Positions 1 to 47,115 of a stretch of 47,115 nt of DNA are shown here, in pieces (position 1 is the first letter of the stretch; each line of letters begins with the position of its first letter). The position numbers and the translations under genes are program-made. Source of the stretch: a virus; the IMG/VR virus record IMGVR_UViG_3300048790_000043, positions 1-47,115 of that record; one strand, 5' to 3'. The notes beneath the pieces are model-generated. The model was not told the origin of the DNA. It searched no databases and saw nothing but the letters and a program-made list of their open reading frames with translations.

Positions 1-127
1 GTTCTTCGCGCGCCAAGTCTTGGTTTCGGCGACTCTTTCTTCGTGCGTATCTCCGCTCCAGCTATGCACGAATGGTAGAAGAGATTCGCAGCCTTCCACT
101 CCGCATCCGAGCCACACGTCGTCAAAA
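1..127. repeat. Terminal direct repeat, left copy (assembly overlap)
   Basis: These 127 bases are identical to positions 46989-47115. An exact 127-bp overlap equals a common maximum k-mer of de Bruijn assemblers, so it most likely marks a circular (or circularly permuted) molecule and not a biological terminal repeat. Joining the ends restores an open reading frame and an IS-like element across the junction, which supports circularity. Confidence 0.95.
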
Positions 128-345
128 CGCCATTCTGCCGGGCCGGGGTTTTGTACTACCGCCGCCACAAGAACCGATGCCGTACTTTGGACTTCTACAG
201 TCTTGCAGCGAGGACATGCAACGGCTACAGGCTCAAAAGCGTTGGATGACGAGCCTTGATACAGATATGGCTGTCGAAGCGTGGACAGCGGGGCTTCAAT
301 ATGCTCTCCGCACACAGAGCACAATAGGTAAATCATCATCGGCAT
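1..345 (-). CDS. Zinc-ribbon passenger protein of the IS element (5' part; 3' end at 46938-46988)
   Basis: The frame starts at ATG 343-345, runs off base 1 and, once the circle is closed, continues from 46988 to a TAA at 46938-46940. That makes 396 nt and 131 residues. The protein has four metal-ligand-like pairs: C9/C12, C44/C47 (CPRC), C81/C86 and C118 with H122 (CPNGH). This suggests one or two small zinc-ribbon folds, with no membrane segment or signal peptide. No family is recognised. It lies inside the 25-bp inverted repeats, downstream of the truncated transposase and in the same direction, so it is a passenger gene. Alternative starts are the ATGs at 337-339 and 334-336; the ribosome site is weak. 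Confidence 0.6.
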   Translation of the reverse strand, partial: MPMMIYLLCSVCGEHIEAPLSTLRQPYLYQGSSSNAFEPVAVACPRCKTVEVQSTASVLVAAVVQNPGPAEWRFDDVWLGCGVEGCESLLPFVHSWSGDTHEERVAETKTWRAKN

Positions 346-397
346 AGTGCCCAGAATTATACTGCTCTTAGCCGCCGACTACATGCTCAAATGACTA

Positions 398-556
398 TCA
401 ATTATTTTGGGGCGGCGCTAGGCGTGCCATCATCTCTAGGTTAGAGGGAACCTGGGCAATCGGGGGAGTATTTAGACGCGCGAACAACTGCGTTATTGAA
501 TCCTCGGCGTCTGGGCTGCTCCGATGCTCTCCAACTACGATTACGAATTCCTTCAC
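398..556 (-). CDS. Small ORF in the IS element, overlapping the transposase fragment out of frame
   Basis: A GTG-started frame of 52 residues begins VKEFVIVVGEH and ends at TGA 398-400. It overlaps the last third of the transposase fragment in another frame and reads more like protein (mixed hydrophobic start, acidic helix-like middle) than the transposase tail it overlaps. It could be a separate small gene, or what remains in frame after a frameshift in an originally longer protein. An in-frame TGA lies two codons upstream, so it cannot extend further. No family is recognised and there is no clear ribosome site. Confidence 0.35.
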   Translation of the reverse strand: MKEFVIVVGEHRSSPDAEDSITQLFARLNTPPIAQVPSNLEMMARLAPPQNN

Positions 557-944
557 GCGTCAGCTTAGATTCGTTCTTCATCGCCAGCCGAATCCGATGC
601 AGCATGAACCATGCGGACTTCTGCGTGACGCCGAGAGCCCTGCTCAATTCGTAGCTGGAGATACCGTTCTTGGCGCTAGAGAGCAGCCACATGGCCGGGA
701 GCCACTTTTCAAGGCCGATGGGTGAATCTTCCATGACCGTGCCCGTCTTGAGGCTGAATTGCCGCTTGGCGTGGACACTCTTGCACTGCCACTTGCCCTG
801 CTTGGCGAGAAAGCGGGCATCCTTGCGTCCGCACGTGGGGCAGACAACGCCATCAGGCCAGCGGCGAACTACCATGTAATCAATGCAGTTCTGCATGCTT
901 GAGAAGTAGATGATGGCTTCGCGGAGTGTCTTAGGCTCTTGCAT
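441..944 (-). pseudogene. IS1595-family transposase, N-terminal part only (no DDE domain)
   Basis: The first ~125 residues of 167 match the IS1595 N-terminal layout: MQEPKTLREAI start, a zinc ribbon with CPTCG and a second WQC ligand around residues 36-55, then a helix-turn-helix-like stretch (SSYELSRALGVTQKSAW...LHRIRLAMKN). In complete family members (about 300 residues) the DDE/RNase H-like nuclease with a VDE motif follows. Here the frame instead runs into about 40 Arg- and Ser-rich residues that look out of frame, then stops. The ATG sits 24 bp inside the terminal inverted repeat. It is probably unable to catalyse transposition, but could still bind element ends. Confidence 0.75.
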
Positions 945-967
945 GAATTAAGAATATCGAAGTTTGT

Positions 968-992
968 TTGATTCGTCAAGTATGTTATTACC
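968..992 (-). repeat. IS terminal inverted repeat, right copy
   Basis: This 25-bp sequence is the exact reverse complement of 46870-46894. It marks the transposase-proximal end of the IS1595-like element. Bases outside it no longer match the other end. Confidence 0.85.
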
Positions 993-1016
993 CCTATAAA
1001 GAGGGGCTTCTTTTTT
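991..1016 (+). terminator. Intrinsic terminator upstream of the rightward early promoter
   Basis: CCCCT (991-995) can pair with AGGGG (1002-1006) around a 6-nt loop, and is followed by CTTCTTTTTT. The T-tract lies on the plus-strand side only. It would block readthrough into the rightward early operon from the IS side. The stem is short, so strength is uncertain. Confidence 0.55.
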
Positions 1017-1142
1017 GGGCTATAAACACGAACGGCCCACGCAAGGTGGACCGACGTGGCTCTGGCGGTTTCCGCTCCCTCCTTTCCTTTCCGTACTCGC
1101 AAACGAGATACCGGCTTGCACCGGCCCCATTCGCTGCGAAAA

Positions 1143-1156
1143 GTGTAACATTACAC
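1143..1156. promoter_or_regulatory. 14-bp palindrome GTGTAACATTACAC, copy 1
   Basis: Six-base arms GTGTAA and TTACAC flank a CA centre. The same 14 bases recur at 10727-10740, just inside another gene. Its place about 40 bp upstream of the early -35 box fits an operator or activator site. The binding protein is unknown. Confidence 0.4.
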
Positions 1157-1193
1157 CAAATCGGAGACGCCTAAATTATTTTTAAAATACTTG

Positions 1194-1222
1194 TTGACAT
1201 CCGATTACTAATCGCATAGGGT
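1194..1222 (+). promoter_or_regulatory. Rightward early promoter with internal operator
   Basis: The -35 box TTGACA (1194-1199) and -10 box TAGGGT (1217-1222) are 17 bp apart. The perfect palindrome CGATTACTAATCG (1202-1214) fills the spacer, so a bound protein would occlude RNA polymerase. A nearly identical promoter with the same palindrome faces the other way at 46371-46399. The start site would be near 1229, about 34 nt before the first gene. Confidence 0.75.
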
Positions 1223-1262
1223 GTGGACATGAGAGGGAGTCAACCTCACGGAGGGCAGCACA

Positions 1263-1730
1263 ATGAACGAACGGGCGCGAGAGGCACGCTTTCAAATAAG
1301 GCAAATTGACAGGAGGCTAGCGTTTCTCAGCAAAAAACTTCAACGTCTCGAACCCATAAACCCCATATCTGCTGAAAGCTGGCAAGCGGCTTGGGACAAG
1401 CACCCGGATCAACACGAAGAAAGGATAATCTGGCTCGGTCGGCGTGCCACGCTTCGTAAGGAGCTAGGGGCGGCTATTCCTGAAGGCGATTTGTGCGATT
1501 TGTCGGCCAGGCTGGAGTGCGGCGAAACGGTTAGCGTCCAAGGTAGATATTGTCCTTGCCGGTTTGAGATGAAAATCATCGAAGGCGCTCTGGGAACCCG
1601 ATGGCTGACGGCGGTTGTGAACGGGAAACGCGTGCCCAACCAAAATGTGCTCTGGGGAAGCCATTCGGCAAGGGCGTGGATGCGCGCCGTCCGTATCGCA
1701 ATCTCGACTGACGCGGGGGCAATCGCATGA
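1263..1730 (+). CDS. Hypothetical protein, first gene of the rightward early operon
   Basis: This codes for 155 residues with a strong ribosome site (GGAGG) 8-10 nt before the ATG. The first ~40 residues are basic and helical (ERAREARFQIRQIDRRL), which could form a short coiled coil. The rest includes a Cys pair (YCPCRF) and is mixed. There are no membrane segments. As the first gene after the operator-controlled promoter it is a typical place for early host-takeover or regulatory proteins, but no family is recognised. It overlaps the next small gene by ATGA. Confidence 0.75.
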   Translation: MNERAREARFQIRQIDRRLAFLSKKLQRLEPINPISAESWQAAWDKHPDQHEERIIWLGRRATLRKELGAAIPEGDLCDLSARLECGETVSVQGRYCPCRFEMKIIEGALGTRWLTAVVNGKRVPNQNVLWGSHSARAWMRAVRIAISTDAGAIA

Positions 1731-1846
1731 GCTACCCCCACGCCAACATCCTCGGATCGAGCAAGCCGTCTCGACACCTCAACTACTCCACCATCTTCTC
1801 CATTGTTACGGCGGTAATCTACTTCGTAACGTGGCTCTGCCGCTAG
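1727..1846 (+). CDS. Small single-pass membrane protein (39 aa)
   Basis: The ATG overlaps the preceding stop as ATGA. The peptide has a polar N-terminus followed by one hydrophobic helix (residues ~22-37, ending TAVIYFVTWLCR) and a stop at 1844-1846. The size and tight coupling suggest a small early inner-membrane protein. Function unknown. Confidence 0.5.
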   Translation: MSYPHANILGSSKPSRHLNYSTIFSIVTAVIYFVTWLCR

Positions 1847-1859
1847 AAAGGAAATCAAC

Positions 1860-2075
1860 ATGGCAAAACAGATTCACGTCGCGCTCTACCAAGACACCTC
1901 CAACGGCAAGTGGAAGGTGTTCACTGATGGCGAGTTTACCGAGCATCGTATCGCCTCAAACTTCCTTGAATGCAAGCGCAACGCTGGGTGGTGTGGGCCA
2001 CTCGCTGTCGTAAGTGGCACCATCGTTCCGGCGGCTACCCCTTCGGAGATCGACGTTATCCTAGGTGCGTTCTAA
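1860..2075 (+). CDS. Hypothetical protein (71 aa)
   Basis: The gene follows a good ribosome site (AAAGGAA, ATG 7 nt on). It is a compact mixed alpha/beta-looking protein with two Cys (C38, C45) and no signal or membrane segment. It lies in a run of very small early genes. No family is recognised. Confidence 0.65.
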   Translation: MAKQIHVALYQDTSNGKWKVFTDGEFTEHRIASNFLECKRNAGWCGPLAVVSGTIVPAATPSEIDVILGAF

Positions 2076-2105
2076 CAATGCCCGCCGGGCAAAGGAGGAT
2101 GGTAA

Positions 2106-2375
2106 ATGAAGTGGAAGGACATCACATCTTATTCTCGTGGAGAAGCGCGCATTCCCTGCTCATTTGAGATGAGGGTCGGCGAGTTGAGACTCGTCGTTAC
2201 CCGCCGTCATGGATGCGAAGGGTGGTACGCGGATCTTGGGGGGGCCTTGTGGGATTATCGAAGCCTCCGCTCTGTAGATATCGAAGACGCCAAGAACGAG
2301 GCAATAGCTAAGACGAGAGAGTTCCTCGTCAACGCACTCGAAGCCCTACCCGCAGTGGGAGCAAAGGAGAAGTAA
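2106..2375 (+). CDS. Hypothetical protein (89 aa)
   Basis: A strong ribosome site (AAAGGAGG) lies 8 nt before the ATG. The sequence alternates beta-like stretches (VGELRLVVTRR, WYADLGGALWDY) with a C-terminal helix (DIEDAKNEAIAKTREFLVNAL). This resembles small phage proteins with a beta sheet followed by one helix. No family is recognised. Confidence 0.65.
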   Translation: MKWKDITSYSRGEARIPCSFEMRVGELRLVVTRRHGCEGWYADLGGALWDYRSLRSVDIEDAKNEAIAKTREFLVNALEALPAVGAKEK

Positions 2376-2377
2376 GC

Positions 2378-2584
2378 ATGGCAAGCAAAAAGGTTACGCA
2401 GATGAACTTGTATGTCGTAACGATCCCGATAAGGGGAAACATCGAGATCGAAGTTGAAGCTGAAGATCGTGACGCAGCCATCGAAAAGGCGGTGGAGGAA
2501 TGCACCCTTGGCGACGTGGAGGACTGGAACACCATCGCCTCTCAGGCGGAAGTGGAGTGCTCCGATGACGATGACGATACCTAG
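2378..2584 (+). CDS. Small acidic protein (68 aa)
   Basis: The gene starts two bases after the preceding stop. The middle of the protein is strongly acidic (IEIEVEAEDRDAAIEKAVEE) and it ends in a run of Asp. Strongly acidic early phage proteins are sometimes DNA mimics, but nothing here proves that. The next gene starts inside its Asp-coding tail. Confidence 0.6.
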   Translation: MASKKVTQMNLYVVTIPIRGNIEIEVEAEDRDAAIEKAVEECTLGDVEDWNTIASQAEVECSDDDDDT

Positions 2585-2753
2585 ACGCACCGTAAAGCCC
2601 GACGTGGCAGTCTACGTGCTCGACTTCGTCTCGTCGGGTGACCTGACCATGGAAGCAGCGATGCGGTTGGTCTTTCCAGAGGAAGCCGACATAAGATACA
2701 ACGCCGCGCGGTGGCCCTGGGGTCCGCCCGAGGAAGAAATGAGGAGACAATGA
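2565..2753 (+). CDS. Hypothetical protein (62 aa)
   Basis: The start MTMTIPRR lies inside the Asp-codon tail of the previous gene (20-nt overlap), with GGAG about 10 nt upstream. It has a short beta/helix-like centre and an acidic, Trp- and Pro-rich C-terminus. The stop overlaps the next ATG as ATGA. Function unknown. Confidence 0.5.
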   Translation: MTMTIPRRTVKPDVAVYVLDFVSSGDLTMEAAMRLVFPEEADIRYNAARWPWGPPEEEMRRQ

Positions 2754-3907
2754 GCAACGAATTTGTCCCGCGCAAAGCGGAGAAGAAGCGCGTCAAGCTG
2801 AAGATGGCCGTACAGGGTCCATCGGGATCGGGCAAGACGTGGGGAGCCTTGGCGCTGGCAAAGAACCTTTGGCCAGACGGCAAGGTGTGTGTGGTAGACA
2901 CTGAGAACGAGTCCGCATCGCTCTACGCTGACAGTTTTCAGTTCGACACGATACCGCTCGCACCTCCATTCACCACGGCTCGCTATGTCCAGTGCATCGA
3001 TGCTGTGGCGAAGGCTGGATATGACGTGGTCATTCTCGACTCGATCACGCCCCAGTGGGACGGTGAAGGCGGTATTCTTCGCCGCAAGGAAGAGATGGAC
3101 CGAAGGCCCGGAAGCAACGGTTATACCAACTGGGCCACCTTCACGCCGGAACATGAGGCGTTTAAGCAGGCGATTTTGCAAACGCCCACGCACGTCATCG
3201 CGACGATGCGCTCCAGGCAGGAGTACATCCTTGTGGCGAACGACAAGGGTAAGCAGGTTCCCAAGAAGGTCGGCATGGCTCCGGTTCAACGCGATCAGAT
3301 GGACTACGAATTTACCCTCGTATTCGAATTGGGGATGGACCATCGCGGGGAAGTGTCCAAGGACCGCACCGGCCTCTTCAACGAGAAAATTGTCGACTTG
3401 GCCTCACCTGAAATCGCCTTTGCTATTCGCGGCTGGCTGGAGCGCGGCACGGAAGCTCCGCAGGCTGGCCCAGTGACTCCCGCGAGCGTAACGGGTGCTC
3501 AACCCTCCATCCGGCAGCCAGCGAACGCCCCAGCGGTCTCACAGGCTAACGCTGTCCAGATCGTTAAGAGGATTCCGCCTGCGAATCTGGTGTTTACCGT
3601 TGCGGCGATCAAGGTATGGCCTGCGGACGGAGATAGCAACGCTTCGATGAATGTGGCGTTCACCGGCAAGCTGGTCGCTCCTGACGGCAAGTGGACTGCG
3701 GACCACGTTACATGCTGGCATGAGAGCCTGTTCGAACTACTTCAGGGGTCCCTTGGCAAGGTAATCGAAGTGTTTGTCACCGAGCGGGACAAGAACGGCA
3801 GACACTTCATCGACATCAACGATGTGGTTTCCATTTCAGACCCGGCGACCGGGGAATATGTCGAGTACATGGACGGCAAGCCCGTTCAGATTGGAGCGCA
3901 GCAATGA
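2750..3907 (+). CDS. Sak4-type recombination ATPase (AAA_24-like) with C-terminal OB-like domain
   Basis: This 385-residue protein has a P-loop GPSGSGKT (23-30), a Walker B-like VVILDS (93-98) and the short RecA-like core of phage Sak4 ATPases, about 240 residues. Sak4 proteins promote single-strand annealing or strand exchange together with a phage SSB. After a Pro/Ala/Gln linker (~235-275) comes a beta-rich region (~280-365) with the spacing of an OB fold. Sak4 and SSB are usually separate genes, so this may be a natural fusion. The start was chosen at MSNEFVP: it has GGAGACA upstream and an ATGA overlap. A coiled-coil partner of the recombination-cassette type lies two genes downstream. 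Confidence 0.75.
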   Translation: MSNEFVPRKAEKKRVKLKMAVQGPSGSGKTWGALALAKNLWPDGKVCVVDTENESASLYADSFQFDTIPLAPPFTTARYVQCIDAVAKAGYDVVILDSITPQWDGEGGILRRKEEMDRRPGSNGYTNWATFTPEHEAFKQAILQTPTHVIATMRSRQEYILVANDKGKQVPKKVGMAPVQRDQMDYEFTLVFELGMDHRGEVSKDRTGLFNEKIVDLASPEIAFAIRGWLERGTEAPQAGPVTPASVTGAQPSIRQPANAPAVSQANAVQIVKRIPPANLVFTVAAIKVWPADGDSNASMNVAFTGKLVAPDGKWTADHVTCWHESLFELLQGSLGKVIEVFVTERDKNGRHFIDINDVVSISDPATGEYVEYMDGKPVQIGAQQ

Positions 3908-4182
3908 AGATACTCAAGAAAGACGGGACTATCGAAGAGGGCGTCGGTATCACCGACGAACAGGCGACAGAGATGGAGCGCACGGAATCCGTACTGCACG
4001 ACGTTATCTGCCAAAACTCACGTCACTACGACTGGCAAAGCTTCCCGAAATGCCGGAAGGTAGCCAGCGAAGTCGCTACCGGTGCATCGTTGATCGACGC
4101 GCTTGAAGGTCTCATGCTGAAGCCCATCGCCGTGCCTAACACGCTGGCAGAACCCGCGCCAGAGAAAGAAGGAGAGCAGTAA
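3904..4182 (+). CDS. Hypothetical protein in the recombination cassette (92 aa)
   Basis: It is coupled to the ATPase by ATGA and to the next gene by TAATG. The protein starts with a Lys-rich strand (MKILKKDGTIEEG), has a helix-rich middle with C37 and C50, and ends in a Pro/Glu tail. It probably acts with its two neighbours in recombination or replication. No family is recognised. Confidence 0.65.
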   Translation: MKILKKDGTIEEGVGITDEQATEMERTESVLHDVICQNSRHYDWQSFPKCRKVASEVATGASLIDALEGLMLKPIAVPNTLAEPAPEKEGEQ

Positions 4183-5219
4183 TGGTAAGCACATTCAACG
4201 AGTGCCCTGAGTCTGAGGTCGAGCAGCCCACCGCCGCTCTTGCCGTAATCGACAGCACCCCCGCCGACAAGCTCTTTACCCCCGGCGGTGTCACGGATGC
4301 GCAGCTTGCCGCTGGCCGGGAATGGTACCTCACGGAAGCCAAGAAGTACGGCATCGAGACGGAAGCAAAGCGCACCGAACTGAAGCGGTTCGCGCGACCT
4401 CTCCAGAAGCTCCGCACCGGCATTGAGGCGCGGGCGAAGGAGTTCACTGGAGAGACCAAGCGCACGCTCGCAGCCATCGACACAGAGAAGCGGCGCCTGG
4501 TGCAGATCGTGGGTGGTATCGAGGATGAGGTATTGCGTCCACTGACGGAGTGGGAAACAGAAGAGGAAGCACGGAAGACTCGGCTCTCCAGTTACGTGCA
4601 GAGAATGGCGGAGGCGGGGCAACCTCATCTTTACGCGACACTTGTCGAACTAGAGACGGCAATCCGCCAATTGGAACAGTTCAGCACTTCCGACATGCAG
4701 GAGTACAAGACCAGCGCAGAGAGCGCCATCGCCGCATCTCTCAAGGTGCTCAAGCCCGAACTAGCACGGCGCCAGGAAGCCGAGCGCAACGCCGCGGAAC
4801 TGGCCGAGCTTCGCCGCAAGCAAGCGGAGCGGGACGAGCAGGACCGGCTGGCCGAGCAGAAGAGTCGAGAAGAAGCTCGCATAGCCGAGGCCGCAGAGAG
4901 GCTGGCGGAAAAGATGGTCGCCGAAAAACAAGCAGTTGTACAGCCTTACATCCCCTCGGCGCAAGAAGAACGAGGAGTGCCGATCACGCAGGAAAAGATT
5001 GCAGAACTTCTGGCGGCAAACCACAACGACCCAGCCAGCGATAGCAATCAGGGCCACGGAGAACCAGAAGAGCAGATCCCATCTTTTATCCATGAGGGAC
5101 AGGTTGATCACAAAGTGGCTGAGGCTTTGATGGGCTGCGGACTCACACGAGGCGAGGCCGAAAGCGTTCTGCTGGCACTCAAACTGAATCTGATTCCGCA
5201 TGTAACCATCACCTACTGA
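4182..5219 (+). CDS. Coiled-coil phage recombination-cassette protein (345 aa)
   Basis: A long coiled coil spans ~60-265, with heavy Glu/Arg/Lys and Ala content (for example ELRRKQAERDEQDRLAEQ). The layout matches a known group of phage proteins found beside RecT, exonuclease or Sak4 genes: helices with IDTEKRRLVQIVGGIEDEVLRPL, then a compact C-terminal domain ending in the typical hydrophobic xPHVTITY. Their exact role is not established; structural support for ssDNA handling is the usual guess. It starts by TAATG overlap with the preceding gene. Confidence 0.7.
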   Translation: MVSTFNECPESEVEQPTAALAVIDSTPADKLFTPGGVTDAQLAAGREWYLTEAKKYGIETEAKRTELKRFARPLQKLRTGIEARAKEFTGETKRTLAAIDTEKRRLVQIVGGIEDEVLRPLTEWETEEEARKTRLSSYVQRMAEAGQPHLYATLVELETAIRQLEQFSTSDMQEYKTSAESAIAASLKVLKPELARRQEAERNAAELAELRRKQAERDEQDRLAEQKSREEARIAEAAERLAEKMVAEKQAVVQPYIPSAQEERGVPITQEKIAELLAANHNDPASDSNQGHGEPEEQIPSFIHEGQVDHKVAEALMGCGLTRGEAESVLLALKLNLIPHVTITY

Positions 5220-5231
5220 AAGGAGACCTAG

Positions 5232-5414
5232 ATGGGACCCGACTTTAAACATTGGCGTTGTATGTGCGGGGAAACGAACAACCAAGCCGACCACCTCAGG
5301 TGCAACAAGTGCAGCAAGCAGCGATGGTCGCAACTAGGGTTTGGCGTCATTGATGCGGTTGAGGTGATCCTCGCCCTGCTCCCCTTACGGGGAGGGGACA
5401 CCCTTACACGCTGA
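5232..5414 (+). CDS. Small zinc-ribbon protein (60 aa), possibly frameshifted
   Basis: A strong ribosome site (AAAGGAG) precedes the ATG. Residues 10-27 have CMCGETN...LRCNKC, a compact zinc-ribbon pattern like RanBP2-type fingers. After residue ~45 the +1 frame becomes more protein-like: it reads on through EETIRREIAALKRAINKKG to a stop that overlaps the next ATG (CCATGA). The natural product may therefore be longer, through a +1 shift or a past single-base change. Confidence 0.6.
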   Translation: MGPDFKHWRCMCGETNNQADHLRCNKCSKQRWSQLGFGVIDAVEVILALLPLRGGDTLTR

Positions 5415-5474
5415 GGAAACAATCCGCCGCGAGATCGCCGCACTGAAACGCGCTATCAACAAGAAAGGAAAACC

Positions 5475-6143
5475 ATGACATTGATTTTGAAGTCCATCGA
5501 AAAGGAGGAGGCAGACTGCCGCGCAAGGTGCGAAGGAATGAAGGTCGGAGACTGGATTTTGCATTGCCACAACGAAGTGCTGTTGGAGCGTCTGACCGAA
5601 CCAGTTGAGAATCGCATTAACTACATCCTTCGCTCAAAAACAGATAATGTCGCCCTGCGGTTGCGCCTGATGACCCCCCCCATCCTAGATGCGGAAGTCC
5701 TCGCCGACGCCGAGTGGGAGAAGGCCGACGCCGAGTGGAAGAAGGCAGACGCCGAGTGGGAGAAGGCAGACGCCGAGTGGAAGAAGGCAGACGCCGAGTG
5801 GAAGAAGGCAGACGCCGAGTGGGAGAAGGCAGACGCCGAGTGGGAGAAGGCCTTCTCCGAGTGGAAGAAGGCCGACGCCGAGTGGGAGAAGGCCGACGCC
5901 GAGTGGAAGAAGGCAGACGCCGAGTGGGAGAAGGCAGACGCCGAGTGGGAGAAGGCAGACGCCGAGTGGGAGAAGGCCTTCTCCGAGCGGGAGAAGGCAG
6001 ACGCCGAGTGGGAGAAGGCCTTCTCCGAGCGGAAGAAGGCAGACGCCGAGCGGAATAAGGCCTACCTACCTCACTACGCTCGGCTGTATCCAAACTCCCC
6101 ATGGAACGGGAAAACCATCTTCGCCGGAGAATTTGCGCTGTAA
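5475..6143 (+). CDS. Heptad-repeat protein (17 x 7 aa) with WNGKTIF tail
   Basis: The gene has a good ribosome site (AAAGGAAAA). Residues 1-76 form a mixed N-terminal domain. Residues 77-195 are 17 tandem 7-residue repeats of A-D-A-E-W-E/K-K, with a few AFSE or R-for-W variants. The last 27 residues end NSPWNGKTIFAGEFAL. The repeats should form a continuous helix with regular Trp and Ala faces, probably a coiled-coil rod. Similar repeat proteins with a CPWNGKTIF-like tail occur as hypothetical proteins in environmental genomes; function unknown. The 21-bp DNA repeats are near-identical, so copy number may vary. Confidence 0.75.
   Translation: MTLILKSIEKEEADCRARCEGMKVGDWILHCHNEVLLERLTEPVENRINYILRSKTDNVALRLRLMTPPILDAEVLADAEWEKADAEWKKADAEWEKADAEWKKADAEWKKADAEWEKADAEWEKAFSEWKKADAEWEKADAEWKKADAEWEKADAEWEKADAEWEKAFSEREKADAEWEKAFSERKKADAERNKAYLPHYARLYPNSPWNGKTIFAGEFAL
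5703..6059 (+). repeat. Tandem 21-bp repeat array, 17 copies, in frame
   Basis: There are 17 exact-length 21-bp units (357 bp) with few substitutions, mainly GAG/AAG, TGG/CGG and GACGCC/TTCTCC changes. All units keep the reading frame, so slippage would add or remove whole heptads. It is not a CRISPR array because there are no spacers. Confidence 0.9.
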
Positions 6144-6177
6144 GTGAAACTTCAACCCCCACACCGAAAGGAAAACC

Positions 6178-6360
6178 ATGACAGACCTCAGCATCACCGA
6201 AGCACCTGAACCGAAGGCGAAGCCCTACCGCGTCGTCCTCGCAACCAAACACCTGGTCAAACAACGCGCCAAGGCTATCGCTGCCCGCGACAAAGCGGCT
6301 GGCGAAGTCAAGGAGCTAGACGCCGCACTACTGGCCCTTGGCTGGCCCTCTGAGGAGTAA
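6178..6360 (+). CDS. Hypothetical helical protein (60 aa)
   Basis: The ribosome site AAAGGAAAACC precedes the ATG. The protein has an unstructured Pro-rich N-terminus, then a basic helix (VLATKHLVKQRAKAIAARDK) and an amphipathic helix. It directly precedes the helicase gene (2-nt gap), so the two are probably co-translated. No family is recognised. Confidence 0.65.
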   Translation: MTDLSITEAPEPKAKPYRVVLATKHLVKQRAKAIAARDKAAGEVKELDAALLALGWPSEE

Positions 6361-6362
6361 CC

Positions 6363-7907
6363 TTGGCTCTCTCTCTCTTTGAACAGAAAACCCGCAGCCT
6401 TCACCCCTTGCACCCACGCCAGGTCGCCGCCATTGAGTCGGTGAGGGCTGCGATTAAGGAGAAGCATAAGCGCATCGTTCTCCAGGCCCCGACCGGGTCA
6501 GGTAAGACCGTACTAGCCGCTCATATCATTGCCGGGGCGCTCGACAAGGGCAAACGCCCGCTGTTCTGCGTCCCGAGACTATCGCTGATAGGGCAGACAA
6601 TCAAAAGGTTTGAATCCCAGGGAATTGTGGACATCGGCGTAATCCAGGGGACTCACGAGCGAACGGATTTTCAGGCAGCAGTGCAGGTGGCAAGCGTCCA
6701 GACGCTCGTGAAGAGGCCGCTGCCTGAAATCGATCTCGTCATTGTCGATGAATGCCATCTAAGTTTCACGGCCTTCGATAAGATTCTCGATTCCGAGGCA
6801 TGGAAGGACAAAGTAGTCATCGGCCTGTCCGCTACGCCCTGGGCCAGGGGGATGGGCCTGCGCTGGACTAAACTCATCGTCCTGGCGACTACCGCAGAGA
6901 TGATTGAGGAGGGCTGGCTTACCCCGGTTGTGGGATACGGGGTGCCAGAGGAGTTCATGCCGGACGTGTCCACGGTCCATACAAACTTCGATGGAGATTA
7001 CGTCGAGGGCGAAGCCGAGAAGGCCATGACCACGGTTAAGATCGTCGGCAACGTGGTGAAGACATGGAAGGAGAAAGGCATCGGCGAAAAGACGTTCATG
7101 TTCTGCGTCAATCGGAACCACGCAAAGAAGATGCAGCAGGAATTTGAAGAGGCTGGGGTTCCTTGCGGGTATATCGATGGAACGATGGACGCAGAACAGC
7201 GGGAAGTCGTTTTTCGGAAATACCGCTCCGGCGAAATCAAGATACTTTCATCAATCGACACGATTGGCATCGGCATTGACGAGGATGTGCGCTGCATCAT
7301 CTACCTGCGCTTGACTAAGAGCGAAATGAAATGGGTGCAGGATGGTGGCCGGGGCATTCGGCCGGCTGACGGAAAGGATTCGTGCCTGCTATTGGATCAT
7401 GCTGGCACCGCTGAAGAGTTGGGTCTGTTCACGGACATTCATCACGATGAGCTGGACACAACCGATCCGAGCCAAAAAGCGGAGCCGAAGAACAACACTA
7501 CCCCTAAGCCGAAGAAGTGCCCCAAGTGCAATATATTGGTTTCACGCAGCGCCGATGTATGCCAGTTCTGCTTCACGCCGCTATGGAAGGGCAAGAGCCC
7601 AAAAGAGATTAACGCGGATCTGGTGAGGATTGAAGCACAGAAAAAGAAGGACCTCAAGGCAGCAAGACCTAAGCGGCTTGAGCGCAGTGAGGAGCAGGCG
7701 TTCTACTCTGGCCTTCTCGACTTCGCACAGAGGCGGGGATTCAAAGAGGGATGGGCGGCAAACAAGTTCAGGGAAAAATTCGGTGTTTGGCCGAACCGGC
7801 TCGACAAGGTGCCAATGACACCGCGCAAGGCAGTCAAGGAATTCATCGCGGAGTCGGGTAAGAAGTGGCGTGAACAGACAACCGAAGAATACCAAGGAGA
7901 GTTCTGA
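6363..7907 (+). CDS. SF2 DNA/RNA helicase (DECH box) with zinc ribbon
   Basis: This 514-residue protein contains helicase motif I QAPTGSGKT (41-49), motif II DECH (129-132), motif III SAT (156-158), a helicase C domain and motif VI QDGGRGIRP near residue 335. This identifies a superfamily 2 ATP-dependent helicase of the phage type. A CPKC...CQFC zinc ribbon follows at ~390-410, then a helical C-terminal region. The start appears to be TTG at 6363, with GAGGAG upstream; no in-frame ATG lies nearby. It probably unwinds DNA for replication or recombination alongside the Sak4-type ATPase. Confidence 0.85.
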   Translation: MALSLFEQKTRSLHPLHPRQVAAIESVRAAIKEKHKRIVLQAPTGSGKTVLAAHIIAGALDKGKRPLFCVPRLSLIGQTIKRFESQGIVDIGVIQGTHERTDFQAAVQVASVQTLVKRPLPEIDLVIVDECHLSFTAFDKILDSEAWKDKVVIGLSATPWARGMGLRWTKLIVLATTAEMIEEGWLTPVVGYGVPEEFMPDVSTVHTNFDGDYVEGEAEKAMTTVKIVGNVVKTWKEKGIGEKTFMFCVNRNHAKKMQQEFEEAGVPCGYIDGTMDAEQREVVFRKYRSGEIKILSSIDTIGIGIDEDVRCIIYLRLTKSEMKWVQDGGRGIRPADGKDSCLLLDHAGTAEELGLFTDIHHDELDTTDPSQKAEPKNNTTPKPKKCPKCNILVSRSADVCQFCFTPLWKGKSPKEINADLVRIEAQKKKDLKAARPKRLERSEEQAFYSGLLDFAQRRGFKEGWAANKFREKFGVWPNRLDKVPMTPRKAVKEFIAESGKKWREQTTEEYQGEF

Positions 7908-8017
7908 TGAAAGTAAAACTCGAAGCAAACGAGACCATAAGGAACTGCCCGCTGTGCGGCGATTCGGCATCGCTCCACAGTAACCACCCTTGTAGCGGCA
8001 AAGGCGGCAGGAAGTAA
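7907..8017 (+). CDS. Small zinc-finger peptide (36 aa)
   Basis: It is coupled to the helicase stop by TGATG. The peptide has CPLCG (C14, C17) followed by H25, H28 and C30 (HSNHPC), enough ligands for one zinc site, and a Gly/Lys-rich tail. Such mini zinc fingers are frequent in this genome. Role unknown. Confidence 0.5.
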
Positions 8018-8027
8018 GGCTATTGGG

Positions 8028-8099
8028 GTGGAACAGCAGGAAAAGGGATGCGAGATCGCCGCCAAGCGCCTAAGCCAAGAAGTGTTCGACTTTAGTTGA
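8028..8099 (+). CDS. Possible 23-aa peptide
   Basis: A GTG-started frame encodes a helical, charged peptide ([20 protein letters not shown]...). It fills most of the 100-bp gap between two genes. An AAGG lies about 10 nt upstream. The evidence is only codon plausibility and position. Confidence 0.3.
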
Positions 8100-8118
8100 A
8101 TCTGAAAGAGGAAACAGC

Positions 8119-8589
8119 ATGAGGAAGATCATCATCACGGCAATTCTGTTCGCTGGAACGATTCCAGCGTTTGCTCAAACTCAGGTCCCCACCACACCTA
8201 CACCGCTGATCGAAACCTTCACATCTTCTCAGTATTGGGATGGACCTGCCTTGAGTAGCCTCCAATGCGAGTTCGATAATAGTGCCACGAAGGTGCGTAA
8301 CTGCCAACTTCTCGGCGGTATGACTCTAACCGAAGTGGCACAATATTTCCTGGACGGGCAGGATCGCGAGTATGAGGAGCAAATGAAAGAAGAGAAGATT
8401 CTGAGGGATGGATGGGGTCAATGCGTAAATGCGGAAATACAAGCTCTTCGTATACTGCGAAGCCTAGACAAAACAGCAACGCCGAATAAGTGGAGTGGGA
8501 AAAGTTCCCAAGCTGATCCGTGGAAGATCGTCCCCCATCCTACACCCGTTAAAAAATCAGAAACCACCAAGCCAAAGGAAAAACCATGA
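8119..8589 (+). CDS. Exported protein with Sec signal peptide (156 aa)
   Basis: MRKIIITAILFAGTIPAFAQ is a classic Sec signal peptide (basic start, hydrophobic core, AFA-Q cleavage). The mature part has Cys at several places (for example LQCEF, RNCQL, GQCVN) that could form disulphides, and a Lys/Pro-rich tail. It sits in the middle of the early operon and overlaps another exported protein gene by ATGA. A role at the periplasm, such as exclusion of other phages or envelope change, is possible but not shown. Confidence 0.7.
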   Translation: MRKIIITAILFAGTIPAFAQTQVPTTPTPLIETFTSSQYWDGPALSSLQCEFDNSATKVRNCQLLGGMTLTEVAQYFLDGQDREYEEQMKEEKILRDGWGQCVNAEIQALRILRSLDKTATPNKWSGKSSQADPWKIVPHPTPVKKSETTKPKEKP

Positions 8590-9479
8590 AATCGCTTCGC
8601 TTAATTACTCTCATTGTCGTTGCCATGGTCACCACTACCACGGCGTTTGCGTGGCCTGCCTGCTCAGGTAACTGGGTACAGGTAGCCAAGGGAACCACAA
8701 GCCACCCAGGGGCAGGCGGGATCGGCGCAGTCGTCGTCGAGAACGGCCAGACCTTTGAGTGCGAGAAACCATCGGGAGGTGGATCATCGAATTCTTCGAA
8801 TTCCTCTTCAAGTGCATCTTCTGCTTCTTCGTCGGCTTCTACCTCGATAGCATCGTCTGGTTCATCTTCGACAGTTGGACCGATAAGCGTAAAAAGCGGC
8901 GACTCAACCAACAACAACACAGCCAACGGCGGTGCCGGGGGAAACTCGAATCAGTCTCAGAGCGCGACATCCACCGGAGGCAATAACTCCAACAACACCA
9001 CCGTCAACGAGGCGAAGATTCCCGTCAACACCGCCTATGCTCCTACGGCACTCCCCACAATGGGCTGCTTCAAGGGCTTTGGAGCCGGTGCGCAGACCAG
9101 CGGCTTCGGCGCTTCCTTTGGCGGAGGCAAGGTCGATGAGAACTGCGAGATACTTGAGGTAGCGCGGTCGTTCGGGGTTTCGGGCTCGTGGGACGCCTAC
9201 TGCCAGGTCATGGTGACAAACAAGTACGCGAAGAAGGCAGGGGTTACGTTCGAGCAGTGCATGAAGCGAGTCACGGAAGCCCCTGCTCCGGTCGCCGTGG
9301 CCCCGCCGCCGCCTCAGCCTGCCCCAGCGCCACAGATCATCTACGTGGAGCCTCCTGCGGCCCCTACGCTGCCTCCAGTGGAGGTTAGGCTATTCGATCC
9401 ACCCGCCGCTCCAGCACCAAAGGCGGCCACTCCGAGGAAGAAGAAACCGGCAGTCCCGAATTGCCCGGCGGTAAAATAG
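8586..9479 (+). CDS. Exported Ser/Asn-rich and Pro-rich protein (297 aa)
   Basis: A signal peptide of ~22 residues ends ...TTTTAFA-W. Then come a short Cys-containing part, a low-complexity Ser run (~65-100), an Asn/Gly/Ser stretch (~105-145), a small domain with three to four Cys (~155-230) and a Pro/Ala-rich spacer with a basic C-terminus (PRKKKPAVPNC). The mix of spacer regions around a small Cys-containing domain suits a cell-surface or periplasm-spanning protein. It is co-transcribed with the preceding exported protein, and the pair may act together. No family is recognised. Confidence 0.65.
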   Translation: MKSLRLITLIVVAMVTTTTAFAWPACSGNWVQVAKGTTSHPGAGGIGAVVVENGQTFECEKPSGGGSSNSSNSSSSASSASSSASTSIASSGSSSTVGPISVKSGDSTNNNTANGGAGGNSNQSQSATSTGGNNSNNTTVNEAKIPVNTAYAPTALPTMGCFKGFGAGAQTSGFGASFGGGKVDENCEILEVARSFGVSGSWDAYCQVMVTNKYAKKAGVTFEQCMKRVTEAPAPVAVAPPPPQPAPAPQIIYVEPPAAPTLPPVEVRLFDPPAAPAPKAATPRKKKPAVPNCPAVK

Positions 9480-9511
9480 GGGACTTACGTACTTAACTCC
9501 CGTGGAGAGCA

Positions 9512-9934
9512 ATGAAACTCAGCAAGTATCAACGCGAGGCATTACGCATGATGTTTGGCGGAAAGTGCGCCTATTGTGGCTGTGAACTTGAGCGAGGATG
9601 GTGTGCAGATCACGTAGAGGCAATCTACAGGAACTGGAGTAAGTTATCTGCCAATCCTATTACCGGCTCCGTGACTATAACCCCAACAAATCAGCCACGT
9701 TTTCCCGAAAGAGATAGTGAGGACAATCTATTTCCATCTTGCCGCGCTTGCAATATCCACAAAAGTGTATTCGGACTTGAGGCGTGGCGGATTGAACTTG
9801 GGGAGCTTACTGGCTTTCTTCAGCGTGGCTACCCAACCTATCGCCATGCACTTAGGTTTGGACTGATCGTTGAAACATCAACGCCGATTGTTTTTTGGTT
9901 CGAGAAATTCAAAGCAAGGGAGTCAAAGACGTAA
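9512..9934 (+). CDS. HNH endonuclease-like protein (140 aa)
   Basis: The HNH pattern is clear: CAYCG (C19, C22), the D33-H34 pair (CADHVEAI), N72 (EDNLFPSCRAC, with C77 and C80) and H83 in NIHKS. The two CxxC pairs hold a structural zinc, and the histidines bind the catalytic metal. Free-standing phage HNH proteins are homing nucleases or act in packaging or recombination. This one lies in the early operon, not near the terminase, so homing or replication use is more likely. GGAGAG precedes the ATG. Confidence 0.8.
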   Translation: MKLSKYQREALRMMFGGKCAYCGCELERGWCADHVEAIYRNWSKLSANPITGSVTITPTNQPRFPERDSEDNLFPSCRACNIHKSVFGLEAWRIELGELTGFLQRGYPTYRHALRFGLIVETSTPIVFWFEKFKARESKT

Positions 9935-9979
9935 TTCCCTAAAATAGCGTCGTTGACGCAGTACGGTAGGAGAGAAAGC

Positions 9980-10165
9980 ATGATTTATTCCTTTTGGTGG
10001 TTCGGCGGTTTCGGCTTCGGAATCTGGCGCAGTATCTATCCCGAGGGGCCTATCTGGAGCATAGCGATAGGCCCGTTAACTGTGCTCATGCGGTTCGATG
10101 TCATGAATTTCATAAGGATAGCCCGTGACCGCATCTCAACTTGCCCGACGACTCCACGGAATTAA
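9980..10165 (+). CDS. Small membrane-associated protein (61 aa)
   Basis: The ATG has a good ribosome site (AGGAGAG). Residues 1-40 are aromatic and Gly-rich hydrophobic (SFWWFGGFGFGIW) and include a second hydrophobic stretch (WSIAIGPLTVLM). The C-terminus is polar. One or two membrane segments are likely. Its 3' end overlaps the next gene by 41 nt. Function unknown. Confidence 0.5.
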   Translation: MIYSFWWFGGFGFGIWRSIYPEGPIWSIAIGPLTVLMRFDVMNFIRIARDRISTCPTTPRN

Positions 10166-10610
10166 GGCGGGGAGGGGCTGGCAGTGTCGCTGCCCCAACC
10201 AGATCGCCCACGCGCATGGTGACCGCAGCCGCAGTTTGTCAGTCAGGGAGATTGGCGGATGGGTGAGGCTGAAATGCTTCTCCGGCTGCACGAGGGGCGA
10301 GATACTTGGCGCGATGGGCCTCTCTGTCAGAGACCTGTCGCTTACCGAGTTCAAGCCTAACCGCCAGTGGGAGGTCACCCGACGAGACGAAGACACGTTG
10401 GCGAAGTTGACACGGCAACACGGGCTGGCAATCATGGCTCAGGCGGTGCTGCCGGGCGAGCGAGCTTACTGGCGGGCAGTGGAGAAGAATATCGCCGTCA
10501 AGGGCCGTGCTCTGAGAGATAAACTGTACCCCTCAGAGAAGAAGCAGCGCGAGATGTACCGAATCATCCGTGACTACGGGTGGGATGAACTTTGGGAGTG
10601 TGTGCCATGA
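10125..10610 (+). CDS. Primase-type CHC2 zinc-finger protein without catalytic domain
   Basis: This GTG-started, 161-residue protein contains a DnaG-like zinc-binding module at ~18-60: C21 and C23, H29/H31, then KCFSGC (C51, C55), with the usual RSLSV strand between. In a true primase a TOPRIM catalytic domain follows; here only ~100 helical, charged residues do. It could load or regulate host DnaG, or be a remnant of a primase. No DNA polymerase or full primase is found elsewhere in the window. Confidence 0.65.
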   Translation: MTASQLARRLHGIKAGRGWQCRCPNQIAHAHGDRSRSLSVREIGGWVRLKCFSGCTRGEILGAMGLSVRDLSLTEFKPNRQWEVTRRDEDTLAKLTRQHGLAIMAQAVLPGERAYWRAVEKNIAVKGRALRDKLYPSEKKQREMYRIIRDYGWDELWECVP

Positions 10611-10723
10611 ACAGACATCAGAGCAGATACGTGAAGCGGTTGCCCTTTACTCTACTTCTTATTTGGGCTGTAACTTTGCTTGGCATTCTAGCGGGCGCTG
10701 CTGTCGGGCTGGTGATGCGATGA
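10607..10723 (+). CDS. Small membrane protein (38 aa)
   Basis: ATGA overlaps couple it to both neighbours. A basic N-terminus is followed by one hydrophobic helix rich in Leu, Ala and Gly (LLLIWAVTLLGILAGAAVGL). This is a single-pass peptide with its N-terminus inside. Function unknown. Confidence 0.5.
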   Translation: MNRHQSRYVKRLPFTLLLIWAVTLLGILAGAAVGLVMR

Positions 10724-11376
10724 GCGGTGTAACATTACACTCCTCGCTAGAAACCCCCGATTGGGCATCCCTGCGACTCATGGCCCAAGAAACAGCCGCA
10801 GAGCGACTGACGGCCATCCTAGCCTCAGCAGACCGCATGGAAAAGCAGGTTTACGCTCTCCGTGGCATGGCGATGCTGATAGTCGAAGAGCGGGAACTGT
10901 TCCGGTGGGTGATAGACGAGGAAGTGGGTAGCCCTTTCCAGTCCTTCGACCGCTGGTTAAAGCAGACGTGCCCGGAGTCGTGGAGCTATTGCCGGCAAGC
11001 CTTGAACACCATCAAGGAACTGCGGGAGACCCCGTTTGAAGACTTGCTCCAGATCACGCGAGCCAACCTTGAGCAGTTGAAGAAGGTATCGAGCGGCGTT
11101 CGGCTTCTCCCCGGCGTGGTGAACGCGGCAAAGTCGATGCCGGAGAGAGAGTTCGTCGAAAAGATGAACCGAGATCACTCGCAGCATCTTGAGACGCGCA
11201 AGCCTATCGTCATGGCAGAGGCATCGGTATCCAGCAAGATCGATGAGGCGGTGGAGATGGCTACGGTGCTCTACGGATGCAAGTGCCGTAGCGAAGCTCT
11301 GGAGGCCGTTTGCGAGGACTTTATCTTAGCCCACCAGGACATGGTGGATGGTGATTCTGACAAGGAAGCAGGATGA
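10720..11376 (+). CDS. Conserved phage-type hypothetical protein (218 aa)
   Basis: The ATG overlaps the preceding stop. The protein is all-helical. It has a middle region of the form SFDRWLKQTCPES...YCRQALNTIKELRETPFEDLLQITRANLEQLKKV, followed by an AAKSMPEREFVEKM segment. This order is familiar from unnamed proteins of environmental phages, some thought to bind DNA or replication proteins, but no function is established. The 14-bp palindrome lies at its sixth to twentieth nucleotides after the ATG. Confidence 0.6.
   Translation: MSGVTLHSSLETPDWASLRLMAQETAAERLTAILASADRMEKQVYALRGMAMLIVEERELFRWVIDEEVGSPFQSFDRWLKQTCPESWSYCRQALNTIKELRETPFEDLLQITRANLEQLKKVSSGVRLLPGVVNAAKSMPEREFVEKMNRDHSQHLETRKPIVMAEASVSSKIDEAVEMATVLYGCKCRSEALEAVCEDFILAHQDMVDGDSDKEAG
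10727..10740. promoter_or_regulatory. 14-bp palindrome GTGTAACATTACAC, copy 2
   Basis: It is identical to 1143-1156. It lies within the first codons of the 218-aa gene, where a bound protein could act as an internal operator. Because the sequence is also coding, chance identity cannot be excluded, though a 14-base match is unlikely in a genome of this size. Confidence 0.4.
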
Positions 11377-11531
11377 AGACTTTCAACCACTACCACGTCT
11401 ACTCGCTCCCGAAGGGCTGGCTTGTGCTCACGGACGACGAGATTGGCATCATCCACACGAACGACCACGCGATACTCGCCTGGAGCGGCCACGCAAAGGA
11501 CGAGGAGACGGCGCTAGAGGCGGCAGCATGA
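11373..11531 (+). CDS. Hypothetical protein (52 aa)
   Basis: ATGA overlaps lie on both sides. The peptide reads MKTFNHYHVYSLPKGWLVL..., a short beta-like domain with several His and an acidic tail. No family is recognised. Its position in the tightly coupled block 10607-12148 makes it likely to be real. Confidence 0.55.
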   Translation: MKTFNHYHVYSLPKGWLVLTDDEIGIIHTNDHAILAWSGHAKDEETALEAAA

Positions 11532-12148
11532 TCGCGGCCCTGTACGTGGCTAAGGGGGGCTGCTACTTTGGCCTGTCCGACGTTGACCCATGGGATGAGA
11601 AGCGCGATGCTCGACTCTACGCGGGTCCCCATCGCGTCGTAGCGCACCCGCCCTGCGAGCGATGGGGCCGCTACTGGGGTGGATCGCCTACAACCTGGCC
11701 GCGCCTAATCAAAGGCGATGACAATGGATGCTTTGCCGCTGCATTGATGGCAGTGAGGCGCTGGGGCGGCATCCTTGAACACCCAGAGGGATCGGCCGCG
11801 TGGCCGGCTTTTGGATTGATGCGGCCACCACGTGAAGGCGGCTGGGTGCGGGCTGACTGGCTGGCTGGATTTGATGGGTGGACATGCGCAGTAGAGCAGG
11901 CTAATTATGGACACCGCGCTCGTAAATTGACTTGGCTGTATGCTTGCGGGGTCGATATTCCAGAACTGCAATGGGGACGAGCTCCGGGAGATTTCGTGCG
12001 ACTGGAGGACGGCTACCATTCGAAAGAAGAACGGGCACGAGCCATCAAGACTGGAGCCTGCCAGCGACTGAGTAAAAGCCAGCGACTGAGTACCCCAATC
12101 CCATTCCGCGATTTGCTGCTATCAATCGCCTCCGGGGGGTCCATATGA
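11528..12148 (+). CDS. HPPC-motif phage protein, possibly methyltransferase-related (206 aa)
   Basis: The protein starts MIAALYVAKGGCYFG and carries HPPC (40-43) and GGILEHPEGSAAW (80-92). These motifs recur in a conserved family of phage proteins of unknown function. They resemble motif IV (PPC) and motif VI (ENV region) of C5-cytosine methyltransferases in order and spacing, although no SAM-binding FxGxG motif is evident. It may be a modified-base or nucleotide enzyme. The ATG overlaps the preceding stop. Confidence 0.6.
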   Translation: MIAALYVAKGGCYFGLSDVDPWDEKRDARLYAGPHRVVAHPPCERWGRYWGGSPTTWPRLIKGDDNGCFAAALMAVRRWGGILEHPEGSAAWPAFGLMRPPREGGWVRADWLAGFDGWTCAVEQANYGHRARKLTWLYACGVDIPELQWGRAPGDFVRLEDGYHSKEERARAIKTGACQRLSKSQRLSTPIPFRDLLLSIASGGSI

Positions 12149-12549
12149 GTCCACACGCCTTTCTCACCGCTCCCCCCTTCCCCAAGCCCAAGAACACCCG
12201 CCCACAGGAGACGGAGAATAAGGCATTCAAGGTCATGCTGGATCAAAGGGAAATCTGCCGCAACGAGCCTATCGGGGGAACGTCAGAGGGCCGCAGGGAG
12301 TACAAGCGCCGCATCAAGCTCATGCTGGAGCGTCAGAACGGTATCTGCTGCCTTGCGGTCCACCTGGGATGCTGCGCTGGGCCGCTGAGGCTAGAGGACA
12401 GCACCTTCGAGCACGAGCACGGGAGAGGCTTAGGGGGTGGCAAGCGCGATGATAGAATCGAACTCCCCAACGGCAAGTGGATCAACGGAGCCTCCTGCTA
12501 TCGAGGAAACCAGATGAAAGGAGGCAATAAGCTTGCCTACAACGACTAA
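12145..12549 (+). CDS. HNH-like nuclease (134 aa)
   Basis: The C-terminal half has Cys pairs (C68/C69, C76/C77), EHEHGRG (89-95) as the possible metal-binding and catalytic His, N114 in KWINGASC, and C118 followed by N122. This is the order of HNH/endonuclease VII-type ββα-metal nucleases that process branched DNA. The first 50 residues are Pro-rich and probably disordered. The next nuclease gene overlaps it by 17 nt. Confidence 0.6.
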   Translation: MSPHAFLTAPPFPKPKNTRPQETENKAFKVMLDQREICRNEPIGGTSEGRREYKRRIKLMLERQNGICCLAVHLGCCAGPLRLEDSTFEHEHGRGLGGGKRDDRIELPNGKWINGASCYRGNQMKGGNKLAYND

Positions 12550-12892
12550 ACTACCCAAAGCCCTATCGGCGGGCGAAGAGCAATTCTGGCTGCACTGCAA
12601 GGCAACTTTTCACCCGCTCAACCTTCCTCTTCGTGAGTACCAGTTCGCTCCGCCGCGCATGTGGAGGCTCGACTTCTTCTTTGAACGTCACGGGCTTGCC
12701 GTGGAAATTGAGGGCGGAGTGCATCGCATGGGAAGACATCAGCGCCCGGAGGGGTTCATAAATGACATTCAGAAATATAATTCCGCCGCGCTCATGGGGA
12801 TCACGGTGCTTCGCTACACGCCAGCCATGGTCAAGGCTGGGACCGCAATCAACGAAGTGATAGAAGCGATAAAGGCTATACTTATGAAGTAA
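12533..12892 (+). CDS. PD-(D/E)XK nuclease-like protein (119 aa)
   Basis: The start is TTG with AAAGGAGG about 8 nt upstream. D47 (MWRLDFFF) and the E58-x-E60 pair (AVEIEGG) with a later helix form the PD-(D/E)XK core seen in VSR- and DUF559-like endonucleases. It is probably a small nuclease used in recombination, resolution or repair. It is the last gene of the rightward operon; its final 11 bp overlap the end of the lysozyme gene on the other strand. Confidence 0.7.
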   Translation: MPTTTKLPKALSAGEEQFWLHCKATFHPLNLPLREYQFAPPRMWRLDFFFERHGLAVEIEGGVHRMGRHQRPEGFINDIQKYNSAALMGITVLRYTPAMVKAGTAINEVIEAIKAILMK

Positions 12893-13295
12893 ACAACGTT
12901 ACTTCCGCTTTCCGCCTGGTAACTAGCCCCGGTTGCTCTTTCCCGCCCGCGTTGACCCATCGAAGAGCCTGAATCGGGAACTGGTCCCATCCGTGGCTCA
13001 GGCATGTGCGCAGCGCGTTGATGCCAAGGTTATAGGCGAAGTCTGCGCAGGCGTCCCATTGGCCTTGCGTGCAAGTGTCGGAAACGAGTCCCGGCATCGC
13101 ATCCTCCACTTGCCCCAAATCTGCTTGAAGCAAGTCCTGACCCTGCACCTGGGTGATTCCCTCCGAGTAGTCCTCTCCGCGAAGGATGCGGTGACCGTAG
13201 CCGACGGTCCAGACTCCCGCAACGTCCTGATAGGGCAGGGCGCGGAATCCTTCCGATGTTTCGATGAGGGTGAGACCAGCCTGCGAGGTTTTCAT
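12882..13295 (-). CDS. Endolysin, GH24 lysozyme (muramidase)
   Basis: This 137-residue protein has the phage lysozyme catalytic triad pattern E-8-D-5-T: E15 (TSEGF), D24 (PYQDVAG) and T30 (WTVGYGH). It hydrolyses the glycan backbone of peptidoglycan. There is no signal or SAR helix at the N-terminus, so a holin is needed for release. The start MKTSQAG overlaps the preceding stop as ATGA; a GTG two codons earlier is less likely. It is the last gene of the late operon. Confidence 0.92.
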   Translation of the reverse strand: MKTSQAGLTLIETSEGFRALPYQDVAGVWTVGYGHRILRGEDYSEGITQVQGQDLLQADLGQVEDAMPGLVSDTCTQGQWDACADFAYNLGINALRTCLSHGWDQFPIQALRWVNAGGKEQPGLVTRRKAEVTLFTS

Positions 13296-13993
13296 GGGCA
13301 CCTACCTGTGATCAAACATCCAGCCCTAACCAAATCATTTCCAGCCGCGAGTCCACGCTCCCACCACGGCTTGGGTGCGTCGAGGTCGTGCTCTGCTTTG
13401 TCGGACATCTTTCGAAGATCCACGAGAATGCCGTTGCCATTGTCCGTCATTCCTGCCACGTTCACCAGCGAAGCGTGCAATGAGGGGGAGTTTTCCCGGA
13501 TCACCGCATCCAAGTCTTGCCCTGTGGCCGTATAAGCCGATTCTAGGGGCAACAAGGCCGCGATGGATGAATTAGCCGTCCCCAGAGCTACGGAAGCGCC
13601 TTGTGCTGTTTCTGTGAGCGCATCAGCGGTTTTATCGAGGTGATTACTGAGCAATGCGACCGAATCTCCCGCCTTAGCGAGAGTGCTCGCCGTAGCTTGA
13701 ATAAGTACGCCGGATTGCTGGACTTGCTGCGCAGACTTAGCAGCCACAATGCCGATGTTCTTCTCTGTCTGCGAGAGTTGCGCGATAGGGCCGCAAGTCG
13801 TACTGCCGTGGAAGCCGCTGCACGGCGCATTGATAGCGTCGAGCGTTGAATTAAGTTTGCCGAGCGTAGCTGTGGGATTAGAATCCCCCCACTTGTCAAC
13901 AGCGGCGATGAGATGCGCATTCAAGCCGAAACCGCCCCAAACCGTTAGGCCCAGGGCGGTGACAATGGCGATAGTGACGATCCAGCGGTGCAT
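13292..13993 (-). CDS. Membrane-anchored helical lysis-cassette protein (233 aa)
   Basis: An N-terminal membrane segment (WIVTIAIVTALGLTVWGGFGL) is followed by a long Ala-, Ser- and Gln-rich helical region with 3-4 heptad-like repeats (~80-175) and a Trp-containing basic C-terminus. This matches a membrane-anchored periplasmic rod. It sits next to the endolysin gene and overlaps it by ATGA. It could act as a spanin-like or DUF948-like protein; no family is certain. Confidence 0.6.
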   Translation of the reverse strand: MHRWIVTIAIVTALGLTVWGGFGLNAHLIAAVDKWGDSNPTATLGKLNSTLDAINAPCSGFHGSTTCGPIAQLSQTEKNIGIVAAKSAQQVQQSGVLIQATASTLAKAGDSVALLSNHLDKTADALTETAQGASVALGTANSSIAALLPLESAYTATGQDLDAVIRENSPSLHASLVNVAGMTDNGNGILVDLRKMSDKAEHDLDAPKPWWERGLAAGNDLVRAGCLITGRCP

Positions 13994-13994
13994 A

Positions 13995-14378
13995 TCAGGC
14001 TGCGGGCGGCTGAGTCATGGCGTTGATGAACGAAATGGCTGCCGTGTTCGCGGCTGCGATCTGAGCCGCTGTTCTGGCAGGAAGTCCAGCCGACTGAGCA
14101 TACTGGAGGACGACAGGCGCAATGGCCTGACTGACCAAAGCTGCCTTCTCCTCGCCGGTGCCGGTTGCCTGTCCTGCGGCCACTGCTAGCGCTTCCACGT
14201 TGTACGCCTTTGCGGCCCACTCGTTGAATAGATCAACAATGGGGGTGGATGCGGGAACGATTGCTTCTACGGTAGCTTCGCCTCCCGCTACGACGGCCTG
14301 CCCCTTGGTGCTGCCAAACCACGAGAATGCCTTTTCGATGTCCGTGCCAAACACCTTGATACCTGCGAGAAAGCTCAT
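13995..14378 (-). CDS. Hypothetical protein of the lysis cassette (127 aa)
   Basis: This is an Ala-rich helical protein (AAKAYNVEALAVAAGQATG...) beginning MSFLAGIKVFGTDIEKAFSWFG. It has no strong membrane helix, only a weak one at ~60-75. The position between the membrane-anchored gene and a holin-like gene suggests a lysis or late role. No family is recognised. Confidence 0.55.
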   Translation of the reverse strand: MSFLAGIKVFGTDIEKAFSWFGSTKGQAVVAGGEATVEAIVPASTPIVDLFNEWAAKAYNVEALAVAAGQATGTGEEKAALVSQAIAPVVLQYAQSAGLPARTAAQIAAANTAAISFINAMTQPPAA

Positions 14379-14379
14379 T

Positions 14380-14634
14380 TTACTTGTCTCCTTTGGGCGG
14401 AAAGCCGCCGCCGGTTTCGTTGCTGATGGTGGAATTGGGAGCGTTCACGTTGGAGGTCGAAGCCGAACCGCCACGAGAGAGGCCACCGGCGATACCGATG
14501 AGCGTGAGGGCCAGATTCGCAACATCGTGGCGAGTGCTGTCAGTCGCGGTGTGATTGAGTAGAATGCCAAAGCCGAGCGCAACCCCCATACCTGCAAGGA
14601 TAACAGGCCACAGGGATTCCGGCGGCTTGTTCAT
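14380..14634 (-). CDS. Holin-like small membrane protein (84 aa)
   Basis: The start is MNKPPESLWPVI, an ATG that overlaps the preceding stop (ATGA). It has a first hydrophobic helix (LWPVILAGMGVALGFGILL), a second (LALTLIGIAGGL) and a polar C-terminus. Two membrane segments, small size and closeness to the endolysin gene fit a class II holin. Confidence 0.55.
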   Translation of the reverse strand: MNKPPESLWPVILAGMGVALGFGILLNHTATDSTRHDVANLALTLIGIAGGLSRGGSASTSNVNAPNSTISNETGGGFPPKGDK

Positions 14635-14879
14635 AGTGCTCTCTTGGCTGCGTTTAGCGCTGCAATCTGCCTGTCTGCATTTTGCTTGGCTTGCTTGGCT
14701 TGCCGGGCCGCAATGCCGTGCAGGATGGGCAGGTATCTGCTGTTGGCTAAAATCTGGCCTGCGGTGTGCCCGGCAATCCACGAGGCGGGGTCCATTCCCT
14801 CGGGGACGCTCTCAGCGACGGCTACGACGGGTGGGGGAGGGCAACTCTGGGGTCCGAAGGGGCACGGCTTGCTGGTCAT
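14631..14879 (-). CDS. Hypothetical protein (82 aa)
   Basis: It is coupled on both sides by ATGA. The N-terminus contains two Cys and a Pro run (SCPPPPVVAV), and the C-terminus is a helix (ARQAKQAKQNADRQIAALNAAKRAL). No membrane segment or signal peptide is visible. It could be a cytoplasmic lysis regulator or a spanin part; not recognised. Confidence 0.5.
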   Translation of the reverse strand: MTSKPCPFGPQSCPPPPVVAVAESVPEGMDPASWIAGHTAGQILANSRYLPILHGIAARQAKQAKQNADRQIAALNAAKRAL

Positions 14880-15199
14880 TTGTCAAATGCCTCCTGTGTC
14901 TGTTTCTGGGGGTAATTGTAACGCTCCCGAGGCGCAGAATAGGTGACAATTTTCTTTTCATAGCGCAATTCGTCTTTCAACTCTTGCACTTGGAGTTGAA
15001 GGGAATTCACCTGCATCTCGAGAGAGCCGATCCGGTTATCCATCTTTTCAAGCGCAGTGAGACGATTGTCGATACTGCTGAGACGTGCCCCGCTGGTGAA
15101 GATTAGGGTAACCAGCAAGACGAGCGTTGGCGCAACCCCAAGTACCCACTTAGGCCAGCCTTCCTTGATAGTTGCGACCATGGCCCGAATTTTCTCCAT
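14876..15199 (-). CDS. Membrane-anchored coiled-coil protein (107 aa), spanin-like
   Basis: One membrane segment (WVLGVAPTLVLLVTLIFTSGA, ~18-38) is followed by a coiled coil (~40-85, LSSIDNRLTALEKMDNRIGSLE). N-in, with a periplasmic coiled coil, is the layout of an inner-membrane spanin (Rz-like). A partner outer-membrane lipoprotein was not identified. The start could also be M7 (MVATIKEG). Confidence 0.5.
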   Translation of the reverse strand: MEKIRAMVATIKEGWPKWVLGVAPTLVLLVTLIFTSGARLSSIDNRLTALEKMDNRIGSLEMQVNSLQLQVQELKDELRYEKKIVTYSAPRERYNYPQKQTQEAFDK

Positions 15200-15258
15200 T
15201 TCGATTTAGATGCCTTCCTGCGCCCTCGCGGGTTCCGGCCATTACTGCCGGACAGGCC

Positions 15259-15468
15259 CTACTTGCTGTGTTCCTTTTGAGCACGATCCCTCACATCGTC
15301 CTTTTCCTCAAGTTTAGCCTCTGCGCGATCTGCCCTGCTCCGCCATTGAAGCAACCCATCAGTTTTCATGTCCAGTCTCTTGATGCTGAGACGATTCCAG
15401 ATCGTGGTAAGAGTCGTAAGCCCTGCAACTATCAAACCGCCCCACTGTGTGATGTCAGCCTTCGTCAC
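15259..15468 (-). CDS. Small membrane protein with charged C-terminal helix (69 aa)
   Basis: The GTG start has a good AGAGG ribosome site. There is one membrane helix (WGGLIVAGLTTLTTIW) and then a highly charged helix (RADRAEAKLEEKDDVRDRAQ). The pattern is seen in small holin/spanin-region proteins. Function not established. Confidence 0.5.
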   Translation of the reverse strand: MTKADITQWGGLIVAGLTTLTTIWNRLSIKRLDMKTDGLLQWRSRADRAEAKLEEKDDVRDRAQKEHSK

Positions 15469-15470
15469 GC

Positions 15471-15626
15471 CTACCTCTTTCCGCCCTGCTCCCTCAGCCA
15501 CTCCCTGTACTGTTCATCTGTAACCTGCTGCTGTTTCTTCAGCCACTCGCGATACTCGGCAATGGTCATCTTCACAAGCCTGCCATCGACCCGCACGCGC
15601 ATGTACTCGCTCTGCGGTTTCGCCAT
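15471..15626 (-). CDS. Small charged protein (51 aa)
   Basis: The frame begins MAKPQSEYMRVRVDG, has two short repeats of the form EYREWLKKQQ / QYREWLREQG, and ends at TAG 15471-15473, two bases before the next gene. A helical protein that could dimerise. It is found between the fibre genes and the lysis genes; function unknown. Confidence 0.5.
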   Translation of the reverse strand: MAKPQSEYMRVRVDGRLVKMTIAEYREWLKKQQQVTDEQYREWLREQGGKR

Positions 15627-15633
15627 GGCAGCC

Positions 15634-17871
15634 TCAATTCACCAAATTCCAAGAAACGCAGAGCGGATTCGTGACGATAGCGACATTGTTGGCAATCGTG
15701 AATGAGGTGCCAGCCGTCCGCGCAGAGATGGTCAATCCACCCACGAGCGTGGCGACGGTCGAGTTGCATGTCACGCCCAATTTGGTCCCCAGCGTGTCAT
15801 CCGTCTGAACGAAGATTTGGCTGTTTGCTGTCACGGCGGTAGTCTGGACAACGATAGAACTCGATACCGCATTGGTAGGCAGAGCCGCGCTACCCGCAGA
15901 GGCCGAACCGCAAACAGCAGGAGATGCGCCGCTAGAACAATTGGAAGCAGTGTTTATGTTGTTGAAAATAGGATTGTTGATAAAGAACTGCCCATAACCG
16001 TTGATGGTGTATGCCTTGGTCGATTGCCCGTACACTCCGCAAGCCCAGTTGCTACTCTGATTTCCTGTTCCATAATCCGACCAGATGCACTGGAAAGAAT
16101 TGTAGTTGTTTACGGAATCTGACCCGTACTGGGTAACCACGTAGCTTTGGTTGGGGGCTAACCAATCGAAGTTTGCGGCTCCTCCGTAGCCGTAGTTCAT
16201 AAATTGGCTTATATCGGCGGTGTAACCGTTGCCGCCGTAATTATAAAAAACACCGTAAATCCCTGGATCAGCCCCGCTCATAGTAGGTGGCCACCCGCGT
16301 GCGATGCCCGACAAATTGGTTTCTGTGTTGTAGGAGGGAAGAGTGTCGAATACGCAGCCATTCGAGCAGTGGATGTTGTTCGGTCCATCCCCAAGTCCGA
16401 GCAGGATATTTGCCGTATCGGAGTTGGCAAGCTCGTTCAGTTCAAAGTCGCTCCAGGCCGTGTAGGCGATGTAGAGCGTATCCGCGTTGCTCCCTTCAAA
16501 GTCGGTGCTCTTGAAAACGATGGTGTTGAGCGGAGCGCCGGAAATTCCCTGGATGCAAATCTGCTTCGCTGTGTTATCACCGCCGAACGAATTGACCTGG
16601 AACGACTCGAAAGTAATGTCGTTTGTAAGAGCAGACGTTCCGCTCACCGCCGCAGTTGAGCTAACGTATACCGCACACTGCCCGTTGTTTCCATTGGCAG
16701 CGGTGAGCGGATAGGACAAGCCGTAAAAGTTATGCCATGCCTCATTTCCCGAGTTAAACGTATAGTTATTTTGAGTGGTAATATTCAGTAAAGTTGTGGC
16801 ATTCACGACCCACGCGTCTTCAGAGTTAGCGCCCTGTGAATTGATGAGCTTAATACCGTTGACGTTCGCGGTGTAGGAGGCTGGGCCAAGAAGGCGCACC
16901 TTGTCGATGCGCCCGCGCAGCAAACCTTGAACGTTGCTCCCGCCTGCAACAATGGCATACCCGCCTCCCCAATGCGACATTCCGACGCCTACTATCTGAT
17001 TTCCCACCGCGCTCGTGAAACTGAAAAGTGGATCGACTCCGTCTCCATGAATCCAAGTACCCCCGTTCTCAACCGCGTCCGTCCCGCCATAATCAGGCGT
17101 GTAGGTCGCTCCCGCTGGAGCCGCAAGACGCGGCATCACGCCGATCAGCGATACGCCAGAGCGCAGGAGTACCGGAGAAACAGCGGTGGCCGCGTGCGTC
17201 TCTGCAACACCAAGAGGATTGTAGACATTAAGCTGCGTCGTAGTGCAGGAAGCAATAACAAAATCACCCCTGTTGACAGCGTTAGATGTACCCGATATAA
17301 CAGCGTGCTCCTGATTGTTCCACGCGCTCGTGCAACTCGGGAATGATCCCGCATATGAGGTGATCCCCGCGATGGCATTGGCGGTTGCCGTGATCGCCTG
17401 CGATGCAACATCAGGAATTAGGCTGTATATGGCATCGTGCAGGGAGATATTGATGGCATGGCCTGAGCCAGTCTCGTTCGTGGTTGCGTAGGCGTTTGCG
17501 GCGGCTATTGCAGCATTCAAATTGGCGTAGTTGGCTACGTCGAAGACTACGCCGGTGATGCTCACGGCGTTGAAGGTTCCTGTCGAGGGCGTCGTATTTC
17601 CAATCGTGGTACCGTTGATGCTCCCGCCTGTGATGGCCACCGCGGCGGGATTGTACGAAGATCCGCTCGCTAAGGCTGCCCAAGTACAACTCCCGGCGGA
17701 CTGATTCGCTGGGTACCATGCCGTGCCGTCCGCGCTGTTGTACTGCCAGGGCAGATTGCAGGGCGTCGTGCCGGAGGGGTCCGTCTGCACGGGCTTAATC
17801 GGCGAAACGCCCGTCTGAGCAAATGCCGACGCCGAAGCGAGTAAGGCTAGGATTGCGAGAATGCGTTTCAT
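15634..17871 (-). CDS. Tail-fibre/spike-like protein with Sec signal peptide (745 aa)
   Basis: The N-terminus is a signal peptide, MKRILAILALLASASAFAQ. The body is beta-rich with many Asn, Gly, Ser and Thr residues. It includes ADVFDVANYANLNAAIAAANAYA-like segments typical of right-handed beta-helix spikes, and repeated GIxxINSQG motifs suggesting a helix fold of about 300 residues. The last 100 residues are a Ser/Thr-rich beta domain. It follows two other fibre genes and is probably a receptor-binding or depolymerase-like fibre. Signal peptides on virion proteins are unusual. Confidence 0.65.
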   Translation of the reverse strand: MKRILAILALLASASAFAQTGVSPIKPVQTDPSGTTPCNLPWQYNSADGTAWYPANQSAGSCTWAALASGSSYNPAAVAITGGSINGTTIGNTTPSTGTFNAVSITGVVFDVANYANLNAAIAAANAYATTNETGSGHAINISLHDAIYSLIPDVASQAITATANAIAGITSYAGSFPSCTSAWNNQEHAVISGTSNAVNRGDFVIASCTTTQLNVYNPLGVAETHAATAVSPVLLRSGVSLIGVMPRLAAPAGATYTPDYGGTDAVENGGTWIHGDGVDPLFSFTSAVGNQIVGVGMSHWGGGYAIVAGGSNVQGLLRGRIDKVRLLGPASYTANVNGIKLINSQGANSEDAWVVNATTLLNITTQNNYTFNSGNEAWHNFYGLSYPLTAANGNNGQCAVYVSSTAAVSGTSALTNDITFESFQVNSFGGDNTAKQICIQGISGAPLNTIVFKSTDFEGSNADTLYIAYTAWSDFELNELANSDTANILLGLGDGPNNIHCSNGCVFDTLPSYNTETNLSGIARGWPPTMSGADPGIYGVFYNYGGNGYTADISQFMNYGYGGAANFDWLAPNQSYVVTQYGSDSVNNYNSFQCIWSDYGTGNQSSNWACGVYGQSTKAYTINGYGQFFINNPIFNNINTASNCSSGASPAVCGSASAGSAALPTNAVSSSIVVQTTAVTANSQIFVQTDDTLGTKLGVTCNSTVATLVGGLTISARTAGTSFTIANNVAIVTNPLCVSWNLVN

Positions 17872-17878
17872 AGTGCTC

Positions 17879-19786
17879 CTATGGAAGTTGCGTGTAAACG
17901 GCTTGTTGCGGGCTGCCGATGATGCCCCAAGAGGCGGTGACGTTGTCGTGCTGATCGAAGATGCCGATCAGTGCGGGATTGCCCTCTCCCGGCTTTGTGT
18001 AGGGCTGTTTCTGGTCCCAGAAACGGTCCCCCAGGAGGCCGCTATAAAACCATGAACAAACCTTGGACTGCACCGCACCTGATGCCGTTTGCGTTCCCCA
18101 TGTATTGAGGACATTGATAGTGGGAGTTCCAAGGCTTTTCCCCATCAATGTCTGGAAGTCGAGTGTGTTTGTTCCGGTTGCCAATCCCGTCCCATAATAG
18201 TTTCCGTTGATGCTCACGTAGTCCATGAAGAGAGCCTGAACCGCAGCGGAGCTTCCCGAGCAGCCGCTTGAACCTGTCCCCATGGCCTGAGTCGCATGCG
18301 ACATGACCTTGACCATCTCTGTAGCCAAAGCATTCGCCGCATGAGAATGAGGCGTCGTTCCTCCAGCCCCGCGCATGCAGCCGGTTATGGAGCCGCCAGG
18401 CGATCCGAGCAAAAGAATCGACTCTGCGCTTGTTGTACCCTGATCGACCAGCAGGAAGCCAGGTTCTAGCGGATAAGAGACTTCGAGAGAGGGTCCGGTA
18501 TTTCCGCTCCCCTTGTAGATTGTTGTCCCCGGCGTGAACGTGATCCCGCAATCGGTAGACGATGATGTAAGCGCCGCGATTGTGCCGAAAGGCAGCGGAG
18601 CATCGTGGGCAACAGACGCAACGCTGGGGAAGAATAAGGGAAATGCCTTCCAGCTTCCAGACTGGTTGCTGTACTCCCACTGCCCATGAACAACCCCGCC
18701 CACCGTCACAGGGGCCGCGTTGAACATCGACGCTCTCAGATTGAACGATCCATACCCGTAGCCGGTTGCCGTGTTGAACGTCGCATTTGACTGGTTGGCG
18801 TCGGCCTCTATTTCCGACGTGTAAGCAGGGTTCAAAGTAGTGCCGGACGGCGGGGTTCCTTCATAGACGTTCGCGATGTAGTAACTCACCGCAAAGTTGG
18901 TGCATTTATCGCAGGCTGTCGCCCCGGTGCCCGACGATCCCGTGAGTTGATTGGTGGTGTGGATCGCTGGAACAAGTATTTCCGTGTCACCTACCTGCGG
19001 CTCAGTGAGAGACAGCCCGCAATCGACCGCCGACGTGGTTCCAAAGTCCATCTCCACCATCGTGTTTGAATTCACGTAGGGGTCTACGAGCGGCTGGGGC
19101 TGGGCAGTGTAGTACCAGTCCATTCCGACTACTCCACGCGTTCCGAGATTCGTTCCTCCGGTAGGGGATGTGCATGAGCCGTGCTGGACGGGAGGCGGAT
19201 TCGATGCGCTGGTCCTCGTCCCGAAGGGCGGGCTGGATTGCGCGAAGTTGGCAGCCGGGCAGCCAGGGGAAGAAGATGAGGAAGAGCACGCTACGTTCGT
19301 GTTCCCCTGCGAGGGGATAAGGTGGCCATCCACCACGACGACTCCAATGCATGGGTGAGTGGGAGAGCATCCAGGGAGCGTCGTATTAGCCGTCTGCACA
19401 GCCACGGCGTTGATAATGACTTGACGGGATGAAGTCGGGTCAGGCAGCGTGATGCAGCCGCTCGTGTTTGTCTTGCACGAGTACCACTGAGAAGCCTCGT
19501 TTGCCGCCGAGCCGTCGAGCGTGTAGAACACATCCACACCGGCAGGCCAACCCACTCCACAGCTTGTCATGCCGGGTGCAAGAATGCAGGCGGAGACCGC
19601 TCCGGTGATGGTCCCGGAGGCAGGGAAGAATGTGATGTTCCCGCTCGGCGGGGGGGGGATGGGCGGCACTCCAGCAGGACCAAAGAACGCGCCCACGCCC
19701 GCCTTGACACCTTGGCCTGCGGTAACGCTGCCTTGGCTGAGAGCGAGCGCTGGGAGGAGCAGGAACGCTACGAGGAATCTCGTCAT
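17879..19786 (-). CDS. Large exported virion or surface protein (635 aa)
   Basis: The N-terminal signal peptide is MTRFLVAFLLLPALALSQG. A Gly/Pro-rich linker follows, then an Ig-like module of the FN3/chitobiase C-terminal kind (ITFFPASGTITG...VFYTLDGS, ~50-130). The remaining 450 residues are Ser/Thr/Gly-rich beta structure with scattered Cys pairs (ACDKC, GCSG). A polysaccharide-lyase-like fold at ~200-450 is possible but unproven. It sits between two fibre genes and overlaps the previous one by ATGA. Confidence 0.6.
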   Translation of the reverse strand: MTRFLVAFLLLPALALSQGSVTAGQGVKAGVGAFFGPAGVPPIPPPPSGNITFFPASGTITGAVSACILAPGMTSCGVGWPAGVDVFYTLDGSAANEASQWYSCKTNTSGCITLPDPTSSRQVIINAVAVQTANTTLPGCSPTHPCIGVVVVDGHLIPSQGNTNVACSSSSSSPGCPAANFAQSSPPFGTRTSASNPPPVQHGSCTSPTGGTNLGTRGVVGMDWYYTAQPQPLVDPYVNSNTMVEMDFGTTSAVDCGLSLTEPQVGDTEILVPAIHTTNQLTGSSGTGATACDKCTNFAVSYYIANVYEGTPPSGTTLNPAYTSEIEADANQSNATFNTATGYGYGSFNLRASMFNAAPVTVGGVVHGQWEYSNQSGSWKAFPLFFPSVASVAHDAPLPFGTIAALTSSSTDCGITFTPGTTIYKGSGNTGPSLEVSYPLEPGFLLVDQGTTSAESILLLGSPGGSITGCMRGAGGTTPHSHAANALATEMVKVMSHATQAMGTGSSGCSGSSAAVQALFMDYVSINGNYYGTGLATGTNTLDFQTLMGKSLGTPTINVLNTWGTQTASGAVQSKVCSWFYSGLLGDRFWDQKQPYTKPGEGNPALIGIFDQHDNVTASWGIIGSPQQAVYTQLP

Positions 19787-22416
19787 AGCTCAAGCTCCCA
19801 CCAGTACGCTTGCGTCCACCCGCACGATGGATTCGGAACTACCTCGTAGTAACTGTTAGGTAGCACCCAGAAGGAAATAACGCCGTTTAAAACCCCGGTG
19901 TACCCCGCGCTGCCCAGGGTTGTAAGAGATCCAAACCCCGCAATCGCATTTGCAGGCGTAATCGGCGGCGAAGAAGATGTCGAGGTATAGGCGTCAACAT
20001 TGCATATGTACCCATTCTGGACCTGCATCTGCCCGTTGACGTTTACCATACGCACGGTAGCCCCCGTGTTCTGATAAACGACATTCACCTGTCTCGTCGG
20101 CGATGAGTAAATAGTTTGTACCGAAGCAGAACCGCCGCAGCTTGCCCCCGTCGAAGTAACTTGGTTGCTGCCGTTCAATTGCAGGCACCCCGATGAAATA
20201 CCGAGGATTTTCAGCAGTGGGACTTGAACTGCGGCCGTCCCGGAAGTTCCGCTATGGGTATAGCTCAGGATCGAATAGGGGTTGGCTCCGGTCCCCTGCG
20301 ATGGCGTGAGGTACCAGCTATCCGTCGCCGACACCGAGCCAGTCCAGTAGGTTCCGTTCCAAGTCATGCTGGGAGCCTGAACATTGGACCCGGAAGTCGA
20401 TGCAGTGTTATTTGTCAGCGCAATCGGATAGGCCAGCGCGGGATTGACGATCTGAATACCAGGGAGAGAAACCGTCGCATTTCCTGACGTTCCTCCGTGG
20501 CTTAATGTCAAAGCCGAAAATGGGTTCGCGCCTGTCCCAAGCGTATCCAGGATGTACCACGTATCGACCGCAGAGGCCGTGCCGTTCCAGTAGGGAGCCT
20601 TGAGCAAAATGTTCGGGCTGTTGTAGTTCACGCTGGACGTAGCCGCGATGGACGGGTCAAGTTCGTAAACCACATCGTCGTTGACTGGCAACGCGGCGGG
20701 ACCAGAGAACACGAGGGCAGGGGAAGGGGTTGAGCCGGTGCCGATGTTGGCTGCGACATTCCATTGCGCGGTGAACGATCCCGCGCTGTAGAAATTTGAT
20801 TGAAAGGTCAACGGGACCGATCCGTAGTTGTTCGAGCCGGTCGCCGGGGTAGTGGTCGGGGCCATCGTGATTCCAGGGCTTCCGCTGCCGAGGAAAGTAC
20901 CTGTGCCATTGAAGGTGGCATTCCCATTCCCATCGACGAGCCAATCAGGAGTTCCGAAAGTTCCACCCGATGTGGTGTTGTAGAAGTTCCACCCACCCGA
21001 GCCTGCGCTTGGATTATTGACGAAATCCGTTTCGTTGGCCCCGGCGTAGTTGTACATCTGGTATGCGCCAGAAGATGTGGCCGAACCATTTGAGGACTCT
21101 GAGATCGAGCTTACAACGGGGCTGCCTACCATGTTTATGGTCACGGTCCCCGACGTGCCACCACCCGAAAGGTTTGATCCGGCGGTGACGCCGGTGATCG
21201 TCCCACTTCCACCGGTTATCGAGCAACTTCCCCCGAGAGAACACGGCGTGCTGTTGATGGTGATCGTCGGCGATAGATTACCCAGCACTCCGGAATTGTC
21301 GTAGAGTACGTAGCCATTCGTTGCATCGCTCAGGGTCGTGCTTCCCACTGTCAAGCTGCTTGCCGTACTACCATTGGCCGCTGAAGTCACGCGACCTTTG
21401 GCGTCAACCGTGATATTGGAGTTTGTATAGCTGCCCGCCGTTACCCCGGAAGTTGATAGTGTGGCAGTCTGTGTTCCCGTCCCTGGGCCGGCAGTCACAT
21501 CGCCGACGAGCTGCCCGATCCCGCCGCTGGCTCCGCTCGAAGCGCTCGTCACTCTGCCTTTGGCATCCACAGTGATATTCGCGCTGGTGTAGCTGCCCGC
21601 CGTTACGCCCGTAGTAGCGAGCGTCAATGATTGCAGTCCCGATCCGGGACCCGCGCTTCCGTCTCCTGCAAGCTGAGTGATTCCTCCGGGAACAGTGCAC
21701 GTTCCGCCGAGAGCGCACGGGATCGAATTGATGGTCACCGACGAGTTAGCTAGTTCGCTGTTGGTGATGCTTCCATTCGGGAAGATTTGTGGCGCTGTCC
21801 AGTTGTTGGAGTTCCCCAGATTCAATGAGGCGATCACATTTCCGTTGGTCGGAGCGATGCCCAGAGTTCCATCCGAGTTCGCCACGGAATTGACAGCCCC
21901 ACCGCCGCCGCCACCGCCTGATTCGTTTACGGTGTATGGCCCATACTGCCCATAGGCCGTGGTGATCCAATAGTCGGCTATTCCGCCACCATACCAAAAA
22001 CCAAGATTGGCCGCGATGCCCGTATACTTCGTGCACGTGTTGCCTGGGAGCTGTACGAGTTGCGTGCTGGTCGCGCATGGCGTTGCTTCGGTGGAGTCCG
22101 TGTAAGTTGTGACCGGATTCGCCGCGCACGCCGCATAGGTAGATGAAGGATGGGTACAGACTATGGCGGTGGATTGGCCAACCCACAAGGCCTGGGCCAT
22201 AGCGCCCTGACCTTGAGCCACAGTGCTCCCGAGGGTGAGAAGTTGAATGTCCACCCTTGAGGCTTGTCCGAATGCGCTGGCGCACAACACAAGCAGCACC
22301 AGTGAGAGAAACAGACCGCGCCAGGTCGAACGAGGCCAATCCCTCTCGAAATACGCCTCCCCGAGGGAATAACACCCACGAAGGACCACTAAGCCAATGG
22401 CAAATACCAATATCAT
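19783..22416 (-). CDS. Tail-fibre-like protein with repeat modules (877 aa)
   Basis: After two N-terminal hydrophobic stretches (residues 1-14 and ~33-50, the second ending CASAFGQA like a signal peptide) comes a fibre body. It contains two copies of the module GVTAGSYTxxNITVDAKGRV (near residues 280 and 340), which is widespread in phage tail fibres, and two copies of an INSxPCxLGGxC module. Two longer modules containing GTGANPFSALTLSHGGTSG and GTGANPYSILSYTHSGTSG lie further on. The ATG overlaps the preceding stop (ATGA). It probably forms part of the host-recognition apparatus. Confidence 0.7.
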   Translation of the reverse strand: MILVFAIGLVVLRGCYSLGEAYFERDWPRSTWRGLFLSLVLLVLCASAFGQASRVDIQLLTLGSTVAQGQGAMAQALWVGQSTAIVCTHPSSTYAACAANPVTTYTDSTEATPCATSTQLVQLPGNTCTKYTGIAANLGFWYGGGIADYWITTAYGQYGPYTVNESGGGGGGGAVNSVANSDGTLGIAPTNGNVIASLNLGNSNNWTAPQIFPNGSITNSELANSSVTINSIPCALGGTCTVPGGITQLAGDGSAGPGSGLQSLTLATTGVTAGSYTSANITVDAKGRVTSASSGASGGIGQLVGDVTAGPGTGTQTATLSTSGVTAGSYTNSNITVDAKGRVTSAANGSTASSLTVGSTTLSDATNGYVLYDNSGVLGNLSPTITINSTPCSLGGSCSITGGSGTITGVTAGSNLSGGGTSGTVTINMVGSPVVSSISESSNGSATSSGAYQMYNYAGANETDFVNNPSAGSGGWNFYNTTSGGTFGTPDWLVDGNGNATFNGTGTFLGSGSPGITMAPTTTPATGSNNYGSVPLTFQSNFYSAGSFTAQWNVAANIGTGSTPSPALVFSGPAALPVNDDVVYELDPSIAATSSVNYNSPNILLKAPYWNGTASAVDTWYILDTLGTGANPFSALTLSHGGTSGNATVSLPGIQIVNPALAYPIALTNNTASTSGSNVQAPSMTWNGTYWTGSVSATDSWYLTPSQGTGANPYSILSYTHSGTSGTAAVQVPLLKILGISSGCLQLNGSNQVTSTGASCGGSASVQTIYSSPTRQVNVVYQNTGATVRMVNVNGQMQVQNGYICNVDAYTSTSSSPPITPANAIAGFGSLTTLGSAGYTGVLNGVISFWVLPNSYYEVVPNPSCGWTQAYWWELEL

Positions 22417-24149
22417 CGGTCACCCTTTTTCCTGTTCGCCTGCAAAAGTCCGCCTACGGCAGGTTTCAGACTCCCTGCCTTATTGAGCGAACGCGCGACA
22501 AGCATCTGTCCCTCTGGAGACGCTATCAATTCCGGGGCTAAAACTCCCGTCACTCCTCCCGCGATCATGCCAGGAATACCGCCCTCTCGCCTGCCTTCGT
22601 AGGCTCCTGCTGCGCCCAATGTGAGCGCCCCTGTGTGGGCTCCAAATCGACCGGCGGCGCGTTGGAGAGTTGGAGCATTGCGGCTTACGGATTCCGCTGC
22701 CCTTTGTGCGGGTATCAAGTTGGAGATTCGACTGTTGAGCGGAAGCGTCTCCGGGGCAACGCGCCCCAATTCTCCAGTCATCGCCCCATATGCCCGCTGT
22801 CCAGCAGCGTTGGCTATCTGGTGGGTTGCAGGATTCCAAGTTAAGTGCTCATCGCTGAATCCCTGTTGAAGCCTTCCCAGATGAGATGGCGTAATATTCT
22901 CCGGGATAGCTTCGCCGCTTACCGCTCCTCTATGCAGGAAATCGCTCATATTGCTAACTTGTCCGTGGAGCGTCGGGGCTTCCATTCCTCGCGCTTTTCC
23001 TACGGCTTCCGAGAGGACGTTACGGGCGGGGCGAAGGGATGCTGAAGCATTTGGCAGCATCTCAGGGATAGGGCCTCCGCCAGTTGCGCCGGGGCGCAAC
23101 AATACGCCTTGAGGTTGGCCTGTGCCGCCGCGCTCCCCTGGAATCTGGCCGATATACTGCGATTGGCCCATGCCTGGATGAGAACCAAAATCGGTTTGAC
23201 GTATTCCTGTATCGCCAGATGCTAGGCGCTCTGGAAATTCTACTTGATGACCCGATGCCATAGGGGTACTCAAAGATGGAGCTTGCAGCATGGGCGGTCC
23301 CGGTCTGTCTGTTTGCGTCAATCGAATCGGCTGAGAAAGACGCCCTTCCACGTCCGCAGACTTGGCGAGTGGTATCTCTTGCTTCGGCGCTGGAAGTAAT
23401 CCCTTCACTGGATTCGGCTTCACGCTGGCATTATCCAGTAGTTGCTGGCGCTCTCCATACAAAGACGATATTTGCCCCTTGGCGCTCTCTGCAACACTTT
23501 CTGGCCGAATACCTTTCGTTTCATCCAGCACAGCCTGGCCGATGTCTCGTCCTCTGCCGCGCATGGCTTTAGTAATCCCCAGAGCGCCCTCGGCAACGAT
23601 TGGGGCTGCCGCCTTCATTCCTTGCCCAATCGCAGAGCCTCCAGCGCCTAAAGCCGCGCCTGTGCCGAAATCCCCTCCCTGGACTTTATTGACCGTGCCG
23701 GATGACAGCGCCGATGCGCCAATACGGGCCAGAGGACGAAGCATTGCCGGAGCCTTCGCTGCGAGTTTTTCCTCAGCTCCTCCGGGAAGCATGAACTCTG
23801 CCGCCTGCTCGGTACCTTTGCCAATAGCTTGCGCTGTGCCGTGCGTGGCGTTCATCTTCTCGCCTTCAGACCCCAGATAATCTTGCACGTCGCCAGGCAT
23901 GAGGGATTTCAGGCCAGGGATCTTCCCTTCCAAATTGCCAATCCCACGAATAGTGTTGAGTCCGCCTTTGGCTATGCCTTTTCCGAAATCGAGTGCGCCC
24001 TGCCCAATGGTCTGAAGCATCGACGGTTTAGCTGGGGCGCTCGGAGCCGCGCCGATAGGTTTCCCCTCGGCATCATATTCAACGCCCTGCGGAGAAGCGG
24101 GGAGCGGCTTGCCTTGCGCGTCGTACTCTACTGCTTGGGCGGCTGCCAT
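22413..24149 (-). CDS. Internal virion / ejection-type protein (578 aa)
   Basis: This begins with two direct repeats, VEYDAQGKPLP and VEYDAEGKPIG. A helical, Ala/Gly-rich membrane-active region follows (~65-200, for example GFGTGAALGAGGSAIGQGM), then a Pro-rich central part and a Gly-rich helical C-terminus. Gly/Ala-rich amphipathic helices behind an adaptor/tail gene are characteristic of podovirus ejection proteins, which leave the head with the DNA and form a conduit through the cell envelope. The start has GGAGG 10 nt upstream. Confidence 0.55.
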   Translation of the reverse strand: MAAAQAVEYDAQGKPLPASPQGVEYDAEGKPIGAAPSAPAKPSMLQTIGQGALDFGKGIAKGGLNTIRGIGNLEGKIPGLKSLMPGDVQDYLGSEGEKMNATHGTAQAIGKGTEQAAEFMLPGGAEEKLAAKAPAMLRPLARIGASALSSGTVNKVQGGDFGTGAALGAGGSAIGQGMKAAAPIVAEGALGITKAMRGRGRDIGQAVLDETKGIRPESVAESAKGQISSLYGERQQLLDNASVKPNPVKGLLPAPKQEIPLAKSADVEGRLSQPIRLTQTDRPGPPMLQAPSLSTPMASGHQVEFPERLASGDTGIRQTDFGSHPGMGQSQYIGQIPGERGGTGQPQGVLLRPGATGGGPIPEMLPNASASLRPARNVLSEAVGKARGMEAPTLHGQVSNMSDFLHRGAVSGEAIPENITPSHLGRLQQGFSDEHLTWNPATHQIANAAGQRAYGAMTGELGRVAPETLPLNSRISNLIPAQRAAESVSRNAPTLQRAAGRFGAHTGALTLGAAGAYEGRREGGIPGMIAGGVTGVLAPELIASPEGQMLVARSLNKAGSLKPAVGGLLQANRKKGDR

Positions 24150-25606
24150 GATCCCTTACCTCCATTTCCTTGAGGATTCCATATATATCCCTCGGGCACG
24201 GTAGCGGGGCGCGGAGGGATTCCCGATGGAGCGGAACTAGCATTTGCTCTGCTTCCAACAGTGCGTACTGTCCCGGCATTCAGGAATAGATGATTTGCCT
24301 CCTTGAGTTGATTTAAACCAGCCGATATTGCCTCCGGGTTGTCCTTGAAATGACCGATTGCCGAATCGAGTGCCTTGAGGGCGGCTTCGGAACGGCCGCC
24401 GAACGTGCCAGCCAAATGGTCGCCTGCGATTGTCCGCGCTGCGCGGAAACGTTGGGCGTCTGGATCTTGCGAGCCGAGCCAGACAGTGAAATCCGTTTTT
24501 CTCCCAGACGCTGGACCGAAAATATCAGGGCGGCTCGAAACGATGGATACCATATCGTCAATTTGCTGATCGGCTGACCGAGCCATGTCGCCCTTATTCC
24601 GTTCCGTTCCTGTCGGGCGCACGTTCGGGCTGAAAGAGCTTCCAACCGTCAGGCCCTCATCCGTAATCATTGCACCCGGAAGAGCATTTCCCGATGCATC
24701 TGTCCCCTTGTACCTGGCGTTGTATACTTGCTCGGACAATCCGAGCCTACGAAGGGCAATTTGGCGAGCCTGATTTGCGCCCTCTATTCTCTGCTGTGCA
24801 ATTCTAGCTTGCGGACTGTTCGGATCAGCCTGAACCTTTTTAAGAGCCGATGATGCGTCTGCAAGCTCTTCCTGAGATGCTTTCAGGTCATGCACCGCTT
24901 GCTGCTGCTCGGACATTTCTCCGTAAGCCAGCGGCTGGATCGTGCCATCTTCGGCAGTCTTGTATCCATGCGTATGGAGCTGTTCTTCGATCTGCGACTG
25001 GTGGTGCTCCTGAGTTTCGCCTAATTTTTCGGCACCGAGAGCCGCTTGTGCCTCGTGCAAGGCGGGAAGTGAATTGGTTTCCCGCGTCTGGGCTTGTTTC
25101 CCCTCATTGGCCACATCCTGAGCTACCTGATGCTGATCTCCGCGCACATCTGCGAGATGATGTAAGGATGTTCCTGGAGTAGCAAGATCAACCGAGGGAG
25201 CTACTGCGCGAAGTCCAATATCCCCTAACTGCGCAAGTCCCTGCGCTCCGATGCCGAGAATCTTCCCCAATAGTGGATGCGCCTGCCCAAGGCCGCTATT
25301 TTCAATCTTCCCTGAAATCTGAGAAATTCCCGATCCAGTGCTCAGTTTGCGCGACAACTCCGCTTCGTCTCCTGCCGATGTGCCGCGAGGGGCGTTGACC
25401 TTTGGAGAAGGAGTGGACGGCGCTGAGGGAGCAGGCATAGGAAGATTTACCGATGCTGGCTCCGGGCCATTCGCAGGAGGCATCACGGCTCCCTGCATTT
25501 GCGGAGATGCTGGCTTTTGCATGGACGCGACGAGTTGCGCCTTGAGTGCTGGATTATCAAGGAGAGGATTTCCTGTCGGCTGCGGAATTATCGCTGACGT
25601 AGCCAT
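24128..25606 (-). CDS. Internal virion / ejection-type protein (492 aa)
   Basis: The first ~90 residues are Pro/Ala/Ser-rich and disordered. The remainder is helical with a hydrophobic Gly/Leu stretch (~110-140, LLGKILGIGAQGLAQLGDIGLRA), long Gln/Glu/Ala helices (~170-310) and a C-terminal region ending GYIWNPQGNGG. It is likely to be a DNA-ejection protein, second in a set of three (186, 492 and 578 aa). The ATG has GGAGG upstream and lies one base after the preceding gene. Confidence 0.55.
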   Translation of the reverse strand: MATSAIIPQPTGNPLLDNPALKAQLVASMQKPASPQMQGAVMPPANGPEPASVNLPMPAPSAPSTPSPKVNAPRGTSAGDEAELSRKLSTGSGISQISGKIENSGLGQAHPLLGKILGIGAQGLAQLGDIGLRAVAPSVDLATPGTSLHHLADVRGDQHQVAQDVANEGKQAQTRETNSLPALHEAQAALGAEKLGETQEHHQSQIEEQLHTHGYKTAEDGTIQPLAYGEMSEQQQAVHDLKASQEELADASSALKKVQADPNSPQARIAQQRIEGANQARQIALRRLGLSEQVYNARYKGTDASGNALPGAMITDEGLTVGSSFSPNVRPTGTERNKGDMARSADQQIDDMVSIVSSRPDIFGPASGRKTDFTVWLGSQDPDAQRFRAARTIAGDHLAGTFGGRSEAALKALDSAIGHFKDNPEAISAGLNQLKEANHLFLNAGTVRTVGSRANASSAPSGIPPRPATVPEGYIWNPQGNGGKGSWQPPKQ

Positions 25607-26167
25607 CTATCCTCCCCCAGAGAGCGCGGCGGCTCCTACTTGGCCGCCACTGTTTATGCCCTGCATCAAGAGCTTCATCCACGGATCGTTTGCCGCGCTG
25701 GAATCAGCCCCGGAAAGCGCCTGATTGCTCAACCCGAGAGCGTTCAATCCACCGCTCTGCTCAGTCCCCATGACGCCTTCTAGTCCACCCAATGCCCCGC
25801 GCTGATTCTGCTGGCCAAGGTTTGCGCTTTGCACTTCGGTTCCTGTTGCTGCCCTCGAAAGATTTGCGCCCGCCGCCCTCGAAGCTGATCCAATTGCGGA
25901 CTGTCCAGCACCCGCGTTCCTCGTTCTGGCCGCGTAGAGACCGCCGCCGCCAACGGCACCGGCATTTGTCCCGCCTGCGGACTGTTGAGCGGACGTGTTG
26001 ATTGCCGCTTTTTCTCCCGGCGTATATCCCACGGGATGCGCGGCGCGGGCTGCAAGTGTCGGCTCCAACCCCCCATATACGTTCGCGGCGTTCGCCGTGA
26101 GTTGATTGGAAAGGTTCTGCCCGGTTGCGCTATTAGCTAATTGGTTTTGTTCTACGCCTTTAGGCAT
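25607..26167 (-). CDS. Small Ala/Gly-rich internal virion-type protein (186 aa)
   Basis: Starting MPKGVEQNQLANSATG, this is rich in Ala, Gly, Gln and Ser, with no strong hydrophobic segment. It is predicted to be helical and disordered. Its position directly before the two larger ejection-type genes suggests it belongs to the same internal set. It overlaps the acetyltransferase-like gene by 8 nt. Confidence 0.5.
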   Translation of the reverse strand: MPKGVEQNQLANSATGQNLSNQLTANAANVYGGLEPTLAARAAHPVGYTPGEKAAINTSAQQSAGGTNAGAVGGGGLYAARTRNAGAGQSAIGSASRAAGANLSRAATGTEVQSANLGQQNQRGALGGLEGVMGTEQSGGLNALGLSNQALSGADSSAANDPWMKLLMQGINSGGQVGAAALSGGG

Positions 26168-26576
26168 TTTTCGGCACTCCCTTCCAATCCAAAATACGGT
26201 AGGCGGGCCAAGTCTTTTCCCACCCAAACCACCTGCGTAGATGTCGTCCGTAGGACTTTTCGATCTGTGGCGGAATGAACGAAAAGCCCTCTGAGTACCC
26301 CTTTTTTGCTATGGTATCCCGAATCGCACCATGCAATAACCTGATCCCCTCCATCTTGACTACTGGGTGCAACTGCCCAGCCGGAGAAAATAGGTAGATT
26401 TCCAAAGTCCTCTGCGCCACCGCCCCGAGAATAATCTCCCCGCGCTCGTCTACTACTACCTCTAAAGCTTCCATCGTCGGAGAATCGAGAGCGGGAAACG
26501 GGAAATCCAGACCACTCTCGGCATGAAGCCGCTTGAGCGTATCGTAATCTTCCGGTTTGGCTGTCCTCGTTATCAC
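26160..26576 (-). CDS. GNAT-like acetyltransferase (138 aa)
   Basis: The GTG start overlaps the preceding stop (GTGA). The pattern MITRTAKPEDYDTLKRLHAESG is the usual beta-1/alpha-1 start of GNAT proteins. The typical acetyl-CoA loop (Q/RxxGxG/A) is not evident, so the fold is likely but activity is uncertain. Such proteins occur among podovirus tail and internal-virion genes, in some cases needed for tail maturation, in others unexplained. Confidence 0.5.
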   Translation of the reverse strand: MITRTAKPEDYDTLKRLHAESGLDFPFPALDSPTMEALEVVVDERGEIILGAVAQRTLEIYLFSPAGQLHPVVKMEGIRLLHGAIRDTIAKKGYSEGFSFIPPQIEKSYGRHLRRWFGWEKTWPAYRILDWKGVPKNA

Positions 26577-27112
26577 ACATTCCTCGTTGGCGGATTCGCG
26601 CCTCGATATGGGCCGCCGAAGCCTGGCGGTTGGCCTGCCTTGGTAGTGCCTGCCGCCTGAGAAGGAAGCAGTGTCGGCGAGCCCCTGCCGCCCGTTACCG
26701 CATTTGGAAAGCGCACAGGAGGCGTTGATGCTCCACTGGAGTAGCGCGCCCGCACCTGGTAGTTGGCAAGAAGTGCTCCCACCGGCAAAACGCCGTTCCT
26801 TGAGGTCCCCACGTCGTAGGTATGGGTTACGCCGCCGGCCGTCGCATCGATCTCATATGTCACTCCCTGATAAAAGTCGGACTTGTGCGTGATCGCATAT
26901 TGCACTCCCTGGGGATGAGGCACGATTTGGAGCGCATCGGGAGTGGGAGGCGGCGCGGGCGTTCCCTGGAGATTGCTGTTGGTCTGCTGCTCCAAGGTGC
27001 CCAGCCCGGTCCTCACGTCCGTGAGCGCTTCAAATAGCCGCGCACCGAACTCAGGATGCCCATCTAGCTTGAGGCTGCGTATCCAGTCCAGATTGCGAAT
27101 GTTAGCTGGCAT
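26573..27112 (-). CDS. Tail or fibre-attachment-type protein (179 aa)
   Basis: The start is ATG sharing a base with the stop of the 1,299-aa gene (TAATG). The first ~40 residues are helical (NIRNLDWIRSLKLDG...ALTDVRTGLGTLEQQ), as in trimeric stalks. A fibronectin-like beta domain follows (~60-140, for example GVQYAITHKSDFYQGVTYEI), then a Pro/Gly-rich tail. It may join fibres to the tail hub. Confidence 0.5.
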   Translation of the reverse strand: MPANIRNLDWIRSLKLDGHPEFGARLFEALTDVRTGLGTLEQQTNSNLQGTPAPPPTPDALQIVPHPQGVQYAITHKSDFYQGVTYEIDATAGGVTHTYDVGTSRNGVLPVGALLANYQVRARYSSGASTPPVRFPNAVTGGRGSPTLLPSQAAGTTKAGQPPGFGGPYRGANPPTRNV

Positions 27113-30100
27113 TATTGGTTCACCCCAAGCACTAGAATACGCGCGTTCCTGAAAAAGGCTTCCAGTCTGGTCAGCACAAAGCTGCACCCAATGCCGGAAA
27201 CCGGAGACGGGTAGATTTTGATGAATATCCTGTCTCCCTGAGCCATGCCGCCGCCAAAGTTGCGATCTTTGTAGAAATTGGCGGTCAGTGTTCTGGTGGT
27301 AGACAGCGGCCACGGATTATTCAGATTGTCTGGATAATATTCGAGCGTCACCTGCGAGTTCGTGTCTCCCGCGATTGCTTGAATCTGAGCGAGCACGAAT
27401 GCCAGCAAAAGTCTTCCATTCTTGAGTTGCATCTGCTGCCTGCGTTCAGGGTCGATGAATGCGTAGGTCGTGTAGTACGGAAAGAATTGTCCATAATCGT
27501 CGTCTATCGTCATCGCCGGATTCAAAGTGTAGACGTTGCCGTATCCAGACGCCAATCCGGGAGCCTGGCCGTTTCCACCGAAGAAGCACGTCGTCAGCGA
27601 TCCCGGTGAACGATACATCCGAGCGGCCCCATTCATGGTGCTTATCCAGTGAGTCCACTTCCTGGAATTGTCGGTAGCAATGAGCTTTCCAGAAAACGAC
27701 GGATGGAACGGGGGAGAACTGGCGATAGCCTGCGCGTTTCCCAAGTGCTGATAATCCAAAACATAGATCTGGCTGGGAGCAGTAGCAGCGCCAATCGGCA
27801 GACCGAACATCAGCAGGCGAGATACCGGATCGTTCAATGCCCATGCCGTTGTTGCCGCCGCCATGTTGATTTGAATCGAAGCATTCGGCGTTGCGGGATA
27901 GTTCCAGTTTGGCTGAATCTCCTGAGAAATCTTTTCCGGTAAGCCGCCGCCATAGATCACGGCTCCAACGTCGCTAGCCCAGGCCATCCAATCTTCTCCA
28001 CCAGCCTCAGTGGCGTCGTCTGCCTGCGAAACCGTCAACCCGAACGCGGACAATGCGCCGCAACTTCCGGCGATAGGCTCAACTTCCCATCCCGACGGCT
28101 CGGTTACGGCGCCGCCTGTCGTCTCGTGCAATTTTCCCGATGGCGCTTGAGTAACGATGCACAAGGTGCCACGGACAATGCCCATATCCATGATTTTGGC
28201 TGTATCGACTGGTCCCCATTGGCCGGTATCTCCATCAATTCCCTCGGGATTGTTTACGTAGCTCGCATAGGACTTGTTTTCGAGGTATGGAGTTTGAGCG
28301 AAGATCGGTTGAATGTCATCTATCGTGATCGTCCCCGCCCCAGAAAGCGACACGCCACCGCCCCAGAACTGAAATGTCAAATCGGAAGGGATGTTATCGG
28401 GAAGTTCCGCAGAGAATTGCGCCTCGTACCATTGGCCCTGCGTCGAATTGGCAATCGGAACGATGACCGAGGAAACAAATGAAGTCGAACTGCTGGAAAG
28501 TTCAAAAATGATCGTCGGGCTTTGGAATGTCGTGTCGCCGTTCGTGTGCGCCCAGAATCGTATGGAGTAGGTTTGGTTTCCGAGGAATATCGGGTCTCCA
28601 TAGGCATCCAGGTATCCAGATTGTCTCAAGTTTCCATATTGGGCAGTGGATTGACCAAGCGTGATTTGCCACGCCATTCCAAAATGGTCATTGACCAAAA
28701 TTCCAGTACCCCAATAGGCGGGGTTCGCGGTCCACCCAAGCGGATAATTGAGATTGTCTCCCTGGACGGAATGGTAAAAGGGGCTCCATCCTCCCTCGAA
28801 ACCAAGATTGAGTAAATTCTGAATGACGTTTCTCTGACCAAACGAAATGAGCCGCGACAAGTAGGTACGAAACCCAAGAGCGCCGTCAAGAACGATCTGA
28901 TTCGCGAGATTGTTTCCAGGCAGGCTGATCCCGGTTGCGGCATAGAGAGTGTTGTCCGAGAAATCCAGAAACGCGCTCGTGGTCGTGTTGTCGTTTACTA
29001 CAGTGGAAGTTGAAACTACCTGTCCCTCCAATTGAGCGGGAAACGGGATATAGAAAAATGGCGGCAACTGCCCAGGAACATCCGCCTGCGCTCCGGTGAA
29101 TGCCAGAATCCTTGCAATCACGTTTGGAGGGCCATAGGGGATGTTGGTAACGCTCACGTACTGGCCGCCGTTCAAGATCACGCTCACGGGCGGCGACGGG
29201 GCGGGAATGGCCCCTTGGCGAGTGAGCCAGAGAACTTGGCACAGGTGCAATCCCGGCGCGGCCTGACCAAAGGGAGTTACAGTCCCAACCGCCGATGTCG
29301 AGCCGTTCGGTCCCGGCTGGTAGTAGTAGAAATGTTGCGGGTCCACAACCTCGGTGACGAAGAATGTTCCCTCCCACTGAAATCCAACCGTCCCGCTAGT
29401 CCACGTTCCATCCGCATAACTTACCGCGATATAAAAAGTCGTCGGGGTGGGACACGAATCGACGGAAAAATAATTGGGCGCGGGCGTGTTGTCTGGGATC
29501 GGCCAAGCGACATACACCGTGCCGGTATCCGCCGTGGCATTGATCACGTCTGGATCGGTAGCCGTGATGGGCGTTTGGAAGTAGGAAATCTGGTTCGGAG
29601 ATGGCACGGACTCCACCGTGACACTGTTGGCGTTGAAGCTGAAGGAAGTAGACCCGGTCGACGTGGTGACACTCGACACCTGTATGACAGCACCCGGCTG
29701 GAGCTTATGATTGTTCACTGTCGTAAGAGTTGTCTTGCCTGCCGTCCACTGCGCCGAGGCGATGGCCGAAACAGACGCCGGTTCAACTCCCACAATAGAT
29801 ACGTCGATTCCGGGTATCAGTCCATGCGGCTGAAGAGTCGTCACCAGCGCCAATCCTGGGGCTACTTCCGCGTCGATGACGATAGACGATACGGTTGCCA
29901 CCGTGCCTGAGCCGGAAAGCGTGTAGTACACCTGCACCATGTAAGGGCCGTTCAGGAAGACACGCACGGAGTCGCAGGTTGCCGACACGGCAAAAGCGAA
30001 CGTAGGGCTGTTGATTATGGTTGGAGTTGGGCTTGCTCCCCACTGATCGGCTGCGCCTCCGTAGGAGTTGTTTGTAATGGTCGTGGTGATTGCGGTGGCC

Positions 30101-31011
30101 GGAGACTTGGCGGTGCCGATCTGAGATCCAGAGTTAAAGAGTGCGACCTGGTAAATCGTTCCGGTGGTGGTGGACTGGGAATTTATCCCAAAACTAACAA
30201 CAACTCCCAAAATGGTTGCCGCCGATGGGATATTGAATCCGAACCCTCCAGCCACAAACGCAGAAAGCGCCGAGGTTCCGGGATTGAAGTTAGACCTCCA
30301 CTGGCTTCCGACAAATGACCACGCGCTAGACGCGGTTTGCGATGCGGAGGTTCTCTCCTGGTTTACCGTTGTCGCATTTGAGTCAGGCACATTGGAAATC
30401 TGCGCCTGGTAGCCAACCTTCAGATAGTGCGCGGTAGCTGTGGCACACAGTACCTGGTCGTTGCTCCGCGTGAGCGTGTTTCCACTGGAGACCATTTGAG
30501 ATGATGGCAAAGCCACGCTGGTCACCACCGGCGGCGCACCCGGACCGTCCATCGTGTACCGGTCAAGATAAGTGCCATCGTATTGCAGAGGGACTTCCGT
30601 CCCATGCAGTCCATCCGAGATCGCGATATACTCCCGCCCAAATTTGGTGATGGACCTGCACAGGCTGCCGGGAATCGACTGAGCTAATTGGGAAATTGCC
30701 CCAGGAGTGTTGGTTAAATCTTCAACCCACAATCTACCGGCAGAATCAAGATACAGATTCTCGATGTTCCCCGCGGGCGTGACGAAACTCTTCCCATACA
30801 CCGCCGTGGGCGTGACGCCGCCGACTGGAGGAAAGCTGATTCCTGGGATTTTCTGAAAGGCCGCACGAGATCCTGTGAAGCCCGGCCCATAAATCACATC
30901 CTGATTATCGGGTGAGACATTCTCAGGAAGCGCATCGGGAGACACGTCGGTAACCCAAGATCCGAAGACCTCCAGGGCTGCGCCAACGGCTCCCGATGCG
31001 TTGATCGGCAT
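27112..31011 (-). CDS. Very large tail protein (1,299 aa), tail-hub/needle position
   Basis: The order adaptor, small protein, large protein, internal virion proteins and fibres matches the podovirus tail-tube B or P22 gp10 position. The first ~180 residues resemble such hub proteins (VTDVSPDALPENVSPDNQDVIYGPGFTGSR). After them comes an insertion of roughly 600 residues of Ser/Thr/Val-rich Ig-like beta modules. The C-terminal ~350 residues resemble the propeller or knob part again. It is much larger than gp10 (~470) or T7 gp12 (~790), probably through added beta modules. No catalytic motif is visible. Confidence 0.6.
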   Translation of the reverse strand: MPINASGAVGAALEVFGSWVTDVSPDALPENVSPDNQDVIYGPGFTGSRAAFQKIPGISFPPVGGVTPTAVYGKSFVTPAGNIENLYLDSAGRLWVEDLTNTPGAISQLAQSIPGSLCRSITKFGREYIAISDGLHGTEVPLQYDGTYLDRYTMDGPGAPPVVTSVALPSSQMVSSGNTLTRSNDQVLCATATAHYLKVGYQAQISNVPDSNATTVNQERTSASQTASSAWSFVGSQWRSNFNPGTSALSAFVAGGFGFNIPSAATILGVVVSFGINSQSTTTGTIYQVALFNSGSQIGTAKSPATAITTTITNNSYGGAADQWGASPTPTIINSPTFAFAVSATCDSVRVFLNGPYMVQVYYTLSGSGTVATVSSIVIDAEVAPGLALVTTLQPHGLIPGIDVSIVGVEPASVSAIASAQWTAGKTTLTTVNNHKLQPGAVIQVSSVTTSTGSTSFSFNANSVTVESVPSPNQISYFQTPITATDPDVINATADTGTVYVAWPIPDNTPAPNYFSVDSCPTPTTFYIAVSYADGTWTSGTVGFQWEGTFFVTEVVDPQHFYYYQPGPNGSTSAVGTVTPFGQAAPGLHLCQVLWLTRQGAIPAPSPPVSVILNGGQYVSVTNIPYGPPNVIARILAFTGAQADVPGQLPPFFYIPFPAQLEGQVVSTSTVVNDNTTTSAFLDFSDNTLYAATGISLPGNNLANQIVLDGALGFRTYLSRLISFGQRNVIQNLLNLGFEGGWSPFYHSVQGDNLNYPLGWTANPAYWGTGILVNDHFGMAWQITLGQSTAQYGNLRQSGYLDAYGDPIFLGNQTYSIRFWAHTNGDTTFQSPTIIFELSSSSTSFVSSVIVPIANSTQGQWYEAQFSAELPDNIPSDLTFQFWGGGVSLSGAGTITIDDIQPIFAQTPYLENKSYASYVNNPEGIDGDTGQWGPVDTAKIMDMGIVRGTLCIVTQAPSGKLHETTGGAVTEPSGWEVEPIAGSCGALSAFGLTVSQADDATEAGGEDWMAWASDVGAVIYGGGLPEKISQEIQPNWNYPATPNASIQINMAAATTAWALNDPVSRLLMFGLPIGAATAPSQIYVLDYQHLGNAQAIASSPPFHPSFSGKLIATDNSRKWTHWISTMNGAARMYRSPGSLTTCFFGGNGQAPGLASGYGNVYTLNPAMTIDDDYGQFFPYYTTYAFIDPERRQQMQLKNGRLLLAFVLAQIQAIAGDTNSQVTLEYYPDNLNNPWPLSTTRTLTANFYKDRNFGGGMAQGDRIFIKIYPSPVSGIGCSFVLTRLEAFFRNARILVLGVNQ

Positions 31012-31380
31012 TTAGCGCCCCAGCGGAAGCCATACACGCGCTTTGACCACCGTGGTCGAGAACGTCGATCCATACGCTCCTGCGGCAAACTGAGTGCCCT
31101 GCGTAGAGAAGATTTGTACCTTACCGTTAGCTATAGTCGTCCCAAGGGCGTAGATGAAGCTATAGCCGGTAGCAGTCTGGCTCGTGCTCGGTTGCTCGTA
31201 GATCTCAACCCGCACGGGGACAGAGTTGCTGGAAACTCCGGCTACGGCAAACGACAGAGTATCGCCGCCGGTCGAATAGCTTCCAGAGAAAGTGAGCGAG
31301 CCCAAATAAAACTGCTCGCGGTCGGTTACATCCGCTCCCTGCGGAAGGATGCTGTTGTCAAGTGCGAACGATACCGCCAT
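31012..31380 (-). CDS. Small beta-rich virion protein (122 aa)
   Basis: The ATG of MAVSFALDNSILPQG has an excellent ribosome site (AGGAGGAA). The protein is almost all beta-strand in character, with Ser, Thr, Val and Gly. It may be a head-fibre or decoration protein, or a tail completion protein. It lies between the adaptor-like gene and the giant tail gene. Confidence 0.55.
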   Translation of the reverse strand: MAVSFALDNSILPQGADVTDREQFYLGSLTFSGSYSTGGDTLSFAVAGVSSNSVPVRVEIYEQPSTSQTATGYSFIYALGTTIANGKVQIFSTQGTQFAAGAYGSTFSTTVVKARVWLPLGR

Positions 31381-31388
31381 GGTTCCTC

Positions 31389-32189
31389 CTACCAAACGCC
31401 GTATCCATACCCTGAACGATTGCCGCAATAGGGGCGGCGCTGGGTAGGAACACGCTGTTTCTGTGAGACTTCGATGTTGTAGATCTGCCGCGCGGCCTGT
31501 TGTGCCTTTGCGGTGAACGATCCCGATAAATCCTCTCGGGCCTGAACAACTTCATCGGCAATGAAGTACGCCAGAGCTGTTTTTGCTCGCATGATCGGGA
31601 CCGGCTGATTCTGCCACTCCAAGTCACCTTGCGTAATGAAGTCCGGCAAGTAAATCGCTAACTCCATCCGCAAGTCCATCGAATAGATCGAGCCTGGCAT
31701 ATAGAGCGTGTTGTTCTCCCATAGCCACCAGCCATTGTATGGACCCTTACGCGGCTCGGGAAGGTAGTCCTTAGCCATCTGCATTGGCTGAAAGCTGGAC
31801 TGGCTCCCCGTCAGTCTTTCTCCGATGCGCAGTGGAAGAATCATGTTCTGGGGAAGAACCGTCACATACGGGGGTGCCACTTCCGTACCGCTGCAATTGG
31901 TGAACGCGCTCCATGTGAGGCTTGTCCATAAGGCTGGGTCAACCGAATCGACCACCGGATACGCCAAGCCCAAAAATGGCTGCTTGAATACCGAGTAGCC
32001 GAGCGTGGCAAGAAAGAATTGAAGTTCCCTCCAGCCAGCGTTTGTGTACTCCTGCATGAAGGGCTGTGAATCCTGCAAAATATCCCCAGCCAAAGACCCG
32101 ATGGTATCGAGCATCTTGGAGCGAACGAGGTTCAGCACGGAATCTACCGTGTCTGTCGGCATCGTCGGCTGAGGAGGAGGCAGGGGCAC
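31389..32189 (-). CDS. Head-to-tail adaptor-like protein (266 aa)
   Basis: The protein begins with a Pro-rich GTG-initiated segment, then a helix (DTVDSVLNLVRSKMLDTIGSLAGDI). Beta-rich parts with many Trp follow (GPYNGWWLWENNTLYMPG), then a C-terminal helix that includes MRAKTALAYFIADEV. This resembles adaptor proteins (P22 gp4 / T7 gp11) that bind below the portal. The GTG directly follows the preceding stop, with AAAGG about 10 nt upstream. Confidence 0.5.
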   Translation of the reverse strand: MPLPPPQPTMPTDTVDSVLNLVRSKMLDTIGSLAGDILQDSQPFMQEYTNAGWRELQFFLATLGYSVFKQPFLGLAYPVVDSVDPALWTSLTWSAFTNCSGTEVAPPYVTVLPQNMILPLRIGERLTGSQSSFQPMQMAKDYLPEPRKGPYNGWWLWENNTLYMPGSIYSMDLRMELAIYLPDFITQGDLEWQNQPVPIMRAKTALAYFIADEVVQAREDLSGSFTAKAQQAARQIYNIEVSQKQRVPTQRRPYCGNRSGYGYGVW

Positions 32190-33011
32190 TTACTTGCCTT
32201 TCGGTCTCGCGGCAATTGCGGCCTTAAGCTGCTCGTCGGCGGCTTGAAGCTCCAGAAACAGTTCCATGTTCACAACATGGCCCGCTTCGCACGTCGCCAC
32301 GTCGTCGTCTACCACGCGCCCACACATCTTGCACTTGAGACGCTTGGCGGGCTGCGCATCTCCCATCCATGGGGAATCGGCGGGATTGTCGCGCCCCAGC
32401 ACCTTAGCGGCCAGGAAATAGACTTCCGGAGCAGCACCAAGGCAGCGGGCAAACAGCTTGCGATCTGTCGCGTGGGTGTTACTGGCCCAAGTCACGATTT
32501 TGGTGCATTCGACCTCAAGTTCGCTCCGAGCCTCGCCAAGCTCCTGCGCGGTTGGGACCTCATTGCGGGATGCGAAGATACCGAAGCGCGTCAACCGGCG
32601 ACCGGGATGACCTCTGCCGATACCGAGCATCGCCTGCGCGAAGTTCCATCCATCCTCGGTCAGTGAAGTCATTTCGTCCTCGGACTTGATGACGAATTCC
32701 TCCATAATTACGGAGATTGGAGGTTCTCCCTTTCCGCTTTTTGGATTGAGCACCAGCAACTCGACGTAAGGTTTTCCTTCCGTGCAAGCCGGTATCGTGA
32801 AGGTCCCGGTAGAGCCGGTATTGACGATCTGCGCCCACGGCCCCACATTGAAGATGTGTATCTTATCTTTCTTCAGATCCTCGATAACCTTCAGCTTGAG
32901 CGGAAGAATGCGCGAACGCCCAATAGACTGTTTCTGCCCGATAGACCTCTCGGCTACGGTTTGCGGCTGCACTCGGTGCGATGCCCGTTCGATTACATCG
33001 TTTGCCGACAT
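32190..33011 (-). CDS. Virion-region protein with C-terminal zinc site (273 aa)
   Basis: After a basic N-terminus, a beta-domain (~50-110) resembles small head proteins (IHIFNVGPWAQIVNTGSTGTFTIPA). A helical middle includes LTEDGWNFAQAMLGIG. A C-terminal zinc-ribbon-like site has C227, C230, C241 and H245. It lies downstream of the capsid gene and is probably structural. No family is certain. Confidence 0.55.
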   Translation of the reverse strand: MSANDVIERASHRVQPQTVAERSIGQKQSIGRSRILPLKLKVIEDLKKDKIHIFNVGPWAQIVNTGSTGTFTIPACTEGKPYVELLVLNPKSGKGEPPISVIMEEFVIKSEDEMTSLTEDGWNFAQAMLGIGRGHPGRRLTRFGIFASRNEVPTAQELGEARSELEVECTKIVTWASNTHATDRKLFARCLGAAPEVYFLAAKVLGRDNPADSPWMGDAQPAKRLKCKMCGRVVDDDVATCEAGHVVNMELFLELQAADEQLKAAIAARPKGK

Positions 33012-33019
33012 GAATCCTC

Positions 33020-33715
33020 CTAGTATCCTGCTACCTGAAGCTCTCCCGAGCTGGGCTTAATCTGACGCGTTCCGCGTGTTGGGAGGCCGAGAGCGCGGGC
33101 GTCTTGCAATTCCGGAAACGACTTCAGCGCCTTAACGCGTCCGCCGATGTTTGCCGGCCTGATCCCGGCCACTCGCTCCTTGTCCCTCATCCGATCAAAA
33201 TTGTTCTGGAATCTGTCCTGTTTGGCTTTTGCCTGAGCGTGCTCAATTGCTGCCCGATTCGCTGCCTTTGAATTGAACTTCGCCTTATTGACCAATGCCG
33301 CCACAATCCCGGCAGCGCCAATCATCTCAGGCTTGCTGAATACGTGAACTATCTGGTAAGCGCCGTTGCGCGGATATGGCCCGGTCAAACAAAGATGCGT
33401 GATCGGATCTTCCCACTGCGCTCGATACTCCATCTCGGTCTGCTTGGTGAATTCAAAAGCGGAAACCCACTTCTCCATCACCCACTTGTCGCCTACGTAC
33501 TCGTAAATTGGTCGAGCCTGGTAGCCGGTAAATTCCACACTTCCGGTGTCAGGATTGGTGAATTCTCCTCCTACCAGTGTGTGCACCGTTGGCGCGAAAA
33601 CGATCCTGAAAAGCGGATCAACCCTGCCGGGGATGGTTCCATAGACGCTCATCGGCATCATAGGCCAGTGACGCGGCTCCGGAATCTCCCCGCAGAGTTG
33701 AACGCGTTCGCTCAT
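33020..33715 (-). CDS. Head/tail-region structural protein (231 aa)
   Basis: The start MSERVQLCGEIPEPRHWP shares one base with the capsid stop (TGATG). The N-terminal ~110 residues are beta-rich and aromatic (YGTIPGRVDPLFRIVFAPTV), and the C-terminal ~100 are basic and helical (AKQDRFQNNFDRMRDKERVAG). It resembles small proteins encoded after the capsid that bind DNA or the head. Function unknown. Confidence 0.55.
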   Translation of the reverse strand: MSERVQLCGEIPEPRHWPMMPMSVYGTIPGRVDPLFRIVFAPTVHTLVGGEFTNPDTGSVEFTGYQARPIYEYVGDKWVMEKWVSAFEFTKQTEMEYRAQWEDPITHLCLTGPYPRNGAYQIVHVFSKPEMIGAAGIVAALVNKAKFNSKAANRAAIEHAQAKAKQDRFQNNFDRMRDKERVAGIRPANIGGRVKALKSFPELQDARALGLPTRGTRQIKPSSGELQVAGY

Positions 33716-34986
33716 CACTGTCCGTACAGGCCCTTCTCGATTGCAATGCCGTTTAAGAAGGCATTCATGCGGGTTTGTACCCAAACGAGGTTCAATTCAG
33801 CCACCATATAAAACACGAGTCCGGACGCTTGGCCGCCGCTCTGTCCGATGAGGCCAAAGAGCGTTTGTCCGCCTACGTCGTAGAAGTCGATGGACTTGGT
33901 TTCGACCATCGAAGCATTCTTCAGCGCCAGGAAGTCGATGTAGCCCGGAACCGCGCGTTCGTTGATGAGGAACCGGCGTCCCGCGATGGTCGAGCTTGCT
34001 TCCCGCTTCAGCATGTCTTCAGATTCAGAGCCTTTCAGATCCGACATGTTGATGTGCTGGACCAAGAGCGCGTTCTGCTCCCAGGCATTCTGCTCGTTGA
34101 CGGTGGCGTGCGCTACAAGCTCGTCCGCATCCGCCTTCTTTTTGCCCATGGCGAGTTGAATCTGCGAGTGCACCGCGCGAACGATCTGCGGCGTCAAGGC
34201 TCCATTGACGGCGATATTCTGGGCAATGTACTTGCCCTGCCATGCGGAACGTTGCACGGTCAACCAGTTGCCGGTATCGGTGGCCACCTGGTAATAGCGC
34301 AAGCCATTCATGCCGGTGTTCGCCTGACCTGACGCGCCACTGACCAGCAGCTTCATACCAGCCGTAATGGTTCCCGTCGGAACCGGGTTTGCCAGCACGA
34401 TGATGTTCGCGCTGATGTCGGAATCTTGAACGGTGATGGTGCAGACAAACGCGCCGCCAACGGAAGTCCACACATCCAAGTCTTCATCGTCAAGGAACAG
34501 GTTGGCGGAATTGACGCCGAGTGAAACAATGTTCCCGCCAGAACTGTTGACGGAGACGACCGTATCGATGGTGTTCGACGCATCGCCCTGCAAAATGGTT
34601 TCGAGGAAGTCGGCAAACCGCTCGGGAGCCAATGTCCGGGTAAGGGTGGCGAAGTTCTCGATTGCCTTTTCGTCGGAATCGGTCGCGTACTCAGCCTGCT
34701 TGGTATAGCTGAAGGCGTGAATATAGCAAACCGGGGTGATCTGGCCGGGAACCTGGTTCGGTCCGGAGCCGATGCCCATGTCAACGCCATTCATGTTGCC
34801 GACACGGGGCTTGCCGCCGAGGGACGGCATGGTGGGAATACGGGAAGGACGGTCGGAAACCGCCTTGATCTTGGATTTCTGGATTTCTTTCAAAAGCACG
34901 GACTGCTGGAGAACGTAATTTTCCAGTTCCGGCCTTACGTACTCCTGCTCAGATGCAAGAGCCTGCGCTGCATTGGCGATAGCCAT
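33715..34986 (-). CDS. Major capsid protein
   Basis: This 423-residue protein begins with an Ala-rich helix and contains an HK97-fold-like layout: N-terminal arm, ~200-residue core with a beta-rich insertion (~150-240, LFLDDEDLDVWTSVGG), a long spine-helix region with MGKKKADADELVAHATVNEQN, and a C-terminal beta segment. It follows a scaffolding gene and a portal gene, as expected for a capsid. The ATG has an AGAGAGGA ribosome site. A dedicated promoter candidate precedes it. Confidence 0.8.
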   Translation of the reverse strand: MAIANAAQALASEQEYVRPELENYVLQQSVLLKEIQKSKIKAVSDRPSRIPTMPSLGGKPRVGNMNGVDMGIGSGPNQVPGQITPVCYIHAFSYTKQAEYATDSDEKAIENFATLTRTLAPERFADFLETILQGDASNTIDTVVSVNSSGGNIVSLGVNSANLFLDDEDLDVWTSVGGAFVCTITVQDSDISANIIVLANPVPTGTITAGMKLLVSGASGQANTGMNGLRYYQVATDTGNWLTVQRSAWQGKYIAQNIAVNGALTPQIVRAVHSQIQLAMGKKKADADELVAHATVNEQNAWEQNALLVQHINMSDLKGSESEDMLKREASSTIAGRRFLINERAVPGYIDFLALKNASMVETKSIDFYDVGGQTLFGLIGQSGGQASGLVFYMVAELNLVWVQTRMNAFLNGIAIEKGLYGQ

Positions 34987-35172
34987 AACAATCCTCTCTC
35001 GTGTGAGATTTGATCGCTACAGCGTCCCCAGTTCGGCCTGTTTTACGAGGCCTCGCGGTTTGGGTCGGTCCGCCATCACCGTTTCGCGCAGACGAAGTTC
35101 GCATAAGAAGCCATTTGTTTACCGGGTGTCATCCCAGACTTCTTTCGAACATTTGCTCTGGTAAGCACTATA
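34987..35172. other. Intergenic region upstream of the capsid gene
   Basis: This 186-bp gap is the largest inside the late operon. It contains a perfect 10-bp palindrome CGAGGCCTCG (35046-35055) and a promoter candidate at its far side. No convincing gene was seen on either strand. Confidence 0.5.
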
Positions 35173-35194
35173 TCACGAGGGCTTAATTTTGCAA
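35167..35194 (-). promoter_or_regulatory. Candidate capsid promoter
   Basis: On the minus strand TTGCAA (35189-35194) and TATAGT (35167-35172) are 16 bp apart. The start site would be near 35160, leaving a leader of about 170 nt before the capsid ATG. A separate promoter would raise capsid expression. Confidence 0.4.
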
Positions 35195-35298
35195 TAGTGG
35201 TCAGCCTTGAACCGGAAACCGTCCTTCATCGCATCACGCGCAGCGGCAGACTTGGTCATCTCCACAATATAAGGAAGCGGTAACCTCCACAACCCCAT
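35173..35298 (-). CDS. Small basic protein between scaffold and capsid (41 aa)
   Basis: The ATG lies 5 bp after the scaffold stop. The protein, MGLWRLPLPYIVEMTKSAAARD..., ends DHYCKIKPS. It is basic and partly helical. No function is recognised. It could be a small capsid assembly factor or a decoration peptide, but chance cannot be ruled out. Confidence 0.4.
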   Translation of the reverse strand: MGLWRLPLPYIVEMTKSAAARDAMKDGFRFKADHYCKIKPS

Positions 35299-35303
35299 TA
35301 TAC

Positions 35304-36584
35304 TTACTTCTTCTTCCACTTCACCGGCTTTTGCCGGCCAACAATCCACGCCCGGTTGTCCGCCATGATTCCGCCACGGCGGAAGTCCACTTTCAACCCG
35401 AGCCGCGTCGGAGAATCGGAAATCCACTCGTATTCATTGCCCGCTTGCTGCTGAGACTCTCCAGCGGGCCGCGCGACTTGCTGGGCGGGCTTCTTCACGC
35501 CTCCGGCCTTGCGCTTGGCCAGCACATCGTCCACGGCCCGCTTTACGGCTCCTGGGATAATCTTCTTGTGCTGGGATTCCACCGTCATTGCGTAGGCTGT
35601 CTTGTTATTTGCCTTGAGAAACCCTTTGATCTTCTTCTGGTATCCAAAATCTGCGGCTACGCGAGCGTTGATCTCTTCTTTGACTGCATTTCGGATGGCG
35701 CCAATCTCAGTCTCCGTGAATTTTGACTTTGGAGAGATTTTTTGCACTTCAGCGACCGTAAAAGACTCGGAACGCGGTCGAATCTCGCGGAGCCACTCGT
35801 CGTGTCGCACATTCATCTCGCGCTGCTCCAAAGATTCGCTTCCGCCGCCCTCTTTGCGCGTCTGCTCGATTGCTTTGGGCTGAATTGGGTTCTTGGCGGT
35901 CGTATTGATCTGCTCCACGACACCCTTGATCGCCTTGAATGCTTCGATGACTGTCTTCAGGCCAGGATCGTCGCTGTCTGAGGGCAGAACACGCTCCAGG
36001 AGAGCCATCTGGAGGGGGATCTGTGCATTATTCAGGTAGCCGGACACAGATTTGCACACATAAGCCGAGAATCCCTCTGGATTGACCTCCGCGAATCGGT
36101 CCATGGCTTGGGGGATGAGCTTCTGAAATGCCTCCGGGTTCGCCTCGATCATCTGATTGATGATTTTCGGGTCTCCGGCCTGAAATGCGTTGTCGTAGTC
36201 CCGCCAGAATCCTCGCTCGGCCAATGTATTCGAGATAACCTGCTCAATGGGCATCGATCCGGGCACGTAGTCCGGATCTTCCGGGTTATCGTCGAGCTGC
36301 GAGATGAGTCCAAGGCGCTCGGCGGCCTTCGCTACGCCATCCGGGAATCGCTTATTTGCATCCTCCATGAAGTGGAGGGCTTGCTTGACTTGACGATGCA
36401 GGTCCGGAGAGTCTTTCAGGCGCTCTCCGACTTGCTTCCATATGCTGGCCGCGCGCACAGGAGCCGTCTCCGCAGATTCCTGTTGCTCGCCACCCTCAGC
36501 GCCGGATTCCGATCCCTGCTCTACTTCTTCCGCGCCCTCTGTCTCTAGTTCTGCTCCATCCAATACTTCAAGCTCGTCTGCCAT
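35304..36584 (-). CDS. Scaffolding protein (426 aa)
   Basis: Residues 1-50 are strongly acidic (GAELETEGAEEVEQGSESG), the middle is helical, and residues ~330-426 form a basic C-terminus (KIIPGAVKRAVDDVLAKRK; ending KPVKWKKK). An acidic N-terminus with a basic, capsid-binding C-terminal helix is the signature of phage scaffolds. Its place between portal and capsid genes agrees. No protease triad is seen. Confidence 0.7.
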   Translation of the reverse strand: MADELEVLDGAELETEGAEEVEQGSESGAEGGEQQESAETAPVRAASIWKQVGERLKDSPDLHRQVKQALHFMEDANKRFPDGVAKAAERLGLISQLDDNPEDPDYVPGSMPIEQVISNTLAERGFWRDYDNAFQAGDPKIINQMIEANPEAFQKLIPQAMDRFAEVNPEGFSAYVCKSVSGYLNNAQIPLQMALLERVLPSDSDDPGLKTVIEAFKAIKGVVEQINTTAKNPIQPKAIEQTRKEGGGSESLEQREMNVRHDEWLREIRPRSESFTVAEVQKISPKSKFTETEIGAIRNAVKEEINARVAADFGYQKKIKGFLKANNKTAYAMTVESQHKKIIPGAVKRAVDDVLAKRKAGGVKKPAQQVARPAGESQQQAGNEYEWISDSPTRLGLKVDFRRGGIMADNRAWIVGRQKPVKWKKK

Positions 36585-36593
36585 GTGACTCTC

Positions 36594-39035
36594 CTATGCT
36601 GTAGCCGTTCCCTTAGTTCCTGGCTGTGCCGCGTTCCTTTGCACCGAACCCTGCGCTTCTGGTGCTGCTTCCTTGATGCCAGCCTGAGCGTTCATCTGCT
36701 CGCGACCCTTTGCGTCTTCATCCTTGAAGTTGATACTCTCGCTGGGCGGCTTTGCGGCCTGTTGCATCTGCGCTTGCGCCATCTGCTGTTGCTGCAAGAA
36801 TTGGTCATGGACCGCCTTATGTAGGCGCACATTCTGAATGCCAAGTTTAGCCTGCTCAAGTGCCTGTGCCGGATCTGCCCCATTTTCCGGCTGCGGCACG
36901 TTCATCCTCAGCCAGCAATCTTCGCTCGAAAGGTATTCCTGGCACTTTGCCGATTCCCACTGGTGATAGTCATCCGCTTCCGGCATCAATGAGGGCTGCG
37001 GCTGCGGTGGCTGGAATGGGATAGCCGGAGGTGCCGGCATTCCCTGTTCTGCCGCCTGTTGTTCGGCCTGGATCTGTTGTTGAGCATGAGCGACGGCAGC
37101 CTGTTGAATGTCTTCAGGCGTTGGAATGATAGGAGCTTCTTGAAGCAATATCTCCAGCTCGCGAGTTTGCTTCTTGAATGCGATTGCGGGGATGAATACC
37201 AAGTCCGGATTTCCATTGAGTTCAATGAATTCCTCCCAATTATCAGGCGATTCAAACAGCGTTTGCCCCACGGGACTTGAAGCCGCCATTTTAATCAGGT
37301 CGGCAAGATTAGCTCTCTTCGCGCCTGTGGTCTCCGGGAAACTGGAGTCGCTCACGTGGGCATGGAACTTGCCTTTCTTTAGCCGCTCCATCTTCACCGT
37401 GATCTTGGAGCCGTCCTTTCCGACTACCGCGATCTCCGTTCCATGATCCGGATTTTTCGACGCCAGCCGCGCCGCCTTTTCTGCGATGCCAGAAAACAGG
37501 ATTTGCATCGATGCCCAGGACGGACCCAGCATCCCCATTGCCTGCGTTCTGTCCATCGCTTGGCCGCTGGCGGTCTGCGATGCCTTGGCATTGCCCTCAA
37601 GGGCAGGGAATGCGCCGGTAACGTCCTGGGATACCGTCCCGCGCAGTTCCTCGATTGCCTGGTCAAATCCCTCGGGCGGCGCGGCTGGCGGCTCGCGATA
37701 CACCACTTGCTTTCCGATCTCCTGATCCGGCGGTCCTTCCTTGAGGAGAATGTAGTCATTTGGCCGTGAGCGCTGATCGGATACCGCTGCATAGTCTTCA
37801 TCGCTACCACGGAAGTACGTCACGGACCATCCGGTCTCGTAATTCTCCCGCTTGGCGTTCATGTAGTCGTTATAGGCATCCTGCACGACCTTCATAGGCT
37901 CCATAAGAGCCCCGCCTGTCATCCCGTCCCGCTCCATCGGAAACGCCACATCAATGGCATCGTCCGGGCATTCGTTCCAGCTTTCAGAGTAGGTTTTCCC
38001 TATCCACTTGACGTGACAACCGTCGGGAAACAGTTGCAGGAACTTATCCCGATAGGTAAATGCCTTTTTGTCGTCACGAACGTCACCTTCGCCAGCCTCG
38101 GGGTATGGATCGTCGAACAGTTTGTCTTCAAATACCTCAGACCGGAGAAACCCATTCAGCTCAGTGGTGAGATAATTCAGCGCCAGACCGGTGAGGAAGA
38201 ATCCCTTCTTGGCCTGCTTGACTCCGATCCGCGCGAACCTATTCCAGTCAGATTCCCCAATCGATGGTTCGCCGGGCACGATCTTTGAACGAATCCACTC
38301 ATTCTGCGCCTTCAGGGTCAACGCGCTCTTGTCATCGAAAAGGAAGCAGTAAGTGGCGTCCGCCCAGCACTTGCAGACAATGGGAACCTTGGATTCCATC
38401 TGGCCATAGATGTCAGCCGTCTCCATCGAACGCGGCTCGCCGGCATCGTTGACCCCAAACCGCGCCTTCGATTTAAGCGTCTTCGTCCAAGCTACAACGC
38501 GCCCAGACATGCCCATCATGTACGAGGCCCGCTTTTGAATGCGCTTAACCGCGCCGCCCTTTTCGGACTGGTCGAACATCTCCCAGAAGCCTTCAGCGGT
38601 TTCCGCTGCCTCTATCGACTCCGAGTCTTGCTTGTCTGCTGCGAATCCCACGCCCGGCGGGTTCTGCGTAAGAACCGCGTCAAGACTCCTCCACCGCGAG
38701 CGGAAGATGTTATAGGCACCCATGAACATCGGGCACTGTACATTCTGACCGTTACCAATGTCGACGTATCCGCCCGCCGTGCCAACCTGGTAAACGCCCG
38801 TCGCCCAATTCGGGTAAACATGCTGAACTCCATCGCAGTAGAAGCGCAAAATACGGTCGAACAGAACTTCGATGCGCCGGTCGTACATCTCCTGGTCCTG
38901 AAGCTTGCGAACAAGGGCCTCAAGCTTGTCTATGAGGATCTTGGGGAGGTCGCGATTATTCTCGCCAAAGGTTGGAGGGTCGTCTGGCTGCTGGATGGAT
39001 TGTGAGTGCTCATCTCCATCGACGACCGGCGGCAA
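36594..39035 (-). CDS. Portal protein (813 aa)
   Basis: This is large for a portal; P22 gp1 is about 725 residues, and P22-like portals have a C-terminal barrel. The first ~600 residues have portal character (YPNWATGVYQVG..., NIFRSRWRSLDAVLTQNPPGV; repeated Trp and Asp/Lys-rich helices; KVVQDAYNDYMNAKRENYETG). The last ~190 are Gln-rich helical (QQQMAQAQMQQAAKPP), a likely barrel or internal extension. The gene lies between head genes and the scaffold gene. It forms the dodecameric DNA gate for packaging and ejection. Confidence 0.8.
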   Translation of the reverse strand: MPPVVDGDEHSQSIQQPDDPPTFGENNRDLPKILIDKLEALVRKLQDQEMYDRRIEVLFDRILRFYCDGVQHVYPNWATGVYQVGTAGGYVDIGNGQNVQCPMFMGAYNIFRSRWRSLDAVLTQNPPGVGFAADKQDSESIEAAETAEGFWEMFDQSEKGGAVKRIQKRASYMMGMSGRVVAWTKTLKSKARFGVNDAGEPRSMETADIYGQMESKVPIVCKCWADATYCFLFDDKSALTLKAQNEWIRSKIVPGEPSIGESDWNRFARIGVKQAKKGFFLTGLALNYLTTELNGFLRSEVFEDKLFDDPYPEAGEGDVRDDKKAFTYRDKFLQLFPDGCHVKWIGKTYSESWNECPDDAIDVAFPMERDGMTGGALMEPMKVVQDAYNDYMNAKRENYETGWSVTYFRGSDEDYAAVSDQRSRPNDYILLKEGPPDQEIGKQVVYREPPAAPPEGFDQAIEELRGTVSQDVTGAFPALEGNAKASQTASGQAMDRTQAMGMLGPSWASMQILFSGIAEKAARLASKNPDHGTEIAVVGKDGSKITVKMERLKKGKFHAHVSDSSFPETTGAKRANLADLIKMAASSPVGQTLFESPDNWEEFIELNGNPDLVFIPAIAFKKQTRELEILLQEAPIIPTPEDIQQAAVAHAQQQIQAEQQAAEQGMPAPPAIPFQPPQPQPSLMPEADDYHQWESAKCQEYLSSEDCWLRMNVPQPENGADPAQALEQAKLGIQNVRLHKAVHDQFLQQQQMAQAQMQQAAKPPSESINFKDEDAKGREQMNAQAGIKEAAPEAQGSVQRNAAQPGTKGTATA

Positions 39036-39042
39036 TGCTGGG

Positions 39043-39318
39043 CTAGTTGCGATTTGCGGCCTCCATCATCACCTCTACATGATCCTCGCGCTCAAGAATA
39101 GCAGCCATGGCCCTTCCAAGCGTCTGGCAGCATGGCTTTCCATCCGAAACCACCGACAGGCAATAGGGGCATTGAATCTTGCATATCTCGGGAGAGATTC
39201 GCGCCTTCCGCATCTGCTCCCAAACGTAATCCACCTTGCGCTCGCCGCTCATGCACTGACAGCAAGGGCCATGAAGCGCCTTGTTCCAAACGTGCCGTGC
39301 GCAATAGTCAGCGCTCAT
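39043..39318 (-). CDS. Cysteine-rich small protein (91 aa)
   Basis: It contains nine Cys: C6, C19/C20/C22, C46, C50/C53 (CPYC) and C63/C64. This implies one or two zinc sites. The C-terminus is helical and charged. It lies directly upstream of the portal gene and overlaps the previous gene by ATGA. Possibly a late regulator or assembly factor; not recognised. Confidence 0.6.
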   Translation of the reverse strand: MSADYCARHVWNKALHGPCCQCMSGERKVDYVWEQMRKARISPEICKIQCPYCLSVVSDGKPCCQTLGRAMAAILEREDHVEVMMEAANRN

Positions 39319-39515
39319 CTGGGATACAGTTTCCCTCTGGCTTTAGCCTTGATCTTCTCAGCCTCGGATGCCGAGATATTCCCGGCATGTTCCGAGCGGG
39401 TAGCGCCGCCAATCGCAAGTCGAGCGTGGGTTGGATCGTTGACCGGGAACGAACGTCCGGGGCCAGCGAAGGAACTTTTCGGCATCTTCCTGCGATCAGC
39501 GGCGTATAGTTTCAT
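39315..39515 (-). CDS. Conserved small phage structural-region protein (66 aa)
   Basis: The pattern LPxxxFAGPGRSFPVNDPTHARLAIGG...ISASEAEKIKAKARGKL is a familiar unnamed family in phage head-gene clusters, often next to portal or capsid genes (annotated in some genomes as DUF6582-like). Here it is basic and without membrane segments. Its function is not known. Confidence 0.6.
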   Translation of the reverse strand: MKLYAADRRKMPKSSFAGPGRSFPVNDPTHARLAIGGATRSEHAGNISASEAEKIKAKARGKLYPR

Positions 39516-39518
39516 GGC

Positions 39519-40412
39519 TTACAGATTCACTACCGAGTAGATCAGTTTTACCTTGAGTGTCCCCGTTCCGGTCGCAAACACACCCGTGGCATTCGAGATG
39601 AAAATGCCCAGGTTTACCAGCGCGCTCGTCGCCGAACTGGCAATCTGCGCTCCAGCCAAGGTGATTGCTTGAGTAACGGTCGGAGAGGTCAGGAAAGTGG
39701 CCGCAACGGTGCCGGTGAGAGCATTCGGAGAGCCAGGATTGGCGTTCGAGTATCCAATCGTGATGGCACCGCCCGAGGTCCAAGCCGTTCCACCATTCTC
39801 ATTGACTAGAATCGCCTGAGTCACCACATAGAACGCGGTTGCGCCGGGCGCGGGGAGCAATTCGACGGGAGTGGTGTACATGGTGTTGACTTGAGCCGCC
39901 GTAAGCGCCAGCGTGGCCGAATTCTGCTCGCCACCGCTACGAAGGTCCTCAATCGACACATTGGCCGGCTCGGTCGCAGCCTCGAAAATGGCCTGAGTCC
40001 CGCCCAGTTTCGCCCATGGGCCGTCGATCACAACAATGCCACCGCCAAACCCGCTTACCGCATTCAACGCTTCCTGGAGGCCAAACGTTCCACTGCGCAC
40101 CGTGTCTCCCGCCATGTGCGAATAGGTGAACGTGGCGGTAATCAGCAAGTTCCCTAGCCCATCGGTGGTAACAGCGCTGGGAGTTACGGTTTCCGCAACC
40201 GAACCTACGCCGACGGTGATCGGGGTTGTCGTGGTCGGAACACAGCTTGCAAGATTTGGGTTGACTGATTTCTGCGGCTGACATGTGAGCGTGTAAGCTC
40301 CTGTGCCGCTCGATCCCGCCAGTACAATCAGGGCAGCAGGCGCGGTGGGGTTTACGCCGTAAGCGTAAGAGTTTGCGGACGTTCTTCCAGCGAATGTTGA
40401 AACGATACCCAT
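39519..40412 (-). CDS. Beta-rich virion protein (297 aa)
   Basis: This Gly/Ala/Thr/Val-rich protein has no Lys-rich helices and a low charge. Residues ~1-90 form a beta domain; ~95-150 contain GTFGLQEALNAVSGFGGGIVVIDG, as in the N-terminal part of beta-helix spikes; ~160-297 look like a beta-sandwich. A head-fibre or decoration role is likely, since the gene lies between terminase and portal. Not assigned to a known family. Confidence 0.55.
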   Translation of the reverse strand: MGIVSTFAGRTSANSYAYGVNPTAPAALIVLAGSSGTGAYTLTCQPQKSVNPNLASCVPTTTTPITVGVGSVAETVTPSAVTTDGLGNLLITATFTYSHMAGDTVRSGTFGLQEALNAVSGFGGGIVVIDGPWAKLGGTQAIFEAATEPANVSIEDLRSGGEQNSATLALTAAQVNTMYTTPVELLPAPGATAFYVVTQAILVNENGGTAWTSGGAITIGYSNANPGSPNALTGTVAATFLTSPTVTQAITLAGAQIASSATSALVNLGIFISNATGVFATGTGTLKVKLIYSVVNL

Positions 40413-40509
40413 GTCACTCTCCTCACCTGTCTTTTCAGGCTGTCAGGTTGAGGCTGTTTTATCCGGTCGCCTTTCGACGCGCCCCGAACCGCCGGTTCCA
40501 CTGCAAACT

Positions 40510-40953
40510 TTACATGCCGCCCATTACGGGATCTTCCTCATGCTCTTCCTGATGCTCCGGCTCTTCGCCCTCTTCGCCGAGAAACTTGCCCAATGCACCC
40601 TTGGCTTCTTCAGCCGAGTTCGCCTCGCCGTGGTCCTCATGCTGGCCCTCTTCGTTGATCGAGTGGGAATGAGAAACCATGCCATCGTGGTGAACGATAT
40701 GGTGCTTGTCGCCGCCGGTGATTTTGTGGCCTACGTGCGCCAGCGCAGCCAAATGGGTGGGATGCTCTTCCTTCGTGCCGTCCGGGTGCTCGCTATGGAA
40801 GCTGCCATCGCCATGATCGACGATCTTGTGTTCGCCCGCATCCCCGCCTTCAATTGAGTCCGCCTTCTTGCCCTCCATGGGCTTTGGCTCATACTTGGGG
40901 CGCTCGCCCTTTTCGCGCATCTTGCTCAGGCCATCGAATCCGTCACGCGCCAT
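40510..40953 (-). CDS. His- and Glu-rich acidic protein (147 aa)
   Basis: The ATG of MARDGFDGLSKMREK has GGAG about 8 nt upstream. The protein is built from polar residues, with about 20 His and many Asp/Glu (for example GDKHHIVHHDGMVSHSHS). It looks disordered and capable of binding metal. The position in the head cluster suggests a virion or head-assembly role. No family is recognised. Confidence 0.55.
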   Translation of the reverse strand: MARDGFDGLSKMREKGERPKYEPKPMEGKKADSIEGGDAGEHKIVDHGDGSFHSEHPDGTKEEHPTHLAALAHVGHKITGGDKHHIVHHDGMVSHSHSINEEGQHEDHGEANSAEEAKGALGKFLGEEGEEPEHQEEHEEDPVMGGM

Positions 40954-41257
40954 CTTGCTCTCCAATCTCGGGCATATTGCCCCAGGCTGATTCGGTAATA
41001 CTGCGCACCTGCGCCGCCGAGTTCGCCCTTATGGTTGAATGATCTACCCTTTTGGCGGGTGGCGTCAAAGGGTTTTTGCGAAGACGCAGAATCTCGTCCT
41101 CCAGTTTGGCATTCTGAGCCACGGCGGTGGAGAGCTTCTCGATAAGCATTTGCGCCGATTGGTCCGAGGATTTGCGCTCTCTCTTCTTATGCCACAGCTC
41201 CAGCCCGAGAAAGACGTTTCCAATTGCCAGGATGAATATTACTGCCTCGCTGCCCAT
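40943..41257 (-). CDS. Membrane-anchored coiled-coil protein (104 aa)
   Basis: The start MGSEAVIFILAIGNVFLG has AAAGG about 8 nt upstream, overlapping the terminase end by 19 nt. One membrane helix (residues ~4-21) is followed by a basic stretch and a coiled coil (~35-63, LIEKLSTAVAQNAKLEDEILRL). An inner-membrane protein in the head cluster is unusual; it could be a second spanin-like component. Confidence 0.5.
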   Translation of the reverse strand: MGSEAVIFILAIGNVFLGLELWHKKRERKSSDQSAQMLIEKLSTAVAQNAKLEDEILRLRKNPLTPPAKRVDHSTIRANSAAQVRSITESAWGNMPEIGEQDGA

Positions 41258-42957
41258 GGCGATCCTTTCTTTGGCGAGTGGTCCTGCTTCCATTTTGCCA
41301 TCAACACCGACTTGGCGGTCATGTCGGCTTTTGGACTCAGGGTCTCATAATACTCCTGGGCCCTGACCTCAAGCGGGGCCTCTGCCCGCGCTCGCAACAT
41401 GCTCTTTACCAAATACCGTAGCATGTCCCCGTCGTCATCGGCATCCGTTGGCGTCTTTAGCACGTCTTCTGACCGGCCTGGGTGCTTGTTGTCCCGAATC
41501 AGGAGAGGAATGGACTCAATAATGTTTTCGCAGTCTGCCGAGATCAGCAGCATGGGTGTCTTGACCGAATACCCGCCGCCTTCATCGTCCCAGTCATCGT
41601 CCGTCCGCGTCGGATTCATGCAACCGCTCATCACGTCGCAGGTTTTCTTCATCATGGCATAGAGGAGCCGCCAGCCGCCGATCCTGTTGTTATCCGCCTG
41701 CTCGCAGTGTGGGAGACCATGGCGCTTCAGCTCCTCAGCCACACGCTCCGCCGTTGATCTTCCAGTAGAATTCTTCTCCCACGCATCCACGCTCAGGAAA
41801 TAGCGCTGCGTCCTCTTTATCTCGTGATCGTGCATAGTGCCAATGCACCGCCGGACCAAAGCCGTCTCCTCCAAGCCCTTTTCGGCGTAGCTGCGATAGA
41901 CCACTACAGCCTCTACTGGCTCGGCAATCACCGCGCCGAGTATTTCTTTGGCAACCTTCGGGGTAATCTTCCCGCTGGCCGCCCAGCCTACCGAGGCATT
42001 ATGGACAAATCCATCGTCGTGCGCCATCCATCGAGGCCACCAATTTTGGATCAGCGCTTCTTCCTGTTGGCGTGTAAGTATCAATCTTGATTCGTCCCAC
42101 ACTCCGGCAAAGTATTGACCGGCGAATGAATCAAAAGAACCAAGCAAATGGCCAGCCCGCAACGAAGGCGGTAGCGAATTGAGCTTTCTCCCCTCCGCCG
42201 TGCGATGGATGAATAAATGGAATCGGCAACACTGGTAATCAGGGCCTCGTCCGTCCGCTCCATACTTGCACTCCTCTCCCTTCTTCAGCCCGTCCGGTAA
42301 CCCGTAGAACTGGTGAGGGGTAATTCCAAGCGTCTCAAACCATACGTAGTTATCCCACCCAAACAAGTGGGTAAACGTGAAGTCGTCAGGCCTTTCATTC
42401 TCCTTGAAGCGCATCTGGGCAAAAACACGCCTCAGAAACTCTGTGCCTATGCCTCCGGGGTTGAAGAACAGCCCCGTCTTACACTCCCCCAATGGAGCGC
42501 CCGGCCACCGATTGGCAGTATGGATCGTTTGCAACTCCTGCTCGGAGAACTGCTCTGCCTGATCGATCATGATGTCGTAGAACTCTGGACCCCAAAACTT
42601 CTGATCTACCTCTTGCTGGTTCTCCGCGAACATGAAGTGGATCTCAGAGCCGTTGGGGAGGACAAACTTCTTCTTTCCCTCGTGCCACCAATCCCGCATC
42701 TCCGGAAACTCAAGAAAGTATCGCTGTACGTGATTACGCTCAAGGTCAGGCCAGGTGCGGCGAACTATTGCCCCATGAGTCTTAGGCCGATTCTGACGCC
42801 GGTCCAGCATTATGCGGCGCAGGCCGCCCGATTTGCCGCCAGCCCTGGACCCTCCCCCGCCAATCCATGTGGCAGCCTCAGTCCCAGCGCGATAGAACAG
42901 CTTGCCTATCTCTAACTGCTTCGGCTGGAGCACCAGAGGAATGATCTTAGAAGCCAT
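41239..42957 (-). CDS. terL: Terminase large subunit
   Basis: This 572-residue protein has a Walker A variant GGGGSRAGGKS (33-43). The Walker B strand IMIDQ (129-133) has Gln where the catalytic Glu is usual, followed by AEQFSE. The C-terminal half has the RNase H-like nuclease pattern: an Asp in LSVDAWEKN, later acidic residues, and DADDDGD near the end. It powers DNA translocation into the head and cuts concatemers. TerS lies two genes upstream. Confidence 0.85.
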   Translation of the reverse strand: MASKIIPLVLQPKQLEIGKLFYRAGTEAATWIGGGGSRAGGKSGGLRRIMLDRRQNRPKTHGAIVRRTWPDLERNHVQRYFLEFPEMRDWWHEGKKKFVLPNGSEIHFMFAENQQEVDQKFWGPEFYDIMIDQAEQFSEQELQTIHTANRWPGAPLGECKTGLFFNPGGIGTEFLRRVFAQMRFKENERPDDFTFTHLFGWDNYVWFETLGITPHQFYGLPDGLKKGEECKYGADGRGPDYQCCRFHLFIHRTAEGRKLNSLPPSLRAGHLLGSFDSFAGQYFAGVWDESRLILTRQQEEALIQNWWPRWMAHDDGFVHNASVGWAASGKITPKVAKEILGAVIAEPVEAVVVYRSYAEKGLEETALVRRCIGTMHDHEIKRTQRYFLSVDAWEKNSTGRSTAERVAEELKRHGLPHCEQADNNRIGGWRLLYAMMKKTCDVMSGCMNPTRTDDDWDDEGGGYSVKTPMLLISADCENIIESIPLLIRDNKHPGRSEDVLKTPTDADDDGDMLRYLVKSMLRARAEAPLEVRAQEYYETLSPKADMTAKSVLMAKWKQDHSPKKGSPWAARQ

Positions 42958-43337
42958 TAAACCTGATGCATGGTGAGCGTCAACGCCCCGCCTGCGGACT
43001 GAGAGGCTAGCTGCGCCCAGTAGTAGGCGAAAGCGCTCCCATCCACATAGTTATCATTTTGGGTGTTGGTCGAGGTGTAGAGAAGGATACCGTTGGAGTC
43101 CGGGGCGGACGACGTGGGCGCATTGTTCGATCCGAAGATCTTAACAACGGCAGTCGGAGCCGATGCAAACCCGATCTGGAACTGCCGCACCCCGCGCACG
43201 GTAGGACCAGACTGCGTAATGACCACTACACGCGAGTACACGGGAGGGGTTAGCGTGTCCGTGGCGGCAAATAGGGAAACCGTGTCCCCTAGCCCAATCG
43301 ATACTGTGAGCGGTCCGTATCCGTTGAAGATTGGCAT
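42957..43337 (-). CDS. Small beta-rich virion protein (126 aa)
   Basis: The protein is mainly beta-strand in character, with many Thr, Ser, Val and Gly residues and an aromatic N-terminus (MPIFNGYGPLTVSIG). It shares style with the 122-aa and 297-aa proteins further down. It may be a decoration protein. The stop codon overlaps the TerL start (TAATG). Confidence 0.5.
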   Translation of the reverse strand: MPIFNGYGPLTVSIGLGDTVSLFAATDTLTPPVYSRVVVITQSGPTVRGVRQFQIGFASAPTAVVKIFGSNNAPTSSAPDSNGILLYTSTNTQNDNYVDGSAFAYYWAQLASQSAGGALTLTMHQV

Positions 43338-43340
43338 GGC

Positions 43341-43685
43341 TTACCTCACATACATCTTACGACAGGTTGCGCACCAATAGCCGTCAGACCGGTAGAAACC
43401 GGTATGGCCTGTCTGGGTGCATTTGGTGGCAGGGCTCGATGCCCTCTCAGTCCATGTTGCGATCCTGGCTCCCGGCTCGCTCGCAGGGATACGCTCAGGA
43501 TGTTGACCGTGAGCAGGCAATGGAGCCAAGTTTCGCTCCTCTTGGTCCATCGCCAGAGCCTTGCCGACTTGCGGCCCGGAGAAGTATTCAGTGAGTGCGG
43601 CTAGGACTACGGAGGAGGTGCTCCCCCGCGCTTCGATTTTGCCCATCATCTCATCGGGGATGCGCACCGCTATCAATTTGCTCAT
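43341..43685 (-). CDS. Ribbon-helix-helix protein with C-terminal zinc ribbon (114 aa)
   Basis: The N-terminus (SKLIAVRIPDEMMGKIEARGS...SVVLAALTEYF, residues 1-35) is a ribbon-helix-helix DNA-binding domain. A ~45-residue Pro-rich linker leads to C89, H94, C105 and C108, a probable zinc site. The pairing is unusual. It lies between TerS and TerL and may regulate late transcription or assist terminase, either by binding DNA at the packaging site or at an operator. Confidence 0.6.
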   Translation of the reverse strand: MSKLIAVRIPDEMMGKIEARGSTSSVVLAALTEYFSGPQVGKALAMDQEERNLAPLPAHGQHPERIPASEPGARIATWTERASSPATKCTQTGHTGFYRSDGYWCATCRKMYVR

Positions 43686-43723
43686 GTATAACAGTGTATA
43701 ACAAAATCCCTACTGTTATACAT

Positions 43724-44194
43724 CTATTCCGGCTTGTCCAGGATAGACCGCGCCACGAAAACAATGGGGCCGCCATCGGGCCCCACATGCTCTTGCTGTA
43801 CTTTATCTCCATAATCCAGCGGTGCCTCCAGCTTGACGCCCTTCAGCAACTTGGAAGCTTCCCACCTGTCATGCTCGGCCCGCACGCGCATCAACTGCAC
43901 AGCGGCCGCATCCACCCGCACGCTTACTCCTCCATCGGGATCGGGTACCGTGCAGGTGGGTGTTTCAAGGAGCTTTGCCCCCGCAGACTCAATCCTTGCC
44001 TCCACTTGGAGCCTACGCGCTCGCGCATACATAGGGATAAACTCAGGGTTTAAACAGGCCCATTTTCTCACCGTGTCGTAGGCGGGCATACCATCTTCGG
44101 CGCAAACTTGAATCAGGAATCTTCCGGTAGCCATCTCTCCGCAGATATAGTCAGCGAGGGATTTGCTGTATTTTGTTGGGCGGCCACCTGGCAT
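43724..44194 (-). CDS. terS: Terminase small subunit
   Basis: The 156-residue protein begins MPGGRPTKYSKSLADYICGEMATGR, the start of an HTH-containing TerS family with the PAYDTVRKWACLNPEFIPMYARAR DNA-recognition region. The middle is a coiled-coil-like oligomerisation region, and the C-terminus is a Gly/Asp-rich tail. It recognises the packaging site and delivers DNA to TerL. The ATG overlaps the preceding stop (TAATG). Confidence 0.8.
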   Translation of the reverse strand: MPGGRPTKYSKSLADYICGEMATGRFLIQVCAEDGMPAYDTVRKWACLNPEFIPMYARARRLQVEARIESAGAKLLETPTCTVPDPDGGVSVRVDAAAVQLMRVRAEHDRWEASKLLKGVKLEAPLDYGDKVQQEHVGPDGGPIVFVARSILDKPE

Positions 44195-44508
44195 TATTTG
44201 CTTTCCTCTGTAGGGACTGGCTTCTCTGGGATGTCTTTCTCTACCGCGAATGTCTGCGGGTTAACGTGCCAGCCAGGATGTGCATCCTTCCAATCGGCGA
44301 GGATGTCCGCCTCTTGTTTCTGCGATTCCTGGAACTGCTTAGATAGGGACTGCTTGGTGCCCTCGATAAACTGAATGGCCGTGCGGTAGGCCAGGTCAAG
44401 CTTTGGGTCTGGTTGCTTGTGTGGGTCAAGAATCTCCTGAGCGCCAGATGCGGCGGTGAGGATAAGCACTGAGATCAAAACCACAATCCGCTTCATGCTG
44501 AAAATCAT
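44194..44508 (-). CDS. Exported small protein (104 aa)
   Basis: The start MIFSMKRIVVLISVLILTAASG has GGAG about 7 nt upstream. This is a Sec signal peptide with cleavage after SGA. The mature part is ~80 residues, basic and helical, with two Trp (DWKDAHPGW). It precedes TerS at the front of the late operon. Function unknown. Confidence 0.6.
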   Translation of the reverse strand: MIFSMKRIVVLISVLILTAASGAQEILDPHKQPDPKLDLAYRTAIQFIEGTKQSLSKQFQESQKQEADILADWKDAHPGWHVNPQTFAVEKDIPEKPVPTEESK

Positions 44509-44539
44509 ATCATTCTCCGCCCTATGGACCCAGAGCCGC

Positions 44540-44585
44540 AAAAGAGAGGGTTCCTTGCTATCATAGATCCCGCGTTAACCCTCTC
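44540..44585 (-). terminator. Intrinsic terminator between early-left and late genes
   Basis: On the minus strand GAGAGGGTT (44585-44577) pairs perfectly with AACCCTCTC (44552-44544) across a 24-nt loop, followed by TTTT. The first arm overlaps the HTH gene stop. It would stop transcription from the leftward early promoter and may be the point where late expression is licensed. Confidence 0.6.
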
Positions 44586-44793
44586 ATAACGCCTGATCGA
44601 TGTCTGGTGAATACATCCACTCGGATTTGATCCGTTCGACCTCAGCCCAGGGGATACGGTAGTCGCGTCCGAGAGGCCCACCGAGCCGGTAAGCCTTGAC
44701 GCGGCCTTGCTTTATCCAGTTTTTCACCGTGCCGGTCGAGCAGGGGAACGCTTTGGCTACTTGTGGGACGGTGTAGTCCTTTTTGTCAGTCAT
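44584..44793 (-). CDS. MerR/excisionase-type helix-turn-helix protein (69 aa)
   Basis: The sequence YTVPQVAKAFPCSTGTVKNWIKQGRVKAYRLGGPLGRDYRIPWAEVERIK is the HTH_17 (excisionase/MerR-like) DNA-binding fold, residues 7-55. With 69 residues it is a single-domain protein. A ribosome site (AAAGGAG) precedes the ATG. It is the only HTH protein outside TerS, so it is a candidate to bind the CGATTACTAATCG operators, but that is inference. Confidence 0.7.
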   Translation of the reverse strand: MTDKKDYTVPQVAKAFPCSTGTVKNWIKQGRVKAYRLGGPLGRDYRIPWAEVERIKSEWMYSPDIDQAL

Positions 44794-44808
44794 GTGCTCC
44801 TTTCAATG

Positions 44809-45279
44809 CTATGCCCCCTTGAACTTAGTGCACATACACCACCCATTTTCGCCACGTTCTAGGCATGACCAAACACCCGCAGAATGTTGACTACGAAGGT
44901 GCCCGCATATACATTGCTGCAGCGACTCCATTCCGGGAAGTTCTTCGGAAGCCTGCTCTGATTCCGTGTACTCATCACAATCGCTCTCCAACTCGGCCCG
45001 CGCCTGAGCCAGGTCAGCCTCTAGCTTGCCTACGACCTCATTGGCGTGCGCGAATGCTAGCCTTTCGTCCTTCAACTCGGCCTCTGCCCTGGCGATGCGC
45101 GTGTCGCGTTCACTTAACAGATCACTTACACATGCGACCTCAGTTCCACAAACGCCGCAATAATGTGGGGTGACTCGCCGGACGGTGCTCTCGCCTGCTG
45201 GTCTGCTGTCAGTCATGGGGTGCCTCGGGTGCATGGTATCCAAGTCGTGCTGCAATTCTTTAATTCGTCCGATCTTCAT
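44809..45279 (-). CDS. Coiled-coil zinc-ribbon protein (156 aa)
   Basis: The start MKIGRIKELQHDLD has GGAGG upstream. It has a first CxxC pair (C41/C44), a coiled coil (~55-115, RIARAEAELKDERLAFAHANE), and a C-terminal zinc module with C123, C125, H127, H132, C139, C148 and C150. The pattern CxCGH...H...C...CxC is common in small phage and actinobacterial proteins. It lies upstream of the HTH gene; role unknown. Confidence 0.65.
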   Translation of the reverse strand: MKIGRIKELQHDLDTMHPRHPMTDSRPAGESTVRRVTPHYCGVCGTEVACVSDLLSERDTRIARAEAELKDERLAFAHANEVVGKLEADLAQARAELESDCDEYTESEQASEELPGMESLQQCICGHLRSQHSAGVWSCLERGENGWCMCTKFKGA

Positions 45280-45319
45280 TCTCCCCTCCCTCCATTCGTC
45301 CACGGGCCGCTATGTGGGG

Positions 45320-45511
45320 CTAGTGCACTAACTTGTCTTGAATCTCCTCAGCACATCGTTTCCACGCTTGGCCTATGGTGCGACTCCACGGGCCACACGG
45401 AGAGCCGTAGGGATAATGCTTGACTGCAATCGACGTGGAGCCGCGAACGTTGCCGGCAACTGCGGCTGGATATTTCTCCCTAACGATCTTCTTCGCTTCT
45501 TCAACCGTCAT
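45320..45511 (-). CDS. Hypothetical protein (63 aa)
   Basis: MTVEEAKKIVREKYPAAVAG has GGAGGGG 7 nt before the ATG, so I prefer it to an upstream ATG at 45577 with no ribosome site. The second half is a beta-like region with a C-terminal helix (AWKRCAEEIQDKL). No family is recognised. Confidence 0.6.
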   Translation of the reverse strand: MTVEEAKKIVREKYPAAVAGNVRGSTSIAVKHYPYGSPCGPWSRTIGQAWKRCAEEIQDKLVH

Positions 45512-45570
45512 AACCCCTCCAAGCTCTGCTTCAGTTCCTGAACCCACAACCTGAAATCCGCCTCGGTCAT
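45508..45570 (-). CDS. Possible 20-aa peptide coupled to the next gene
   Basis: The frame MTEADFRLWVQELKQSLEGL* overlaps the downstream ATG as ATGA. The peptide would be an amphipathic helix. Only its coding look and coupling support it; it has no strong ribosome site. Confidence 0.25.
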   Translation of the reverse strand: MTEADFRLWVQELKQSLEGL

Positions 45571-45581
45571 CGGCCATGCAC

Positions 45582-45794
45582 TTATTCGATCTTCAGAATT
45601 CGTGTTGCCCGACTGAACTTCGCTGGTGGCTCCGGCGATCTTAGAATCGCCCTCAATTCAATGTGGCCCGAAGGCAGGACAGCACGGAAAATATAGGCGG
45701 TGGAGAGGGACTTCTTTTGGAGAATCCTCGCTGTTCCGAACTGGGGATAGCACTCTACAAAGAAATCCCCTATTTCAATCTGATCAAATCTCAT
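45582..45794 (-). CDS. Hypothetical protein (70 aa)
   Basis: MRFDQIEIGDFFVECYP overlaps the preceding stop (ATGA). It is beta-rich at the start with a basic end (SRATRILKIE). No family or membrane segment was recognised. It belongs to the leftward early operon. Confidence 0.55.
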   Translation of the reverse strand: MRFDQIEIGDFFVECYPQFGTARILQKKSLSTAYIFRAVLPSGHIELRAILRSPEPPAKFSRATRILKIE

Positions 45795-46192
45795 ACAGTT
45801 TCCTTCCGTGCCGGCGCGGGTGGCGTGACCATGTCCCTGCTCAGTTCCGCCAGGTGGGCTTCGGTGCGGACAAGCAATCGCCGCAGCGGAGCACCATACT
45901 TAGCGTCAGAGCTTTTATTTTGGGAGCAGCTAACACTCCCTTCCCGCAGGATAGCGATCTCCTCCTTCACCAGCCGAATCTCTTCCTCGCGCTGGACGGT
46001 GAAGTCGAACCCGGCTTGCCATACCGCATCCTTATACTTGGGGCTGCCTTTGTACATCCAGCGCCCTAGGTGCAGATCGTAACTGCGCGTTGATTCCCAA
46101 AGATACAAACCACCAAACCCATCGAGAAATAATCGTCCCACGTAATCGGCATTGCTCCACCGCTCCCGCACGTACTTTTCCTTATCGTCCAT
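45791..46192 (-). CDS. Hypothetical protein (133 aa)
   Basis: The start MDDKEKYVRERWSNADYVG has AAGGAG about 7 nt upstream; the longer open frame starting at 46372 would overlap the promoter -10 box. The N-terminal half is aromatic (GLYLWESTRSYDLHLG). The middle is a helix (TVQREEEIRLVKEEIAILREG) and the C-terminus a second helix. No family is recognised. Confidence 0.65.
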   Translation of the reverse strand: MDDKEKYVRERWSNADYVGRLFLDGFGGLYLWESTRSYDLHLGRWMYKGSPKYKDAVWQAGFDFTVQREEEIRLVKEEIAILREGSVSCSQNKSSDAKYGAPLRRLLVRTEAHLAELSRDMVTPPAPARKETV

Positions 46193-46209
46193 CTTGTCTC
46201 CTTGCCGCC

Positions 46210-46353
46210 CTAGCGCTCGCGGCGCACAAGTGCTTTGTATCGAGCGCGTAGCCGCTTCTGCCCAGCAGCGTTCTTGCACTGTAGCTTGCAGTACAACTGC
46301 CACGGCTTCACCTTGGTGAACTCGGTCTTGCAGAATTTGCATTTGCGCTTCAT
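46210..46353 (-). CDS. First gene of the leftward early operon: zinc-finger protein (47 aa)
   Basis: ATG 46351-46353 has GAGG upstream, about 15 nt after the predicted transcription start. The peptide MKRKCKFCKTEF has ligands C5/C8 and C22/C26, one zinc finger, and a basic tail (QKRLRARYKALVRRER) suited to nucleic-acid binding. It may be a small regulator of early genes. It was too short for automatic gene calling and overlaps no better frame. Confidence 0.55.
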   Translation of the reverse strand: MKRKCKFCKTEFTKVKPWQLYCKLQCKNAAGQKRLRARYKALVRRER

Positions 46354-46370
46354 GAAACCTCATTAACACC

Positions 46371-46399
46371 ACTCTATGCGATTAGTAATCGGATGTCAA
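46371..46399 (-). promoter_or_regulatory. Leftward early promoter with internal operator
   Basis: On the minus strand TTGACA (46394-46399) and TAGAGT (46371-46376) are 17 bp apart. The palindrome CGATTAGTAATCG (46379-46391, reverse complement of the copy at 1202-1214) lies in the spacer. From the -35 box through the operator the sequence matches the rightward promoter base for base, which implies shared control. Confidence 0.75.
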
Positions 46400-46559
46400 G
46401 AGGAATCTGCTTATATTTATTGACTCTCCTTAAGTTGTTGCTTTTAAACGACTAATGCTTGATTCCGAGGGAGGGAGAGACACGAAAAGCAAGGGTGGTA
46501 TGCTCTTCGTGCGACTTGATCACAGTATGCTGTCATCGTCGGTCGGTCGCAACGTGCCT

Positions 46560-46745
46560 CTAAGCTCCCAATTGCTTACGCTCGGCTCCCGCAGAAGTCC
46601 GATCCTCTATCGACCAGGGAGCACCGGAGGCCGGCGCAAGGGGCCGGTTCACCTTTGAGGGACTGTCCTCATTGGACGCAATGCAACGATCCAGGCGCAC
46701 GATTGCGAGAACCTTGACGCGGTACGAATTGTCGAAGATTTGCAC
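46560..46745 (-). CDS. Possible small protein (61 aa)
   Basis: The GTG frame MQIFDNSYRVKVLAIVRLD... runs to TAG at 46560-46562. Its first half looks like coding sequence (beta-like); the second half is Pro/Ala-rich. It lies about 17 nt after the start site of the promoter candidate at 46769-46797. There is no ribosome site. Evidence is weak. Confidence 0.3.
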   Translation of the reverse strand: MQIFDNSYRVKVLAIVRLDRCIASNEDSPSKVNRPLAPASGAPWSIEDRTSAGAERKQLGA

Positions 46746-46768
46746 ATAAAGTGACCGAGACAGTTGCG

Positions 46769-46797
46769 AATATAGCACGGTGAGGTGTATTCTGCAA
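46769..46797 (-). promoter_or_regulatory. Candidate leftward promoter near the IS end
   Basis: TTGCAG (46792-46797) and TATATT (46769-46774) are 17 bp apart on the minus strand. It abuts the structured element at 46799-46855. It would transcribe towards 46.5 kb. The -35 box is poor, so this is tentative. Confidence 0.35.
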
Positions 46798-46798
46798 A

Positions 46799-46855
46799 TG
46801 CGGGGTGGTGGCCGAGACTCCCCGATGCTCTCACCTTTTTGAGAGCAGCCCCGCA
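46799..46855. other. Structured element with nested stems
   Basis: An outer 7-bp perfect stem (TGCGGGG 46799-46805 with CCCCGCA 46849-46855) encloses a 7-bp hairpin (GCTCTCA 46827-46833 with TGAGAGC 46840-46846). The left outer arm can alternatively pair with CCCCG at 46820-46824. Two alternative folds suggest a switch-like RNA or a recombination/replication site. It is too short for a tRNA. No T-tract follows on either strand. Confidence 0.45.
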
Positions 46856-46869
46856 CAACCTTGCACAAC

Positions 46870-46894
46870 GGTAATAACATACTTGACGAATCAA
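46870..46894 (+). repeat. IS terminal inverted repeat, left copy
   Basis: These 25 bases are the exact reverse complement of 968-992. It bounds the passenger-gene end of the IS1595-like element. Confidence 0.85.
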
Positions 46895-46937
46895 CCCCAA
46901 CCCGAGCATACTGAAAGTGCCGTGACAGGGCAGCGCG

Positions 46938-47115
46938 TTAATCGAAGAACTTCGGGAGGGAAACCGGATGTCCATTCGGGCACTCTAGGTTCTTCGCGCG
47001 CCAAGTCTTGGTTTCGGCGACTCTTTCTTCGTGCGTATCTCCGCTCCAGCTATGCACGAATGGTAGAAGAGATTCGCAGCCTTCCACTCCGCATCCGAGC
47101 CACACGTCGTCAAAA
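46938..47115 (-). CDS. Zinc-ribbon passenger protein of the IS element (3' part; 5' end at 1-345)
   Basis: This stretch holds the last 59 residues of the 131-residue protein that starts at position 345, ending HPVSLPKFFD before TAA 46938-46940. Bases 46989-47115 repeat 1-127. It includes ligands C81/C86 and C118/H122. The break is an artefact of where the circle was opened. Confidence 0.6.
   Translation of the reverse strand, partial: FDDVWLGCGVEGCESLLPFVHSWSGDTHEERVAETKTWRAKNLECPNGHPVSLPKFFD
46989..47115. repeat. Terminal direct repeat, right copy (assembly overlap)
   Basis: This is an exact copy of bases 1-127. Removing it gives a circle of 46,988 bp. Confidence 0.95.

Follow-up and report, generated by a model that had tools for sequence, protein, structure and literature searches.

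The virus record analysed here (IMG/VR; the whole stretch of 47,115 bp is referred to as the window) carries the same 127 bp at both of its ends, as found by sequence comparison. This terminal identity is read as the k-mer overlap of a circular assembly, and on this ground we treat the genome as circular with a length of 46,988 bp. On the circle two oppositely oriented promoter-like sites, denoted P_L and P_R, are 1,782 bp apart. Starting from P_L, the interval holds a structured RNA gene followed by an IS1595-like element; the remaining ~200 bp up to P_R contain a terminator-like hairpin at 991-1006 (Table 1). The cumulative GC skew has its minimum near this junction region, as would be expected from divergent transcription, from replication or from the two combined.

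Table 1. Features of the twin-promoter locus and of the two arms in the window, and positions of homologues of the structured RNA in other contigs.
Feature	Position	Strand	Remarks
Right promoter P_R	1194..1222	+	TTGACA (1194-1199), 17-bp spacer, TAGGGT (1217-1222)
Left promoter P_L	46371..46399	-	TTGACA (46399-46394), 17-bp spacer, TAGAGT (46376-46371)
Operator-like 19-bp dyad in P_R spacer	1199..1217		core 1202-1214
Operator-like 19-bp dyad in P_L spacer	46376..46394		same as in P_R; core 46379-46391
Putative UP-element-like stretch	1172..1190	+	A+T-rich; abuts the P_R -35 box upstream; inferred from sequence
First rightward gene (P0001), 155 aa	1263..1730	+	no known function; relatives in two close relatives only
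First leftward gene, 47 aa	46210..46353	-	zinc-finger protein, weak NinG similarity
TerS	43724..44194	-	Sf6_terminase family; leftward arm
TerL	41239..42957	-	leftward arm
Candidate regulator, 69 aa	44584..44793	-	HTH_17/excisionase-like; PF12728, E=2e-9
Candidate regulator, 114 aa	43341..43685	-	possibly ribbon-helix-helix-like (low confidence); C-terminal zinc ribbon
Candidate regulator, 167 aa	441..944	-	IS1595-type zinc ribbon and HTH, without catalytic domain; between the twin promoters
IS1595-like element, left 25-bp inverted repeat	46870..46894	+	
IS1595-like element, right 25-bp inverted repeat	968..992	-	
Structured non-coding RNA gene, ~310 nt	46451..46761	-	5' end ~46761; conserved 3' end GCATTAG ~46451
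Promoter-like site of the RNA gene	46769..46798	-	TTTGCA-18-TATATT or TTGCAG-17-TATATT; TG before -10
Repeat R1	46808..46818	-	GTCTCGGCCAC; upstream copy of the locus-specific repeat
Repeat R2	46751..46761	-	GTCTCGGTCAC; copy at the RNA 5' end
RNA homologues in other contigs	L050:4482-4770; L051:1860-2119; L052:758-1040; L053:10690-10952; L054:3330-3613; L055:7583-7866; L056:2080-2364		also in L059-L061

Both promoters precede the first gene of their block, and each of these two genes possesses a ribosome-binding site. Downstream of P_R, the 155-aa frame starts with ATG at 1263 behind a good ribosome-binding site; its relatives are confined to IMGVR_3300048502_000146 and _000024. On the opposite side the 47-aa zinc-finger frame starts with ATG at 46353, which leaves a leader of ~11 nt from P_L. 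The rightward block extends to ~15.7 kb and comprises genes for a RecA/Sak4-like ATPase, a helicase, a primase-like protein and an HNH protein; it is the replication arm. The leftward block reaches ~15.6 kb and consists of small genes, including the one for the HTH_17 protein, followed by an Sf6-type TerS, TerL, a portal-like protein and large structural genes. In the initial annotation the promoters were thought to drive both early operons away from each other. Identical units do head two divergent blocks; the leftward one runs through the terminase into structural genes and so may not be only early, and P_L may be used throughout infection. Separately, a 222-aa ORF at 5703-6065 of the window was found to contain in-frame tandem repeats (AGTGGGAGAAGGC units) that vary among close relatives.

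The two promoters lie where they had been described, with -35 and -10 boxes as given there, and they are the sole perfect matches to TTGACA-N17-TANNNT in the window. The sequence TTGACATCCGATTACTAATCGCATAG forms an exact 26-bp inverted pair with just two copies (1194-1219 on the plus and 46399-46374 on the minus strand). This identity spans the -35 box, the spacer and the start of the -10 box, beyond which one -10 base differs, while upstream of the -35 boxes no similarity is found between P_R and P_L and the flanks are unrelated. By simple arithmetic the chance expectation for such a pair is ~1e-7 to 1e-6; it is not explained by chance. The palindrome within the spacer (CGATTACTAATCG) was likewise recovered in two exact copies with no third in a scan of the window, where any other match to the operator needs 3 mismatches and the number of such matches is at chance level. 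The perfect palindrome initially attributed to both promoters is thus present in two identical copies, although its perfection has to be qualified: in the 13-bp core (CGATTA-C-TAATCG, a 6+1+6 dyad) the base in the middle has no partner, and the symmetry reaches 19 bp with 8/9 pairs (ATcCGATTA-C-TAATCGcAT, which begins on the final base of the -35 box and ends on the first one of the -10 box). Dyads with 6-bp arms are encountered in ~0.4% of the 17-mers of this genome. The -10 boxes of both promoters match TATAAT poorly, and P_R was not picked up by a default sigma-70 scan.

A spacer that is shared amid unrelated flanks implies a shared binding protein. Moreover, an identical 17-bp spacer exceeds what a sigma factor requires, and together with the dyad and the optimal spacing this makes a dimeric regulator the simplest reading. 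Exact identity would be equally expected if a short promoter cassette had recently been copied and no regulator were involved, yet the same identity is met in both lineages described below, and the copied piece would have to stop exactly at the promoter boundaries and to have a dyad as its spacer; we consider such a copying event very unlikely.

A scan of IMG/VR with patterns combining the spacer with the -35 or with the -10 box returned two other contigs only, which stem from one metagenome and carry both copies each. IMGVR_3300048502_000146 is 98-100% identical to the window, and IMGVR_3300048502_000024 (L009) is ~95% identical in the right arm and mosaic elsewhere. In L009, positions 1169-1219 are unchanged despite ~16 substitutions in 1077-1470, and the right promoter has TAGAGT in place of TAGGGT as -10 box; on the left side, 46209-46500 contains two substitutions in total and the genes beyond are replaced. 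Relatives that keep the operons, in which the palindrome should not be absent according to the initial annotation, thus retain both copies; these are three close genomes including the window, a number so small that it makes for a weak test, and with carriers so closely related an unchanged operator is not significant alone. Exact and degenerate operator searches of IMG/VR and of 84,980 species genomes (257 Gb) gave these two close relatives and otherwise matches at chance level. TTGACA plus dyad was found 5 times in the species genomes, which is about chance, so that no host regulon is visible among them; the host of the phage possibly lies outside that set. The operator is also absent from the terminase relatives (30 loci, 56-83% identical except for a single close relative); the genes that head the two arms are missing there as well, and these loci therefore do not test the expectation that operator and operons go together.

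One distant analogue of the twin promoters is present in L018, where the leading promoter of the replication arm (TTGACATGACGGTAATGACGTAATAGAGT) has the same -35 and -10 boxes at 17-bp spacing, with another repeated motif between them (TGACGGTAATGACG). Of two further candidates, a 35-bp palindrome with TAATCGCAT in L028, L025 and L029 is no more than a lead to a diverged operator, because chance alone should produce this 9-mer a few times in that much DNA, and the promoter of G002 (L010) with a TTAGC/GCTAA spacer dyad was rejected as a twin counterpart, because it occurs as a single copy. The perfect 35-bp palindrome at L028:2126-2160 (TGACAAGATAATCGCATTATGCGATTATCTTGTCA) is adjoined by a similar half-site, and palindromes of this type are located upstream of TerS in three terminase relatives, in two of them with one mismatch. 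L011 harbors a dispersed palindrome (GGTCCGAATTTGGACC) at 3156, 4741, 17967 and 19539 which differs from the window operator; these sites look like a multi-site operator set. The same contig contains an apparent integrase gene, and what it has in common with the window is limited to the RecA-like gene plus a small number of other genes. In G012 (L016) relatives of both the terminase and the helicase are present and transcribed in one direction. Finally, the TerL frame of L018 (6934-9522, 862 aa) shows an apparent intein-like insert (GDMCFRGDTLINTEHG... to ...FFAGGILAHN), with an overlapping HNH-like ORF in a different frame.

In promoters of the MerR family a dyad is also situated between the -35 and -10 boxes, with a spacer of 19-20 bp that requires protein-induced distortion. 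The twin promoters resemble these in the position of the dyad, but their spacer length (17 bp vs 19-20 bp) rules out a MerR-type promoter, as no distortion is needed at the optimal spacing. Binding of the dyad by an activator or by a host regulator that times both arms, instead of by a phage repressor, would agree with the identical unit at both promoters and with the weak -10 boxes, which suit an activator. It appears improbable in view of a 17-bp spacer with a perfect TTGACA, for which no correction of the MerR type is required, and of the chance-level number of matches in the species genomes.

The phage had been described as lacking a recognisable repressor gene, and this holds: no repressor gene was identified among its ORFs and no CI/Cro-like one between the promoters, where just an IS1595-type zinc/HTH fragment and the passenger ORF of the element are found. 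Three proteins come into question as regulators (Table 1), among which the present results do not discriminate. For the 114-aa protein, an AlphaFold model with helices 11-20 and 24-36 (mean pLDDT only 60, low confidence) tentatively suggests a ribbon-helix-helix-like N-terminus. The 167-aa zinc/HTH ORF occupies the position which a lambda-like repressor would have. It belongs to the IS1595-like element, whose 1,111 bp span the record ends (46870-47115 and 1-992). The transposase of the element is truncated, and its zinc-rich passenger ORF runs across the junction of the record ends. The Zn-ribbon/HTH N-terminus of an IS1595 transposase (PF12760, E=2.6e-9) and the inverted repeats are present, whereas a complete DDE catalytic domain was not found (the match to NF033547 covers 54/215 positions and is below cut-off); there is no target-site duplication, and the 8-mers flanking the element differ. 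The earlier statement that the promoters flank an IS region is correct in that this element lies between them, and incomplete in that the structured RNA gene with its own promoter is located there too.

The insertion bears on the main rival explanation, namely that the operators are relics of an ancestral lambda-like immunity region, the repressor of which was lost or replaced as the IS1595-like element entered. The phage would now be virulent, and its operators may still be silenced by the repressor of a related prophage. The occurrence of the element in the interval without a complete repressor is in line with this, as is the absence of an integrase among the phage ORFs scanned, and a precedent is known from mycobacteriophage D29, in which part of the repressor gene is deleted while the operator and stoperators are retained (PMC5712189). 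Nevertheless, a relic is unlikely given that both operators are exact in two lineages which differ elsewhere, and that no IS-free relative was found whose interval encodes a repressor. In L5 and D29 the operator overlaps the early promoter Pleft, which is adjoined by a highly transcribed non-coding region (PMC5712189, PMC9283540). The locus described here is similar with respect to the operator lying over the promoter and the adjoining non-coding region, and virulent D29 with its retained operators offers a further parallel. In contrast to the operator/stoperator sites of L5, which are asymmetric and of which ~24 are spread over the genome (PMC5712189, PMC9283540), the sites in the window are dyad-symmetric and exactly two in number. 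A stoperator system of the L5 type is ruled out by copy number, with two exact copies vs many sites that are mostly intergenic.

The reading we favor, and hold to be probable, is a dual control resembling that of the lambda PL and PR promoters, in which one dyad-binding protein, most likely a repressor, sets both halves of the genome. Lambda PL and PR are divergent promoters with dyad operators (OL and OR) over the -35 and -10 boxes, and CI and Cro act at both. By analogy, P_R and P_L would be the principal promoters at which host RNA polymerase transcribes the phage, each heading one divergent half and bearing, between -35 and -10, one copy of the same dyad operator. A dimeric protein recognising CGATTA-N-TAATCG would exclude RNA polymerase from both promoters simultaneously, and one protein could in this manner govern the activity of both halves, as CI/Cro do at OL/OR. 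Sequence identity, dyad, position and presence in relatives are observed directly; from these we infer promoter activity and repression rather than activation. As in lambda, two divergent promoters head two blocks and the same dyad operator overlaps both, so one protein could serve both. Unlike lambda, which has three operator copies per promoter, there is one exact copy each; no CI/Cro-like gene was found between the promoters, where the structured RNA gene and the IS1595-like element are located, and the leftward block continues into structural genes. Counting against dual control are the lack of an identified repressor gene, the poor -10 boxes and the presence of structural genes, which are unusual under an early promoter. 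The initial idea of a single regulator for both arms draws its force from the same promoter/operator unit occurring twice; no protein is assigned to it, and the variant of an anti-repressor is unsupported.

P_L is located directly downstream of the structured RNA gene, and the region 46412-46863 resembles non-coding DNA of several distant phage contigs. About ten homologues of the RNA were recognised in other phage contigs with varying gene neighbourhoods, further ones being obtained from two motif scans of IMG/VR (CTTCTGCGGGAG...GRCRGCRTAC and GATGACRGCATACYG...CCCTC..GAATC); L058 was discarded, as it appears to be a chance match inside a gene. An interpretation as tRNA, tmRNA or Rfam member was dismissed because ARAGORN found nothing in the region and no Rfam family scored above its gathering threshold; DNA searches with the RNA against phage and plasmid records gave no similar sequence. 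A protein gene was dismissed as well, since no frame is open across the homologues and tblastn similarities change frame. Covariation is strong: RNAalifold predicts 36 pairs, 18 of them with changes on both sides. By inspection, hairpins Hb, H2, H4, H8 and H9 as well as a UNCG hairpin were assigned, the latter (CTTCTGCGGGAG, CUUC-UGCG-GGAG) having CCUC/GGGG in L059 and a GAAA-type loop in L061. Covariation is seen in helices H3 (CGGCC/GGTCG, CGGTG/CATCG, CGACG/CGTCG) and H5 (GCTCCC/GGGAGC, GGATCA/TGATCC, GTGTCA/TGACAC, CTATCC/GGATAG), which by inspection cross each other and probably form a pseudoknot. In anchor-fixed windows the two halves of H5 have a mean run of 5.4 within their own locus vs 3.6 across loci, and 0/100,000 permutations reach 5.4. 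Single-sequence folding is only modestly better than for shuffles (z ~-2 for two sequences, -0.8 for a third), as expected if pseudoknots matter, and the case for the RNA therefore rests on covariation, which leaves little doubt that a real structured RNA is encoded. It may have been described beyond Rfam and the open-access literature searched. GOLLD, ROOL and OLE are large ornate RNAs of bacteria and phages (PMC12286853, PMC2864571); like these, the RNA is long, highly structured and devoid of an obvious reading frame, and some of them also occur in phages. It differs in its length of ~310 nt, in having no Rfam match, in its own sigma-70-like promoter, and in a locus-specific 5' end that is repeated upstream of that promoter.

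Such a repeat is present in about a dozen loci besides the window, and each RNA locus has a sigma-70-like promoter upstream of a conserved hairpin C-GACAATTCG. R2 begins 6-7 nt past the -10 box, and R1, a copy of ~12 nt in the same orientation, is found 53-89 bp further upstream, before the RNA promoter. The sequence of the pair differs between loci (L059 has two copies of GTCGAAGCCCAC, L018 two of GCCAAGGTGA), and in the window neither R1 nor R2 occurs elsewhere. Over 16 loci, with L039 and L053 lacking a clear pair, the mean score is 10.4 within the own locus vs 5.9 across loci, a value that 0/100,000 re-pairings attain; full independence of the loci is not given, since the repeat of the window is of the same type as that of L015. 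L018 (5500-5640) and L019 (350-480) agree in sequence after GACAATTCG but differ in the promoter and the R pair that precede it, and in L009 (region 6400-7380) ~810 bp are inserted at this hairpin, comprising antitoxin-like small ORFs along with a new R1-promoter-R2 unit. The swap and the insert, both at (C/T)GACAATTCG, indicate that modules are also exchanged at the hairpin. As a first guess, R1 and R2 may be an operator pair of changing specificity; the most unusual guess is that R2 is a guide-like RNA end. Taken further, this might be a new class of pseudoknotted phage RNA of ~310 nt whose locus-specific first ~12-25 nt are an evolving address that matches the DNA copy upstream of its own promoter, the match being used by the RNA or a protein partner to control or recombine the locus beside the twin operators; we regard this as a long shot.

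A matched locus-specific repeat at the 5' end of an RNA is unusual and is accounted for by none of the explanations offered. The RNA, which recurs in distantly related phage contigs, raises the interest of the twin-promoter locus and is possibly the more interesting find. For the dual control favored here, the twin sites would provide a two-site regulatory map for an uncultured phage group without a recognised repressor, and the operator could serve as DNA bait for finding the regulator.
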